Part shown: positions 1 to 64,000 of the stretch, piece after piece
How the letters are laid out: every line of letters begins with the position of its first letter
How positions within the stretch are numbered: the first letter of the stretch is position 1
From: Cymbomonas tetramitiformis
Lineage: Eukaryota; Chlorophyta; Pyramimonadophyceae; Pyramimonadales; Pyramimonadaceae
DNA: 64,000 bases
Assembly: GCA_001247695.2 (NCBI GenBank)
Contig: LGRX02025879.1
Span: forward strand, 62,001 to 126,000
Direction: 5' to 3'
Position numbers and translations under genes: made by a program
The notes under the pieces: model-generated
The model's database searches: none
What the model was told of the DNA's origin: nothing
What the model saw: the letters and a program-made list of their open reading frames with translations, nothing else

Positions 1-500
1 ATGGTGTGGCAGGTGCTGGTCTCGCCTGGTGACGTGACGCGTTTGATGTAATCGGAATTCGAAAATTCCATAAAGTCGTACGTCGCGGGCGAAGGCCCCC
101 AGCCGTGATAAGCCGTCGCCACGTGCTCCGTAAGATGCAGCTCGTTGCCCGAATGGTTTTGTTACCAGTTCATGTCCATCGGATACCAGAAAATACGGCG
201 TCGCGCGAGCTCCGGGCGCATGCCGCGGGTATGGTCGTAATTGTTGCAGAGTTTGCGCATACCGTTCATGGCCAGTTTCGTGTCGAACACCATGATGTGC
301 CCTACGAGCCTCCCACCTCGGATTTGATGCCCGTCGTTGCCGGCGACAAAGATGGCGTTGCGTATGTTCAGCACGTCGCTCGCGTAATCGGCGGTGATGG
401 AGTTGCGAATGCCGGTGGCCATGTGCATGCTGTTGTTTTGCAGACTGGGGGCGATTTGGATGTTCGTGAAGTGCACGTCAAGCCCCGCGCGTCCCCGAGC
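1..500 (-). pseudogene. Unrecognised protein fragment with one in-frame TAA
   Basis: I do not recognise this protein. A minus-strand frame opens just after a TGA at 501-503 and runs off the left edge of the window. It is broken only by a TAA at 162-164. Composition on both sides of the stop looks like ordinary globular protein: Asn, His, Met and aromatic residues with little repetition, for example MVFDTKLAMNGMRKL before it and HVATAYHGWGPSPATYDF after it. The same frame staying open for more than 50 codons after the stop argues for a recent nonsense mutation. Alternatives are an intron beginning at the GTAAC overlapping the TAA, or stop-codon reassignment. No neighbouring gene helps. A virus-derived or host origin are both possible and I cannot choose. 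Confidence 0.35.
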
Positions 501-503
501 TCA

Positions 504-3500
504 ATTATGAAACAATCAAACCCCGTGAGGGACACTGAGCTCAATGAACGAGATCTAAACCTCAAGAAGGTCCCTGGTATAAAAAATGAAACAACCAAAC
601 ACTCTAATGCGGATTTGTTATTTTGCAAAGTTTTAAAGTTGGGAAGAATGGGGGTTTCTTTTTTAAAAAATCAAAGTTTTTAAGTTGAAATGTTTTGGAA
701 CGTTATTTTTTAAACAAAGTTTCCACATTCCAAAAGTTAAATTTAGTTTCTCAACCCGCACCTCATAACACATTAAGACAGTTTGCCGCACTTTAGATCG
801 CCAAACCCTTTTTTACACGTTTAAACCGGTTTGCAGGATTTTAATAAAAGTTTCTGCGACATGCCAAAACACTTTGATACTTTTACACATTTCTCCCCCA
901 TCGCAATTTAAAACATTTTGCCACCTTTTAAACCTTGCCGCATTCTAAAACTTTAAAACATATTCTTACATTTCAAAACATTCAATTGGGGGAAAGTAGC
1001 ATGCTTTGCATCTTCCAATTCAGAAAAGGAAAGTATGGTATAAGTTTAGTGGCATATAATAGGATTGGGGGCTTGGGTCCTGGTAGCATATTTCAACATA
1101 TTATCAAAATCTTAGGTGGAATTTCGAGAATATGAACATTTTGGGTGCTCAGACGGGAAATTTTAAAAAGAAATGTGCGCAAATTGTGGCAGAGCTGTGA
1201 AGATTCATACAGAATGTTGCAAGGAAAAAATATCAGGGTGACCATGCCATGAGGATGCTCATTGAACATGCACATGCGATTCCATTGCATGACAGATCTG
1301 TGTTTGCTATTCCACAGTGGTAGGAATATTTTCCAGTATAGTTGGCATGAGTGGAAGCCACACAGTCGATTCCGCACCACCGTTCTCGACGGCAATCAAT
1401 CCCAAATCTCCCCCGAAATGGCTGCAACACAGCCATCGACACACTCACGGGAATTAGGAGATATACAACAACAAGATGAGAACACACAATATCAGCCCAC
1501 CAAATCTCCGTCACAACAATATTTTTGCTACCCTCTGTTCGACATGGCAAGAAGAGACAGCAGTATTTCTCGGCAACTGAGCACCGATAATCAGACTTCA
1601 GGAACAGTTAGTGGGATTCTCAGCGCCATACAGCACCGTCCAACTCTCCATTTTGCAATCCTGCCCTCAGGTGTTATCTCAACGGAGAATCGTCGATGTA
1701 AGGGATACACCATCGGCTTCACGGTACAAAGACCAAGGCGCAGCAGCATTTATTATGAAGAAGAAATGCGCGGATATCCAGGCATTGCTATGCGCAGGTA
1801 AACACACCACAGCCATCTCGGATCACCATGCGAGCGAGCTTACCGCGTATACAATCGACTCATGGGCAGACCAAGCCCCATTCCCGCTAAGGGGGGCGGT
1901 ACATGATACCGCCCCCCACTTACATGTCCTCCCCTTGCTGCGTCTGTACCATCCACATATGCCTGCGGGGCCTTGGATGTGCTGGTCACACACACCCACA
2001 CACACAAATGCAAATGCCATATGGCCGTCAAGCTCCCGTCATATCATCTCGCAGCACCCCTCCCAAAAGGGCTCTCACTGCTCCTCACTGGCCACTCTTA
2101 CATCCACCCCTGCCGATGTTCCCCCCCTCCCGGCTCTCACAGAACAAAGCTTCACAAGACTCAGCTGAAATATGGGGCACTAACATCCGGTCAACACAGA
2201 ATGAGATTTCCGGTGGCTCACACAACACGCACAGCAAATGCTACAGGCATGGGCGATGAAGGGGAAGTGAAGAACAAATAGGCAGGAATCAAAGGGCTCC
2301 CCACCTAAATGAAGGGGAAGTGAAGAACATAATAGGCAGGAATCAAAGGGCCCCCCACCTAAATGAAGGGTCGGCACAGGAGCCAAAGGGTGCAAGCAAT
2401 TCGTGTGTCTCCTCGCAGGCATCAGCAACAGCTAATGCGCTGGTCAGATTGAATGGAACAAAAACCTGAATACATATCAGGTAACAAGAAGACTCCGGAA
2501 AAAGTAGCAAAAGTAGCAATAGATCGCCAATGGAGATCACAAATAGGATTACAATAAATTCATCACAACGGATTTAATGAAGATATTGAAAAATGCATTC
2601 AAAAGCATAAACATATTTTCTAACCATAATAGATAAACAAATAGGACAACCCTTTCCGGGTTGTGTGGCTTTTTTTCGGGGGAGCCTAGCCCCCTTATAT
2701 TGTCTAACCATATATTATAAAACAATCATGGTATATTCACAAATGATTAAAAATTCAAGGCGAAAGCGTACTTTTCGTAAGAAAAATTACAAGAAAACGC
2801 CATCACGATTTGCCATTAACAAAAAAATATATACAAAGAGGTGGTACACGCCAGAATGATTCCACAGGAAGCACAGCTGCGCTCGTTTAGGTCAAAGGGG
2901 AGAGCGCCGAGGGAGAGACTAGTGGGAAGGGAAGGGTAGTGGGGGAAGAAAGGGAGGGAGCAGAGGAGAGGTACCACACACAAGATACCCGGACACAGAC
3001 ATGTGACTCGGGCTGACTGTCATGGGAGCCAATCCGCCGCCCTTCCTTGTTGATAACCCGGAAGGTTTGGGATCAGTAGGTGTTTGGGTTACACACCCCC
3101 CTAATATGGAGCCCACAACGTGGAGTCCCTCAGCTTGCCTCGAACCCACCAGAAGGGTTCAAAAACTTCAGCACAACCTTCGAGAAATTTGTCCAGAGGT
3201 ATGCCGTCCGATGCGTTGCACATCAGTGTGAATATTTGAGAATGGAGAAGCAACCTGTAGCAGAATTCGAAGGCGGGGCGCAGGTGCTCTCGCGGCATGC
3301 CAGTACCTGAGCAAGGCACCCCCCTCCCTCATCTATCTCCCCAGTCTCCAGCCATAGCCGTCATAATATGTCATAATCACAGCAAACAGTTACACGATAT
3401 CAGTACATAAAGAGGACAATCCTACAATCGAGTAGCGCGTACGCTTTCGATGTAAAGGGGGGAAATGACTGTTCCAAGACACTTGGGAGGATGACCAAGA

Positions 3501-3710
3501 TGACCAGGATGGCTTCACTGCCACAGATGAGGAATGCAAGGTACGCCATAGCCTCGCGTTCTAGAGTCAACTCTACCTATCACGGATGAGGGAGATATAC
3601 CCAGGTTTGCCTACGAGTACGCGTTTACGGCCAGCAAGAGCCTGCAAACGGTGGAAAGTGCCGCTAACTGCTGGCAAGCACCGGCAAAGAAGGGTCGCCA
3701 ATGCTTGCAC
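504..3710. other. No supported gene; AT-rich intergenic DNA
   Basis: 504-1150 is AT-rich with many A and T runs. 1800-2250 is richer in GC, with short open frames on both strands that show no protein-like conservation. A hairpin (ACAACCC, 5-nt loop, GGGTTGT) followed after 5 nt by a T-run lies near 2645-2670; it resembles an intrinsic terminator but has no gene context here. The expected last exons of the kinase remnant at 3.7 kb were not found in this stretch. Confidence 0.5.
2256..2370. repeat. 53-54 bp tandem repeat, two copies plus a stub
   Basis: The block beginning atgaaggggaagtgaagaac is repeated at 2256 and 2309, and a third partial copy starts at 2363. The two full copies are nearly identical. 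Confidence 0.8.
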
Positions 3711-6506
3711 CTTTATCGATGATGCGGATACCGAGCTCGTTTTTGCCGACACCCACACGCGCCACGATATCCGGCGGTGGAACCTTTGCATCTGCAGCTC
3801 CCCTGAACCCGCTGCCTGATCAACCTCGGTTACACGCTCTCACACCTGGCGCCCTCCCATGCCCCGCGCGCGCCATCTTGCCTTAAAAGAGAAACCTTCT
3901 GGCGCCTCTCGGCAATGGCCGGCAGGAGAGCCGACCTTGATGAGCAGTGGCTGTGGCGTGTAGGGCATTCTTGAACAGCTCCATGAAAACGTGGTTCAGG
4001 TGACTCGGAGCGCACAGCAGCTGGGTGTCGGCAGCCCCTTCCACCAGCACACGAGCCGCTCGTCCGTGCACGCGCTCGCAAATGCCCTGCGCCACAGAGC
4101 AAGGTCCCTTCGTCAGAATCACCCAAAGCCGAAGCACCATTTCAGCAACTGGCGGCGGGGACCTCATCACGTTGCAATGGGCCATAGCGTGCGGTGCTCA
4201 GTCAACAGCTTGGCGCCCTGCACGGGCCCACGTTCGGCATATGTCACATGCACAGCTGAGCGCTTGTACCAGCAACCTGCCTGCTTCTCCTGCAGCACGA
4301 GACACGGCGCTGCATGCGTCATGCGACATTGACGTGCCATTCAAGGCCCCCGGTCGGTGCGGCGTCGACGTGGCGCTTGCTGACGTGGCCCTTCTGGGGC
4401 CTGCGGCATCACCGCGGAGACATGGCTGAGCATGGTTACCTGCGCGATAGGGGCAGCGCCTTCGAGGAGACTGCGTATGGAGACCTCCTTCAGTACCGGG
4501 CCTGCCCGGTCATCCGGCACCTGCTTGCCCGCTCAGCACCTCCTGCTCAGTGGATGCTCCAATAGGCATCCCTCACAACCCAACACCCTTCGACCACCAC
4601 GCCTCTGAACAGCCTTTCCAGCAAAGTGCCAGCCTGGCATAACCGGCAATTGACGTGAAGTGCTCCGACTTCTGCAAGAGACGGAGCGTCTGGCAGAGGG
4701 CGCCGTGAGCAGGAGGGTTCTGCGCACAGAGGGGCCTGAGAGGCTTCAGACGGAGCCACGCGCCTGACCCTCGTTTGCGGAAAGTGCTTCGGCCTGCATC
4801 AGCCTGCGAACAACGGAGAGACACCCGCCGATCGCACTCGAAGGGACGGCCAAGCATGCAGTGCCGTCAGAGGCAGCGCCATGGGCTACATCTGAAACTG
4901 CCATCTACCGGAGAGGAACCGGCTGTGTATCATCAGATCTTGATGAAGGCAGTCGGCGTAAGGGGCAATGTGGGTTTTGCAACATCAGCATTTTTCTCCT
5001 TGCACAGCGAATGCTGACGACTTCAGTGTATAGTGTCAAGGCCCAACGTGGGAGTAACATGAGAGTGCTCGTAACTTGCGAACGGTTGCATAGCGTTTCA
5101 CGAAGAAAAACTCTTTTACCGGTGCCGTGCTCATAAAGCGAAGTTTGGTCCACAAGAGAAAGGTAACGGTCTTCAAGAGATGATGACTGAGGCCTGAGGG
5201 TGGAGGAGCGCTTCTGCTAGGCGACACGCGTGTGGCGGAATAAACATGCGATCCCCACCAATGCCGAAGATGTCGCTTGCTCTGAGAAAGCTTGATGCAC
5301 TTCATGCGGGGCTATGCATGTCGGCTTCTAGTCCATATAATTTCGCTCTGGCACTTATTTGGATATCGAGTTTTGAACAAATGCCATTCTCGTCAACACC
5401 ACTGGTCAGCGGGCAGCCCTCCACACGACACAGGTTCATTTGCGTTTCTCGAAGATCAGATGTGCCTCGACTCTCTGAGGAAAGGTGTCATACCGCTGCG
5501 CCTGTCTCATCAAAAGCAGAGAGCCTATACGACAGCTCAACACGTCCGTCAGTTGCTGATTGACCTGTGTCGCGTCACTCGCTCTTTGCGCCTGCGAAGA
5601 ATAGTTTAAAGAGAACGTCAAAGCTCGATACCACCACCCGCCAATAAACAGAGAGCGCGCGTCTCCAAGCAGACTAGTGCGAGTCACCCGCCGATAAAGA
5701 GAAACAGACTACCTCTCAGAAGATTTGTGCAAGCCACCAGCCGAGAAAGAGAAAGTGAAAGAGAACGTCCCTCAGCAGGATTGTAAGATTGGTGGATGCG
5801 GTCTTTTCTTCAGTGTTATTTGGCGCAGTGTCACTGTCTAAGGTTAAATCATAAGACCGGACTATCGTCTAGGCGGGCTTCCACGGCAAATCCAAGTCGC
5901 GCTCAGATGTTCTCTTCGAATCATCGGGTTCTACTTTACGCGCATCTCTCTTCTGCGCTTTGAGTGTTGTCTCAAACTTAGGTTGCTACAAATATGAAGG
6001 GTCTGATTCAATCCAGGTTGAGTCAGCATCCTGGCTTCAATGCTCAGGGGAAAGGAAAGTTTTTAGGGGACACTGCAAAAGTTCTTCGTTTTAGTTATGG
6101 AGGACCTGAAATGCTTTGACGCCCTCCATAAGCTCCTGCTCAAAGGTGCCGTGCATCGCCGTCACGCCATGCAGCTGTCGGGAGCCCGTGTAGAAAGACT
6201 TTGGGTCACGTCTGTTTCGAGCAAAGTGTAGTCTCATTAGTTGGTCGCAATTGGCGAAGGGAGTGCCATCTCGCTTCGAAGCGATATTAGTTTCAAAGTT
6301 AGCGACTGTACACTTATCGTTCCACTTGGACATTAAAGGAAATGGATCTTTACCTTCGCAGGCTGACTAAGTTTTCGTGCAGCAAGTTGAAAGTCTCGAG
6401 ATGCATTTGTTGTAAGAGGGTGGTTGAGAAAGGAAGCATGCTCAGCCGTCGATGTTGTTGTGCTGTGCGTACGCAGAGCTCCTCATGCGCGAGTATTGCG
6501 GCCGAC
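3711..6506 (-). pseudogene. PDK/BCKDK-family mitochondrial kinase, partial intron-containing gene
   Basis: This looks like a pyruvate dehydrogenase kinase / branched-chain ketoacid dehydrogenase kinase family gene, which in known members phosphorylates an E1 subunit in the mitochondrial matrix. Five exons can be read on the minus strand. Exon 6506-6354 holds the family N-terminal motif (here EELCVRTAQQHRRLSMLPF), with acceptor ttcag and donor AAG/gtaaag. Exon 6211-6106 contains a Met-Glu-Gly-Val segment. Exon 5591-5494 contains SCRIGSLLLMRQ. Exon 4086-3936 contains APSHLNHVFMELFKNALHAT, the N-box of the GHKL ATPase fold. Exon 3791-3711 contains LGIRIIDKG, the D-x-G box. Phases agree at three junctions (6354/6211, 6106/5591, 3936/3791). 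At least one exon between 5494 and 4087 is unresolved, and the first exon and the C-terminal glycine-rich ATP-lid exons were not found. It may therefore be truncated or decayed. PDK and BCKDK cannot be told apart from these pieces. Confidence 0.6.
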
Positions 6507-7513
6507 CTGAAAGTGCGAAACAAGAAGAGATTTTCAAGCAAGGACTCGTGACGTAATAAGGATGTGATGCAGACCGCGCTGAGCTAAACTTTCGAAGCAA
6601 ATCTCCTGATGCCCATAGTGATTTCTTCGAACTTTATGATTCAAAACACAAGTTCCTACCTGTCTAAAATGATATTGTGCTTCACTTTGGAACTAGCTTT
6701 GACAACAGAACTAGAACCTGCAGGAAGAAAATAAATATCATATGTATTCCTCGTACCTCGGATGCTTGGTGTGGATTAGACTCTGCATGTCGGCAAGTGT
6801 CAGCCTGACAGCACGCCTAAGTGAAAATATTCGCAACTGATCCATAAGGCAGCTTGAATTTTCTTAAGTTTCTCAAATGCTTTGTACGCGTAATCTCTTG
6901 CCTAAACCACAAGCGTACGCCTGTACCGACTTGTACGCCAGTCTTGTTATTTATGTGTTTATCTTGGACTTATACCCTAGGCATAAGACAGGAGTGGTAG
7001 TCAAGCTATTTGATTGCTATTGCACCTAGACTTCTGCCCTACCCTAAACCGATCCTTCAGAGATTATATTTCACTTTCGACTTTACGTTGGACTTTTCAA
7101 CCGAGACTCGCTCTTGTCTGTCCTTAATTTGTGCGTGCGTGACATGAGCGTTCTCTTCTGACAAGTGTTTGAGCTGGCTGACAAGGATCCAGCTGTCCGA
7201 TTGGCACGCGAAGGCATGTTGAAAATAATTGAAAAGAGAAGTAACGTTCGGCTTCGATAGGGCTCTACAGTAGTGCTGTGACTCTGACTGCTGGTGCTGG
7301 TGATCAGATATTATGAAATTGATAATAAAAATAATAATAATATTTGTATAATTATTTGTATTTGTAATTGTATAATAACATGAAGGCGCGGTGCTTTGGA
7401 CCCTCCCGTCTCCTCTCCTGTATCAATATGCAATTACACAATGTCGAATAGCCTAAAGGGGGGTGTCACGCTAACACGGTTGTATCACGATTGCCAAAAT
7501 GAAATGACACATA
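6507..7513. other. No supported gene
   Basis: This stretch lies upstream of the kinase remnant on the minus strand and would hold its first exon and promoter if present. I could not identify either. There is an AT-rich run (TAATAATAAT-like) near 7315-7380. Confidence 0.4.
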
Positions 7514-7585
7514 TGATAGAACAGGTGAAAATAGGTATATATTTGTGTGAATATATATATATAACTATTTCACTGCAACAGGAAC

Positions 7586-7827
7586 TGCGAGGAAGACAGA
7601 TACGCTGTCCGGCTAAGCTCGCTGAGCATCAAACTGATAATCACATAAACAGTGTCTGGCCGAGGCTTTATGCTCTCGGAAACCCAGACAGTGAAGCAAG
7701 ACTGTACTACTGTACTGTACTACTGTACAGTACAGTGCTAGGATGTCACGGACACGATACGGAAGCAGGGTCAGGCTAGGGGCTAGTCAGAGCCCATAAT
7801 AACTAAGCCTAAACCCGAAGTCCAGCA
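7586..7827 (-). repeat. 3' LTR of the gag-only element
   Basis: Identical by eye to 11721-11962 over 242 bp. It ends in TG/CA on the minus strand. An internal palindromic run of TACTGTAC words lies near 7707-7735. Confidence 0.9.
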
Positions 7828-8012
7828 CACCACCCGTGGGTGTGACTACCTAGCAAAGCAGGTACAGGATATACAGCCACGAGACAATAAACAAACACCT
7901 AACATTCACTTCGGTGGAAACCGATCACTTCTAGCTGGGTGCCGGGGTCTTGACCCGGTCATCCCACTACTGGGCTAAAGCTAATCAAGCTGCCAGGACA
8001 ATTGAAGCAAAC

Positions 8013-11000
8013 TCAACCACTTTGAGGCTGGTCAGCAGAGCTGAGTTCAGCGATCGGGATGCAAGCACGGAAGAATCCCGAAGTGAATTGTAAGCTGTCT
8101 GTTGCAAATTGAGCACCACCAGACCCAAGCGGGCAAGGTGGATCCACAGCAGAATGTAAAGTAACCGAAGAACTTAAACAAGTAGACCCCCACGGCGGTT
8201 TGAGCATTGAAGAAGCACACATAAGAACCCCATCGTCTGGCGGCCAATCACGGATGTCTGCAGCACCAAGTGGTGGAATCGAATGGCTACTGCCCGGCAG
8301 TACTTGTAATAGTACTGAAATCGTGTTCAGTACTATTACAAGTACTGAGTCCCCGCGAATTTTTTCAGGCATCTCCGTTGGTTCGGTTGGGCTACCATCC
8401 ATATCTTGGCACATTTATGACCTAAACTAACTTGCCATATGCTCCATTGGTCGATATTCCACTTGGAGGCTTCTCACTGGACGTATATAACACAATGGGC
8501 AGTGATTTTCCGGATTACCTGCTTGACAAATATGTCGAAAATGACATGCCTCTTTCAATATTTTTTTTCAAGCACACCACACCGCCGAATCAAGTGGGAA
8601 AGCATTCAAATTGAAGGCAGACATCATATCATATCATGTGTGGGTCATAGGTCCCGTTGGCATAGAGTGATTGGTTCCACAACCACTGTGATGCAGACCA
8701 TTGGGTTTGGGTGTGCGGAAAATGATATGTTTGAGGGGCCGCCAACAACCACGCTTGGCGATAGGAATGACGCATTTAATGCATGCTATGCATATGGAAA
8801 GGCCATGAGCAAGTAAATTTGTCATCTATACATGTATATCGAATTTTAGAAGCCTTCACGACCGCCATACTGTGACTTATGTTCTTATGTCACACGTTCG
8901 CGCGGAGCCAATTCAATAATTTTCGTCCTTGAAAAAAGCGAATTTCGGATTTCTGGCGGGTGTGGGTCATATTCCATCACCGCGCGGGCCCAAATTCATA
9001 TCAATCACGCAAGTGACTCGCTAGATATCTTCAATACCTTCCAATATCGAAACATGATGGTTGGTTTGACCTCCAAGGCCTCGCATGAGGGTCTCTCAAG
9101 GGTTATAGTGTTCAGTACTTGTAACAGTACTGAGCAAAATAAATTATTTTCAGGCATTTTACCCATCGAAAGCGCGCTCAAAATACACCACCTTAAACTT
9201 GATGGTGGCATGTATACACGTTTTCAGAAATTCAAAAGGGTCATAAATGAATTTTCTGAGATGTGGTTTGACCTATATGACCAAGTTTAATGCCGGCTAC
9301 GTCTATTTTACTACGGTACTTGTAACAGTACTGAAGCTCCGGGCAGTAGCCACGAAGCAAAGAGATCTCCAGTAAACCGACGGACGGTGACTCCGGGCTC
9401 AACCAGGCCCCTGTCACCACCGCCCACGGCAACCAGAGACGCCGTAGCGCTGGCCAGTAGAGAACAGCAAAGCACCGAAGACATCAATGCACACCGGAGA
9501 AAGCTCGGCGGAGCCCGCGGCCGGTACACCGGAGCTGCTGCTGGCGATGCTCCCCCGTCAGCAAGGTCAGAGTCAGAGCCATGCTCAAGAGTGCCGAAGG
9601 AGCCAAAAGCCACTCGCTGCCCGCCGTCAGATTCATCGTCAGAGCCTTGGTCATTGTCAGAGACCTCAAAGCCAATGCCAGAAGCCTCAATCCTCATGCC
9701 AGCAAACAGCGGAGCCGGTGCAGAGTCGCCAAGCTGGAGTGACGGGACAGAGCCAGGCAAGCCGAGAGAGCCAGGGACAACCACTGGCGGGTCATGAGCC
9801 GCAGGCACACCACCAGCCACGAGTGCAGAGGGATGCCGAACCGCAGGCGGTGGCGGAATCGAGCCCCGTGCACCCGAGTGGAATGTGGCCAGACCAAACT
9901 GAGCCATGCCGTCCTCGTCAGCTGCCGCATCCTGAGCGGAAGCCGCCGCATCCTGAAAGTGCCGCAGAGATGTGGGCTCAGCCGGCACAAAAGAATGTGC
10001 CGACAGCTCGACCACCTCCGGGCGACCCTCCATCGCGCAGAGCGACTCGAAGGCATGTTCATCCCCAGCGTCATAGAAACGCTTGAAACGAACAGCCAAG
10101 CAGTCAGTCTCATAATAGTTCTCAACTGCACCACAGTAGTGGGCAGACTGAGGACCGCCGTTGGGGCATTCAGCATGCCAGTGCTTCAAACCACTCTGTG
10201 CACACTCCGCATTTCTGCAGTGAGGCACGAAGGCACCGCTCTTCTTGTCAAACGAGACAGGAGGAGCGGTGCCAAGTGGCTTAACACCAGCACGATGATG
10301 CTTAGCAGCAGAGCGGGTAAGGTGCTTGCCCGCAGGCGGTGCCCCTTCCCGCTTCTGCCGCTTCAGGTCACGAATGTCCTGCTGCATGCGCTCCAGCTGC
10401 TTCTGCAGACTGGACAACGCCGCAGCCAGGTCAGACGCGCCATCGCCGAAAGACAAAGCAGAAACAGGGGTGCCAGAGACTTTCAGGCCGTGGCGGAACT
10501 GCTCCCGCACACGAGCCTGGATAGTCAGAAGAGACACTCCCTGCCGCTGGTCAGCCCGAGCCAGAGAATTAGCCAATTCACGATACAGTGCCGAGTTGCC
10601 GAGAGCCTTGAGAAACTGCCGCTTCACCGCGTCCTCTTCTGGCAAGTTGTGGGAACGCTGAACGTCCCGCAACAGGCCATTGAACTCACGGATTTCACGG
10701 TCAGGATCTCCGCTGCTGGGGATGCGAACCGCCAGCAGCGACTCAAAAGAGTCAAAGGGCTCTGAGCGCTCCTGGAGCATGCGTACCACTTCAAGGGCAG
10801 CACGCTTGCCATCTCCAGGAACGTCAGACCCAGAGGCCTCAAGCCAGTCACGAGCAGGCGAGCCAGGGCGAGCCAGAAACGTCAGAGCCGAAAGCAGCAA
10901 TTCGTTGCCCTCATGCCTAGCCGCAACAGTCATGTCAGTCAGGTCAAAGAGGGGAGCAAGTGCCTGCGACTGGAGAAGAAATTGTGCCCGAAGCTCATGC

Positions 11001-11281
11001 ATGATCTGCGAAAAAATGTCGACTGCGTCGGACTCCGTACCAGCGAAGCGGTCTGACATGTCTCCGAGAATCTTCGTGGCAACGATTTTTGCAACCTTTC
11101 TGTCAAAATTGTCGCGAGCAAGCTGTTGACATTTGTCGAGAACCTCCCTCGCAGCTGCGGTGGACGGAGCTGGCAGCTGCGGGGTGTGTGGTGTCGCAGT
11201 GTGCTGCGCACCCACATCATCAAAAATCGTCTCTAATCTACGGACGCGTGACCGCGTCATTCTATTTGCTGTGGTAACCAT
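8013..11281 (-). CDS. Gag polyprotein of the gag-only LTR element, interrupted by a TIR transposon
   Basis: The frame runs from ATG at 11281 (MVTTANRMTRSRVRRLETIF) to the transposon at 9352, and resumes after it at 8283, ending with a stop at 8013. I chose this start because the upstream extension to 11521 is low-quality Cys/Phe-rich sequence. Features in order: an acidic/alanine N-terminus, a helical capsid-like region (about residues 50-280), a coiled stretch (SSLQKQLERMQQDIRDLKRQ), a Cys/His cluster (HCRNAECAQSGLKHWHAEC) that may bind zinc as a nucleocapsid, and a Ser/Asp-rich tail. Codons read straight across the CGAA duplication: the frame is continuous if 8284-9352 and one duplicate are ignored. 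No enzymatic domain is present. Assignment to gag rests on position, the coiled coil and the Cys/His cluster, not on recognised homology. Confidence 0.65.
8284..9352. mobile_element. TIR transposon A (family TGGCTACTRCCC), 1069 bp, non-autonomous
   Basis: The ends are TGGCTACTGCCCGG, inverted at both sides, flanked by the 4-bp duplication CGAA (8280-8283 and 9353-9356). Subterminal hairpins built from AGTACTTGTAACAGTACT-type palindromes occur at 8296-8350, about 9112 and about 9316. The right half matches, inverted, the left part of element B at 14.06 kb. It lies inside the gag frame of the 4.4-kb retroelement. No transposase frame was seen. Confidence 0.85.
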
Positions 11282-11701
11282 GATAGAGAGACAGGGGAAA
11301 GGTCGAGCTAAGCAGGGCGATGGTGTAAAAACTGTCACAGCGGCCAGATACTCCGTAGAAGTCTCAGCAGAACAGACTGAAAAATTACAGGTCGTAAGCG
11401 GAAGATTGAGAGTGGCCAAAAATTCACAACGTGTGGAGCGTCCTCGCCAGGGCCAGTGGCGCACGATGCAGATCAACTCTCGCTGCGACGATACTGCTGT
11501 AAAATAAAAACAATCCGCCACAAACTGATCTCCTACGCAGCGAAGGCGAGCACAACGCGTGCCGCCATCACTGCCATGTCAAAAGGCCATACCGCGAGAA
11601 TGATACACCACCGCCCAAGTGGGCGCTCAACCCCTCCTACGTCCTACTTAGCCGAACATGGCAACAGCAAGGCGCTGCGCCATCATCAGAATCACCGGAA
11701 A

Positions 11702-11715
11702 GCCGGTGCGGGCCA
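11702..11715 (-). other. Candidate primer-binding site of the gag-only element
   Basis: Five bases inside the 5' LTR on the minus strand the sequence reads TGGCCCGCACCGGC. The TGG start is what pairing with a tRNA CCA end would require. The tRNA is not identified. Confidence 0.35.
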
Positions 11716-11720
11716 TAACC

Positions 11721-11962
11721 TGCGAGGAAGACAGATACGCTGTCCGGCTAAGCTCGCTGAGCATCAAACTGATAATCACATAAACAGTGTCTGGCCGAGG
11801 CTTTATGCTCTCGGAAACCCAGACAGTGAAGCAAGACTGTACTACTGTACTGTACTACTGTACAGTACAGTGCTAGGATGTCACGGACACGATACGGAAG
11901 CAGGGTCAGGCTAGGGGCTAGTCAGAGCCCATAATAACTAAGCCTAAACCCGAAGTCCAGCA
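11721..11962 (-). repeat. 5' LTR of the gag-only element
   Basis: Identical by eye to 7586-7827. On the minus strand it begins TGCTGGACTTC and ends CTTCCTCGCA. Confidence 0.9.
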
Positions 11963-12143
11963 GGAACTCAGAAGGCAGTGCTGGAAACCGGTGATAACAA
12001 ACTAATAGAAAGATTACGGCAGTGAGCTTTCTAGCAAGTCGGTGTCAGACGGTGACACACGACCAGTGACACACGCAGCAAGGGGTGATACTAGGAGAAG
12101 CAGGCCCCCATACAGTGGGGGGGACGAATCGGCTTCCCCGTGA

Positions 12144-13731
12144 CACCACCTCACCCCGAAGGTGTGAGTGGTCATCCCGAAGCAGGCAAACTCATAGAGC
12201 AGTGGAAGCGTGGTGGGCCCATAACCTCATAGAACAGGGGATATATATATATAATTATATATGCACTGTCACTGTGAAACGGAAAAGGCAGGCGTGTCAG
12301 GCTGGTAGAGTCTAAAGTCGGATAATAACAAATGTTAAGCAGGCTTTAGGGTTCGGGAGCCTGTGACACAGTGACGCGGACAGCACTGCAAGTGACAGCC
12401 AGGCGAGGGGTGACAGAAGGGTGCACCACCGCTCCCCCCCCTATGGGGGGAAAGTTGGCATCCCCGTGACAAACCCTAAATCCTAACCCAATGTTACTAG
12501 AATGTTTAGGCCTAAGGGGCCTTTCTCAACCCAACTAGAAGCACATCGGTGCATGGGGCGCTGCCTAAAATCCTAGTACCTAAGGGCAAGCATCTACAAG
12601 CCGCGACGTGATTGTGGGATGGCGGCGGCGGAGTTCTCGATTGCAGAAGTCCTCGAGCGCCATGAAAACGACGAATCGGCCAATGCCCACGCGGTGCCAA
12701 AAAAGCCAAAAGCGGCCTGGCACCACCAGAGCGAATGCGTCGCTGAAGAGGGGATAGGGAGGTGGAAGGTGGAAAATCCGGTGAGGGAACGTGATCGAGG
12801 TCATGGGGAGGAACTCGAAAGGGATGATGGAGAGGGGGGAAGCGGTCGTGATAGCACCACCAGACACCACCAGATGGCGACCACTGGGGGCCATAAGGCG
12901 AAGGTGAGGGAAGTGGCGAGACGAAGTCGTGGAAGTCATTGGTCTCGTCGTTGTCGTCTAGGATGTTGTCGTTGTGATTGGTGCCTGGTGCGCAAGCACC
13001 ACCAGGCACCACCAGAACATAACCAGCGGTAAAAGGATGTCGATGCACTCGGAGAGAGAGCAACGCTGAACGAACAGCGGCCATACGTGCACGCGGACGT
13101 TTCGTGGACATGACAGTTCCAGCCAGCTGTTTGCAGAATTCTGCGAACCCCAAGATAGGGTTCCCAAGCGAAAAGGTATCTTCTCGAAAAATCAAGCGAA
13201 TTGAACGATCGAAAGGTCAAATTGGGGCAGTTTTTGACGAGGAAAACGGTGGTGACGTCAAAAATGCCGTACGGTAAAGCAGTTCCCCGGCAGCAGAGGC
13301 GCTGCTGGCCAGAGTGTAGAAGGACGCCTTAAAAAAATGACGGAGTGCACCAGAATGCACGAAAGCTGACGGAGACGGTGCGCGGGATACCAGCCACAGT
13401 CGGTAGGCAAGCCACGAAAGACGGAAGCGGCAAAAAGAACGGAGACGGAAAGGGATTTGCCGCATTTTACGGTGCATATCAAGCTGCGATAGCTGCGATG
13501 TCAACAGCTGACGGAAACGGTGCGTCGGTTACCAGTCACAGTCGGTAGGTGAACCACGGTTGACGGAAGCGGCAAAGGGAACGGAGACGGAAAAAATTGC
13601 CGCTGGTACGGTTCGCAGTTAAATTACGCTGCGATGTTGACGGTAAAAAAATGACGGTTTGTAGAATCGGACGAACCGAAGCGAGCCGAACCAACCGGAA
13701 TCGCCACTCACGTGAAGTGGGACCGATAACC
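12144..13731. other. No supported gene; repeat fragments
   Basis: An R1-like fragment with an (AT)n run lies near 12226-12270. Two poly-G/C blocks with a TTCCCCGTGACA or CATCCCCGTGACA tail lie at about 12110-12145 and 12430-12470. Overlapping open frames on both strands at 12512-13220 look compositionally driven and match nothing I know. Confidence 0.4.
13366..13640. repeat. Imperfect tandem duplication of about 140-150 bp
   Basis: The block with gctgacggagacggtgcg, the cagtcggtaggcaa-type segment and gacggaagcggcaaa occurs twice in the same order (from about 13366 and from about 13507). Numerous GACGG words recur in both halves. Confidence 0.6.
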
Positions 13732-13980
13732 TGATAGAACAGGTGAAAATAGGTATATATTTGTGTGAATATATATATAACTATTTCACTGCAACAGGAA
13801 CTCAGAAGGCAGTGCTGGGGAAACCGGTGATAACAAATTAATAGAAAGATTACGGCAGTGAGCTTTCTAGCAAGTCGGTGTCGGACGGTGACACGCGACC
13901 AGTGACACACGCAACAAGGGGTGATACTAGGAGAAGCAGGCCCCCATACAGTGGGGGGGAAATCGGCTTCCCCGTGAACA
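13732..13980. repeat. Repeat R1, copy 2 (uninterrupted; empty site)
   Basis: This is a continuous version of the repeat split at 7585/11963. At 13793-13810 it reads straight through CAACAGGAACTCAGAAGG, so the second GGAAC in copy 1 is a duplication made by insertion. Confidence 0.85.
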
Positions 13981-14482
13981 TATAGAAATACAAATACCAC
14001 AACACGAGCGTCTCTAGCGGAGTGTTTCGTTCAGCGGCGACATTCATGCCACGAATAATGGCTACTACCCGGTGCTTCAATACTGTTACAAGTACCGAAG
14101 CAAAACGGATGTAGCCGGCATTAAACTTGGTCATATAGGTCAAACCACATATTTGAAAATTCATTTATGACCCTTTTGAATTTCTGAAAACATGTATACA
14201 TGCCACCATCAAGTTTAAGGTGGTGTATTTTGGGCGCGCTTTCGGGGGGTAAAATGCCAGAAAATAAATTATTTTGCTCAATACTGTTACAAGTATTGAA
14301 CACTATAACCCTTGAGAGACCCTCATGCGAGGCCTCGGAGGTCAAATCAACCATCATGTTTCGATATTGGATAGTATTGAAGATACCTAGCAAGTCACTT
14401 GCGTGATTGATATGAATTAGAGCCCGCGCGGTGATGGAACATAACCCACACCCGCCAGAAATACGAAATTCGCTTTTTTTAA

Positions 14483-15313
14483 CCCCTATGGAGCGGTTTG
14501 TACCGTATACGAACACTTTGACCGCTCAGATCATAGTACATTCACAACTCGAACTGACATGACTCGTTGCAATCGCACATCCAAGCTTCGCACGCCCACC
14601 GCGATAGGTATCATTAATGCTCAAGAATGGATTTTGCATATATATACCTATTATATATACCTTACGCACGGGACATTTCGTTGTGAGCGAATCCCCAAAG
14701 TTGCTCGTGTCATGGGATGTAATATGTGTAAAATCTATCCTAAAGTGTGAGAAATCGCAGTGTTGGTGACATACATCGGCACGGGTATGCCGGTTCAATG
14801 ATTTGTATCATATCACATCACCATGCTCTTCATACGGGCCATATATACGTTGCCGATATTCATGTATTGCTTAAAACACTCCATTTACGCCTTAAGTATG
14901 GAAAATATTGTAAAAGTAATGTTTTTTTCTTGTTTTTTGGTGTTTTTTTCGCCTACTTGCTTGAATATTTCGATATATCGACGCGTTTGACCAAAAATAT
15001 CATTACCTATTCCAAAACATGAATAAAGGAGATTGTTTTCTGGTCGTGGGATGACTTATTACTCGATTATGCGGTTGCGAGAACTCAATTTTCTCAAATT
15101 TGGTTCCTGGAACGGCGTGTTTTTTGCTTGTATATTGTCGATATATCGTTGTATATATCATGTGCGCATGCATGCAATAGCTCAACATGACCTTCTATGG
15201 GTTGTGGAACATATGTCGAATCTCGTGCACCTAGCATGATACCATATACCACAAACACAATGCATTTGTAAAATACATGTTTTTCGCAAAAGGTTCCATC
15301 CGCTCCATAGGGG
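14483..15313. mobile_element. piggyBac-type TTAA MITE, 831 bp
   Basis: Flanked by TTAA on both sides (14479-14482 and 15314-15317), with inverted ends CCCCTATGGAGCGG. The related copy of the surrounding sequence in element A (near 8925-8935) lacks the insert, which confirms the boundaries. TTAA duplication with ends starting CCC is typical of piggyBac-superfamily elements. No coding frame is evident. Confidence 0.75.
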
Positions 15314-15528
15314 TTAAGGACGAAAATGATTGAATTGCCTCCGCGCGAACGTGTGACATAAGCACATAAGTCATGGTATAACGGCCGCGAAGGCTTTTAA
15401 AATTCGATATGTATGTATACTTGGTCAGTTTAATTGCTCGTGGCCTATCCATATACATGGAATGCAGTAATGGTGTCATTCATATTGTCAGGTGTGGTGG
15501 CTGGTAAGCGCCCAAATATGCCATTTCC

Positions 15529-15575
15529 ACCCGCACCCGCACCCGCACCCGCACCCGCACCCGCACCCGCACCCG
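15529..15575. repeat. Hexanucleotide microsatellite (CACCCG)n
   Basis: About eight uninterrupted copies of a CCCGCA-phase hexamer. The equivalent place in element A lacks it. Confidence 0.9.
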
Positions 15576-15803
15576 AACCGGCCATAACTTCCTCGATACT
15601 TGGAACAATCTGACCTATAAAGTGTTATATTACATCCATATACCTCACATGACACTTTAATATGAATATACGGCATATCAATGGCGGCAAACACCCAAAA
15701 GGCCAGCCAGGATCAATTACAGCTCATTTGTTAGACCCACTCACATGCTAAATTCTCCAAAAATTATTTCCCGCTGCATGATGCTACAAAATTAGTTTCT
15801 CGT

Positions 15804-16640
15804 AGTCAAAAATATCATTTTGAATAATACTTGGACGATGTTCGGCGCTTGGGCACCCGTTGGAATGATTACGGGCATGCTACTTGTGTATGCGTACTGG
15901 TACTCATCTACTCAATCTACCAGGCCCTAGCACCTCGTCCCCAACACTCAATCGTGCACCTCCAATATCAACCATGCCCAACTCGGTACGTCTCGTAGTC
16001 CGGATTATCATATCAAATCATGCCCGTGCGATATATGGCGCTAGAGCGCCCGTTGGGGTGATTCATAGCATGCTACTTGCGTACGCGTACACCTGTGCCG
16101 ACTGTGAGGTCTTAGCGCATATCCGACACTCAACCATGCATCCCCGACAACGTATATGCCCCGTTCAATGCTGGTTATAGTCCAAAATATCATTTTGAAA
16201 AATACTTGGGCGATGTACGGCGCTTGGGCACCCGTTAGAATGATTGCGAGCATGCTACTTGTGTATGCGTACTGGTACTCAATCTACCAGGCCCTAGCAC
16301 CTCGTCCCCAACACTCAATTGTGCACCTCCAATATCAACCATGCCCAACTCAGTACGTCTCGTAGTCCGGATTATCATATCAAATCATGTCCGTGCGATA
16401 TATGGCGCTAGGGCGCCCGTTGGGGTGATTCCTAGCATGCTACTTGCGTACGCGTACACCTGTGCCGACTGCGAGGTCTTAGCGCATGTTCAACACTCAA
16501 CCATGCATCCCCGACAACGTATAGGCCCCTTTCAATGCTGATTATAGTCCAAAATATCATTTTGAAAAATACTTGGGCGATGTACGGCGCTTGGGCACCC
16601 GGTTGGAATGATTACGAGCATGCTATCTACTTGTGTCACG
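15804..16640. repeat. Tandem repeat, about 370-bp unit, 2.2 copies
   Basis: The unit beginning at AGTC(C/A)AAAATATCATTTTGA starts at 15804, 16179 and 16546 (spacings 375 and 367). Each unit contains two related halves, with GGCGCTTGGGCACCCGTT and GGCGCTAG(A/G)GCGCCCGTT cores, so the unit itself arose by an older duplication. Confidence 0.8.
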
Positions 16641-17297
16641 TTGGATCGCTTGGAATATATTATACTGTTTTACCCATGGCATATATGGATGCATTTCGTA
16701 CCTTTATGGAACCTATCACCAAATGCCAACGGGCCCTGTGACCTAAACATGATTGAGTATGTTGTATACCTTCAATTTGAATGCTTACGCGCGTGATTCG
16801 GTGGTGTGGTGGGTTTCTAAAGAATTATTGAAAATATCATGCCAATTGACAAACCTTTGTGAACTGGCGAATCAAGAAAATCACTACCCCTATGGCATCA
16901 TGCATCCATTCAGAAGCCTACAAGTGAAATATCGACCAATGGCGCATATGGCAACTAAATTTAGGGCATAACTGTGCCCGGATATGTGGGGTAGCACCAG
17001 TGGACCACCGGGGCAAGGGAGAAGTCCTGTCGCGATTGACCGGCCCCTGGCCGAGAGAGTCTCCCAAAAAGAGGGTTTGGCCGAAGATTGGCCGAAAGAA
17101 TTTTGACCCTTAAGTATGCAAAAAGATGTCAAAACAAGAAAAAAAAACAAATGTTTCTCGAAAACTGGCCGAAAGGCCTCCGGAGAGGACTTCTGCCCTG
17201 CACCGGGGGTGCCTGAAAGAAATTATTGAAATTCAATACTTGTAACAGTATTGAATACGATTTCAATACTGTCACAAGTATCGGCGGGCAGTAGCCA

Positions 17298-17984
17298 ATA
17301 ACCTATTCGGCATACTCATACTGTGACACGACGCGACGTTCGTGACCGTGTCACCAACTTTCATTCTCGGAGCTTTCGCGGTTTGCGGGCATCATGATGG
17401 AGGAAGTGATATTGCTAACCACTAGAGCTATGGCGACTAGGGCGTCCTCAATATCATAGCGGGCACCGGAAGTCGAACCCCTGGTGTCACGGTTGTATAG
17501 GTTGGAAACAACCGTCTACACCATCTAGCGCTAGATTGTCTATTTTCGCGTGCGGCCCATGTGATCACTCGTAAAATAGAGGGCCCACGGAACGCTCTTG
17601 CTTGAATCATCATGCATCTAATTTTGCCGGTGGGTACGACCCGCCGCGCGTGTTGGGACCCGCCGCGCGAATTGCCCCCCCCCCGCGCGCGCGTGTTGGG
17701 ACCCGCCGCGCGTATTCGCCCCCGTCGCGCGTGTTGGGACTCACCGCGCGTGTTGGCCACCGCCGCGCGTGTTGCGGGGACCCGCCGCGCGTGTCGGCGC
17801 CCAAGAGATGCAATTGATTTTTTATGTTTTTGACATCGCCATACATAAGGTAGCCGGGATTACCAAATTCGTCCATATACCACAAACCACATGTGGGTGG
17901 TTGATAGGGAGAATACATATTTGCACTACACATTGTGCAATATCCAATGGGCATCGCAGGCCAATAACGCCGCCAATAAAATAT
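17298..17984. repeat. Intergenic stretch with a GC-rich minisatellite at 17638-17805
   Basis: Between 17638 and 17805 words of the CCCGCCGCGCGTGTTGGGA type recur at roughly 25-35-bp spacing. Short tRNA-like words (A-box-like at 17419-17430, B-box-like at 17468-17481, both minus) occur upstream of it but do not form a tRNA. Nothing else is recognised. Confidence 0.65.
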
Positions 17985-19771
17985 ATAGTAATGCTCATAA
18001 ATTAAGGGGCAACGAAAAGCGGGCGTGGTGTCACCAAGACCGCCCGAACCTGTCGCTCGCGCATGTGCGCATGTCACCTCGGTTCCATAGAAGGTGTGGC
18101 AGTGCGCGAGGTGGCTCGGCTGCTCCCACGAGACATGGTTGTAGCCGATTTCAATAAGGTTAGACCTCCAGCGGGTAGGGATTCTCAAGGGCTCAAGGTC
18201 TCAAGCAGCTCAAGTAGTCAAGTAGACTAGTGACACTATCGCGGTGTCACCCGTGATCAGACCGGCCCAGTGACCATTTCTCCTTTTGCATACCTCATGG
18301 AACCTGAGTTGATGAAGTAGGGCGCCCGAAAGTCGCGCGTTAAGGTGACTCCCGAATTTTTCCAAAACCGCCTTATTTTTATTCTGAAAAATCGGAATTA
18401 ATTTTGCCCAATATGCGTCGAAATTGGGGAAATGTTGTGGAGGTCAGAATAGGGGGGTTTCTGGGGGGTCATCGATGCCTATCGACTGACCATTATATGT
18501 CCCCAATTTTATTTCAATTCCAAATGCTGCCTTGGGGTACCTTGGTGATAAAAAACACCGGCATTCAGCCCCCTCGGCACAACCCCTTCAAAATGAACAT
18601 TTGTGCTTGACGCGTGGTCGGCGTGGCAGGCTTGGTCAGGCATGACTCGACCCCCCCTTGTGCGATTTGACCTTATAGTCGTCATTAGTATACTTCCCGT
18701 ATGTTCTGATTTCGTGGCAGCCGCATGTAAGCAAGATCCGTGTGGGTAGGGGGTGCATTTTCGAAAAGTGAGTTCGAAATTGCCAAAAAGTGCCCCTTAA
18801 TTAATTGGGATAAGTCTACATCGGGGGCCGACATTTCATTTTAATCCACATCGGGGGCCGACATTTCATTTTAATCCACATCGGGGGCCGACATCTCATT
18901 TTAATCCACGTCGGGGGCCGACACTTCATTTTAATCCACATCGGGGCCACTTCATTTTAATCCACATCGGGGGCGGACACTTCATTTCAATCCACATCGG
19001 GGGTAGACATGTCATTTAATCTACATCGGGGCTGACATCTCATTTTAATCTACATCGGGGGGCGACATCTCATTTTAATCCACATCGGGTGTAGACCTCT
19101 CATTTTAATCCACATCGGGGGCATGCATTACATTCAACGTAAGGATATAATGTAAACGAAACATAACTGTGCAAATCCAACCGGTATAGATATGTAAATC
19201 ATATCGCGATGAAAATATCTACCGGTTGGATTTGCAAAATAATGTTTTTTGGAGCGTCCAGCAGTGAAAAACTGTTTCATTTCGCCAAACAAGACAGTCT
19301 TTCATCGTTTGCGACACCAAAAAAACATCATCGTTCGCCAATCCAACCGGTAGATATGCTCATCGTAATACGAGTTGCATATCTACCGGTTGAATTTGCG
19401 TAGTTATGTTTCATTTGCATTATATCGTTGCGTGGTTTTTTCTTTTTCTTTTTCTTTTATCGTTGCGTGTGTCTTCTGTCTACGCATGTTATGAAATGTC
19501 AACCCCCGATGTGGATTAAAATGAGATGTCTACACCCGATGTGAAACGTTTAGGCTCGTCAGCCTCCGATGTGGATTAAAATCAAATGTCGGCCCCCGAT
19601 GTGGATTAAAATGGGATGTCTGCCCCCGATGTGGATTAAAATCAAATGTCGGCCCCCGATGTGGATTAAAATGAAGTGATTAAAATCAAATGTCGGCCCC
19701 CGATGTGGATTAAAATCAAATGTCGGCCCCCGATGTAGACTTATCCCTAATTAATTTATGAGCATTACTAT
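17985..19771. mobile_element. TIR element X1, split by a foldback element
   Basis: The ends are a 27-bp inverted repeat starting ATAGTAATGCTCATAA. On the right side this repeat is itself split by the foldback element at 18801-19750. The remaining 0.84 kb closely matches X2 (53787-54857), apart from a 238-bp block found only in X2. A plus frame at 18404-18610 and part of a minus frame near 18000-18188 recur in X2. Near-identity of the copies means this does not prove coding. No target duplication is clear. Confidence 0.7.
18801..19750. mobile_element. Foldback element FB1, 950 bp, with inverted satellite arms
   Basis: Left arm (about 18815-19125): some ten copies of a 30-bp unit with core CACATCGGGGGCCGACA. 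Right arm (about 19497-19745): the same unit in inverted orientation. The outermost words GGGATAAGTCTACATCGGGG pair across the element. The 0.37-kb centre holds two hairpins built on AATCCAACCGGTAGATAT and its complement. TTAA lies at both borders (18797-18800 and 19751-19754), and X2 shows the unsplit site. Confidence 0.8.
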
Positions 19772-19885
19772 GGGCTTCTTGGGGAAATGGCGATATTGGT
19801 GGGCAAACTTGTGTGTTACAGTAAGGTCTTTTGTGCTGTTTGAATGCTATTCATGCGAGTTGTGCACATGGCGATATGCTGTATG
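19772..19885. other. Short unique spacer between X1 and the LTR
   Basis: 114 bp with no recognisable feature. It is the genomic flank of the minus-strand LTR. Confidence 0.5.
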
Positions 19886-20419
19886 TGTCAAGGTTGATAT
19901 TCAACCTTTCAGACTTTGCGGCTGCTATTGAACTGTAGCAACTCGCAACAAGTATTTGGTGGATATGAGTGCAGTCTCTGGTGTCCAGAATCCTCTGCTT
20001 GAGCGCAATGCTCCTCGTATACCTCAATGTCCTCACACCTCATAGGCGTTGCCACCATCGGGTTGTGAACCCGAGAACATTGGGTGAACTAACAGTATCG
20101 GCTGGTCGAATTAGCCTGTTGATACCCGCATGGTGTTCAATTCATGCTTGAAGCGAAGTCGCGTCCTCTCAGAACAGTTTGTTCTTCAAGAACTTGTCTT
20201 GCTTCATCATCGAGATGCTGTACTCAGCCTCTCGATGACAGATGTCACTCATGGTGAGTGGATGACAGATATTATGACTGTACATGTCATAGTCGACCGT
20301 ACTGACGATACTCGACGACTGTATGTCATTATAACATATGACATGACATGACATGATATGACATGACATGACATGGTATGACATGTATGACACATATGTC
20401 ATCGGTCATATCCCTGACA
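19886..20419 (-). repeat. LTR L2-a with adjacent PPT (family B type)
   Basis: On the minus strand it begins TGTCAGGGATATGACC and ends ATCAACCTTGACA, so the ends are TGTCA...TGACA. It matches 49874-50441 and 52369-52912. Just outside (20420-20436) lies the polypurine tract, read AAGAGGGGAGATC on the minus strand, so this is a 3' LTR. U3 contains an array of ACATG/TGTCAT pentamers (20331-20395). Confidence 0.9.
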
Positions 20420-20626
20420 GATCTCCCCTCTTAGAAGAGTTGTGACCTCACAATATAGGGTGCATACCTTTGTATATGTCTTTGATGTCTTTGTTGTTGA
20501 GCTGGTACCAGTCTTCTTACACCGATGAGGCGTCCCTCAAGGTGTTTTAGGATATCGGGGGGAATTGAATCCACTTTAAACCCTCACCTTAGGCATTTAG
20601 CCTTACAGTTCTTAGGATGTAGCCCC

Positions 20627-20830
20627 CATGAATTGCGTATCGTATTTCAGAGTGACGTTTCAAGGTATCCATGAATTGCGTATCGTATTTCAGAGTGACG
20701 TTTCAAGGTTTACAGTTCTTAGGATGTAGCCCCCATGAATTGCGTATCGTATTTCAGAGTGACGTTTCAAGGTATCTTCCGAGGTTTACGTTACGGATAG
20801 ATATTGCGCTGCCGTTCGTATCGTATTTCA
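20627..20830. repeat. Local triplication in the 3' untranslated region
   Basis: A block reading ATGAATTGCGTATCGTATTT...GTTTCAAGGT appears three times, with a fourth partial copy near 20817. The B element at 49.6 kb has fewer copies. Confidence 0.75.
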
Positions 20831-20929
20831 GAGTGACGAATTAAAAACGAATATGTTTCTACGGCTTTATATAATGCATCCACCTCTTCCTCCCTTCAGA
20901 GAGCTTACTCCCCCGAAGTTCACAGAAAT

Positions 20930-21211
20930 ATGGAGAGCCCGAATTTGGGGCTTGGTTTAATGCAAACGGTGTGGGCCCTGCTTAACGAGATATTGGAGGG
21001 TCTCTATGAGTCCACTTTAAATCCTTCACCCGATCTGCCCCAGTGCTCCTTTTATTTTTCGGTCCGGTACGCGCGCTCTGACGAACATTTCATAGAGTGG
21101 ATTCGACAACGTACTAATGTGAAATTCGTTTTAGTTATGTGTGTCAATCATAACTCAGGATCACAACTCCGTCCACCTCAGTATCCGGTAGCTGCGGATT
21201 ACTGGCCATAA
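20930..21211 (+). CDS. Hypothetical antisense ORF in the element 3' region
   Basis: A 93-codon plus frame lies antisense to the retroelement. The equivalent frame (86 codons, three or so replacements) is open in the B copy at 49188-49448 (minus). Because those copies are nearly identical DNA this is weak support. A more diverged copy near 47.7-47.9 kb breaks the frame within about 15 codons. I consider it probably non-coding. Confidence 0.15.
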   Translation: MESPNLGLGLMQTVWALLNEILEGLYESTLNPSPDLPQCSFYFSVRYARSDEHFIEWIRQRTNVKFVLVMCVNHNSGSQLRPPQYPVAADYWP

Positions 21212-21469
21212 GATCCGAATGACAAACCACGGTCTGGCAAAGGTAGCATAGCAGTTTTTATTTATCCACAGATATGGTACCCGCATGTATGCGTATCTGT
21301 GCAAGGGTATGATTTTGTACAAGGCTCACTACACCTTAGCAAGGAAGGATCAATTTCCTGCTTCTTATGCAACATAATGACAGAACATTAAGAGCAAGGT
21401 ATATAGATGATCGACATGTATTAGTATATATTACAAGAAGTAAGGGTAATAGGCTTAATATAATGTTAG

Positions 21470-21684
21470 CCTTCATAGGCAGCTATCATGCCTGCTGCAT
21501 TGGTCAGCTCTGCGGCTTTGACCCAGGTGTCATGCTCAGGGCCGCCTGTATATCGCACTAAATAGTACTTAACACCTCTAGTGATCTTATCTGAGAGTAT
21601 ATGTGATATCTCAAACAGTGGTTGCCCTTCTTCGGTGATCATCTGTGGCAGAGGCAATAGGCAAAGGTGCTTGGTTTGAGTCAT
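21470..21684 (-). pseudogene. Chromodomain remnant of the chimeric element
   Basis: The frame carries ISHILSDKITRGVKYYLVRY, then a WVKAAEL segment, the beta-sheet and helix parts of a chromodomain. In chromoviruses this domain targets integration to chromatin. It is out of frame with the integrase because of a 7-nt duplication (attgcct) just upstream, and one codon is lost after YLVRY relative to the B copy. It belongs to the same polyprotein as 21611-23416. Confidence 0.8.
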
Positions 21685-23416
21685 TGCACAGCTCTATTCT
21701 AGATACAGGCTGAACCGGATGGATACGAATGTCGAGATCCCCGAAATCTAACTCATAAGCACGTCCATGGCTGAGCACTTTAGATATGATAAACGGCCCA
21801 ATGTATGGCTGTTTAAAGTGTCTGCCTGCCTCTGTCAAACCAGTCCATTGAATAAACTCAGTCCGTAGAAGAACTTTCTGCCCTACTGCAAATTGTCGGG
21901 GCATGTGAGTTTTATTGAATCTGGTTACCACTCGCAGAGGTCCGTGACGCAATTTGCGCAACTTGGGCTTCAGGCCCCTGTCACCTGGCAACGTCAAGTG
22001 TTGTCCATCCACCCACACCTGATCATTCACCTTATACTGCTGGAGCCGGTGCCGTGCATCAAACTGCTCCATCATGCGCTGCTGAGCCATTTGCAAACCC
22101 ACTCGTGCCGCCTGCAGCTGCTGCGCGAACTGCTTGGCCAACTGATGCGCTGTGCCTTGCTTGTCCGCTGCCGTGCGTCCTCCCTTTCTCCTCTTTGCGC
22201 CTCCCTCCAGTGCCGCGTCCATGAAGAGATCCAGCTGGGTTGCTGGCGCGTGTCCGTACACCAGCTCGAATGGTGAGAACCCTGTTACTGCTGACTTGGA
22301 GTCATTGATGGCGTACTCCACTGGAGCCACCCACAGGTCCCAGTCCTCCTGGTTCTCCGCTACATAACAACGCAGCATGCGCTCCACGGTGTGGTTACTA
22401 CGCTCAGCCTGGCCATCGCTCTGCGGGTGATAGGGGGTGGTGCTGGCTACCTTTACGCCCATCAATCGCATGAACACCTGTGTCAGGGCATCTCGAAAGC
22501 GCGGATCCCGGTCGCACACAATCTTCATCGGGGCCCCGTGCAGTCGCCACACTGCATACATGAACAACCTGGTCACCACCTCTGCTGAACTATCGTTATA
22601 CGTCATAGGGACCACGTGCACCATCTTACTCAGTTTACATGTAAATGTGGCGAAGGCATTCACACCCCTCTCTGTCGTGGGGAGACCAGTGGCGAAGTCT
22701 ATGCTTACCACTTCCCACAACCGGTTGGGCACAGTGTGGGGCTGCAACAAGCCTGCTGGGTATCCTTGGCGCGGCTGGGTTTGCTGACAGGTTACGCAAG
22801 TCTTCACCCATTCAGCTACGTCCAGGTCCATTCGCGGCCACCAGAATCGCCGTCTGACTCTGTCCAAGGTTTTGTCCCTCCATGTATGACCTGCTGCAGG
22901 GGCTTCGTGAGCGTCCCTCAAGACCAGCTCTCTCAGAGGGGAATCGGGAGCTAACACCACCTGATAGCGTCCTTCCGCCACTCTCCAGATGATGTTACTT
23001 ACCAGCCGAAAATGCTCGGTGCGGTGGTGCTGTGTGGCCAGTAATTCCTGCTTCAGGGCTGATAGGTACTCACTGCGCCTGTGTTCTGCCCGTAAGGCAC
23101 GCAGAAACATTCCCGGTTCCACCACACCTGCCTGGTCCCTGATCTTTGCTGCGGCTCCCTTGAGAGTCACTGCTGGTGATGCTGAAGGTCTTTCTCTCGG
23201 AGCTGTGATCTCGTCGAAGTGCTTACGCTGTGGTTTGGCCAATACCACCAAGACGGGCCATGGGATGGGCAACTCCTGTAAGGCTGTGCGGTGCCCCCTC
23301 TCTTCACCAGGAGAGATGAACATTCGGTTGGGCTCACCTTGCTCGTTCACGCGAGGTATGGTCTCCACGATCTCCATCCCATATTCTCGCAGCAAGGGCC
23401 GCCAGTCAGGAGTCAG
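21611..23416 (-). CDS. Integrase, chimeric C-terminus (Ty3/gypsy)
   Basis: DNA integrase that would join retroelement cDNA to host DNA. An H-x-H region (RDAHEAPAAGHTWRDKTLDR) and CVTC form the N-terminal zinc domain. The catalytic D, D and E lie in SIDFATG, CDRDPRF and DGQAERSNHTVERM. The first residues complete the Dam-like domain begun in the neighbouring frame: one extra base at about 23417 separates the frames, whereas the related element at 63 kb is continuous here. The C-terminal part up to VVTRFNKT follows family A. From HMPRQFAVGQKV onward it is family B. The frame runs past the ancestral join into a shifted tail because of the 7-nt duplication. Not functional as it stands without frame correction. 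Confidence 0.85.
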   Translation of the reverse strand: MTPDWRPLLREYGMEIVETIPRVNEQGEPNRMFISPGEERGHRTALQELPIPWPVLVVLAKPQRKHFDEITAPRERPSASPAVTLKGAAAKIRDQAGVVEPGMFLRALRAEHRRSEYLSALKQELLATQHHRTEHFRLVSNIIWRVAEGRYQVVLAPDSPLRELVLRDAHEAPAAGHTWRDKTLDRVRRRFWWPRMDLDVAEWVKTCVTCQQTQPRQGYPAGLLQPHTVPNRLWEVVSIDFATGLPTTERGVNAFATFTCKLSKMVHVVPMTYNDSSAEVVTRLFMYAVWRLHGAPMKIVCDRDPRFRDALTQVFMRLMGVKVASTTPYHPQSDGQAERSNHTVERMLRCYVAENQEDWDLWVAPVEYAINDSKSAVTGFSPFELVYGHAPATQLDLFMDAALEGGAKRRKGGRTAADKQGTAHQLAKQFAQQLQAARVGLQMAQQRMMEQFDARHRLQQYKVNDQVWVDGQHLTLPGDRGLKPKLRKLRHGPLRVVTRFNKTHMPRQFAVGQKVLLRTEFIQWTGLTEAGRHFKQPYIGPFIISKVLSHGRAYELDFGDLDIRIHPVQPVSRIELCNDSNQAPLPIASATDDHRRRATTV

Positions 23417-25800
23417 CCTGCGGAAAGTCAGGCAGCAGGAACAGCGCGGCTGTACTCTGGGGGGCGTGCCGGGCCTCTGAAGCGTAGTGCCTTAGGATGT
23501 CTGCAATACTCACCTTGGAATCCGAGAAGGGTGGGTTACACCACACCACACGACCCCTCCACTGTTCCTTTAGGCAGTCTGTCCAGAAAGTGTCCACCTG
23601 CCGGTTCTGCCCCATGAGATCGCAGCATGCGTCCACCTGGAACCGGCCGCCCAACACTCGCGCGTACTTGGCTTGTAGTCGACGGAACTCGGACGGAATT
23701 AGCTTCGAGTCCTGATTATCTACCAGGGGTTCCCCAGGTTGCATCCTTGGCGTGGACTGCTGCTGCTCCGCTGCTGGCTGCTGCTTCTCTGCTGGCTGCT
23801 GCTCATTCTGAGCTCGTGTCTGGACTCCCGCCATTGCTGGTAGCGCAGCCATCCTTTCCACTGTGACCATAGCGTCCAGCCATAAGTCCGGTGTTTCTGC
23901 CCACCAGAGACCGTTCAGCTGAGTTAGCTTACCGGTTACTTTGGGCACACTGACCGGTGGGTACTCATCTTCCTCCTCATTCGACGAGCTGAGCTCCAAG
24001 TCCAAAGGTGAAGTGGGATCCTCCTCCTCTACAACCTTCTTCAGGCCAGCCACCACGTTCTCCTCTTCCTCTGGTTTCCCTTTAGCTCCCGCTGCTCTTC
24101 TGCCCTCCTCTGCAGATACTGGCTGGTCGGTGCTCGGGTCCACATACCCTGCTTCCTTAAGCCCTTCTCGCGCCGTCGCCTGCACATAGTCCGGTCGCCG
24201 TGAGGCAGCGTCCGGTACCACCAGTGTGCGTCCTGGCACGTGCTCCATTGCATGCACTCCTACTTCCACCAGATCTTCATACCACCTGGCCTGTCGTCGG
24301 CTGAGCTCACGTCCAGGTGCAAACAGCCACTTCAGTGGAGCATGGTCCCCCATCAGCCTAAACTCCGTGAAGATTAGGTAATGCCTCCACGTCTGTGTGG
24401 TGCAGTGGTGAATCGCGGCCAGCTCTCGCTCACCCGCGTGGTAGTTCTGTTCGGCTGAAGAGAATTGCTTGCTCTCGAAGGCTATGGGCTGCAGGCCCTT
24501 GCCTAGATCCTGCATCAGTACGCCAGCTAATGCTACTGCGCTCGCATCGGTCTGCACAACAAAGGGGCTGGTGCCGCGATGAGCTGCTTCCTGATCGGGC
24601 AAGATCAAGGTCGGTGCAGTGGTGAGGGCGGTCTTGAGGCGTGTAAAAGTGTGTTCCTGCTCCGGCCCCCATTCCCATGGCACTAGGTTCTTGGTTAGCT
24701 TGGTCAGGGGGTGCGCCAAGTCAGCGAAACCCTGTATGTACCGTCGATAAAACCCAGCTAAACCCAAGAACTGCCGCACGTGCTTCACCGTTTCCAGTCG
24801 CGGCCAGTCCCGTATGGATGCTATCTTGTCCTGCTGTGGTCGGCAGCCAGTGCGGTCAATGACATGTCCCAGGAATCGTACTGAGCGTTTAAAGCATCGC
24901 AGCTTGGACTCCTTCAACTTGACTTTATTCTGTCGACATACCTCCAAAACCTGCCGCAGGTGGTCCAGGTGCTCCTCGGGGTTGCGCGAGAAGATCATAA
25001 TGTCATCCACAAAAACTCTGACGAACGGTAGGTTGCCCAAGTACTTCTGCATCATCCGCTGCCAACACGAAGGACTGCTGGACAGCCCCATTGGCATGAC
25101 CAACCACTCATATGCTCCAAACGGCGTGGTCATGGCGGTCTTCTCCACTGCTTCTTCCTCCATAGGGACTTGCCAAAACCCCCACAGTGCGTCAGCGGTA
25201 GAAAAGATGGTTGCTCCTTGCATGTCATCAATAAGAGCTTGCACGTCCGGTAAGGGGTAACGGTCCTTTACGGTGATCTCATTGATCTGCCTATAGTCAA
25301 TCACTAGCCTCAGTTCCTTCGGGTTAGAAGGTTTGGGTACCATCAACACCGGGCTGCCCCATGGCGAGGAAGAAGGGCGGATGTACCCTTTTGCCAGAAG
25401 CTCGTCTAATTGTGCACGCAGCTGCTTCATTTCCTCCATGGATAATTTGTAGCATCGCTTATGCCGAGCCCCCTCCTTGTACTCAGGATCCAGTACTAGC
25501 GGCGATTTGTGCTCTCGATCAACCACGCCCTTGGGTAGTTCCATTCCCACCACGTCCTGGTACCGCTGCTTCAGCTTCACCAGTTCGTCCAGGATCCATT
25601 GCGGTACCTCTGTGTCCTCCTCATCCGGCTTGGCCTCCTTGGTCTCGCCTCCGTGCTGCTTGACCTTGCCGTCCGTGCCGCTGCTCCGCTCATCACCAGG
25701 TGTCGCCGCAGCAGCTGGTGCATCCTTCCTGAAACAGCTATACCCATCTTTGCTTTGTCCTGTCTCAGCTTCTATAGGTGCTGCCAGTAGCCCAGTACTG
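23406..25800 (-). CDS. Reverse transcriptase - RNase H - Dam-like N6-adenine MTase domain
   Basis: The RT copies element RNA into DNA. Conserved blocks in order: LVIDYRQIN, FSTADALWGFWQVP, PFGAYEWLVMPMGLSSSP, then FVDDIMIFS (the YxDD-type active site as FVDD) and FLGHVIDRTG. RNase H follows (QTDASAVALAGVL, ERELAAIHH, DHAPLKWLF). After a Glu/Ser-rich spacer comes a domain with VDACCDLMGQNRQVDTFWTD and WCNPPFS, whose NPPF matches the catalytic motif IV of Dam-type adenine methyltransferases (NPPY/F). It sits between RNase H and integrase. The upstream frame is open from about 25800. The preceding linker frame joins only through a frame change near 25800. The frame ends at a stop caused by the extra base at about 23417. 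Confidence 0.85.
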
Positions 25801-26300
25801 GCTCGCTAACTCTGCGCGATCTCCTGTGGTTCGCCCCCCTGCTCCTCCGCTGTTCCTGCTGCAGGCGCAGTGCCTGCCCTGTTTTCCACAAACAGTATGC
25901 CTCCTCTTCCCATTCAGGTTCCAGTTCTTCCGCATGGTGCTGTGCTGCTTGCTCCCTGCGCTCCCGCGGGAGCATCTGGAACGCTTCCCATCGGGCCCTC
26001 GTGGGGTAAGGTCCCCAGTCTCGCACAGCGGGTTGCGCTGATGTGGGGCACGTCACCGGTCGCAGAGCACACACCTGCTCCTGCGCCCAGTCCTCCTGGT
26101 CCGTTGCATTCTGTTCAGATTCGGACGAACTGCTGTCGGAGATTAGGGTGGCCACGCTTGCTTCTGTACTGTCGCTGTTGCAGCCTTCCTCGTCAGAGGT
26201 AACTTCTCCCCCCCTTTGCCTAGCGTTGTCACCCTCTGCCTCCGATGATGATGATGAAGATGACTCTGACAAGGCTGTAGATGCCTCTAAGGGAGAGTTG
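25772..26300 (-). CDS. Ser/acidic linker of the chimeric polyprotein
   Basis: Low-complexity segment (SESSSSSSSEAEGD, then a basic/Glu-rich helix-like region) between protease and RT. The apparent Met start near 26340 lies inside the inserted TIR element. When the insert and one GTTG copy are ignored, the frame continues directly from the protease ORF (…DDPN then SPLEAST). It ends in a stop at 25772 that a one-base frame change would bypass into the RT frame. I recognise no domain. Confidence 0.6.
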
Positions 26301-26972
26301 TGTCTCTTACCCATCTTTATGTTGGCTGCAGCCAACATAAAACCCAAAGTTCCGAAGTATATAACTCATGGTTAATGATGCATATTGCTCGAAAGCAATG
26401 TTGTTTGAAGGGCTACTAGACCTTTACAAAATTGTCAATACGTGATATACCTGATTGCACCCACGGACGCTTGCATAATTGTGCCCTAGAGCTAGGGCGT
26501 GATCGCGAAAAGACAAAATGCACCTTATGTTGGCTGCAGCCAACATAAGTGGTCATAATAAATGTGGGCAATAGGGGCGGCATGAGAAGGGCATTAAAAA
26601 ATCGAAGACCTATGTTGTCAAGTTCTCGAGCTGCTCTTTCTGCAGTGTCTTGTCAAAATTTTCATCCGAGTTCATCTTGACCCTCAAAATATCGATCAAA
26701 GTAACATGGCTATGAAAACACCAAAAGTTTCTTGGGAAATCCACAAAATTGTACATTCTTTCGCATATTAACCCAAATTATCTTCGATAATTTTGAGCGG
26801 CCCAATATTGGTAACGCGTGTGTGAAAGAGAGCATCCCCGCCTTCATTTTGAGCTACTGAAATGTACCATCCGGTATCAACAGCTCCCGGGATTGTCAGC
26901 AAGGCTTATGTTGGCTCCAGCCAACATAAAGGGCCTTTATGTTGGCTGCAGCCAACAGATGGGTAAGAGACA
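26301..26972. mobile_element. TIR element ins1, 672 bp, with repeated palindromes
   Basis: Inverted ends TGTCTCTTACCCATCT, flanked by the 4-bp duplication GTTG (26297-26300 and 26973-26976). A palindrome with core TGTTGGCTGCAGCCAACA occurs four times: twice next to the right end, once next to the left end, once internally (26317, 26525, 26906, 26937). A 72-bp interior block (26619-26690) is shared with ins2 at 31.87 kb. It splits the protease/linker frame. Confidence 0.85.
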
Positions 26973-28175
26973 GTTGGGGTCGTCGGTGGCCTCCATTTTG
27001 AACGTGCCATCTGGAGCTAGGTACATCAGGTACGCTTCTTCGCCACTATTCTTCAAGGCCCGCAGATCCTTCCTGGCCTGCTTAGTACTGATAAGCTGCG
27101 CCTCTACCAGTCCCATGGCCTGCCCTGTTCCTGCAGATGATGACCCGGGGTTGCAACCCGCAATGACTACTTTCTGCGACCCATGTCCGAACCTCAAGCT
27201 GCCATACTGGGCGTAGTCAAATGTGACCCTCTTCTGTGCTCGTAGCCAGTCTCCACCCAGCACTATGTCCACTCCGAGCGCTAGTGGCATGACGCGCAGT
27301 GTAACCTGTTTGGCATAACTGCCCTTACGTGTCTCGGCTGTGAGCTTCGGGCGGACGCAAGAGTTGGCGTCGTACACAGTGCCATATGCTACCTGCACCT
27401 TCATCGGCGTCTCGTGTTCCTTGGGCTGGAGTTTAAACTTCTTGGCGGCCTCCACAGAAGTGAAGCTAGAAGAAGCTCCAGAGTCTACCAAAACCTTTAC
27501 TCGTACTCTGCCTACCCAAGCCCAGAAAATCAGCAGAGTGGGCCCCTTTGCGTCCATTGCGGCTAGTACATCTGCGTCCAGCCATTCCCCCCAGCGTCCA
27601 GACCCCGCGTCCACTCCTATCCCTGGTCTGATGCTGGCCAGTTTGTGCAGCCCCGGCTCCTTCTCAGGCGGATTCAGCTCCTCGTCCGAGTTGTCCCCCG
27701 GCAGATGGTACGTACCGGCCTCTGCTATCTTGGCTTGCCAGCGAGCTTGCCTGGTGATCAGATCTTCCGGTTCTGGATCATCGGGCCACGGCGCAGGTCG
27801 AGCTGCCTCAGCGTCCTGGTGCGCTCGGGTGACCTTCCTTAGCTGGTCGATACGCTCCCGAATTTGCGCCAATGCACTTCTGACTCTATGCCCGTGCACT
27901 TCCACTTCTTTCCTTCTGCGCGTTACCGTCTGTGCTGCTTTCCAGGCCGCTGATAGGTGCCCGTCGCGTAACCGTTGCTGGGCGTGTGACAGAACTGGCT
28001 GCTTAGCGCGATCCAGTTGTCGGCGCAGAGCTCTTCCGACCAGCTGGCGCGGAGCCACCTCCTCTCTAAAGCGCACCCTTCTGACTCCTGGGGGCTGCAA
28101 CGCGCGCTGGTACACCCCCTTCGTGCTAGGGGCCCCTTGACTCCCCTTGCCGAACAGAGGGAATCTGATCTGAAC
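26973..28175 (-). CDS. Aspartic protease region of the chimeric element
   Basis: Retropepsin-like protease that would cleave Gag and Pol. The key motif is VKVLVDSGASSSFTSVEAAK, with D-S-G-A as catalytic loop, at about residue 215, followed by a G-V-D-I-V-L-G-G-D-W block typical of Ty3 proteases. About 190 residues of basic, helix-rich sequence precede it. The frame begins directly after a TAG (28176-28178); the same frame is open upstream of that stop as far as 28787. It runs into ins1 at 26972, giving an artificial C-terminus, and continues in the linker beyond. Confidence 0.8.
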
Positions 28176-28462
28176 CTATGTTGGTTGGGATGCCTGTGCT
28201 GGACCGGCTTCTGGTTCAGTTCTTCCTGGTGCTACCACCGTGATTGGCCGTGACCTCTTCAACCAGCGTAATGCTCGCCTCATTTTCTCCACCGCCCGCT
28301 GTGCTGGTCCTGGTCCGTGCCTCAACCGATGATCCTCTCTGAAGTGAGTGATCCACCGGTAGGTCTGACTTTGCCTGCCTCTCTCTGGTTCCTTCCCAGA
28401 TCCGGCCTCCCTCCTGTTGGCCATAGCGAGGTGCGGAGTACTTACCTCGCGGGCCTGGGGGC

Positions 28463-31400
28463 CTAACCGCGTTGTCCGGGAGAGGAACCGGCCCCCGTCG
28501 ACTCTCCCTCGGTAAACTCCATGTGCTCCGGGGCTACCAGTGCCAGCTGCTGCTCCACTATCCCGCCTGATCCAGTATCCGCCCCCGCGTTCTTGAAGAT
28601 CTCGAAGGTCTCCTCCCAGATACACTTGACCCAAGCTGCCTTCCGCTGGGGCTGGTGTTGATGTGGACAGTCGCGAGCCAGATGCTCCTTTGACTTGCAT
28701 TTTCGGCAACCTGAGTAAGTTGACGATCCTAGTAACTGTCGGCCTTCCACTTCCGTTGGGGTCGCAGTCGTGGGCATGGCGTAGCACAGTTCCTTAGGAG
28801 ATGCCTCCTCCTCCCAGAACTCTGCCAAGGGAGCTACTGGGAAAGGGGATTGGTCGCGAGCAGTCTTCAGGTGCGTGGGATCGTTGCGCTCCTCTATTGT
28901 AGCTTGCTCCACATACTTACGCAGTAGATCTGCCTCCCATCCAACCTTTCCGGAGCTCTGGTTGAAGTCCACCTTTCCAACTAATTCTTTGTGGACCCTA
29001 GCATGCAGCTCTGGTGTTAATCCACTTAGAAATATTCCTGGTAATGCCGCCCTATTTACCGGTCCCGTCACCCCATGGTTGTGCAGCATTTCCAGCATGT
29101 CGAAGGACTCCATTAGCGAGTGGTGGAAAGTGGCGGCGTTCCTCCCAGCGTTCTTGCCAGAGGCCTGGCGAGCTCGCGACAGCATGTTGGGTAAAATGCT
29201 CAGATGGGCGTCAGTGACACATGCTCGCGCAAGTGTGGCCACTAAATCATCCGGACTCAGCATCTGGTTGGCCACCACCTTTTGGTTTAGAACTCCTTGC
29301 GCTGACCCCTCCACCCGGTCCCTGATGATCAGTCGTAGTTCTTCTGGAACGGTGGTGATGGTGGCTCCTTCCTGATCTCCGTCGTCACTGGACTTCTTCT
29401 TCGTCAACGCTCTCTTCACCAGTGCTTCCTTGAAGTGATCCTGCAGTTCTCTCATGAATTTCTTCAGAGGAGCTAACAGATGTCCAGATGGTCTGTCCCC
29501 GCTTGGACTGTCCGTAGGGCATGTGTACGTGGTGATGCGGTCTCTTAGCTTCCGTAGGGAGAGCAACAATCTGTCCTCAGCTTCCAGCTCCTTTAGCTTG
29601 GTCATTTCTGATCGCTGCTGGTCCCTCTCTGCCTGCTCCTGCTCGACTGGTCTTCGGGGCGGCGGGCAGTTCGGGGGTTCTTCCTCAGGTTCCTCTGGTG
29701 GAGGTGGAGGCTGGGACTGAGGGAACATATCAACCCCCTATGGCCGGTCTGTGGCCGTACGATGAGGGCTGTGGCCGAGGTTTGGCCGAGGGTGCTTATG
29801 CTTGTTGGCCGAGACGAATTATGTAAAATTTTAAAAATTTCCCCGAAATTTTGAGATTTCCATGATAATGTCATACTTAAAATTAAAATTTTGCGCCTGC
29901 GGCGGGCAATTTTTGATTTTGGCCGGAATGGCCGAAACTTGGCCGATGGAAATTTTGAGAGTTGGCCGTACGACATAAAAGTTTGATATGTTCCCTGCTG
30001 GGACTGTCGAGGTGGTTGTGACTGTGGTAAAGTGACATCTGGAATTGGAATGTTGGGCAGTTGGGGGCATGCACCAGACCAGGGCGGCTGGGTACAATTC
30101 TGACAGAGCGGAACTTGCTCACACGTTCTGTTGGGCCCCAGCATGACGTCCCATACTAACCCTGAGGCGACCTTCACCCCTCCAGATGGGGATAACAGCA
30201 GTCTACCGCATCTACTGCAATCCGTGCCGCTCTGAACAGCCTGATCCCGCCTTGGTCCTACCAGCTGCATCACCGGGCTGATCAACGCCTCCCAAGCCCT
30301 GTGGTTCTGGGCATGCCCATAGCTAATCGCTAGGGTGGAGTACTGTTTGGCTATGGCTACCGCCGTCTGAGCATCAGCGTCGTGGCGCTTCACGTAGTCC
30401 CCGATGCCCTGTTCCACAGTGATGGGTACCAATGGTGGGCATCTCCACTCTTCCAGGGCTTCGTTTTGGCTTGGTGGGGCCGCCTTAGCCGATGACGCCG
30501 AGCCTGATGCTTCATTATTGCCAGTCTTGGATGGGGATCCTCCGGACTCTGATCGAGTGGTTATGGCTAAACGCCACGCCTCGTCGGGACTCAGAGAGGG
30601 GTGCCGAGCTTTAGTCCAGTCATACCAGACCCACTCCGACTCCTCGGGTGTAGAGGCTACTGCGCAGATGGCCTCTTTTCCCTTCAGAACCACTCTCTGG
30701 GTTGCTATCAAAGCTTCCCAGCCCTCTTCTTCCCAACTCACCTCCTCACCTCGAGCTGCTGCCAATGCAATGGCCTTCTGACGCTCTTCTGGAAGACACT
30801 CAAAAGCCTGGTCCCGCAGGGCTTTGTCTTTAAACAAGGTTCTGACAGCCATTCCTTCCGTCAGCTCAGACTCCTCAACTACGGCCTTCCCTTTTGCCGC
30901 CTTGACTGTCCTCTTCTTAGCCAGCTGCTTCTTCCGCCTCCGTTGCCTTTTGCTGCTGCCGCTGCTGCTACGTTTGCCTCTACGCCTGCTGCTGCCGCCG
31001 CGGCTGCCTCGTTCCGGGGAAACTGTGGAGTCACTGGAGTCACTGGACCCGCTGCTGTCGCTGGGAGGGAAGCGGGGAATTGGTGAAAAGCCTGGTGGAT
31101 ATGCCAATCCGCATCTGGGTATTTCCACCCACTGCTGCACGGCTGGCTGCCTCTGGGCTTCTGCTGGGACCGCCGAGAGTGCTGTGAAGGAGTTGCGGGT
31201 AGGGGTCGCTCCACCTTCCCTAATTAATGCGCGCTCTGCCAAAGTTCACTCCTGCAAAGAGTTTCCTTGGTAGCCCCTCCTGGTGTAACAGGGTTCCGTG
31301 TTTGAGAGCGCGCCTGTATTCCTTCTCCGTCACTCCTGCTTGCAGCACTGCCAACACCTGCGGGGAGGCCGGATGCCAAAGGATCTTCCCGTTCCGGGTG

Positions 31401-33924
31401 CGTGGCTCACTATAGAACCACTGCGTGAGGGTCTTTTTCTCTCCAGCTGATAGTGCGACTATCTGTAATCTCACAGGGGCTGAAGCTTGTGACTCCGCAC
31501 TGTCTCCACTGTGGTCACTCCACGAAATGCCGCCTCCCTCTATCCATCTTACCACCCTGACCTTCTTGGCTACTACCCAAATTCAAAGTCCTACCATAAG
31601 GACCTACGTGCAAATGTGTTTTCCTCGCATAAACAGCACGTAATTGGTTCAACGTGCGATCACCCATCCTATTTATGAGTCAAATGAATATTTCAAGTTG
31701 TGGGTGCATCTGTAGGGTGACCTTTGGAGTGCTTAAATTGCGCACGCTTTGGTGGTGTTTTTTTTTCAAATTTCAGCAAAAAAAGCTAGGTCCTACCATA
31801 AGGACCTACATTTAAGCCCGGCTATTCGCTTCACAATAGGTCCTACGAAAATTTCGAGACCCATGTCGTCAAGTTCTCGAGCTGCTCTTTCCGTAGTGTC
31901 TTGTCAAAAATTCCATCCGAGTTCATCTTGCCCCTCAAAATAGTGGCTGAAGCAGCATTGGCTGTCAAAGCTGGAAAATGCACTAAATCGCCCAAAATAA
32001 TAATGCCCTTCGTCCGGCTCAACGATGAATACACGCCAAAATATCGCACATTCTGCCTATGTAGATGGCTCGAAAATTCAATTATTGTGTCTATATGGCG
32101 ACAATAGCGAGATAATAGTGTGTAAGCGGCATGTGCGCATTCAATATAGCATCCCCGACTTCAGACCAAAGCCAAAATTGACTCTTGAATTTTATGACAT
32201 TTGACTAAAAATGATGGGACAGGTTGATTGGGGTGCAGCTAGATGTCCGCTACGAGGTTATCGACTTGTGCTCTATTCTAAACATGATTGTATATAATGC
32301 TACGGTGCTACTGGATCATTGGACGCATGCTCAGCCTCCATAGTCTGTCGGCGAAAAATTATCAAAGATGTGCTATTATTTTAAGAGATTTTTGGCTTTA
32401 GAAAAGTTCTCGACGATTTTTTACGCTACCCGTGCCTAATACGGGTAGTGTAGCATCCCGCTTGGGTTAAAACTCGGCAAGTGGGAAAGAGGGGACTGAG
32501 TTCAGGTCCTAAATATGCCATAAACCGGAGGGTAGCCATTCACGATACCAATAGGACACCTTAAAAAATTATTGAAAAAATGGTCCTTATGGTAAGACCT
32601 ACAGCGTTCTAGGTCCTACCGTAAGGACCATCGGGTAGTAGCCATTCTGGTCCTTCCCACACTTACTGTACGCACGGTCCAGGGCCATCTGCTCAGGCGA
32701 CCGGAGATCCTTCCTCCAGTCTGGAGACCTCTGCCTGTCCCCTTGAGGAGCTGAGGGCTGTCCAGCTGGCTGAGCTTGCCGAGCTGGCTGAACTGGGAAC
32801 TCTGATGGCTGAAGGCTGGCTGATTCCCTCAGAACTCTGACAGACCGCGCTCCTTCCTGCAGCTGCGGTCCGACTTTCTCCAGGGCAGCTATCAACTCCT
32901 GGCTGGCCAGATCCTTCCTTGTTTCCATTGCTGGGCGCGGTGTTGCTGGAAGAGGCAGTGCCGGGAAATCCTCTGCGGAGACACTGGAGTTTGGTAATAC
33001 AAAATCCACGTGTTGTAATGCTGACGCTGGCTGAGTCGGATTTTCGCCAGAGCCTCCGGCGCTCAGGGTTGGGTTGGGGACCCTATCCCCCATCCTTGGG
33101 CAAGTGGTCGCGATATCTTGCTCAGCTACAGGTGAGGGATTCTGGCCGCGGACCGCTGGGACCGCGCCTGCTTGGGCGGCTGGGGCCGCACCTGCATTGC
33201 CCGCTGAAGCAACGTTTGCTGGCTGTTCCGGCGTTGAAGATGAGGACACCGTGGCAGTCGTGTTAGAAGACGATTGACCAGTCGCAACAGAACTGACGAT
33301 GGCTCTACTGCGCTGAATCAGTAGTTCTGTGCGCTCCGATAACCTCCTGGTCCGCCGTTCTGCGCGCCCCTCGCTGGCTACTGCTGGGGCGCTGGTCACA
33401 CCAGGTGTTGCCACCGCTACCAGTTCTCCCGGCGTCGTCGTTGTCAGAACTTCGCCAGGGCCTCCGGCGCACAGGGTCGGTGTGGGGACCCTATCCCCCA
33501 CCGTCGGGCAAGCGACCACAGCTGCACCTCCAGATACTGGCGACGTCGAAATTTCGCCAGGGCCTCCGGCGCACAGGGTCGGTGTGGGGACCCTATCCCC
33601 CACCGTCGGGCAAGCGACCACAGCTGCACCTCCAGATACTGGCGACGTCGAAATTTCGCCAGGGCCTCCGGCGCACAGGGTCGATGTGGGGACCCTATCC
33701 CCCACTTTCGGGCACGCGGTTGCAGAGACTGGCTGTGCTGCTAAAGACGCCATGTTCATTCTTTCCAGCTCCTGCAACTTAGTGGCGACTGGCGAGATTG
33801 CTGGTCCTACCGGTGTCGGTTCTCCTCCCCCCCTCAGGGCTGACAGGTCCTGCAAGGAAAGCAGGGGCAGTTCCGGGCGTGAGGGCACCGAAGGGGACCG
33901 TGGATACGGACCCCATCGGAGCAA
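28463..33924 (-). CDS. Gag of the chimeric element, interrupted twice
   Basis: One gag frame can be followed through three segments: 33924-32645, 31566-29997 and 29719-28463. They are separated by ins2 (with TTCT duplication) and the 277-bp element (with 10-bp duplication). Segment 1 has four copies of a 34-residue unit (CPTVGDRVPTPTLCAGGPGE). Segment 2 has an Arg/Ser-rich patch and a CSRCGRLL / CEQVPLCQNC cysteine cluster. Segment 3 has a capsid-like helical region and a zinc knuckle CRKCKSKEHLARDC (CX2CX4HX4C). It stops at 28463. Reaching the protease needs a frame change plus passage of the TAG at 28176. The apparent starts at 29728 and 31555 are artefacts of the insertions. Confidence 0.75.
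29720..29996. mobile_element. MULE-like MITE, 277 bp
   Basis: Perfect 14-bp inverted ends AGGGAACATATCAA, flanked by the 10-bp direct duplication GCTGGGACTG (29710-29719 and 29997-30006). The duplication length fits Mutator-like elements (usually 9-11 bp), though the ends are short. The interior is AT-rich with several GGCCGA words. It splits the gag frame, which is continuous without it. Confidence 0.85.
31567..32644. mobile_element. TIR element ins2 (family TGGCTACTRCCC), 1078 bp
   Basis: Inverted ends TGGCTACTACCC with the 4-bp duplication TTCT (31563-31566 and 32645-32648). Its ends match those of elements A and B. Imperfect palindromes GGTCCTACCATAAGGACC recur near both ends and internally (about 31589, 31787, 32582, 32611). 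The block 31870-31941 is shared with ins1. In the minus frame that block reads KMNSDGIFDKTLRKEQLENL, and the replacements relative to ins1 are mild, so it may be a remnant of coding sequence. Confidence 0.85.
33040..33722 (-). repeat. 102-bp in-frame tandem repeat in gag
   Basis: Copies start at 33451, 33553 and 33655 (spacing 102 bp, 34 codons). A diverged fourth copy lies near 33044-33110. The unit keeps the gag frame open. Confidence 0.9.
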
Positions 33925-34331
33925 ACGGGGCAGCTGGCACCTGCGTTTGCCACAGTGACCTCGGGTGCAGCTGGTGCTGGTGCGGTTGTTGCCGTTGCCA
34001 AAGCAATTGCCGCTGTAATTCCAGTTGCTGGTGGTGGTGCACGAACTGCTGCTGTAATTGCTGCTGGTGAAGAATTTGCTGCTGCGGCGTCATCATGATT
34101 CCCGCCCGCGTCAAAAACAGCTCCCGGGGGCTGCGTAGCAAATTGCCCATTGCAGTCGTACTGGAACAGCGGAAAATCAGCTGTTTGCGGTACGAAGGGC
34201 GGCGGAACCCCGAAGTGGGCGCCCAAATCCGACACCGCCGGCCCAAAAGACGTCACTGGCTGCTGAGAAACGCTCGCACCAGTGGCAGGCTGATATGTGC
34301 CGTAGTCATTTAAATTGCCGCCCATCATCAT
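33834..34331 (-). CDS. N-terminal Gag segment with Cys/His cluster
   Basis: A 165-codon frame starting MMMGGNLNDYGTY, rich in Pro, Ala and Thr, ending in CPVCSDGVRIHGPLRCPH and then CPCFPCRTC. This is a possible zinc-binding cluster. It overlaps the next gag frame (33924 downward) by about 90 bp in a different frame. The join might be a frameshift mutation or an intron: TTTCCTTGCAG just before the second frame looks like a splice acceptor. I recognise no homologue. Confidence 0.45.
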   Translation of the reverse strand: MMMGGNLNDYGTYQPATGASVSQQPVTSFGPAVSDLGAHFGVPPPFVPQTADFPLFQYDCNGQFATQPPGAVFDAGGNHDDAAAANSSPAAITAAVRAPPPATGITAAIALATATTAPAPAAPEVTVANAGASCPVCSDGVRIHGPLRCPHARNCPCFPCRTCQP

Positions 34332-35601
34332 TGCGGTACGGTCGCAGCAGACGCGTTCCGGCGATAAATTCGGCTAAAATATGATCAATCACCGGTAAAA
34401 ACGGCCGGCAAAAATAAATCTCGCGGAAAGGTTGCCTGGAAAAGAAGATTTCTTTCGCAACCAAACGCAGCTGCTGCCGATCACGCCTCTAGCCTTGCGC
34501 ACGAAAAACGGCAGCAAGCTAGAGGTATCAGTAGTCGTTAATTTTCACACGAATTCGCCACCAAGGGACAAATCGCGCGGGAAGATCACCGTACGAGAAA
34601 GAAAGGCACCAAAATACGGTGCTGAGCTCGTCGTCCAGATACTGTCGTACGGTTGCTGTTGTTACAAAACCTGCCAAGACTTGTCCGGCGAAAATTTGTC
34701 GATTCAAACCAAAATTCCACCGTTACGCGAAGAATTCCGCGGAAAGGTCGCCGAAGAACATTACACGCTGGTTTGAGGCAATTTTTTGAAGTCGTGAAGT
34801 CGTCATTATGCGGAAACAGAGTCGATATAATTATGCGGATACGTGGTGTTCTCAAGAGAACAAGTCGTGCTGTCAAGCAGCGTACGATTCCGTCGCCCAA
34901 AGGCGGAAATCGCTAGTAGAAATTGTGTTGGTACAGTGGTTTGCAGAACGCAAGTACCCACGACAGTCGTGAACCACGACCACGCTGATACCAGTTGTTC
35001 GGGGGAGCTCTCTAAGAGCCTCTCAGTTTTCTTGTGCAATGCAGGGAACCTAGTTCAGTCCTACAAGGAGATATATTCTTTGCTGTAAGCATGATATATA
35101 TGAATTGGGTCTTTTAACTTTTTAATGTCGAAGTTACAAACAACCAGGTGTGGCTGTTAACAGTAACTAATTTCAAACTGATTCATTCAGCCTGCTCGGC
35201 TGCCTTATGCCATGGTTTTCAGATCTCGAACTTTCGAACATAACTCGATGTCGACTCTTGTCAGGTCCCATCATGTTTCATGAGAACTCGATCTGTCACA
35301 TCATAGAAACTGCCGACTAGCCCAGTTTCATTATCAATCATTCCAGGCCACTCCATATCACTCTGAATAATTATAACTGTGCTGACTCGGCAATATTGGA
35401 GGTCTCCCAGCGTTCCCTCCAATTTCTCTGACTGCTGGTTTTCCCACCAAAACTCACTTTCGGGTCAGGCATCTCTGTCAGTCATTTCTGTCAGACACTC
35501 TCGTCATCTGGTCATATAAATGCCTGTCATTGGTGACCGTCATAGTACCAGTCACTCGTCATTCTGACACGTCTGTCATTCTGTCTCGTGACTTACCCTA
35601 G
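34332..35601. other. Spacer between the divergent chimeric and B elements
   Basis: Should hold the 5' leader/LTR of the minus element and the missing 5' part of the plus element. I could not find an LTR pair or PBS. 35460-35600 is rich in GTCAT words resembling the U3 of L1/L2. The sequence just before 35602 (ttaccctag) could be a splice acceptor or simply a stop. Confidence 0.4.
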
Positions 35602-38429
35602 CACAGATATCATCGCATCAACATTGAACCAGGGCATAAGCCACCATCACAGCCAGTTCGTACTATTCCAGTGCCTATGATGGAGGAGCTCAAACGACAA
35701 ATTATCAAATATGTCGAGCTGGGTATCCTTCGTCCATCATCATCACCATATGGGTGCCCAATCATTTTCGCTCCTAAGCCAGGGGGGAAGTGGACGATGT
35801 GCTGTGAACATCGAGCCCTTAATAACATCACCATAAAGGACACGTATCCATTGCCACCTCATGATACCCTTCTTGAACAGCTTAAGGGGGCACGATGGTT
35901 TAGCAGATTCGATTTCAATCAGTTTTTCCATCAGATACCCATACATCCAGACGACATCCACAAGACAGCAATACGTACAAGATATGGTTCATACGAGTGG
36001 ACAGTGATGCCCTTCGGGTTAACTAACGCTCCTGCGACCGCTCTACGTGTTGGAAATCGAGCATTCTTTGACTTCATCGATCAGTTCTTGGTCATTTTCA
36101 TGGATGACACCATAGTGTACAGTCCAGATTTTGACAGCCACGTGAAGCATGTTCGACAGTTCTTGCAGCGCTGCAGAGATCATCAGTTCTACATCAGGCC
36201 TTCTAAGGTTGAGTTGTTCGTCAGATCCATCGATTTTATCGGACATCATATCTCAGAGTCATCAGGCCTTTCAATCATCGAAGACAGAATCCGTGCAGTC
36301 ATGGCTATCCAGCCTCCAGTGTCATATGGTCCAACCGTTGGTAAACAGCCTCTACGCCGTATGGCTAAAGATGGCAAGTCATCTCTTCGGTCATTCTTGG
36401 GCATGACCGGCCAGTTTAGGAGATTTATACCAAAGTTCTCCAAGATTGCCGAGCCGCTCAATCGTCTCCTTAAGGATAATGCAGGGTTTGTCTGGGAATC
36501 TGAGCAGCAGCAGGCATTTGATAATCTCAAAAGTGCCATCTGCCATGCTCCAGTACTACAGCTTCCAGATCAGAAACTGCCATCTATTATGGAGGTCGAT
36601 GGATCAGGCACACACGTTGGTCAAGTAGTATTGCAGGATCAAGGAAAAGGTATGAAGCCATGTGGCTATCACAGCGTCACTCTTTCTGATACACAGAGAC
36701 GCTGGCCTATTCCTGAGATCGAGCTATTTGCCATTGTGGAGGGCTTCCGATTCTTTCGCCACATCTTGCTGGGAGCTCCAGAGACTATTGTTCGCTCAGA
36801 TCATCAGCCACTGGTTTATTTCCAGTCCAAATCCACACTAAGCCCCAAACAGGTGAGGTGGTTGGATGAGCTCTCCGAGTACAACTTTCGAATAGAGCAC
36901 ATTTCTGGCGAGAAGAATAAGGTTGCAGATGCACTTATTCGTATTTCTACACTCTTTGAACTCACTGATTGTCTGCAACATATAGACGTCGGCGAATCAC
37001 ATTCAACAGACATTCCGTCTACAGATTCTACATTCATTGCTCTTATATCTGCATCATCAGCTCATCAGCTCCACGACATTATTATATCTCAGTATGATCG
37101 TGACACATTTGCACAGACTATATTATCTAAGCTGGCATCATCGACATCATCACAGTCAGTCAGCAATTTCGAGCTCATTCAGGGATTGATCTATCGCAAG
37201 ACCATTTTTGGCAGACAGCTTTACATTCCACCTACTGCCAAAGTTCCTACAGATGACGGTGAGATCACACAGCTTCGCCACATTCTACTTCATGAGTGCC
37301 ACTCAGCCACTATTTCTGGTCATATAGGCAAGAATCGCATGCTTCATTTATTGCGTAGCCGATATTACTGGCCAGGAATGACGAAGGCAGCCATTCAGTA
37401 CATTCGGGAGTGCCCCGTGTGTCAACGCCAGAAAACGAGAAGACACAAACCGTATGGTCAGTCACATATACGATATTGTGTGCCTAAGACAAAATGGCTT
37501 GATGTATCTCTTGACTGGATTATTGACCTGCCTATCACCACTAATGGGCACGACAGTATTTTCGTGGTAATGTGCCAATTCTCTCATCGCTGTCATCTCA
37601 TTCCCTTCAACATGACCTGGACTGCTCAGCATACTGCTTCAATATATATGCAGCATATCTTCAAGCTCCATGGTCTTCCGAGGAACATCATCTCAGATCG
37701 AGACCCCAGATTTACTTCTTCATTCTGCCAAAAACTGTGGAAATCTACTGGTACGAGATTGTCTATGACGTCTTCACACCATCCACAGTCGAATGCAAGC
37801 AATGAGAGAAGCCATGCCTTCATTGAGGACATCCTCAGGTATTTTCATTTTGTTTGATGCATGATTCACCATCCTCTGGTTTATAAACTGATTAGATAGT
37901 ATTGTTTCTCCTCAGGTGTTGTTACAACGATACTTCAGCCAATTCGTGGGAGGACAAGTTGCCTCTGGTGGAGTTTGCAACTAACAACACGGTTTCTGCT
38001 ACAATTGGTTACACACCATTTTATCTCGACTCGATGGCGCAGCTACCTTCGCCTCATGATCTGGCAATCACTATTCCGCCAGAAGCTCCTGTTCCAATAC
38101 AGAATGCTATTCAAGACCATTTTGACCAGTACTCGGCTGTACATGCCAACGCGGTAGATAACATTTCCCGAGCAGCAGAAATCAACCGAGCCAGATTCAA
38201 TAAGACTCGCATGCCCCGACAATTTGCAGTAGGGCAGAAAGTTCTTCTACGGACTGAGTTTATTCAATGGACTGGTTTGACAGAGGCAGGCAGACACTTT
38301 AAACAGCCATACATTGGGCCGTTTATCATATCTAAAGTGCTCAGCCATGGACGTGCTTATGAGTTAGATTTCGGGGATCTCGACATTCGTATCCACCCGG
38401 TTCAGCCTGTATCCAGAATAGAGCTGTAA
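35602..38429 (+). CDS. Pol of family B: RT - RNase H - integrase, with an intron
   Basis: RT blocks: HRINIEPGHKPP, PPHDTLLEQLKGARWFSRFD, MPFGLTNAPAT, FMDDTIVYS (active site FMDD). RNase H: MEVDGSGTHVGQVVLQD, then the end motif KNKVADALIR. Integrase: HH-CC zinc domain (HECHSATISGH, CPVCQ), catalytic D in VSLDWIIDLP, D in SDRDPRF and E in HHPQSNASNERSHAFIED. The frame is open from 35602 to the intron at 37839 and resumes at 37916, ending at 38429 after the MPRQFAVGQKVLL tail. No Dam-like domain occurs between RNase H and integrase. Gag and protease are missing upstream, so the 5' end is truncated. The stop at 38427-38429 (TAA) reads TGC in the minus copy, so it is a mutation before the chromodomain. 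Confidence 0.85.
37839..37915 (+). other. 77-bp GT-AG intron inside the integrase
   Basis: GTATTT...CTCCTCAG. Splicing joins ATCCTCAG to GTGTTGTTAC and restores EDILRCCYNDTSANSWEDKL, matching the spacing of other Ty3 integrases. The word TCCTCAGGT occurs at both borders (37832-37840 and 37909-37917). Confidence 0.75.
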
Positions 38430-38645
38430 AATGACTCAAATCAAGCACCTTTGCCTCTGCCACAGATGATCACCGAAGAAGGGCAACCACTGTTTGAGAT
38501 ATCACATATACTCTCAGATAAGATCACTAGAGGTGTCAAGTACTATTTAGTGCGATATGCAGGCTACGGCCCTGAGCATGACACCTGGGTCAAAGCCGCA
38601 GAGCTGATCAATGCAGCAGACATGATAGCTGCCTATGAAGGCTAA
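38430..38645 (+). CDS. Chromodomain of family B, separated by a stop
   Basis: Same frame as the integrase after the TAA: NDSNQAPLPLPQMITEEGQP, then ISHILSDKITRGVKYYLVRY, AGYGPEHDTW, ending AAYEG and a stop. It is a chromodomain (YYLVRYAGYGPEHDTW corresponds to the K-W-x-G-Y-x-x-x-x-x-T-W core). It lies at the C-terminus of integrase, as in chromoviruses. Confidence 0.8.
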   Translation, partial: NDSNQAPLPLPQMITEEGQPLFEISHILSDKITRGVKYYLVRYAGYGPEHDTWVKAAELINAADMIAAYEG

Positions 38646-38740
38646 CATTATATTAAGCCTATTGCCCTTACTTTTTATAATATATACTAATACATGTCGA
38701 TCATCTATATACCTTGCTCTTAATGTTCTGTCATTATGTT

Positions 38741-39339
38741 TGTCAAGGTTATGACCGATGACATATGTGTCATATATGTCATACGTGTCATACCTGTCAT
38801 ACATGTCATACCATGTCATGTCATGTCATGTCATATATTATTATGACAGTCGACAGTATGGTCGATCATGACTGTACAGGTCGAGTCGCGTCATACATTT
38901 ATGACAGTCGTCAGTACGGTCGACGATGACTGTACATGTCGCCAGATGATTATGTCATATCATCAGGCATCCCTGTCATCGAGAGTTCGTATGATTGAAC
39001 TCGAAGATGGCAAAGCAAAGATACATCTTGGAAACAAACCAAGAACCATCTTTAGCTTTCAGCATGCGCAGAACTCGCATGTGCAGCATGAACGAACTAG
39101 TCGTTATTACCATGCTGGTCGTTCAACCTACGTCTCGGGTTCACAACCCAATGGCGGTACCATCTAAGATGATGGGTGACGTAGGTATAAAAGTGAGGAA
39201 GCGTTGTGCTTCAGCAGATCTTCTACGGAGACTGCAACTCACAACCCGCTCATAAGTTGTGCGCGTGTTACTGTTCAATAACACTGCACTATCTTATTAT
39301 ATCATATATTTCTTAAGGCTCGCGTGAGCGTCCTTATCA
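38741..39339 (+). repeat. LTR L1-a (5' LTR)
   Basis: Begins TGTCAAGGTTATGACC and ends GCGTCCTTATCA. U3 starts with TGTCAT pentamer-like repeats, shared with L2. A TATA box lies at 39186. Confidence 0.9.
39186..39193 (+). promoter_or_regulatory. TATA box in LTR L1-a (also 48870-48877 in L1-b)
   Basis: TATAAAAG within the context GACGTAGGTATAAAAGTG, about 150 bp before the LTR end. The position suits a pol II retroelement promoter starting the R region. Confidence 0.55.
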
Positions 39340-39340
39340 T

Positions 39341-39354
39341 TGGTATTCTATCGT
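39341..39354 (+). other. Candidate primer-binding site of the LARD-like element
   Basis: TGGTATTCTATCGT begins one base after the 5' LTR. The TGG start and 1-nt offset are typical of tRNA-primed LTR elements. The primer tRNA is not identified. Confidence 0.45.
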
Positions 39355-42300
39355 TAAGGCGAGAAACGAGAACTCAAGTGTGAGTGCAGCGTAGATATCA
39401 ATAATTTTGTGTATGCAGGTTGCGGAGCGCAAAGCATATCTGGCGTCGCGATCGCATAAACATTGATATACTGCATATACTGACCGCTGTATAAGCGAAG
39501 ATAGTGCGCGAGGATATATCGACGCATTCGCATTCGCAGATCGTATACAGCAGCTGATCGTCACCTATAATGCGCGACAAGGTGTGCATGCGGCATACAT
39601 GCGCGTAGTGATCATATGTATGCACATATACGATTCGCAGCTGTACAAAAATTCGCAAATGAGATGCGGACGCAGAAATCATCAGCGGAATCAGTATCCG
39701 CGCGAAAATTAGCACTCGTATCATGTGCTAGACATACTGCGACGAGATGTGCTCTTAATCATCAGCGCGCACCATCGTGATTTTCATGATCGCAGCAAAT
39801 CGCTTATTGTACACGATGATTATTTTGCAATTTTTTATGACGATGTCAGTATGCGAAGTGTCATCAACATACCGTCATTATCGATACTTGCAATAATCTC
39901 TGATTCATCATCTGCGCGCGTCACGGTGTCCTGACAGAATATATGTATACTATCTGGGATTATCCTGAACGGACGCATGATGACAATATACTGCAGCATG
40001 CCATATAATACTCTAATGTTTGCTGAGATACTATACTCTATTCACTGTCAGATTATATCAACCTACAATCATGAGTGTGAACTGCATAAATGCTGTGTGA
40101 GTAGCTTACACACACACACACACGCTCAACATGACAGATCATTGAATACTCTGCAGCAACATCATAGTGTGTGCAAAAAGTCGAGTGTGTGGAGATAATA
40201 ATACCTGCAGCAACACACACACACACATACTTGCAGTATACACTATCATGAGTATATACTGAGTGCATGCAGCAGATGTGCATTTCACCACCTGTACATT
40301 ATTATACTGAGCATCACTGTGATTGTGCATGCATTATTCATACAGCTTGATCACGATACCAGCTGTAATGTACATACCAGTTTGATCACGTTAACAACTG
40401 GGACACATGGCATCACATCACAATACATTATACAATGCACAAAGCATACTGCAGTGCATGTAAGCTATATTGGAACCCATGTAAGTGTAAGGTGCCTGAA
40501 GGTGATCTTAACACCATAATTAGCTCGACATGCTCTGACGAAGGATTTGGGATGAGCATGTTCGTTCTATGGTGGATCACTGAATGGAATGCTCACCGGA
40601 ACTACATGTGAAATAAATCAAGCAACTCATTATCGTAAATGAGAGTATGCCGGATTACAATAAATACTAATCTGATATATATATATCATGTTGGATTATT
40701 AGTACTTGGTATACAGATCATCCTGCATGATGAGTTATCTTGGTACATTGCAATACCATTATCACCTGTATACAAGTGTGCAGTAAAGTTACACACACAC
40801 ACACACACACACATACATGTACTTATCAGCAAGTACCTGCACAATGCACACACCACTGACTATGGTATATGTAATGACATTCACTGACTCAATAAGTGAA
40901 ATGATCAACTATAATATCAACTATGTGTATGATAATATAGATACCATCCAACAAACACATGTGCGTGTTGGATGTCAGTGATGGCGATACATAAGGGAAC
41001 AGGATAAGAAACCATGCTGAAGGGCTGGATGGAGAATATCTCCAGACCCGAAGGCATTATACAATGCTCAAATAAGCAGCTGGTCACTGTTGAGCATTGT
41101 CCATTCGTCTCACATATCAGCTGGAGCAACTACAACAAGTACATTGCATTATGATAGTTGATTCAGAATTGATCAGCTCAATTTGCATGTAATTACAGAT
41201 CAGTTTTCACATGATTTCTGACAATAGTATAAAGGACATTCACACACACATAAATGTGTTGTGTGAAGTTGCTGTGATTGTATTCAGCAAAGTCCAGATT
41301 TGTTCCAAATGAGATATATCACTTTGATAAATCTTAAGAGCACAGACCTATGCTCAAACAAATCATAGGTTGAGAAATATCGCTAAAGTGGCTGTTTCCA
41401 CTTAAGTTGATTAATATAAACATAACCAGAAAAGTACATTTGCTGTGCATGGGTTTAAATCAGTAAAACCCAGAATGCTGTCAACTGTAAATGTTGATAT
41501 ACAGCACAACTCACTTATTTGCTATAAAAAAATGTCATATGCAAAAGTGAAGTTCCTTGTAATGATTCTGTACTTACATTTCACATTTACACTGAAATAT
41601 GTCACCACAACAATATTTCAGACAGCTGAAAAAAACTATAAAATGGGTAAAAAAGCTCCACGTTTAATTTCAAAATGAAAAATGTGTGCCCATTTTATGT
41701 AAGATTATGATTTTATACCTATTAAGGTATCAGAAAATCATAATGACACATGTCATATCAGTGTGACACCCTAAAATATTAGGTGTTGAATATATATGGG
41801 TAACGCTATTGCTATGGCAATAAATCGCTCAAAATGCTGTACGTAAAACACATTTTGAAAATTTCGGATTGATTTTTTTTGATAAAATGAATGTTTATAT
41901 ATCAAATATCAATCCCTGATTTATGCAGCATGTGTAACGCCCTGTAACAACCCTAAAATTAAATGTGTGTAACAGGGGTGTAACGTACCTCCTAAAAAAC
42001 ACTTTACATTTATGTAGGTATTAAATGCAGTTTTGCTTAAAAATCTTTGCAAAAACATCATACTGCTTATTTTTTACCTGTATTAGGGTTACTGATATCA
42101 AGTAACACCCTAAACACCATATTGAGTAACAGGGCCACTGTAACCACATATGCCCTAAAATGCCAGTTTTATTTTGAAAAACTTCGTTTTTTGGCATTAT
42201 TATATCATGCTAAATCATCACAGACATGATAATACTGTGGGCAACAACCCTAGAACTGTGGGCAACAACCCTAGAACTGTTGGGCAACAACCCAAGAACT

Positions 42301-43999
42301 GTTGGGCAACAACCCTAAAACTGTATAAGCTGCTTCCTATAAGGACTGCAAGCTATAAGCTATAAGCTATAAGATATATAAACAACTGACTGCCTATGTG
42401 TTCACACTTCCTCAAGGGGGGAAAAAGGTGGATAGGATTCACACATATCCATTTCATATTCCGATCGGGTGATTTCTGATGGATTGCTTTTGATAAAATC
42501 ACTGTATCCACAAGTAACGTTGAAACCTGTACAACGTTAAATCCACCATCGCTAATAAAGTGTAAATTCGGATGGGAAACTGTATCCCAATGACTATAAG
42601 TTGACTTTTGCTCAGCATTTACATTCTCGAGTAAGTTTGAAATGCTGAACTATATACATTACATATAACCTGATACCATGCTTAATTGCATTTCCTGAAT
42701 CAGAAGATGATAGTTATATAATGTATATATATATATATATCCCACCTGATACACTTTGGCACTATAGCCGTACATAAGAGTGGGAAGGACAAGTGCATCG
42801 CTGTAAGACTGGTTGATGTAGTCCCAGTGCAGAAGGCAGAATTTGGCACACGAATAACAGCTGATAACTGTTGGTGACCACCATGCAAGACCTTCCAAGC
42901 GTAACTCCTTTGTCCTGAGATGCAAGTGAATTGTTCATAATATGTTGACATCACATAAAAGCATTCTGATAAAAACCCTATATATTCATATGAGTTGCCA
43001 TCACTACAATGACATGGGTTTTTGAATCGTCGAAATGAGTATAACTCCGATGAATTCATTAGTACAGAATAAGCTGTTGGGATTATTCCTCCGGCTGGAT
43101 TGCAATCATTCACAATCCCTGTACATTCCGGTGACAAAGTATTGCACTGGACTGATCACCACATTGGTATAATCTGTGATATATAAGTCACCAGAGAAAG
43201 CATTGCAATCAGCACAATGCTGTCTAGACTCACAAAGATGAGTAACATATATTCTCATATGTAATAAACAGAGGCACAATGTGACCTACGCTAAAATCGC
43301 GTATGCTCGGGCACTGTATTGTGACCTGCGCTAAGATCGTGTATGCATGGACACAACATGACTCGTGCCAATGACGTGGACATATTTTTTGCCACGACAT
43401 CACATTTGAAATCAATAAATTACTCAGAGTAAAGGTGTTGACATCAGTATAGCACCATTATACATATAGTCATGAGGATTTTAAAGAAGACATAGTCTCT
43501 CCGATATTGACAAACATGGTACATATATATATATATCCATGCTCTCTGATCATATATTGACATCCCACAGCATACGATGATGGTAATAGCAAACCACTTC
43601 GCTGCTGGAGGGTAGTGTTGTATTTTATACAACACATGCATGGGCACTATATGACCCACGCTGATGACGTGAATTCGGGCTGCATCCCAAAGACTGCGAT
43701 GCACCTTTGGTGCAATGGGCTGCAACCCGAGAACTGCTATCCAGCTTCATAGTAAGCTATCACGTCATCACATAGAGGTCGGACCTCTGTTGTATTTGAA
43801 CGGCGCTTGACAACCGCCTAGCAATACATTTCCTTGAGGGGGGAAGATGATAAGCTAGAAATACAACTAAAAACCAAATAAATAATAAATAATAAATAAT
43901 AAAGACAAATAATAAAACAAGTAAGTTGCATCATTGTTTTTGTTTTGGTAAGCCTGACTATATACAGTCAAACCATGCAGAACTCCATGAAAGTTGATA
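39355..43999 (+). other. Leader and interior of the LARD-like element: no gene
   Basis: 39340-41170 matches, diverged and inverted, 50442-52368. AC/GT microsatellites occur at 40109, 40210 and 40788, an AT run near 42724 and purine-rich runs at about 42410 and 43835. From 41.2 to 44 kb the sequence is AT-rich with no frame longer than about 145 codons and no recognisable domain. Confidence 0.6.
42235..42325. repeat. 21-22 bp tandem repeat, four copies
   Basis: Unit GTGGGCAACAACCCTAGAAC with slight changes. Confidence 0.85.
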
Positions 44000-44800
44000 C
44001 ATATATCAGCCATGACATTCATATGAGCTTGATTTTGAAGATCTAGACATTGTATACATCTGGTCTAGCATGTATCCAGACTAGAATTGTATACTAATAC
44101 GGTGCAAGCACTATAGCCTCTGCCACCGATGATCATTGAAAAGGGCAACCATTCTTGATACTTCATACATATCATCTTATTGGATCATTAAAGGTGTCAA
44201 GATTACTCAATGCAATATGCAGGCCACGGCCTGAGTACAACACCTAGAAAGGTCAAAGCCACTGAGCTGACCAATGCAGCATAAATGCTAGCTGCCTTGA
44301 AGGCTATACAATAAGCCTATTGCCCTTATGTCTTGATATGTATCCGTGTGTTGGCATCTCTTTGAGGTAATTATGCCTACTGAATGAGCCATACCAATCA
44401 TCTTGTCTTCATTGATCATTACATATCTGATCATATCGCCATTGAGCAATGCCTATTCTGTGAGATTATATATCACGAGGCATTTCATTAGTGCACATTA
44501 AACAATTGTAGTGCAGCAAAGATCATCAACTCTTCATCATACCAAAAGGTTGAGTTGTTGTCAAAAGTATTAATTTGTCAGATACCATTTTTCAGAGGTC
44601 TATTCATCATGAAAGACAGAATCTGTGCAATCATGGCTATTCAGCCTCCAACATAGCTAACATAGGTATCCAGCTTATGACCCAACCGTTGTTAAGCAGC
44701 CTCTACGCCATATGACTAAAAGATGGCAAGAAATCTCTTCGGTCATTCTTGGGCATAGAGCAATCAAGCACAGCCAATCCAGGATGTTTATCTCGAAATT
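44000..44800 (+). pseudogene. Decayed family-B pol fragments, rearranged order
   Basis: 44010-44330 aligns with the integrase tail, chromodomain and 3' untranslated start of B (38345-38660), with many indels. 44540-44780 aligns with the post-RT segment of B (about 36205-36410). Their order is reversed relative to an intact element, so they are shuffled relics rather than one decayed gene. Confidence 0.7.
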
Positions 44801-47499
44801 CTCCAAGAGTTATTCATGTTTTTCATGTGTCATATGAAAACAGCTTATATACCGCCCTATGATGGGAGTCATCTCCTTCAGCGAGGGGAAGTGGTTATGC
44901 TGAAAAGTTGACCAATCTGATCATCATAAAAGTGACAGATTTGAGAAAATCGAAACTTGTATTGAAAATGACTATTCCTTACAATAAGGTATTGCACCTA
45001 AGGGAATAAGGGTTTCATCGTCTGAAATAGGAAAAGACTTTTACATTGACTCTAGTTCCTGAATCCAGAATCGCATAAAAAAAATGTTCTATCCTGTGCA
45101 TATAGAAAGCACATTAGATTCAGATTCTAAGCATACAAATGGACTTGAATGCACTCAGGTTTGTACTAAGTTGCAATTGTCCAAAGTTTTATTCTGACAT
45201 CACTATTTATTTGTGGAATAGCATACAATGGTATAAACCATCCACACATAGATTGACACCATATTTGTAATTTCATAACATTTTGGCACATAAGACAAGC
45301 ATGCTTCATTGAGGAATAAAGACTCTTTGAAAGCTCATTCGGGAATGTTTAGAAATTTGTTGCCTCTGCCATTAGGCCACGAAGTCTTGGGAAAAGCCAT
45401 GGCGGAACTCGAACCCGCAATCTGCAGCTGGTTTCCAAACGCAGTTCATCCTCATTCTGGAAAGTGACAGAAATGTTATAGTCATCAACTAGTCACAATT
45501 CTATCGGATTGAAATGACACATTCATCATTCATATTTCTTTATCATAACAAGTCTCTGAATAGTGTTTGCCCAAAAATAAAATGGGCACCATTGAGATAA
45601 GTGATCATGTGCTGAAGAATATACACATATCACTAGGCAATGCCATGTTCTATTCATAATGAAATGACATGTCAGCCATCCATCAACTACGAAAATACAA
45701 CTCGTAGTAAGTTGTTGTCATTACGGACACTTCTTGATTGACTCTCCATTAGCTTCGATACCAAAGTTAACTTCGGTACCATCACTGATTTTGTTTTTCA
45801 TTATGACAATCATTATCCAGAAGCTTTGTCTAAGTTGGGCACACCATTGTCTAAGTTGGGCACACCATTGTCTAAGTTGGGCACACTATAGTGACCCTAA
45901 ACTGACAAAGTATGTGGGCTGCAACCCAAAAACTGCATATTGACATTGGACATTTGACATCATCTGGCATTTGCCACATTCAAAAACGTCAGGCATATTG
46001 CCGGTATGACGTAGAGACATCGGTGTTCATATTGACATTGTTACCTCGAAAGCATTTGATAAGTAATCTCAGTCTGATTACTGAGACCATTTTCACATGA
46101 CATAATGATTGAATAGCATTCTCCATCACCATCTGATTGGTTTGATGCACCTCTTTTTAAAAGGGGGAGGAAGGAGTATAGATTCATTCATTCTTCATAC
46201 AGCTGCTTGTCACATATTGATTTACATCATTGTAATTTTGCTTGGAAGATTAAAAATCTTATCAAAAGTTCCAGCATTCGTATATAGCAGCCATAAAGTT
46301 GATGACACGGTACATCATGCCGACTGAAGACATCAAATGAAGTCTTATTTGACTTACTGGCACATGAATCTCATTATGAAGAAATCATAGATGCATATTT
46401 CTCCGGCTCTATCATATTATATGAAGGGCACTGACATAGGAGACCGATGGTTTTTCAAATGTGAATAAGCTATATTGTAAGCTTACGACCATCACTTTGA
46501 CGTCAACAGCCTGAGATACTGATTGTCGAAATTCAAGAGTTGAAGGATTCGATGAATCAACCTTGATACATGTGTTTTGATTGATGAATTGTTGATCCAT
46601 GGTTTCTCCCCAAATCTAGAGAAGCTGGCACACAAGTTGTTGCCATTGTCTTAAGGAAAGCATCTGAGCAAAGGATTGCCAGTTGTGCCATCAGGCATCG
46701 AATTCCATAAACAGAAAGCCGAGTGAGTAAATCCGCCACTCTAGCTATTTGCCCGTCATTCCTTCCAGGTTCATGACAAGAGACAATTCATCAAAGTCAT
46801 ACACCAATGCATAAGTCACATGCATGGTTGCACAGTTTGTATCCGAATGCCATTCCATCAAGGTTAAGCATCTTGACAGTAACACTGGCCAATCAAAAGC
46901 CTTCCTGTCTTCGGATATCTAGAGCATTTTCATTTCCAGCTCCATTATGAACTAGGAAGCATCATGACAGTGCCTCGCCAGGACGCTAATCCTCAAAGCC
47001 GCACACTTGAGGCGAGCCTTATGAGACAGTGACCTTTGGCTTGTGGGGCGTCAACCCCTTATCAAATCCTGAACACTTGTTAACACCTGGATAAATTTAT
47101 CATGATGCAACTTAAGTGGGATTATAAGTTCCATATAATCATATTGTCTACGTATGCTGAAGGCATAACTGCCGCATATGGTTACAATAGGTCGCAGCTT
47201 CTATAACATTGTGGCTTCTAAGTCAAAAGCTGATAGCCGATGACTTTTGCCAATAATTGCCGACCAAATAATAATCTGACCGTGGAAACATGTACCCAAG
47301 AGGTTTTCGTCCATTGGTCACATATATATATCAGGGCTGCATCCCAAGAACTGCAGGGCTGCATCCCAAGAACTGCAGGGCTGCATCCCAAAGACAATGC
47401 ACCTTCGGTGCAATGGGCTGCAACCCGAGAACTGCAGGGTTATATCCCTAACATTTTTTACCCTGCATCAAATTGATATGACAGGAGCGGGAATTGATC
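44801..47499. other. Interior of the LARD-like element: no gene
   Basis: Contains a 21-bp triplet repeat of TTGTCTAAGTTGGGCACACCA at about 45826-45888 and a 23-bp triplet repeat of GGGCTGCATCCCAAGAACTG at 47333-47400. A minus-strand tRNA T-arm-like hairpin (GCGGG TTCGAGT TCCGC) lies at 45402-45418 without a matching acceptor or D-arm. No other feature is supported. Confidence 0.5.
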
Positions 47500-48429
47500 C
47501 TTCCTTGCTAAAGGTGTAGTGAGCCTTGTTCAAAATCATACCCTTGCACAGATACGCACACATGCGAGATATCATATCTGTGGATAAATAAAAAACTGCT
47601 AAATGCTACCTTTGCCAAAACCGTGGTTTGTCATCGGATTCTTGGCCAGTCATCCGAAGCTACCGGAGATAATGACTGAGGTAGAAGGAGTTGTGATCCT
47701 AAGTTGTGCTTGACAAACATGACTAAATAAATTTCACATTAGTACGTGGCGAATTCATTCTCACTCATCGCGATAGATGTTCGTCAAAGCGTGCGTACTG
47801 GACAAAATATTGAGGAGTTGAGCAGACCGGTTAAGGATTATAAGTCCAATTCCGTTAAGCAGGGCCGCTCCGTTTGCATTAAAACAAGCCCCTTTGTTCG
47901 TTTATTATCGAAATCGGGCTCCCCATCACCGCCTAGGATCCTCCAAAGTAGCTTAAGGAGGGGAGGAAGAGTTGGGTGCACTATATCAGGCCGAGAATCG
48001 TTCGAATATAATTCGTTATAATCGTGGGATCATCGATCGCGCAAAGGCGACGACGGCTAGCGCAAATAATCCGTAACGTAGACTTCGGATGCTTTGAATC
48101 GTCTAGCACATACATGATAACGTGTGGATCAATCAGTAATCCAGCGTAGGATTGTATCGCGAAAACGCTCTTCATTGAACCTTGGAACGTCACTCAACGA
48201 TACGATTTCCGGAAAGGTGGGCTGCATCCTAAGGACTGTATGGCTAAATGCCTAAGGTGAGGGACTAAAGTGGACTCAGTTCCCCCCAATAACCTAAAAA
48301 CACCATGAGGGACGCCTCAAATCGGTGTAAGAAGACTGGTACCAGCAAGAAGCGACAACAACAAAGACATCAAAGACATATACAAGGTATGCCCGTTGTG
48401 AGGTCACAACTCTCTTAAGAGGGGAGATC
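47500..48429 (+). other. 3' region of the LARD-like element, related to the B 3' region
   Basis: A diverged version of 49029-49873: GGAATTGATCCTTCCTTGCT near 47491, CGTGGTTTGTCATCGGATTC, and later GGTACCAGCAAG and GACATCAAAGACATATACAA before the PPT AAGAGGGGAGATC. This shows the LARD-like element took its 3' end from a B relative long before nesting into one. Confidence 0.75.
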
Positions 48430-49023
48430 TGTCAGGGTTATGACCGATGACATATGTGTCATACATGTCATACGTGTCATACCTGTCATACCATACCATG
48501 TCATGTCATGTCATGTCATATATTATTATGACAGTCGACAGTATGGTCGATCATGACTGTACAGGTCGAGTCGCGTCATACATTTATGACAGTCGTCAGT
48601 ACGGTCGACGATGACTGTACATGTCGCCAGATGATTATGTCATATCATCAGGCATCCCTGTCATCGAGAGTTCGTATGTCGAACTCGAAGATGGCAAAGC
48701 AAAGATACATCTTGGAAACAAACCAAGAACCATCTTTAGCTTTCAGCATGCGCGGAACTCGCATGTGCAGCATGAACGAACTAGTCGTTATTACCATGCT
48801 GGTCGTTCAACCTACGTCTCGGGTTCACAACCCAATGGCGGTACCATCTAAGATGATGGGTGACGTAGGTATAAAAGTGAGGAAGCGTTGTGCTTCAGCA
48901 GATCTTCTACGGAGACTGCAACTCACAACCCGCTCATAAGTTGTGCGCGTGTTACTGTTCAATAACACTGCACTATCTTATTATATCATATATTTCTTAA
49001 GGCTCGCGTGAGCGTCCTTATCA
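48430..49023 (+). repeat. LTR L1-b (3' LTR)
   Basis: Preceded by the PPT and nearly identical to L1-a. Differences are clustered in the U3 pentamer array, plus a few point changes. Followed by ATGTT, the target duplication. Confidence 0.9.
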
Positions 49024-49028
49024 ATGTT

Positions 49029-49873
49029 GCATAAGAAGCAGGAAATTGATCCTTCCTTGCTAAGGTGTAGTGAGCCTTGTACAAAATCATACCCTTGCAC
49101 AAATACGCATACATGCGGGTACCATATCTGTGGATAAATAAAAACTGCTATGCTACCTTTGCCAGACCGTGGTTTGTCATTCGGATCTTATGGCCAGTAA
49201 TCCGCAGCTACCGGATACTGAGGTGGACGGAGTTGTGATCCTGAGTTATGCTTGACACACATAACTAAAACGAATTTCACATTAGTACGTTGTCGAATCC
49301 ACTCTATGAAATGTTCGTCAAAGCGCGCGTACCGGACCGAAAAATAAAAGGAGCACTGGGGCAGATCGGGTGAAGGATTTAAAGTGGACTCATAGAGACC
49401 CTCCAATATCTCGTTAAGCAGGGCCCACTCCGTTTGCATTAAAAACAAGCCGAAATTTCGAATATTTGGAAGTGGCTCTCCATAGTATTCCTGTGAACTT
49501 CGGGGGAGTAAGCTCTCTGAAGGGAGGAAGAGGTGGATGCATTATATAAAGCCGTAAAAACGTCACTCTGAAATACGATACGAACGGCAGCGCTATATCT
49601 ATCCGTAACGTAAACCTCGGAAGATACCTTGAAACGTCACTCTGAAATACGATACGCAATTCATGGGGGCTACATCCTAAGAACTGTAAGGCTAAATGCC
49701 TAAGGTGAGGGTTTAAAGTGGACTCAGTTCCCCCCAATATCCTAAAAACACCTTGAGGGACGCCTCATCGGTGTAAGAAGACTGGTACCAGCTCAACAAC
49801 AAAGACATCAAAGACATATACAAAGGTATGCCCCCTATATTGTGAGGTCACAACTCTTTTAAGAGGGGAGATC
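49029..49873 (+). other. 3' untranslated region and PPT of family B
   Basis: Matches, inverted, 20420-21385. It carries the same direct-repeat words (CGTCACTCTGAAATACGATA) in smaller number. It ends in TTTTAAGAGGGGAGATC, the polypurine tract that primes plus-strand synthesis. Confidence 0.85.
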
Positions 49874-50441
49874 TGTCAGGGATATGACCGATGACATATG
49901 TGTCATACATGTCATACATGTCATACCTGTCATGCATGTCATGCGTGTCATACCTGTCATACATGTCATACCATGTCATGTCATGTCATATGTTATAATG
50001 ACATACAGTCGTCGAGTATTGTCAGTACGGTCGACTATGACATGTACAGTCATAATATCTGTCATCCACTCACCATGAGTGACATCTGTCATCGAGAGGC
50101 CGAGTACTGCATCTCGATGATGAAGCAAGACAAGTTCTTGAAGAACAAACTGTTCTGAGAGGACGCGTCTTCGCTTCAAGCATGAATTGAACACCATGCG
50201 GGTATCAACAGGCTAATTCGATCAGCCGATACTGTTAGTTCACCCAATGTTCTCGGGTTCACAACCCGATGGTGGTAACGCCTATGAGGTGTGAGGACAT
50301 TGAGGTATATGAGGAGCATTGAGCTCAAGCAGAGGATTCTGGACACCAGAGACTGCACTCATATCCACCAAATACTTGTTGCGAGTTGCTACAGTTCAAT
50401 AGCAGCCGCATAGTCTGAAAGGTTGAATATCAACCTTGACA
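49874..50441 (+). repeat. LTR L2-b (3' LTR of family B)
   Basis: TGTCAGGGATATGACC...AATATCAACCTTGACA, with a long array of TGTCAT(A/G)C pentamers in U3. The terminal AAGGTTGAATATCAACCTT is nearly palindromic. Confidence 0.9.
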
Positions 50442-52368
50442 CTATCAGTTGTCAATATGATTACTGATCTGAGAGAGTTACATGCATTTGAACTGATCAG
50501 AACTGTATCATTTATCAGAATGCAATGTAGAAGTTGGTGTTGCTCCAGCGATAGTAAAGGTATGGACAGTGTTCAGCAGTTACCAGCTGCATTATGAACA
50601 CTGTATAATGCCTTCGGGTCTGGAGATATTCTCCATCCAGCCCTATAGCATGTGGTTTTATCCTATTTACCATAACTATCGCCATCACTGACATCCAACA
50701 CGCACATGTGTTTGTTGGATGGTATCTACATTATCATACACATGGTTGATATTATAGTTGATCATTTCACTTAATGAATCAGTGAATGTCAACATAGTGT
50801 CAGTGATTGTGCATTATGCAGGTACTTGCTGATTTAGTACATTTAAGCAAATTGATTTATCATATAAGATGATCTGTATACCACTGGACAGCATGTAGCT
50901 AATATGATATATATATCAATTTGGTTAGTAAGTTGTAATCCTGCATATCTCATCATGATGAATGACGAGTTGATTGATATATTTCACAAATGGCTCCGGT
51001 GAGTATTCCTTTCTTTGATCAACAGTAGAACAGTATTCCATCCCAAATCCTACGTCAGGAAATACTGAGCTAATTACTGTCTTTATGATCAAGATTGGCA
51101 CCTTATACCAAGTGGGTTCATTTATAGCCTACACTTGCACAGCAGGTATGCTATGTGATATATTGATGCAACATCTGGTATGTATGTAAGATGTGCATAT
51201 CTACAGTGTAACATAGTTGTATTGCTTGATCAACCCCCGGTTCCATAGGGTGCAAACCTATGGTCGGTTAGGCGCGGACAGACAGTCACCAAGTCGATCG
51301 ACAGTACTATATGGTGATTTCAAGATAAGTCCTTACTTTTTAATCTTGCAATACTTCCATGATACACTGTTAATATATGCCTATGTATGCCAACTGTTAT
51401 CGTGATCAAGTTGGATGTATATATGTGTGCATATATGTCAACCATTTATGACCAAACTGATAATTATAACAGTGTGAATGGTGCATATGTCGCAGTATAA
51501 CATGGTGGAATTGTGCTGCATGGTGTATACTGCATGTTGTATGCTGCATGGTACAATATACATATGACTGGACAGCATCAATGTTAATCTGATGTTATAT
51601 TGTGCGTCCGACTGCAAACATTGTATGTACATTTGCCAGTATTCGAACAAACATCATTTCTGCATGCTATGTGCGCGCGTCACAGATTTTGAATGGCGCG
51701 CTGCATGTTGATGTATTACGAATCATGCGCCCTCATCGCGCGTCCCCTGCGCATGATGAAATCATAGCAGGTGCGCATCTCCTGACGAGCTAAATCATCG
51801 TATATGCGCGTCGATGAGCGATTTTTGTAAATCATCTGCAGATAATGAAATTATCATGTGCGTGCGCTGCACTGAACGATTTGTGCGGATAGCGAACATC
51901 GCTGTCGCCGGTGTATGTCGCTGCGGATAGTAGCGAACATCGCTATCGCCGGTATGTGTCGCATGGTACGAATGCCATCGCGCGTACGAATCATACATAC
52001 TGATGATGATTTTTCATTCGCGCGTCCATATGTCGCATATCGTACCAACCCTGCGAAATGTTGACAGCATGTATGTATGTGCGATCCGTACGCAGTGCGC
52101 ACACCTTGTCGCTGATTATTTGCTGACGATTTTACTGCGAATGCTATCAGCTGCGAATGCGTTCGCGATGATGATTCCTCGCGCACTCCGTTTGCTGATG
52201 ATATTGCAGCGAATGCTATTATTCGCTTGTAGATGATCGTATATGTGCGATCGCTGTCGCCGATATGTATGCGCGAACCTGTCACACACACAATATACAA
52301 TATACAATATATCTACTGCTGCACACACTTATGTGTCCTCGTTCGTCGCGTGGACGGAGAATGGCCAC
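50442..52368 (-). other. Inverted leader region of a second B-type element
   Basis: Follows the inside end of L2-c on the minus strand: TGGCCATTCTCCGTC one base inside it is a candidate PBS. The leader aligns, diverged, with 39340-41170. It ends abruptly at L2-b. No coding domain was seen; 51.6-52.2 kb is rich in CGC/GCG words. Confidence 0.65.
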
Positions 52369-52912
52369 TGTCAAGGTTGATATTCAACCTTTCAGACTTT
52401 GCGGCTGCTATTGAACTGTAGCAACTCGCAACAAGTATTTGGTGGATATGAGTGCAGTCTCTGGTGTCCAGAATCCTCTGCTTGAGCTCAATGCTCCTCA
52501 TATACCTCAATGTCCTCACACCTCATAGGCGTTACCACCATCGGGTTGTGAACCCGAGAACATTGGGTGAACTAACAGTATCGGCTGATCGAATTAGCCT
52601 GTTGATACCCGCATGGTGTTCAATTCATGCTTGAAGCGAAGACGCGTCCTCTCAGAACAGTTTGTTCTTCAAGAACTTGTCTTGCTTCATCATCGAGATG
52701 CTGTACTCGGCCTCTCGATGACAGATGGCACTCATGGTGAGTGGATGACAGATATTATGACTGTACATGTCATAATCGACCGTACTGACGATACTCGACG
52801 ATTGTGTCATTATAACATATGACATGACATGACATAACATGACATGACATGTATGACACGTATGACACGTATGACATATATGACACATATGTCATCGGTC
52901 ATATCCCTGACA
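52369..52912 (-). repeat. LTR L2-c (inverted, 5' LTR type)
   Basis: Highly similar to L2-a over its full length. No PPT lies outside it (52913 onward reads GTATGCC), and a PBS-like TGG lies inside, so it is a 5' LTR in minus orientation. Confidence 0.85.
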
Positions 52913-52957
52913 GTATGCCTACCTCGGATCATGTAGATAGCCGAAATCTAGTGAGTT

Positions 52958-53375
52958 TTGTCCAAGGGGATAGGGTGTGAAATTGCACGATTTGGGGGTA
53001 TGCTTTTGCAGGTGGTCCCGACTGTGTCTTCCACTCCTCTGCCTCAAGTTTCGCCTCCAACACCTCCTCCATCCACCACTCCACGACACAAGCAGCGGTG
53101 GGAGTGTGTTCTGAGGTGGGAGGCGATAAAGGAGGCTGACAAAGCGCCCAATATATCCGCCATCGCCCGACAATTCAAGGTGAAGCGCGCCTTCGTGACC
53201 AGAGGGTGGACTGTTACCAGAGTACCGGAGGCGTCAGTGATGGTGCTGTAGGTCAACCTAGTGGGCTTGGCACCCAGAAACTGGGGACCCAATCACCACC
53301 ATGAAGACGCTTGTGGGAGGCATGCACCGCAGGATGAGAAAAGTTATCCAGGAAGATAGTAGACGGATCTTAGCA
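52958..53375 (+). pseudogene. Helix-turn-helix transposase-like remnant
   Basis: A short plus frame contains LRWEAIKEADKAPNISAIAR then QFKVKRAFVTRGW, which fits the homeodomain-like HTH found at the N-terminus of Tc1/mariner-type and related transposases (I-A-R-x-F-x-V followed by a recognition helix). The frame ends at 53251. A second short frame (MKTLVGGMHRRMRKVIQED) follows. No DDE catalytic domain was found. It could also be a stray DNA-binding domain. Confidence 0.35.
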
Positions 53376-53786
53376 TAACTACCGAAAGTGAAAAATGTGG
53401 CAATTTTAGCCTAGTGGTGTAGCAGTGTAGAAAGCTTGCAACACCCGTAGCCAAATCGTTCCCCAATGCGATTAAACATTGTCATATTGTCAAATAAGTA
53501 TATCGACACAATTTTAATGCAATGTAACCATGTTTCGATTGAAATAATAATGCCCTTGAACCTGCCGACGCACACACAAAATAAGCAAAAGCTGCACGAA
53601 ATCCCAACTTTGCAGCCCAATATCAAGAGTTGCGGTGCTCATGTGATCAAACGGAGCGACATAAAAATGGATTCCCCGACCTTGAAATACCCCTATATCA
53701 ACCGACGTGGTCATTATATACCCCAATGCTATCCTGTAATGTCTTATTTCCCTCGAAATAAACCCTACTCCGCAGACCAAGATCCC
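53376..53786. other. No supported gene
   Basis: AT-rich spacer between the HTH remnant and X2, with short frames only. Confidence 0.4.
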
Positions 53787-54857
53787 ATAGTAATGCCCGT
53801 AAATTAAGGGGCAACGAAAAGCGGGCGTGGTGTCGCCAAGACCGCCCGAACCTGTCGCTTGCGCATGTGCGCATGTCACCTCGGTTCCATAGAAGGTGTG
53901 GCAGTGCGCGAGGTGGCTCGGCTGCTCCCATAAGACATGGTTGTAGCCGATTTCAATAAGGTTAGACCTCCAGCGGGCAGGGATTCTCAAGGGCTCAAGG
54001 TCTCAAGCAGCTCAAGTAGTCAAGTAGACTAGTGACACTATCGCGGTGTCACCTGTGACCAGACCGGCCCAGTGACCAGTTCTCCTTTTGCATACCTCAT
54101 GGACCCTGAGTTGATGAAGTGGGGCGCCCGAAAGTCGCGCGTTAACTCCTATGCTAGAATGGCATTTGGAGTTTCCACGATATGGTTGGCCACACCGTCA
54201 CTTTGTAAGATACATATCAAGGCATGCGTGTTCGTGCTTGCAACCAAGTTCTTCTTGGCATCATTAACTACAATTTGAGCTATCGAATGCCTTGACAGGG
54301 GGTGTCTAAGGGGTCTAAATATGCGTTTATTGGGGTGGAAATCGACAATCAATTCCCGTAGTTTACTACGGAGATTCTAGCATGGTGACTCCCGAATTTT
54401 TCCAAAACCGCCTTATTTTTATTCTGAAAAATCGGAATTAATTTTGCCCAATATGCGTCGAAATTGGGGAAATGTTGTGGAGGTCAGAATAGGGGGGTTT
54501 CTGGGGGGTCATCGATGCCTATCGACTGACCATTATATGTCCCCAATTTTATTTCAATTCCAAATGCTGCCTTGGGGTACCTTGGTGATAAAAAACACCG
54601 GCATTCAGCCCCCTCGGCACAACCCCTTCAAAATGAACATTTGTGCTTGACGCGTGGTCGGCGTGGCAGGCTTGGTCAGGCATGACTCGACCCCCCCTTG
54701 TGCGATTTGACCTTATAGTCGTCATTAGTATACTTCCCGTATGTTCTGATTTCGTGGCAGCCGCATGTAAGCAAGATCCGTGTGGGTAGGGGGTGCATTT
54801 TCGAAAAGTGAGTTCGAAATTGCCAAAAAGTGCCCCTTAATTTATGAGCATTACTAT
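53787..54857. mobile_element. TIR element X2, 1.07 kb
   Basis: Same inverted ends as X1. Its left TIR starts ATAGTAATGCCCG and its right end is GAGCATTACTAT. The junction CCCCTTAATTTATGAG is intact here, showing where FB1 entered X1. It contains an extra 238-bp block (54146-54383). Confidence 0.75.
54146..54383. mobile_element. 238-bp block present in X2 only, with short inverted ends
   Basis: Absent from X1, where GTTAA runs directly into GGTGACTCCC. Inverted words ATGCTAGAAT lie 5 bp inside the left border and at the right border. No target duplication was found, so a deletion from X1 is also possible. Confidence 0.5.
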
Positions 54858-55650
54858 ACAATATACAAAATACAATATACAATATAAAATATACAATATA
54901 CGATATACAATATACAATATACAATATGCAATATACAATATAGGGATAAGTCTAGATTGGGTGTAGACATTTCATTATAATCCAGATTGGGTGTAGGCAC
55001 TTCATTTTAATCTAGATAGGTTGGGTGTAGGCACTTCATTTAATCTATATTGGGTGTAGGCACTTTATTCTTAATCTAGATTGGGTGTAGGCACTTCATT
55101 TTAATCTAGATTGGGTGTAGGCACTTCATTTCAATCTAGATTGGGTGTAGGCACTTCATTTTGGTCTAGATTGGGTGTAGACACTGCACTTTAATGTGCC
55201 ATTGGGTGTAGACACATGTATAAGGGGGTACGGGTCCTAATGTTTGTTGTTATTTGTTGCCAAAAAACAGTATTTCGCGAACTCAACCGTTAGATATCAA
55301 CATCCGACCACAATAAACATATCTAACGGTTGAATTTGCGAAATAATGGTCGTTGTATGCGATTACTAGCGAAAAACGGTTCGGAATCGATGTTTGTTGT
55401 TATTTGTTGCAAAACAAAACATCATTTCGCAAATTCAACCAGTAGATATCAACATCTAACCACATTGTTAATTTCGGTTTTCCGCATACAAAAAAACAAC
55501 CGCATTTTTGTATGTGGTGACTAGCGAAAAATCGTTCGTAATCGATGGTTTTTGTTGTTTGATGCTTAAAAAATCACCATTTCGCAAATCCAACCGGTAG
55601 ATATGTTCATTGTGGTCGGATGTTGATATATCCGACCACAATGAGATCCG
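54858..55650. mobile_element. One-armed foldback relative FB2, preceded by an (ACAATAT)n run
   Basis: 54856-54942 is an irregular ACAATATAC microsatellite. 54943-55215 holds about eight copies of a 30-bp unit with core CTAGATTGGGTGTAGGCACT, starting with GGGATAAGTCTA as in FB1. 55260-55650 has the same style of hairpins (CAAATTCAACC(A/G)GTAGATAT and complement). The opposite satellite arm is missing. Confidence 0.65.
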
Positions 55651-58072
55651 AACCACAACCGATATACAGCCACTAGGCCACCCGACAATTCAATCGGTTC
55701 AATATATTGTTCATTCGTTATTGGTTGGGCGGTTGTTATGCACGGCGGTATGATTTGCAATGTGAGACATTATATGTGTTATATGGTTAGATATGATATA
55801 TTATGTCGGCGGCGTACATGTAGTATACGCTAGTTACAAATAGAGGATGGTGGAGCAAGGTTTGGATGTCCAATATGATTACCAAGGCGACATAGCTAGT
55901 TACTATAATGATACGTTACTTTCTAGTGCAAACTTTTCCCTAGCGTTCGCGTGTTGGTCGCGCTTGGTGGCGGTGTATGGATGATGAGATATCCCTATCG
56001 TTCAGGTATTCATTAGTTATCGGTTGGGCGGTTGTTATGTATGTACGGCGATATGATTTGGGATGTGAGATATTAAATGTGTTATACAGCTAGATATGAT
56101 ATATGGTGGCGGCGTACATGTAATGTAAGCTAGTTGCAAATATTGAATGGTGGAGCAAAGTTTGGCTATCCAATATGATTATCAGGGACATAAATATTTA
56201 CTATGATTACTTATTTTCTAGTACGAACGTTTTCTCAGCTTTCGCACGTCGCTTACGCTTGGCAAATGTAGTGTAGATACGCGTGTAGTCGAATAAGCAA
56301 ACACTCTGCATACATATCTTACATACTATTTAGCATTTGCACATGCATGGCATCGAAAACAATATGTTGAATGTGTAGAATGTAAATGCCCACGCACCGA
56401 TCAATACATCAACATTGCGCGCTGCGCGCAATTAGCGCTAACTGCATAGCGAATCAGTACTAAGATTGCCTAATTGATGAGACATGTCTACAACAAATCA
56501 TGAAGAATAGATGGAGCGTTATACATGTTGATGTGGATAATGTTGATGCCAACAACCTCTTGGAGTGTTAGCTGAAGTCTGAGCAAGCAATATATGACCC
56601 TCGTAGCAGAGTCACTTTTCTGCTACACATGTATGGCGATGTCCGTCGGCTTGTGGCAATTGCTTAGGTGGGGGCGAACATCATGTGAAAAATAATGGAG
56701 GCTCACTATACATGAGTTGGTGGTGCACATGCACATTTTGCATACATGTGATACACATGCTCACTCTCTTTCACACACACACACACACAATTATGGCTGA
56801 ATGCTTTGGTCCCCGGTGTGGGTACATAGTGCAATTGATCTTCTGCGGCTACGGTGTGCCAAAGGAGTCGGTCCAAGGAAAAGCCGCACTCATGCACGCG
56901 CATAATTACATACTTGCACACGCATCCAAACACAAATCATACACACACACACACTCGCGACTGCAAGCGCACGCGTACACACACATTCTTGCCACTTTAA
57001 CAATCGATATGCATGTTGCATGTAGCATGCACACGTTGCCCGCTGACAAAAGCATACCCACCATCAATCCAGCGGATGTGAGAAACATGCTTGTGGGAAT
57101 AGATCAGGGCATGACTATATACCGCACCCACATATCCTAGCCAAAAAAGAAAGTGTGCAACCACGTTGGAAGCTCAACCAGTGTTACACTGCAAGTATAT
57201 TATGAAAATATCACACGTTGGTGCTCCGCACACCATGAAATTCGAGAGGGAAATCGGCTGCATTGAAGTCCCCATATATATATATACACGTCTAGCTTTG
57301 ATTGGCATGCACATTAGCTCGTTCACTTTATTATGTGTGTGTATGTGTGTGTATGTGTGTGTCGCACGCGCGTGCGTGTGTGCTTAGTGCGTGTGTGTGT
57401 GTGCATCAACCGGTGTATGCACTCACAACGCACTCGCTGATATTCATCAATAATTTCGAGCACAAGCCGAGACAATGACTGAGGCGGTGCTTGAGGCGAG
57501 CACTGCATAATCTGATGTCCATTGATACCCCTTAGATACACATGCATAGAATTATTGTGCCCATCTTGAGCTGGCATTTGTGTTTTAGGACGAATAGCAA
57601 AGGGGGGCACGTTTGTAGCACTGCGGCAGTTGGCATCTAGCACGCATGGCATACTACTATGATCATCATATTAGTACTTTAAATTTTGACAATGTGAAAA
57701 TCTCATTATGACTGCACGCTGCACAAACTGTGCGCAAATAGGCTGATGCGTATATCGAATGCAATCTTTAACAATTACCCTTGCGAATAAAAAATATCAC
57801 ATTATGCTAAGACGCAAATGATTGGCTGTGTATGCGGATTATTATATGATTGTGCATGCGTAATTGTGTATCCAGCCGGAAAACGTGCGAATAAAGCAAT
57901 ATTTACTGATGCAGGACGCCGGGGATCGAACCCAGACCAAGAACTTGTGCGAGTCTCGTGGACATCGTCCTCCTTCATCATCCGATAAACGCATCAACGT
58001 GCATGTGCAGGGCGTGATATATATGATGCTCTCCGTGGTGTGTAACTTAGTGCTTAGTGTTGAGTATGTGAT

Positions 58073-58103
<31 letters not shown>

Positions 58104-59033
58104 GCAGAGCTACTTTGCTTCCATGATTTGGCACATATATTGATGTGCCCTCAGTGCATTCCTGTGTGAATGGTGGGTGTTGATAATGCATGCGTGTGAA
58201 TATCCAACATGTAACCATCGGAATGATACCTTATTGCGGCTACATGCATACACTACTTGCTCGTTATAATTCATCATTCGACTGAGTGACATTTGCAATT
58301 CCCACTCGCGGCTGGCGCGAGCCTATGCATGGTTGGCTGCCTTCACCTGTGGCGATATTAATGGGCAAGCGCTTCTTATATCATATATACATAAAAGTGC
58401 ATTCCACCGCCATGAACGTGCATCAAACCTCGCGCTACTTCGATCGGTCGCAGCATTGTAAATCGAAGCACGAATGACGTCTCATCGACCTCCGCCATCA
58501 TGACCCTGTACCAAACACACACACACACACCTTTCTATTACAGCAACTTGCATGATAAATTGGCTGCCGCTCTTCGTACGCGCGCTACAATGCCGCAAAC
58601 GTGTTGGCAACGGAAATACATTATCGTTGCCACTGCGAGAGCATGCTCACAGTCAACGCACACGCGCGCGGGTACATGCCGATGCGCAGCATGCACTTAT
58701 GTGGCGCGCACAATCGCATGCATGCAGTTCTTACATACTGAATGAGGACACATGCGATCAAAGCAACGACTGATTATGCGCACGTCGTGACCAAAACGAC
58801 GAATATCGAAAACAAGCATGCGCGCGCGCATCCATGCTCATGCGCGCAACGCGTCCCAAAAACGAAACACACAAAATAACAGCATGCAACCTATGTGGGC
58901 ATTGTACACATAAAAAGCCACGTTCAAAAATCAGCGCTCCGCTGTTGAGCTGTGCGTGCAGCGAGTGGAACCGTCGAATAATGCTGAGTATCAAATATGA
59001 TCTGGCATCTTAAGTCCTCCCCGGAGCGTTAGG
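55651..59033. other. No supported gene; simple repeats and a tRNA-like hairpin
   Basis: 55720-56250 contains two diverged copies of a block with GGTTGGGCGGTTGTTATG and GGCGGCGTACATGTA. AC or GT runs occur at 56772, 56941, 57330-57400, 58074 and 58517. At 57912-57972 (minus) a good T-arm (CTGGG TTCGATC CCCGG) and a 6-bp acceptor-like pairing (AGGACG with CGTCCT) enclose only 30 nt, too short for a D-arm plus anticodon arm: a tRNA pseudogene or SINE head at most. Confidence 0.45.
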
Positions 59034-59888
59034 ATCATGTGTGCGACAGTGCTTAATATGTGCGTCTCGACATGCGATGCCATAACGCGTGGGTAGCGTC
59101 GCGGCAAATGCACGCGAATGCAGCGGCACTGCCATCGTTAGCGTCTGGCGATCGTGAGATCGAAAGTCGTCTGAGACGCCCGTTGCGATTTCAGCTTTGC
59201 TGCTGCTGCTGCTGCTGCTGATTGACGTGGCATAGGCCAAGTTTAGTTTATTCTAGGCGCTGTCGATCACAAATATGCGATCTCCACTAGGCGTCGATCT
59301 TTTTGGACAGCACGATTACTTACCATGCGATGCTAACATGGATATCGCCATTACATCTTATGACCGCAGAATCATGTGCGCGACAGTGCTTCGCTTTTTG
59401 CTTCCCAGCATGCCATGCCATAACGCGTGGGTGGCGTCGTGGTACATACACGCGACTGTTGTGGCACTGTCATCGTTAGCGTCTGGCGATAGTGAGATGG
59501 AACATTCGACTGTATCGCCCGTTGGGATTCGAGCTTTGCTGCTGCTGCTGCCGCTGCTACTGAATGACCATCTCCGTTCGCTTTCCTCATACATAGCAAA
59601 TAAAGAAAAAGGCGAACGGAGATGGTCATTCAGATGACCCATATCTAAATTCATAACACGTACAGCGAACGGAGATGAAAATTTGGTTTGGGTGAAGATT
59701 ATAAAGGTCAGAGGTAGTAAGGTAATTTGGTTTGGGTGAAGATTGTAAAGGTCAGAGGTAGTAAGGCAACTGCTGATTAAGTAAGGTAAGTAAGGTGAGT
59801 AAGGTAATTTGGTTTGGGTGAAGATTATAAAGGTCAGAGGTCTAGGCGCTGTCGATCACAAATATGCGATCTCCACTAGGCGTCGATC
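59034..59888. repeat. Cluster of local duplications, a hairpin and a CTG run
   Basis: A block of about 190-200 bp is duplicated at 59034-59224 and 59371-59570, each ending in (CTG)n. A perfect 21-bp inverted repeat (TGAATGACCATCTCCGTTCG plus C) lies at 59561-59581 / 59612-59632. A 45-bp unit with AATTTGGTTTGGGTGAAGAT is repeated three times at 59680-59840. A 47-bp direct repeat occurs at 59253-59299 and 59842-59888. Confidence 0.8.
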
Positions 59889-60337
59889 CTATACAGCCTA
59901 GTATTACAATCACTTTTCGATATAATGTATGGTCGCAAACCTATAACATCTATATCCTTATGTTCAGTCCTGGCATACAGCCTAACACTAACATGTACAA
60001 CTTGTCCTTAATTTCTCTTGATCAACACTAACTGAGGTTCACTTTTCCCAAGCTTCCCCTTTCATCATGTTGCTCTTTAACTCACTAGCAGGATTCCTAG
60101 ATTGACATCTGTCATCGGCCAATTACCAGCAGCCCATGCCTGATTCTGTTACTTCTCCACCAATCATCAGGCAGATCATGATACTTGTATTGCCATTGCA
60201 GATCTTCTCCTGGAATCTACCATGAATCATTTCATTACAGATCTTCTCCTGAAATCTGCTTTGTCATCGATTATTTTCCCCACTCGCTCACTTATGTGAA
60301 TATCCGATAATTCCCCATTATTCGCGAGTGGGGCATG
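59889..60337. other. No supported gene
   Basis: Spacer between the duplication cluster and the minisatellite. An inverted pair CCCCACTCGC / GCGAGTGGGG brackets 60280-60335. Confidence 0.4.
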
Positions 60338-60852
60338 CTCGGGGCATACCCATGGGGCATACGCCGCGGGGCATACCCATGGGGCATACGCCTCGGGGCA
60401 TACCCATGGGGCATACGCCTCGGGGCATACCCATGGGGCATACGCCTCGGGGCATACCCATGGGGCATACGCCTCGGGGCATACCCATGGGGCATACGCC
60501 TCGGGGCATACCCATGGGGCATACGCCTCGGGGCATACCCATGGGGCATACGCCTCGGGGCATACCCATGGGGCATACGCCTCGGGGCATACCCATGGGG
60601 CATACGCCTCGGGGCATACCCATGGGGCATACGCCTCGGGGCATACCCAAGGGGCATACGCCTCGGGGCATACCCATGGGGCATACGCCTCGGGGCATAC
60701 CCATGGGGCATACGCCTCGGGGCATACCCATGGGGCATGCGCCTCGGGGCATACCCATGGGGCATACGCCTCGGGGCATACCCATGGGGCATACGCCTCG
60801 GGGCATACCCATGGGGCATACGCCTCGGGGCATACCCATGGGGCATACGCCC
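60338..60852. repeat. 27-bp minisatellite, about 19 copies
   Basis: The unit is made of two related halves, GGGGCATACCCAT and GGGGCATACGCCTC. Copies are almost identical, with single changes near 60650 and 60738. Because 27 is divisible by 3 and the unit has no stop codon in several frames, long repetitive open frames appear on both strands. I do not treat them as genes. The array lies just downstream of the element's ORF. Confidence 0.95.
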
Positions 60853-60931
60853 ATAGCCCTGAGCTGTGCCTCCCGGTACAACTCCTCCCCCCTCAAGAGC
60901 GGCCTATCTCCCGATGCCGCTCCCGGTGTCG

Positions 60932-62448
60932 TCAGGTATCAAACTCCCCGAACTGAAGATGGTGGAAGAGATGACGCAACAGTGGAGCCGGTACTGGGTA
61001 CACGGCGTGAGCATCTCGCGCTCCTGGTTGCTGTGAAGACGATGGCCCAAGCTGAGCAGTTTCAGGGTGCCCTCCGGTGGCCCATTTACATGCGCAAGGT
61101 GTCCGCGAGGTGCACTCCAGCAATGGCGTTGGTGGAGGTGAGCTAGTCCAGATACACGTTGGTTTACGATATCGCTCCCCATACTTACAGTAGGTGCAAA
61201 AAAGAGGCTGTGGCAGTTCACGAACCACTGACCGCAACCGCAGCGCATTCGGGTATCTTCCTTCAGGATTTTCAAGAAACCAGTGCTTGGGCTTCAAGTA
61301 CTCAATAGCATCCAGGGTGCATTTCACACTCTTGTCTGCTCCTTCCAGATCAGGAGGTCCTCCCGTAGTGCGCGCCTGACTGTACTGGGTACATGGAGGG
61401 CTGGCCCAGATGACATCAAAGAATCCCGGTGGGTACTGAGTGGGGTCCCAGTCCTCCATTGATGCGAGATGGTCGGGTTGCCATCGTGGGTCGTTGTCGA
61501 GCGTAACCACCGAGGCAGACGGAAAGCACTTTGCAAACTCTCTTTCCACCGATCCGGTTCCGCTGAACAACACCAAGATTCTCACTGGCCGGGTCTTTCG
61601 CTCTTCAAGGTCGGTGATCACCACTAGCTCTCCGTTCTCCAAGATTTCCACCCGCTCCCACGGCAGACAGAAGTCTTCCGGTGGAGAATCCACTTCTGGG
61701 ACGTCACATTGATGTTCCATTAGCTGGGATAAAGTGACACCAAGGTGAACGGGCTGTCGCTGTTGACGTTGACGTCGGCCATGCTCAACGGACTTCAGCA
61801 TGTCTGCCTGCATGCCCAACCGCCGTGCCTCGAACTCCTTGAGCTGCTGATTCTCCCCGCCTCTGTCCATCTTGTCTCTGGAGCGCCACTGGTCGTGAGC
61901 TGCCGAGTAGCCCGTCCAGCGTACCTTCCATTCCTCCACTGACTTACCCTTGACCATGCGTACACGATACGCCAGAATTTTGTCCACGTGAGCTTCCGCT
62001 TGCCCATCTACCATTACCGGGTCAGGTACAGGCAGTTGTGCTCGAGATGCAAACTCATCCATGCCGGAAACGTATGGCTTCAGGCGGTGCTGTGCAAACA
62101 CGTCGTGAATGCGCCAATGCGGTGGTAGAGCCAACCGATAAGCCACCGGTGCCCCGCGGTCCGCCTCCGCCAGCTCCGCCTGCAAATCGCTGTAGAAGCA
62201 CTCCACGACAGTTACAGGCCCGTGCCAACGCTTGCCGAGCTTCCGGCACAGCGCACGGTCCATCACCTTCTCCGTCAGGTGACGAGCCTCGATCCATACC
62301 AGATCCCCCACTGCGTACCTATGCTGCTTGTGGCGCCGGTCGAACTGCTCCCGCTGGCGCTGCTGAGCCAACTCAAGGCGGCCACGCGCGTCCCGCAACT
62401 GCGCCGAAAACTTCACAGCCATCTCATGGGCGGTACCCACCCCCCTTT
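60932..62448 (-). CDS. Integrase C-terminus - chromodomain - C5-cytosine-MTase-like domain
   Basis: This is the downstream frame of the element's polyprotein; residue numbers count from the frame's first Met (62524). The Ty3 integrase tail (about 30-155; VGDLVWIEARHLT, WHGPVTVVE, HDVFAQHRLKPYV) is followed by a chromodomain-like segment (177-235; HVDKILAYRVR, EEWKVRWTGYSAAHDQW). A C5-cytosine methyltransferase fold follows (315-525): motif I VLFSGTGSVEREF, an acidic SAM-ribose position in VTLDND, motif IV WASPPCTQYSQ with the catalytic Pro-Cys, ENP in place of the usual ENV, then YGERYRKPTCIW and a C-terminal HPETAQLGPS / YPVPAPLLRHL block. The protein ends at 60932. It is entered from the preceding frame by a -1 shift at a six-base G run (62440-62445). 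Activity is not established. Confidence 0.85.
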
Positions 62449-64000
62449 TCGTCGCGCAGAGCCAGGGAGAGTCGCAGCCTCCAGGAACATGTCCAGCTGA
62501 GACATCGGAGATACCCCGTAGCATAGCTCAAAGGGAGTGAATCCTGTGACGTCACTACGCGAGTCGTTGATAGCAAACTCCACGTTTGTCATGTAGAGGT
62601 CCCAGTCATCCGGATTGGCACCCACGAACGAGCGCAACATGTCCTCGACCACCCTGTTGGTGTGTTCCGCCTGCCCGTCTGAACGAGGGTTGTACGGAGT
62701 GGTAGAAGCCACCCGCACCCCCATAAGTCTCATTAGCTCACGCCAGAACGAGTCTTGGAACCTGGGGTCACGGTCACATACAATCTTCATGGGGGCTCCA
62801 TGCTGCCTCCAGACCACGTCGAAGTAGATGCGGGCCACCGTCTGCGCAGAGCTGTCCCCAAAGTTCATGGGCATAAGGTGTACCATTTTGCTCAGCTTGC
62901 ACGTAAAGGTGACGAAGGCGTCATTCCCCTGGGCGGTGAGCGGCAACCCTGTAACGAAGTCCACGCTTACATCTTGCCAGTTGCGTTGAGGAATAGCGTG
63001 CGGATTCAACAATCCATCGGGGTAGGATGCCCGGGGACGAACTGCTTGACACGTAGGGCATGAGGCCACCCACCCTGCCACGTCTTCGGAGGCATTTTTC
63101 CACCAGAACCTGCGTAGAACTCTTTCCAGCGTTTTCTCCCGGCCAGTGTGACCTGCAGCGGTGGAGTCGTGGGCATCCTTGAAGACCACCTCTCGCAAGG
63201 GAGAGTCTTCGCCGAGGACCAACTGGTACCGTCCCGCGGTTACACGCCACAGCACGTTCCCGACGATGCGGAAGTCCCTCGTGGCATGGTGCGGAGCCGC
63301 AAGGATGTTATCCCGCAGCTGCTGAAGGGGACCGGCACGTGCGTACTCATCGTTTAGGGACTCCAGGAATGTAACTTCCGTGGGGAGGCTCGAAGCATCG
63401 CGGGTCTTAGCAGCCTTACCCTGTCGCACTATCGGAGGCGCCACCCGGGGATGCCGCACTCTTGGCGCTAGCTGTCGGGTAGGGGGAGCATGCACCACTA
63501 GCACGGGCCACGGAAGGTCGTGGAGTACACCGTCAGGAGTTTCGAACAGCTGGGTGGGCACTCCTCGTTCGTCATGAGTAGGTATCACTTCCACCAGCCT
63601 CATACCAGCCATCCTGAAGAGTCGCCTCCATTGAGGCATGCGAGCCTGGATGTCCGGTAGAAGGAACACTGCCGAGGTATGCGCGGGGTCCTGCCGCCAT
63701 TCATCTACATACTTGCGCAGCACTGCCTCGATGGAGATATGACTGCTGGAGTATGGGGGATTACACCAGACGTGCTTTCCCCTCCACTGCTGTCGCAGAC
63801 AATCAGTCCAGTATGCGTCTACTTGACGGTTCCGTCCACCCAGGTCACAACACGCGTCAACATCGAAGCTGCCGAACTGTCGTTGGAGGCGCTCAAAGAC
63901 CTCCTTGCGCACCTTCCAATCCTGCCGATCGGCTGGCTGTTTGGTGGCTCGACCAGACGGCTGAGTTGGCTGCTTAGGACCTCGGAAATCCGTAGCAGGC
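62413..64000 (-). CDS. Dam-like N6-adenine MTase domain - integrase (partial, runs off the window)
   Basis: The frame is open to the window end. Numbering from the Met at 63912: Dam-like domain 14-165, with VDACCDLGGRNRQVDAYWTD and motif WCNPPYS (NPPY 51-54, the catalytic tetrad of Dam-type adenine MTases) and a continuing fold (AVFLLPDIQARMPQWRRLF, LVEVIPTHDERG). Integrase zinc ligands are H248, H255, C285 and C288. The catalytic triad is D318 (SVDFVTG), D380 (CDRDPRF) and E416 (SDGQAEHTNRVVED). Unlike the chimeric copy, Dam and integrase are in one uninterrupted frame. It terminates at 62413 after RRKGG, where the G run allows a -1 shift into the next frame. Confidence 0.85.
   Translation of the reverse strand, partial: PATDFRGPKQPTQPSGRATKQPADRQDWKVRKEVFERLQRQFGSFDVDACCDLGGRNRQVDAYWTDCLRQQWRGKHVWCNPPYSSSHISIEAVLRKYVDEWRQDPAHTSAVFLLPDIQARMPQWRRLFRMAGMRLVEVIPTHDERGVPTQLFETPDGVLHDLPWPVLVVHAPPTRQLAPRVRHPRVAPPIVRQGKAAKTRDASSLPTEVTFLESLNDEYARAGPLQQLRDNILAAPHHATRDFRIVGNVLWRVTAGRYQLVLGEDSPLREVVFKDAHDSTAAGHTGREKTLERVLRRFWWKNASEDVAGWVASCPTCQAVRPRASYPDGLLNPHAIPQRNWQDVSVDFVTGLPLTAQGNDAFVTFTCKLSKMVHLMPMNFGDSSAQTVARIYFDVVWRQHGAPMKIVCDRDPRFQDSFWRELMRLMGVRVASTTPYNPRSDGQAEHTNRVVEDMLRSFVGANPDDWDLYMTNVEFAINDSRSDVTGFTPFELCYGVSPMSQLDMFLEAATLPGSARRKGGWVPPMRWL

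Follow-up and report, generated by a model that had tools for sequence, protein, structure and literature searches.

A Ty3/Gypsy chromovirus of Cymbomonas tetramitiformis with Dam-type and C5-type methyltransferase domains on either side of its integrase

Retrotransposons with a single captured methyltransferase are already known, the enzyme being of the C5 type in Gypsy, DIRS and LINE elements and of the Dam type in DIRS elements. The DIRS retrotransposons that bear a Dam-type MT domain were reportedly described by Goodwin and Poulter. This domain (PF05869) lies in the pol ORF together with the reverse transcriptase (RT) and RNase H (PMC3783388). Among Gypsy elements, KnitGypsy-Dnmt3 of Klebsormidium nitens has a C5 methyltransferase in a Pol ORF under purifying selection, with a reported Ka/Ks of <0.2, and SymbioDIRS-Dnmt3 and SymbioLINE-Dnmt are retrotransposons with captured C5 methyltransferases (PMC5890265). 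Chromodomain Ty3 elements have also been described from the Cymbomonas genome itself, as Chlamyvir-related chromoviruses (PMC10675990).

The window analysed here is a 64,000-nt stretch of C. tetramitiformis contig LGRX02025879.1, and at its end, on the minus strand, lies the 3′ half of a Ty3/Gypsy chromovirus. Its domains follow the order Dam-type adenine-MTase, integrase (IN), SH3, chromodomain, C5-MTase and 3′ LTR (Table 1), and they are carried on two minus-strand ORFs that do not share a frame (62413-63999 and 60932-62527). The element runs past the window edge, with protease homology, RT and RNase H located beyond base 64000 of the same contig. The 3′ LTR of the window copy starts ~50 nt past the C5 stop codon and is without about its last 160 nt. 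The 27-nt tandem array also occurs in the downstream stretches of the other copies compared. A Ty3 copy lacking a methyltransferase lies at 35602-38740.

Table 1. Positions of the features of the window copy and of a second dual-methyltransferase element in the same window.
Feature	Position	Strand	Remarks
Dam-type DNA adenine methyltransferase domain	63478..63930	-	between RNase H and integrase; NPPY at 63751-63762
Integrase H2C2 zinc-binding domain	63031..63204	-	
Integrase catalytic core	62686..62970	-	D-D-35-E triad present
ORF overlap	62413..62527	-	frame change of window copy near 62440, at G run
Tf2-1-like SH3 domain, integrase C-terminal region	62069..62152	-	
Chromodomain	61823..61996	-	A in place of first cage aromatic; W and Y retained
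C5-cytosine methyltransferase domain, phage/prokaryote type (by sequence)	60965..61591	-	PPC at 61391-61399; ENP at 61265-61273
3′ LTR, window copy	59889..60880	-	95% to LTR of another genomic copy
27-nt tandem array, 19 copies	60338..60851	.	inside 3′ LTR
Second element, RT and RNase H	24186..25415	-	same clade
Second element, Dam domain (NPPF)	23231..23720	-	split by frame change in the window's copy
Second element, integrase	22235..22963	-	chimeric 3′ end below ~21924, joined to a plain Ty3 element
Second element, aspartic protease ORF	26937-28175	-	
Second element, CCHC gag-like ORF	28463-29737	-	

The window element belongs to the Ty3/Gypsy LTR retrotransposons (chromoviruses); it is young and multicopy, and the domains of its Pol follow one another as protease-RT-RNase H-Dam-integrase-SH3-chromodomain-C5 methyltransferase. 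A Ty3-type RT-RNase H lies upstream of the H2C2/DDE integrase; the RT is 65% identical to that of the second element, whose nearest PDB matches are Ty3 (7q5b, 9e-75; 4ol8, 1e-74), and Ty3 7q5b is likewise nearest to the integrase among the PDB matches listed. An LTR pair with a short target-site duplication was found in one sister copy (1,134 bp, 3 mismatches, 5-bp duplication CACGG), another copy showed 142 nt of the 5′ LTR, and the LTR evidence of the window copy itself is its 3′ LTR alone. In one copy, the 2.5 kb upstream of the frame held no 5′ LTR, which is sited further up. A DIRS affiliation is contradicted by the DDE triad and by protease homology upstream of the RT. The aspartic protease was recognised by Pfam in the second element and by homology in the window family.

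The first-pass annotation had read this locus as a Ty3 element with an adenine-MTase, a C5-MTase and a chromodomain, and the domain matches bear it out, although the profile searches that it proposed gave a divided answer. Dam (PF05869; E=1.3e-12, 48.1 bits vs a cut-off of 28.1) and Chromo (PF00385; E=7.3e-7, sited after the integrase core) exceeded their Pfam cut-offs, as did neither PF00145 in the C5 ORF (E=0.0015, 18.5 bits vs 22) nor rve (E=5.5e-6, 27 bits vs 32.6); Integrase_H2C2 (E=5.6e-20) and SH3_Tf2-1 (E=8.8e-9) were also matched. Among relatives, PF00145 scored 17.3 in protein P0182 and passed in P0155 (29.3) and P0035 (26.0). NCBIfam yielded no match to the C5 domain of the window ORF, which is supported instead by PHROGs (phrog_757 DNA methyltransferase, 1.3e-15) and by fold, where the AlphaFold model gave C5 methyltransferases for all 50 PDB matches listed. 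The characteristic motifs accompany this fold, with [SC]PPC in 44/45 and [EQ]NP in 43/45 near-full C5 domains. The Dam domain joins its family profile match to an NPPY-type motif, from which N6-adenine methylation is predicted; when it was modelled and searched together with the integrase, all 50 matches listed were integrases.

The C5 domain appears to be of the prokaryote/phage kind and set apart from Dnmt3, a class assigned by sequence, as the fold ranks mix all classes. A eukaryotic Dnmt3 identity was considered and rejected on sequence: PDB matches of the A3 profile were Dnmt2-type (3e-6, 7e-6) and HemK (0.04), with no Dnmt3 among them. The single window C5 sequence matched only ZMET2/Dnmt1-type chains in the PDB, at ~0.1.

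The same first reading had placed all of these domains in one polyprotein. This is true of the family and not of the window copy with its two frames, because P0182 (993 aa, 96% identical to both window ORFs) reads through Dam-IN-Chromo-C5; P0184 also contains all four domains in one frame. With Dam counted by a restricted profile and Dam matches overlapping IN dropped, Dam and C5 share one chain in 11 of 191 proteins, several of them partial or odd gene models, and among those compared these come only from Cymbomonas and two ENA proteins. Distant relatives have either Dam or C5, with their flanks cut. The frame change at the G run may reflect recurrent slippage or an assembly error. A programmed or subfamily-specific frameshift was rejected, as the shifted copies do not form one subfamily (Dam nucleotide difference 0.0327 within, 0.0245 between).

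A second family, 55% identical to that of the window, also carries both enzymes. It has 52 main genomic matches at 98-99%, 3 of them with a stop, and its Dam domain is unbroken in three fetched copies; the fetched pieces keep NPPF in the Dam domain (3/3) and both PPC and ENP in the C5 domain (2/2). In the IN tree (79 rows), a branch with SH-aLRT 98 separates 36 rows, 29 of them with Dam and/or C5, from 43 rows with neither. In the C5 tree (56 rows), 31 members of a 35-row group (96) have retroelement domains; outside it are 13 proteins, none with such domains, and 8 viral rows, for which the matched stretch alone was examined for domains. Identity in Dam and in C5 also tracks IN identity (r=0.97 over 10 and r=0.89 over 9 sequences, respectively). 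The closest family models are the phage methyltransferases phrog_757 (C5) and phrog_111 (Dam); phage matches are 26-39% identical for C5 (18 records) and 28-33% for Dam (20 listed of 657 records), and an IMG/VR scan with the Dam-IN ORF returned no relatives. A single capture of a phage- or bacterium-type enzyme is the probable source of the C5 domain, which would since have been inherited with the integrase.

Purifying selection acts on both methyltransferase domains. The 851.7-Mb genome has 81 scored matches to the window family, 94-100% identical, of which 5 are interrupted by an internal stop and 8 have open frames >2,700 aa; in a search with P0184, 31 of 44 rows spanned Dam through C5, and 28 of those 31 were stop-free. 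Two outcomes had been named beforehand as counting against the dual element, no significant profile match to either methyltransferase family and decay of NPPY and PPC beside a conserved RT and IN. Neither was seen: both families were hit, C5 by PHROGs and fold, and pN/pS was 0.04 for Dam (bootstrap 0.024-0.090), 0.07 for C5 (0.049-0.101), 0.05 for IN (0.037-0.082), 0.05 for RT-RNase H and 0.04 for Chromo, values that exclude copies in which the domain is disrupted or absent (3/26 for Dam, 4/26 for IN). NPPY was kept in 23/23 and PPC in 24/24 usable genomic copies. The 26 copies are a non-random set: resemblance to the C5-side ORF at the amino-acid level guided the choice, and 15 of them were taken for long open frames, which lowers pN; the 11 copies not taken for open frames gave 0.05 for Dam (8 usable) and 0.08 for C5 (10 usable).

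The proposed role of the chromodomain as a histone-mark reader fared less well. At the cage positions of HP1, the first of three aromatics is Ala (A/W/Y) in the window copy, which departs from the HP1-type three-aromatic cage, and all three are present in 6/54 related chromodomains. A CpG/GATC footprint of self-methylation was likewise sought, and nothing distinctive emerged across the elements and stretches compared. CpG observed/expected was 0.85 for the window copy, 0.68 for the second dual element and 0.66 for the plain Ty3 element; two further stretches gave 0.78 and 0.85.

The reading that we favour, with somewhat better than even confidence, is of a Ty3 Pol whose two methyltransferases are preserved by selection and would both ride the cDNA-integrase complex, there to methylate the cDNA or its flanks. 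Cleavage of Pol would leave the integrase with Dam on its N-side and C5 on its C-side, and both enzymes would therefore travel on that complex. Adenines and cytosines might then be methylated in the new cDNA, or in the DNA flanking the insertion. Conceivably, the mark would make the cDNA resemble host DNA, shield it against nucleases or deaminases of the host, or determine which chromatin state a new copy adopts; both the methylation and its effect are inferred. More tentatively, and at rather less than even odds, the integrase of this Ty3 clade could be a double writer, placing 6mA and 5mC on incoming cDNA or the insertion site in a pairing that predates the separate families, and thus providing a two-base identity tag through the element's life cycle.

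It is very improbable that both domains are passengers, captured neutrally by an element now dead or brought together by an assembly join. The frame change of the window copy, and the frame-split Dam and chimeric 3′ end of the second element, would suit such an origin; it is contradicted by pN/pS values of 0.04-0.07, by dozens of near-identical copies in each of two families, by the recurrence of this domain order among gene models and ENA proteins, and by the near-identical LTRs of one copy. In addition, a 2015 genome paper reports scaffolds covered >10,000x that have homology to chromodomain, RNase H and cytosine DNA methyltransferase (PMC5741210). Alternatively, C5 alone might matter, and Dam might by now serve mainly in structure or DNA binding within the linker between RNase H and integrase, with little or no methylation of its own. 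The motif is lost in 6/34 Dam domains spanning its site, including those of the related P0184 and P0185, where SPPS/SPPP replaces it and the rest of the domain is conserved; because P0184 retains its C5 motifs, adenine activity may be dispensable. We nevertheless consider a silent Dam unlikely, given the unbroken record of NPPY and the pN/pS of 0.04 in the window family, the NPPF of the second, and the NPP[YFW] kept in five distant metagenomic Dam-IN proteins (P0026, P0028, P0032-P0034), from a set with Dam identities down to 23%.

It is also conceivable, if distinctly improbable, that the two methyltransferases work in trans, their target being the host or DNA viruses that invade it rather than the element, as antiviral defence or a change of host epigenome. 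Such roles have been proposed for retrotransposon accessory domains (PMC6338049), and many endogenous viral elements are recorded from the Cymbomonas genome (PMC10675990). Action on cDNA or target DNA is favoured because both domains lie within Pol, flanking the integrase, in both families. On the preferred reading, the element may label its own DNA copies chemically in two ways. With both enzymes on one integrase, under selection and in many copies, retrotransposon self-methylation of cDNA and the role of the mark would therefore be testable in one organism, and 6mA and 5mC are both readable by nanopore on native DNA.

Compared with KnitGypsy-Dnmt3, whose enzyme is Dnmt3-related and whose repeats are described as DIRS-like, the Cymbomonas element has a C5 enzyme of apparent phage/prokaryote type and ordinary LTRs in a sister copy; it also adds Dam, an adenine methyltransferase being unmentioned in the available sections on KnitGypsy-Dnmt3 (PMC5890265). 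SymbioDIRS-Dnmt3 and SymbioLINE-Dnmt belong to other element classes with other methyltransferase families, and those sections describe no second methyltransferase in them (PMC5890265). The Dam-bearing DIRS elements, as described, use a tyrosine recombinase and are without an aspartic protease or DDE integrase (PMC3783388), whereas the Cymbomonas element has protease homology, a Ty3-type RT, a DDE integrase and LTRs, plus the C5 enzyme. As for the Chlamyvir-related chromoviruses, the main text describing them contains no word starting with "methyl" (PMC10675990). The first-pass annotation knew of no description of an element combining both chemistries with a chromodomain reader, and literature searches listed no element with both enzymes. 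What sets the Cymbomonas element apart from these systems is the fusion of both chemistries to one DDE integrase, kept by selection in many near-identical copies.

The 3′ half of a Ty3/Gypsy chromovirus lies on the minus strand at the end of the window, where the edge cuts it at 64000, and 60932–64000 of this window copy is occupied by two long ORFs in different frames. The first-pass annotation proposed a profile search, and in Pfam this bore out a Dam-type adenine methyltransferase (Dam; PF05869, 1.3e-12) and an integrase H2C2 domain (5.6e-20) in the 528-aa ORF, as well as SH3_Tf2-1 (8.8e-9) and Chromo (7.3e-7) in the 531-aa ORF, whereas rve (5.5e-6) and a weak PF00145 match (0.0015, 18.5 bits against 22) fell under their cut-offs. 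At the level of sequence, the identity of the PF00145 region as a C5-cytosine methyltransferase (C5) is settled by its PHROGs match to phrog_757 DNA methyltransferase (1.3e-15); Dam matches phrog_111 (4.2e-16). The AlphaFold model of the 531-aa ORF is of high confidence across most of the C5 domain, and among the 50 PDB chains listed for it, 50 are C5 methyltransferases. The integrase (IN) has the D-D-35-E triad, and its model finds Ty3 7q5b as first PDB match. The closest named proteins are the C. tetramitiformis gene models P0001 and P0123 (97% each).

Features of the window copy, the related second element and neighboring repeats
Feature	Position	Strand	Remarks
ORF, 528 aa	62413-63999	-	Dam, integrase H2C2, rve; runs past window end
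ORF, 531 aa	60932-62527	-	SH3_Tf2-1, Chromo, C5
3′ LTR of window copy	59889-60880
27-nt tandem array	60338-60851		inside 3′ LTR, directly past C5 ORF
Second element	21.6-29.7 kb	-	gag-like, protease, RT-RNase H, Dam, IN ORFs
Inverted copy of plain Ty3 element's 3′ end (38191-38740)	21371-21924		~554 nt, three pieces, 97-98%
Plain Ty3 element	35602-38740	+	RT-RNase H-IN; weak similarity to chromodomain region
ORF, 496 aa	32599-34089	-	no Pfam match; 102-nt repeats bearing CPTVGDRVPTPTLCAGG motif
ORF, 755 aa	9311-11578	-	no match in Pfam (E 0.01) or PHROGs (0.1)
30-nt units	18764-19769		two tandem arrays, mutually opposed as inverted repeats

The C5 ORF of the window copy stops ~50 nt ahead of the LTR; the other genomic copies compared also have the 27-nt array past C5, and its length varies among them. 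In one sister copy, which spans ~15.4 kb, the two LTRs are 1,134 bp each (TGTACC...GGTACA), with 3 mismatches between them, and a 5-bp duplication reads CACGG. For two copies (contigs G000:C366 and G000:C22237 of the host assembly), ~4.5–5.4 kb separate the 5′ LTR from the long pol frame, a stretch that might conceivably hold a putative gag.

Dam, integrase, chromodomain and C5 had at first been read as one polyprotein. This fails in the window copy, which has a frame shift near 62440 at a G run, but it stands for P0182, a 993-aa ENA protein with 96% identity to both window ORFs that runs through Dam-IN-Chromo-C5 without a break. In the host genome (851.7 Mb), open frames exceed 2,700 aa in at least 8 and 2,000 aa in at least 15 of 81 scored copies, counts that are lower bounds because 11,926 candidates were seen. 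A single open frame with protease homology, RT-RNase H, Dam, IN, Chromo and C5 occurs in 14 of 26 fetched copies (L113–L124, L126, L127), all of which had been picked for long frames. Thirteen of the 81 matches start at residue 1, within the shifted part, and the IN and Chromo frames differ in all 11 of these that were fetched. A subfamily of frame-shifted copies was considered and rejected; since the copies do not form one, the frame change may be due to biology or, with equal likelihood, to slippage or misassembly at the G run.

Selection was gauged as mean pairwise pN/pS in 26 copies (27 loci fetched, two belonging to the window copy), chosen for best amino-acid similarity to the C5-side ORF, a query without Dam, IN core or RT; 15 were picked for long open frames. 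The per-domain check put forward in the first-pass annotation held up, with values of 0.05 for RT-RNase H (15 of the 17 copies with a full match, after removal of a stop-containing copy and a length variant), 0.04 for Dam (23 copies), 0.05 for IN (22), 0.04 for Chromo (26) and 0.07 for C5 (24 of 26, two length variants excluded). All bootstraps over copies were at or below 0.101, and copies not picked for an open frame gave 0.05 (Dam) and 0.08 (C5). Dam is split or absent in three of the 26 copies (L104, L110, L130) and IN broken in four (L107, L109, L110, L130); NPPY is kept in 23/23, PPC in 24/24 and ENP in 23/24. Between P0182 and P0184, identity is 0.70 in Dam, 0.71 in IN, 0.57 in Chromo and 0.55 in C5, compared with 0.48 for the Dam-IN linker and 0.27 for the Chromo-C5 linker. 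The anatomy of a dual-methyltransferase element and the selection on it are firm.

Across 412 columns, which cover the integrase and the C-half of Dam, the second element is 55% identical to the window copy; its Dam likewise lies between RNase H and IN. Codon-position differences between the two are 0.37/0.31/0.65 in Dam, 0.33/0.24/0.65 in IN and 0.52/0.41/0.77 in the spacer. The second element's 3′ end is chimeric, continuing into plain Ty3 sequence; the junction lies within the integrase C-terminal region and resembles template switching, or an assembly join. P0019, a member of this second family, has C5 past the chromodomain and finds 52 main matches in the host genome at 98–99%, with a stop in 3. 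Genomic pieces of the family have an unbroken Dam with NPPF (3/3, three copies) and C5 with PPC and ENP (2/2, two copies); judged from these sequences, both enzymes are thus present in two deeply diverged families. The plain Ty3 element at 35602–38740 has no Dam or C5 match and is a built-in control for methylation calling.

Several observations weigh against a simple dual writer. The [NDS]PP[YFW] motif is missing in 6 of the 34 Dam domains that span it. In the related proteins P0184 (ENA) and P0185 (CYMTET_53215), SPPS/SPPP replaces the motif while the rest of Dam is conserved, so this sub-lineage may live without adenine methylation, through possible enzyme loss or repurposing; P0184 keeps its C5 motifs. 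The proposed chromodomain reader fares poorly: the window copy lacks the first cage aromatic and just 6 of 54 chromodomains have all three, making H3K9me reading by this family doubtful. No CpG footprint appeared in observed/expected ratios of the dual elements (window copy 0.85, second element 0.68) against the plain Ty3 element (0.66) and other stretches (0.78–0.85).

As for origin, in an integrase tree (79 rows, midpoint root) a branch (SH-aLRT 98) sets off 36 rows, of which 29 show Dam and/or C5 (21 Dam, 13 C5, 5 both); the Dam-IN and C5 queries used to collect the rows favor carriers. The seven non-carriers mostly have short flanks, except P0017, with RT and no Dam match, and P0044, which extends 71 aa beyond the chromodomain without C5. 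On the other side of this branch neither domain is seen in any of 43 rows; in 24, RT-RNase H precedes IN and Dam is missing, and the remaining rows either were unscored or have flanks that are too short to judge Dam. Distant metagenomic members have Dam (P0026, P0028, P0032–P0034) or C5 (P0035, P0039, P0051, P0052, P0135), never both in one chain with their cut flanks, so the pairing is seen only in sequences of Cymbomonas and two ENA proteins. Of 56 rows in the C5 tree, 35 form a retroelement group (support 96), 31 of them with retroelement domains; the 13 standalone proteins and 8 IMG/VR stretches fall outside it, which suggests one capture. Phage relatives reach 26–39% identity for C5 (18 records) and 28–33% for Dam (the 20 listed of 657 records).

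Every step of a mechanism beyond anatomy and selection is one that we infer. The integrase is flanked in Pol by Dam and C5, and in the simplest reading both methyltransferases would stay with it after proteolysis and could modify cDNA inside the particle, or insertion-site DNA.

The first-pass annotation knew of no described element that combines both chemistries with a chromodomain reader, and searches of titles, abstract openings and passages in the open-access PMC literature listed no element with both enzymes; the dual-methyltransferase Ty3 element is real and striking and, as far as these searches go, undescribed. Passages on this alga report scaffolds of >10,000x coverage with homology to chromodomain, RNase H and cytosine DNA methyltransferase (PMC5741210), which probably represent the window element's family, and contain no description of the element itself. 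Among known systems, DIRS elements have Dam domains as well as C5 sequences, the latter also present in Ty3/Gypsy (PMC6338049), and an Ectocarpus DNA transposon has a ParB-methyltransferase protein (PMC12477816). CG methylation has been reported for retrotransposon DNMTs, and cDNA methylation was suggested by De Mendoza et al. for DNMT-bearing DIRS elements (PMC5890265).
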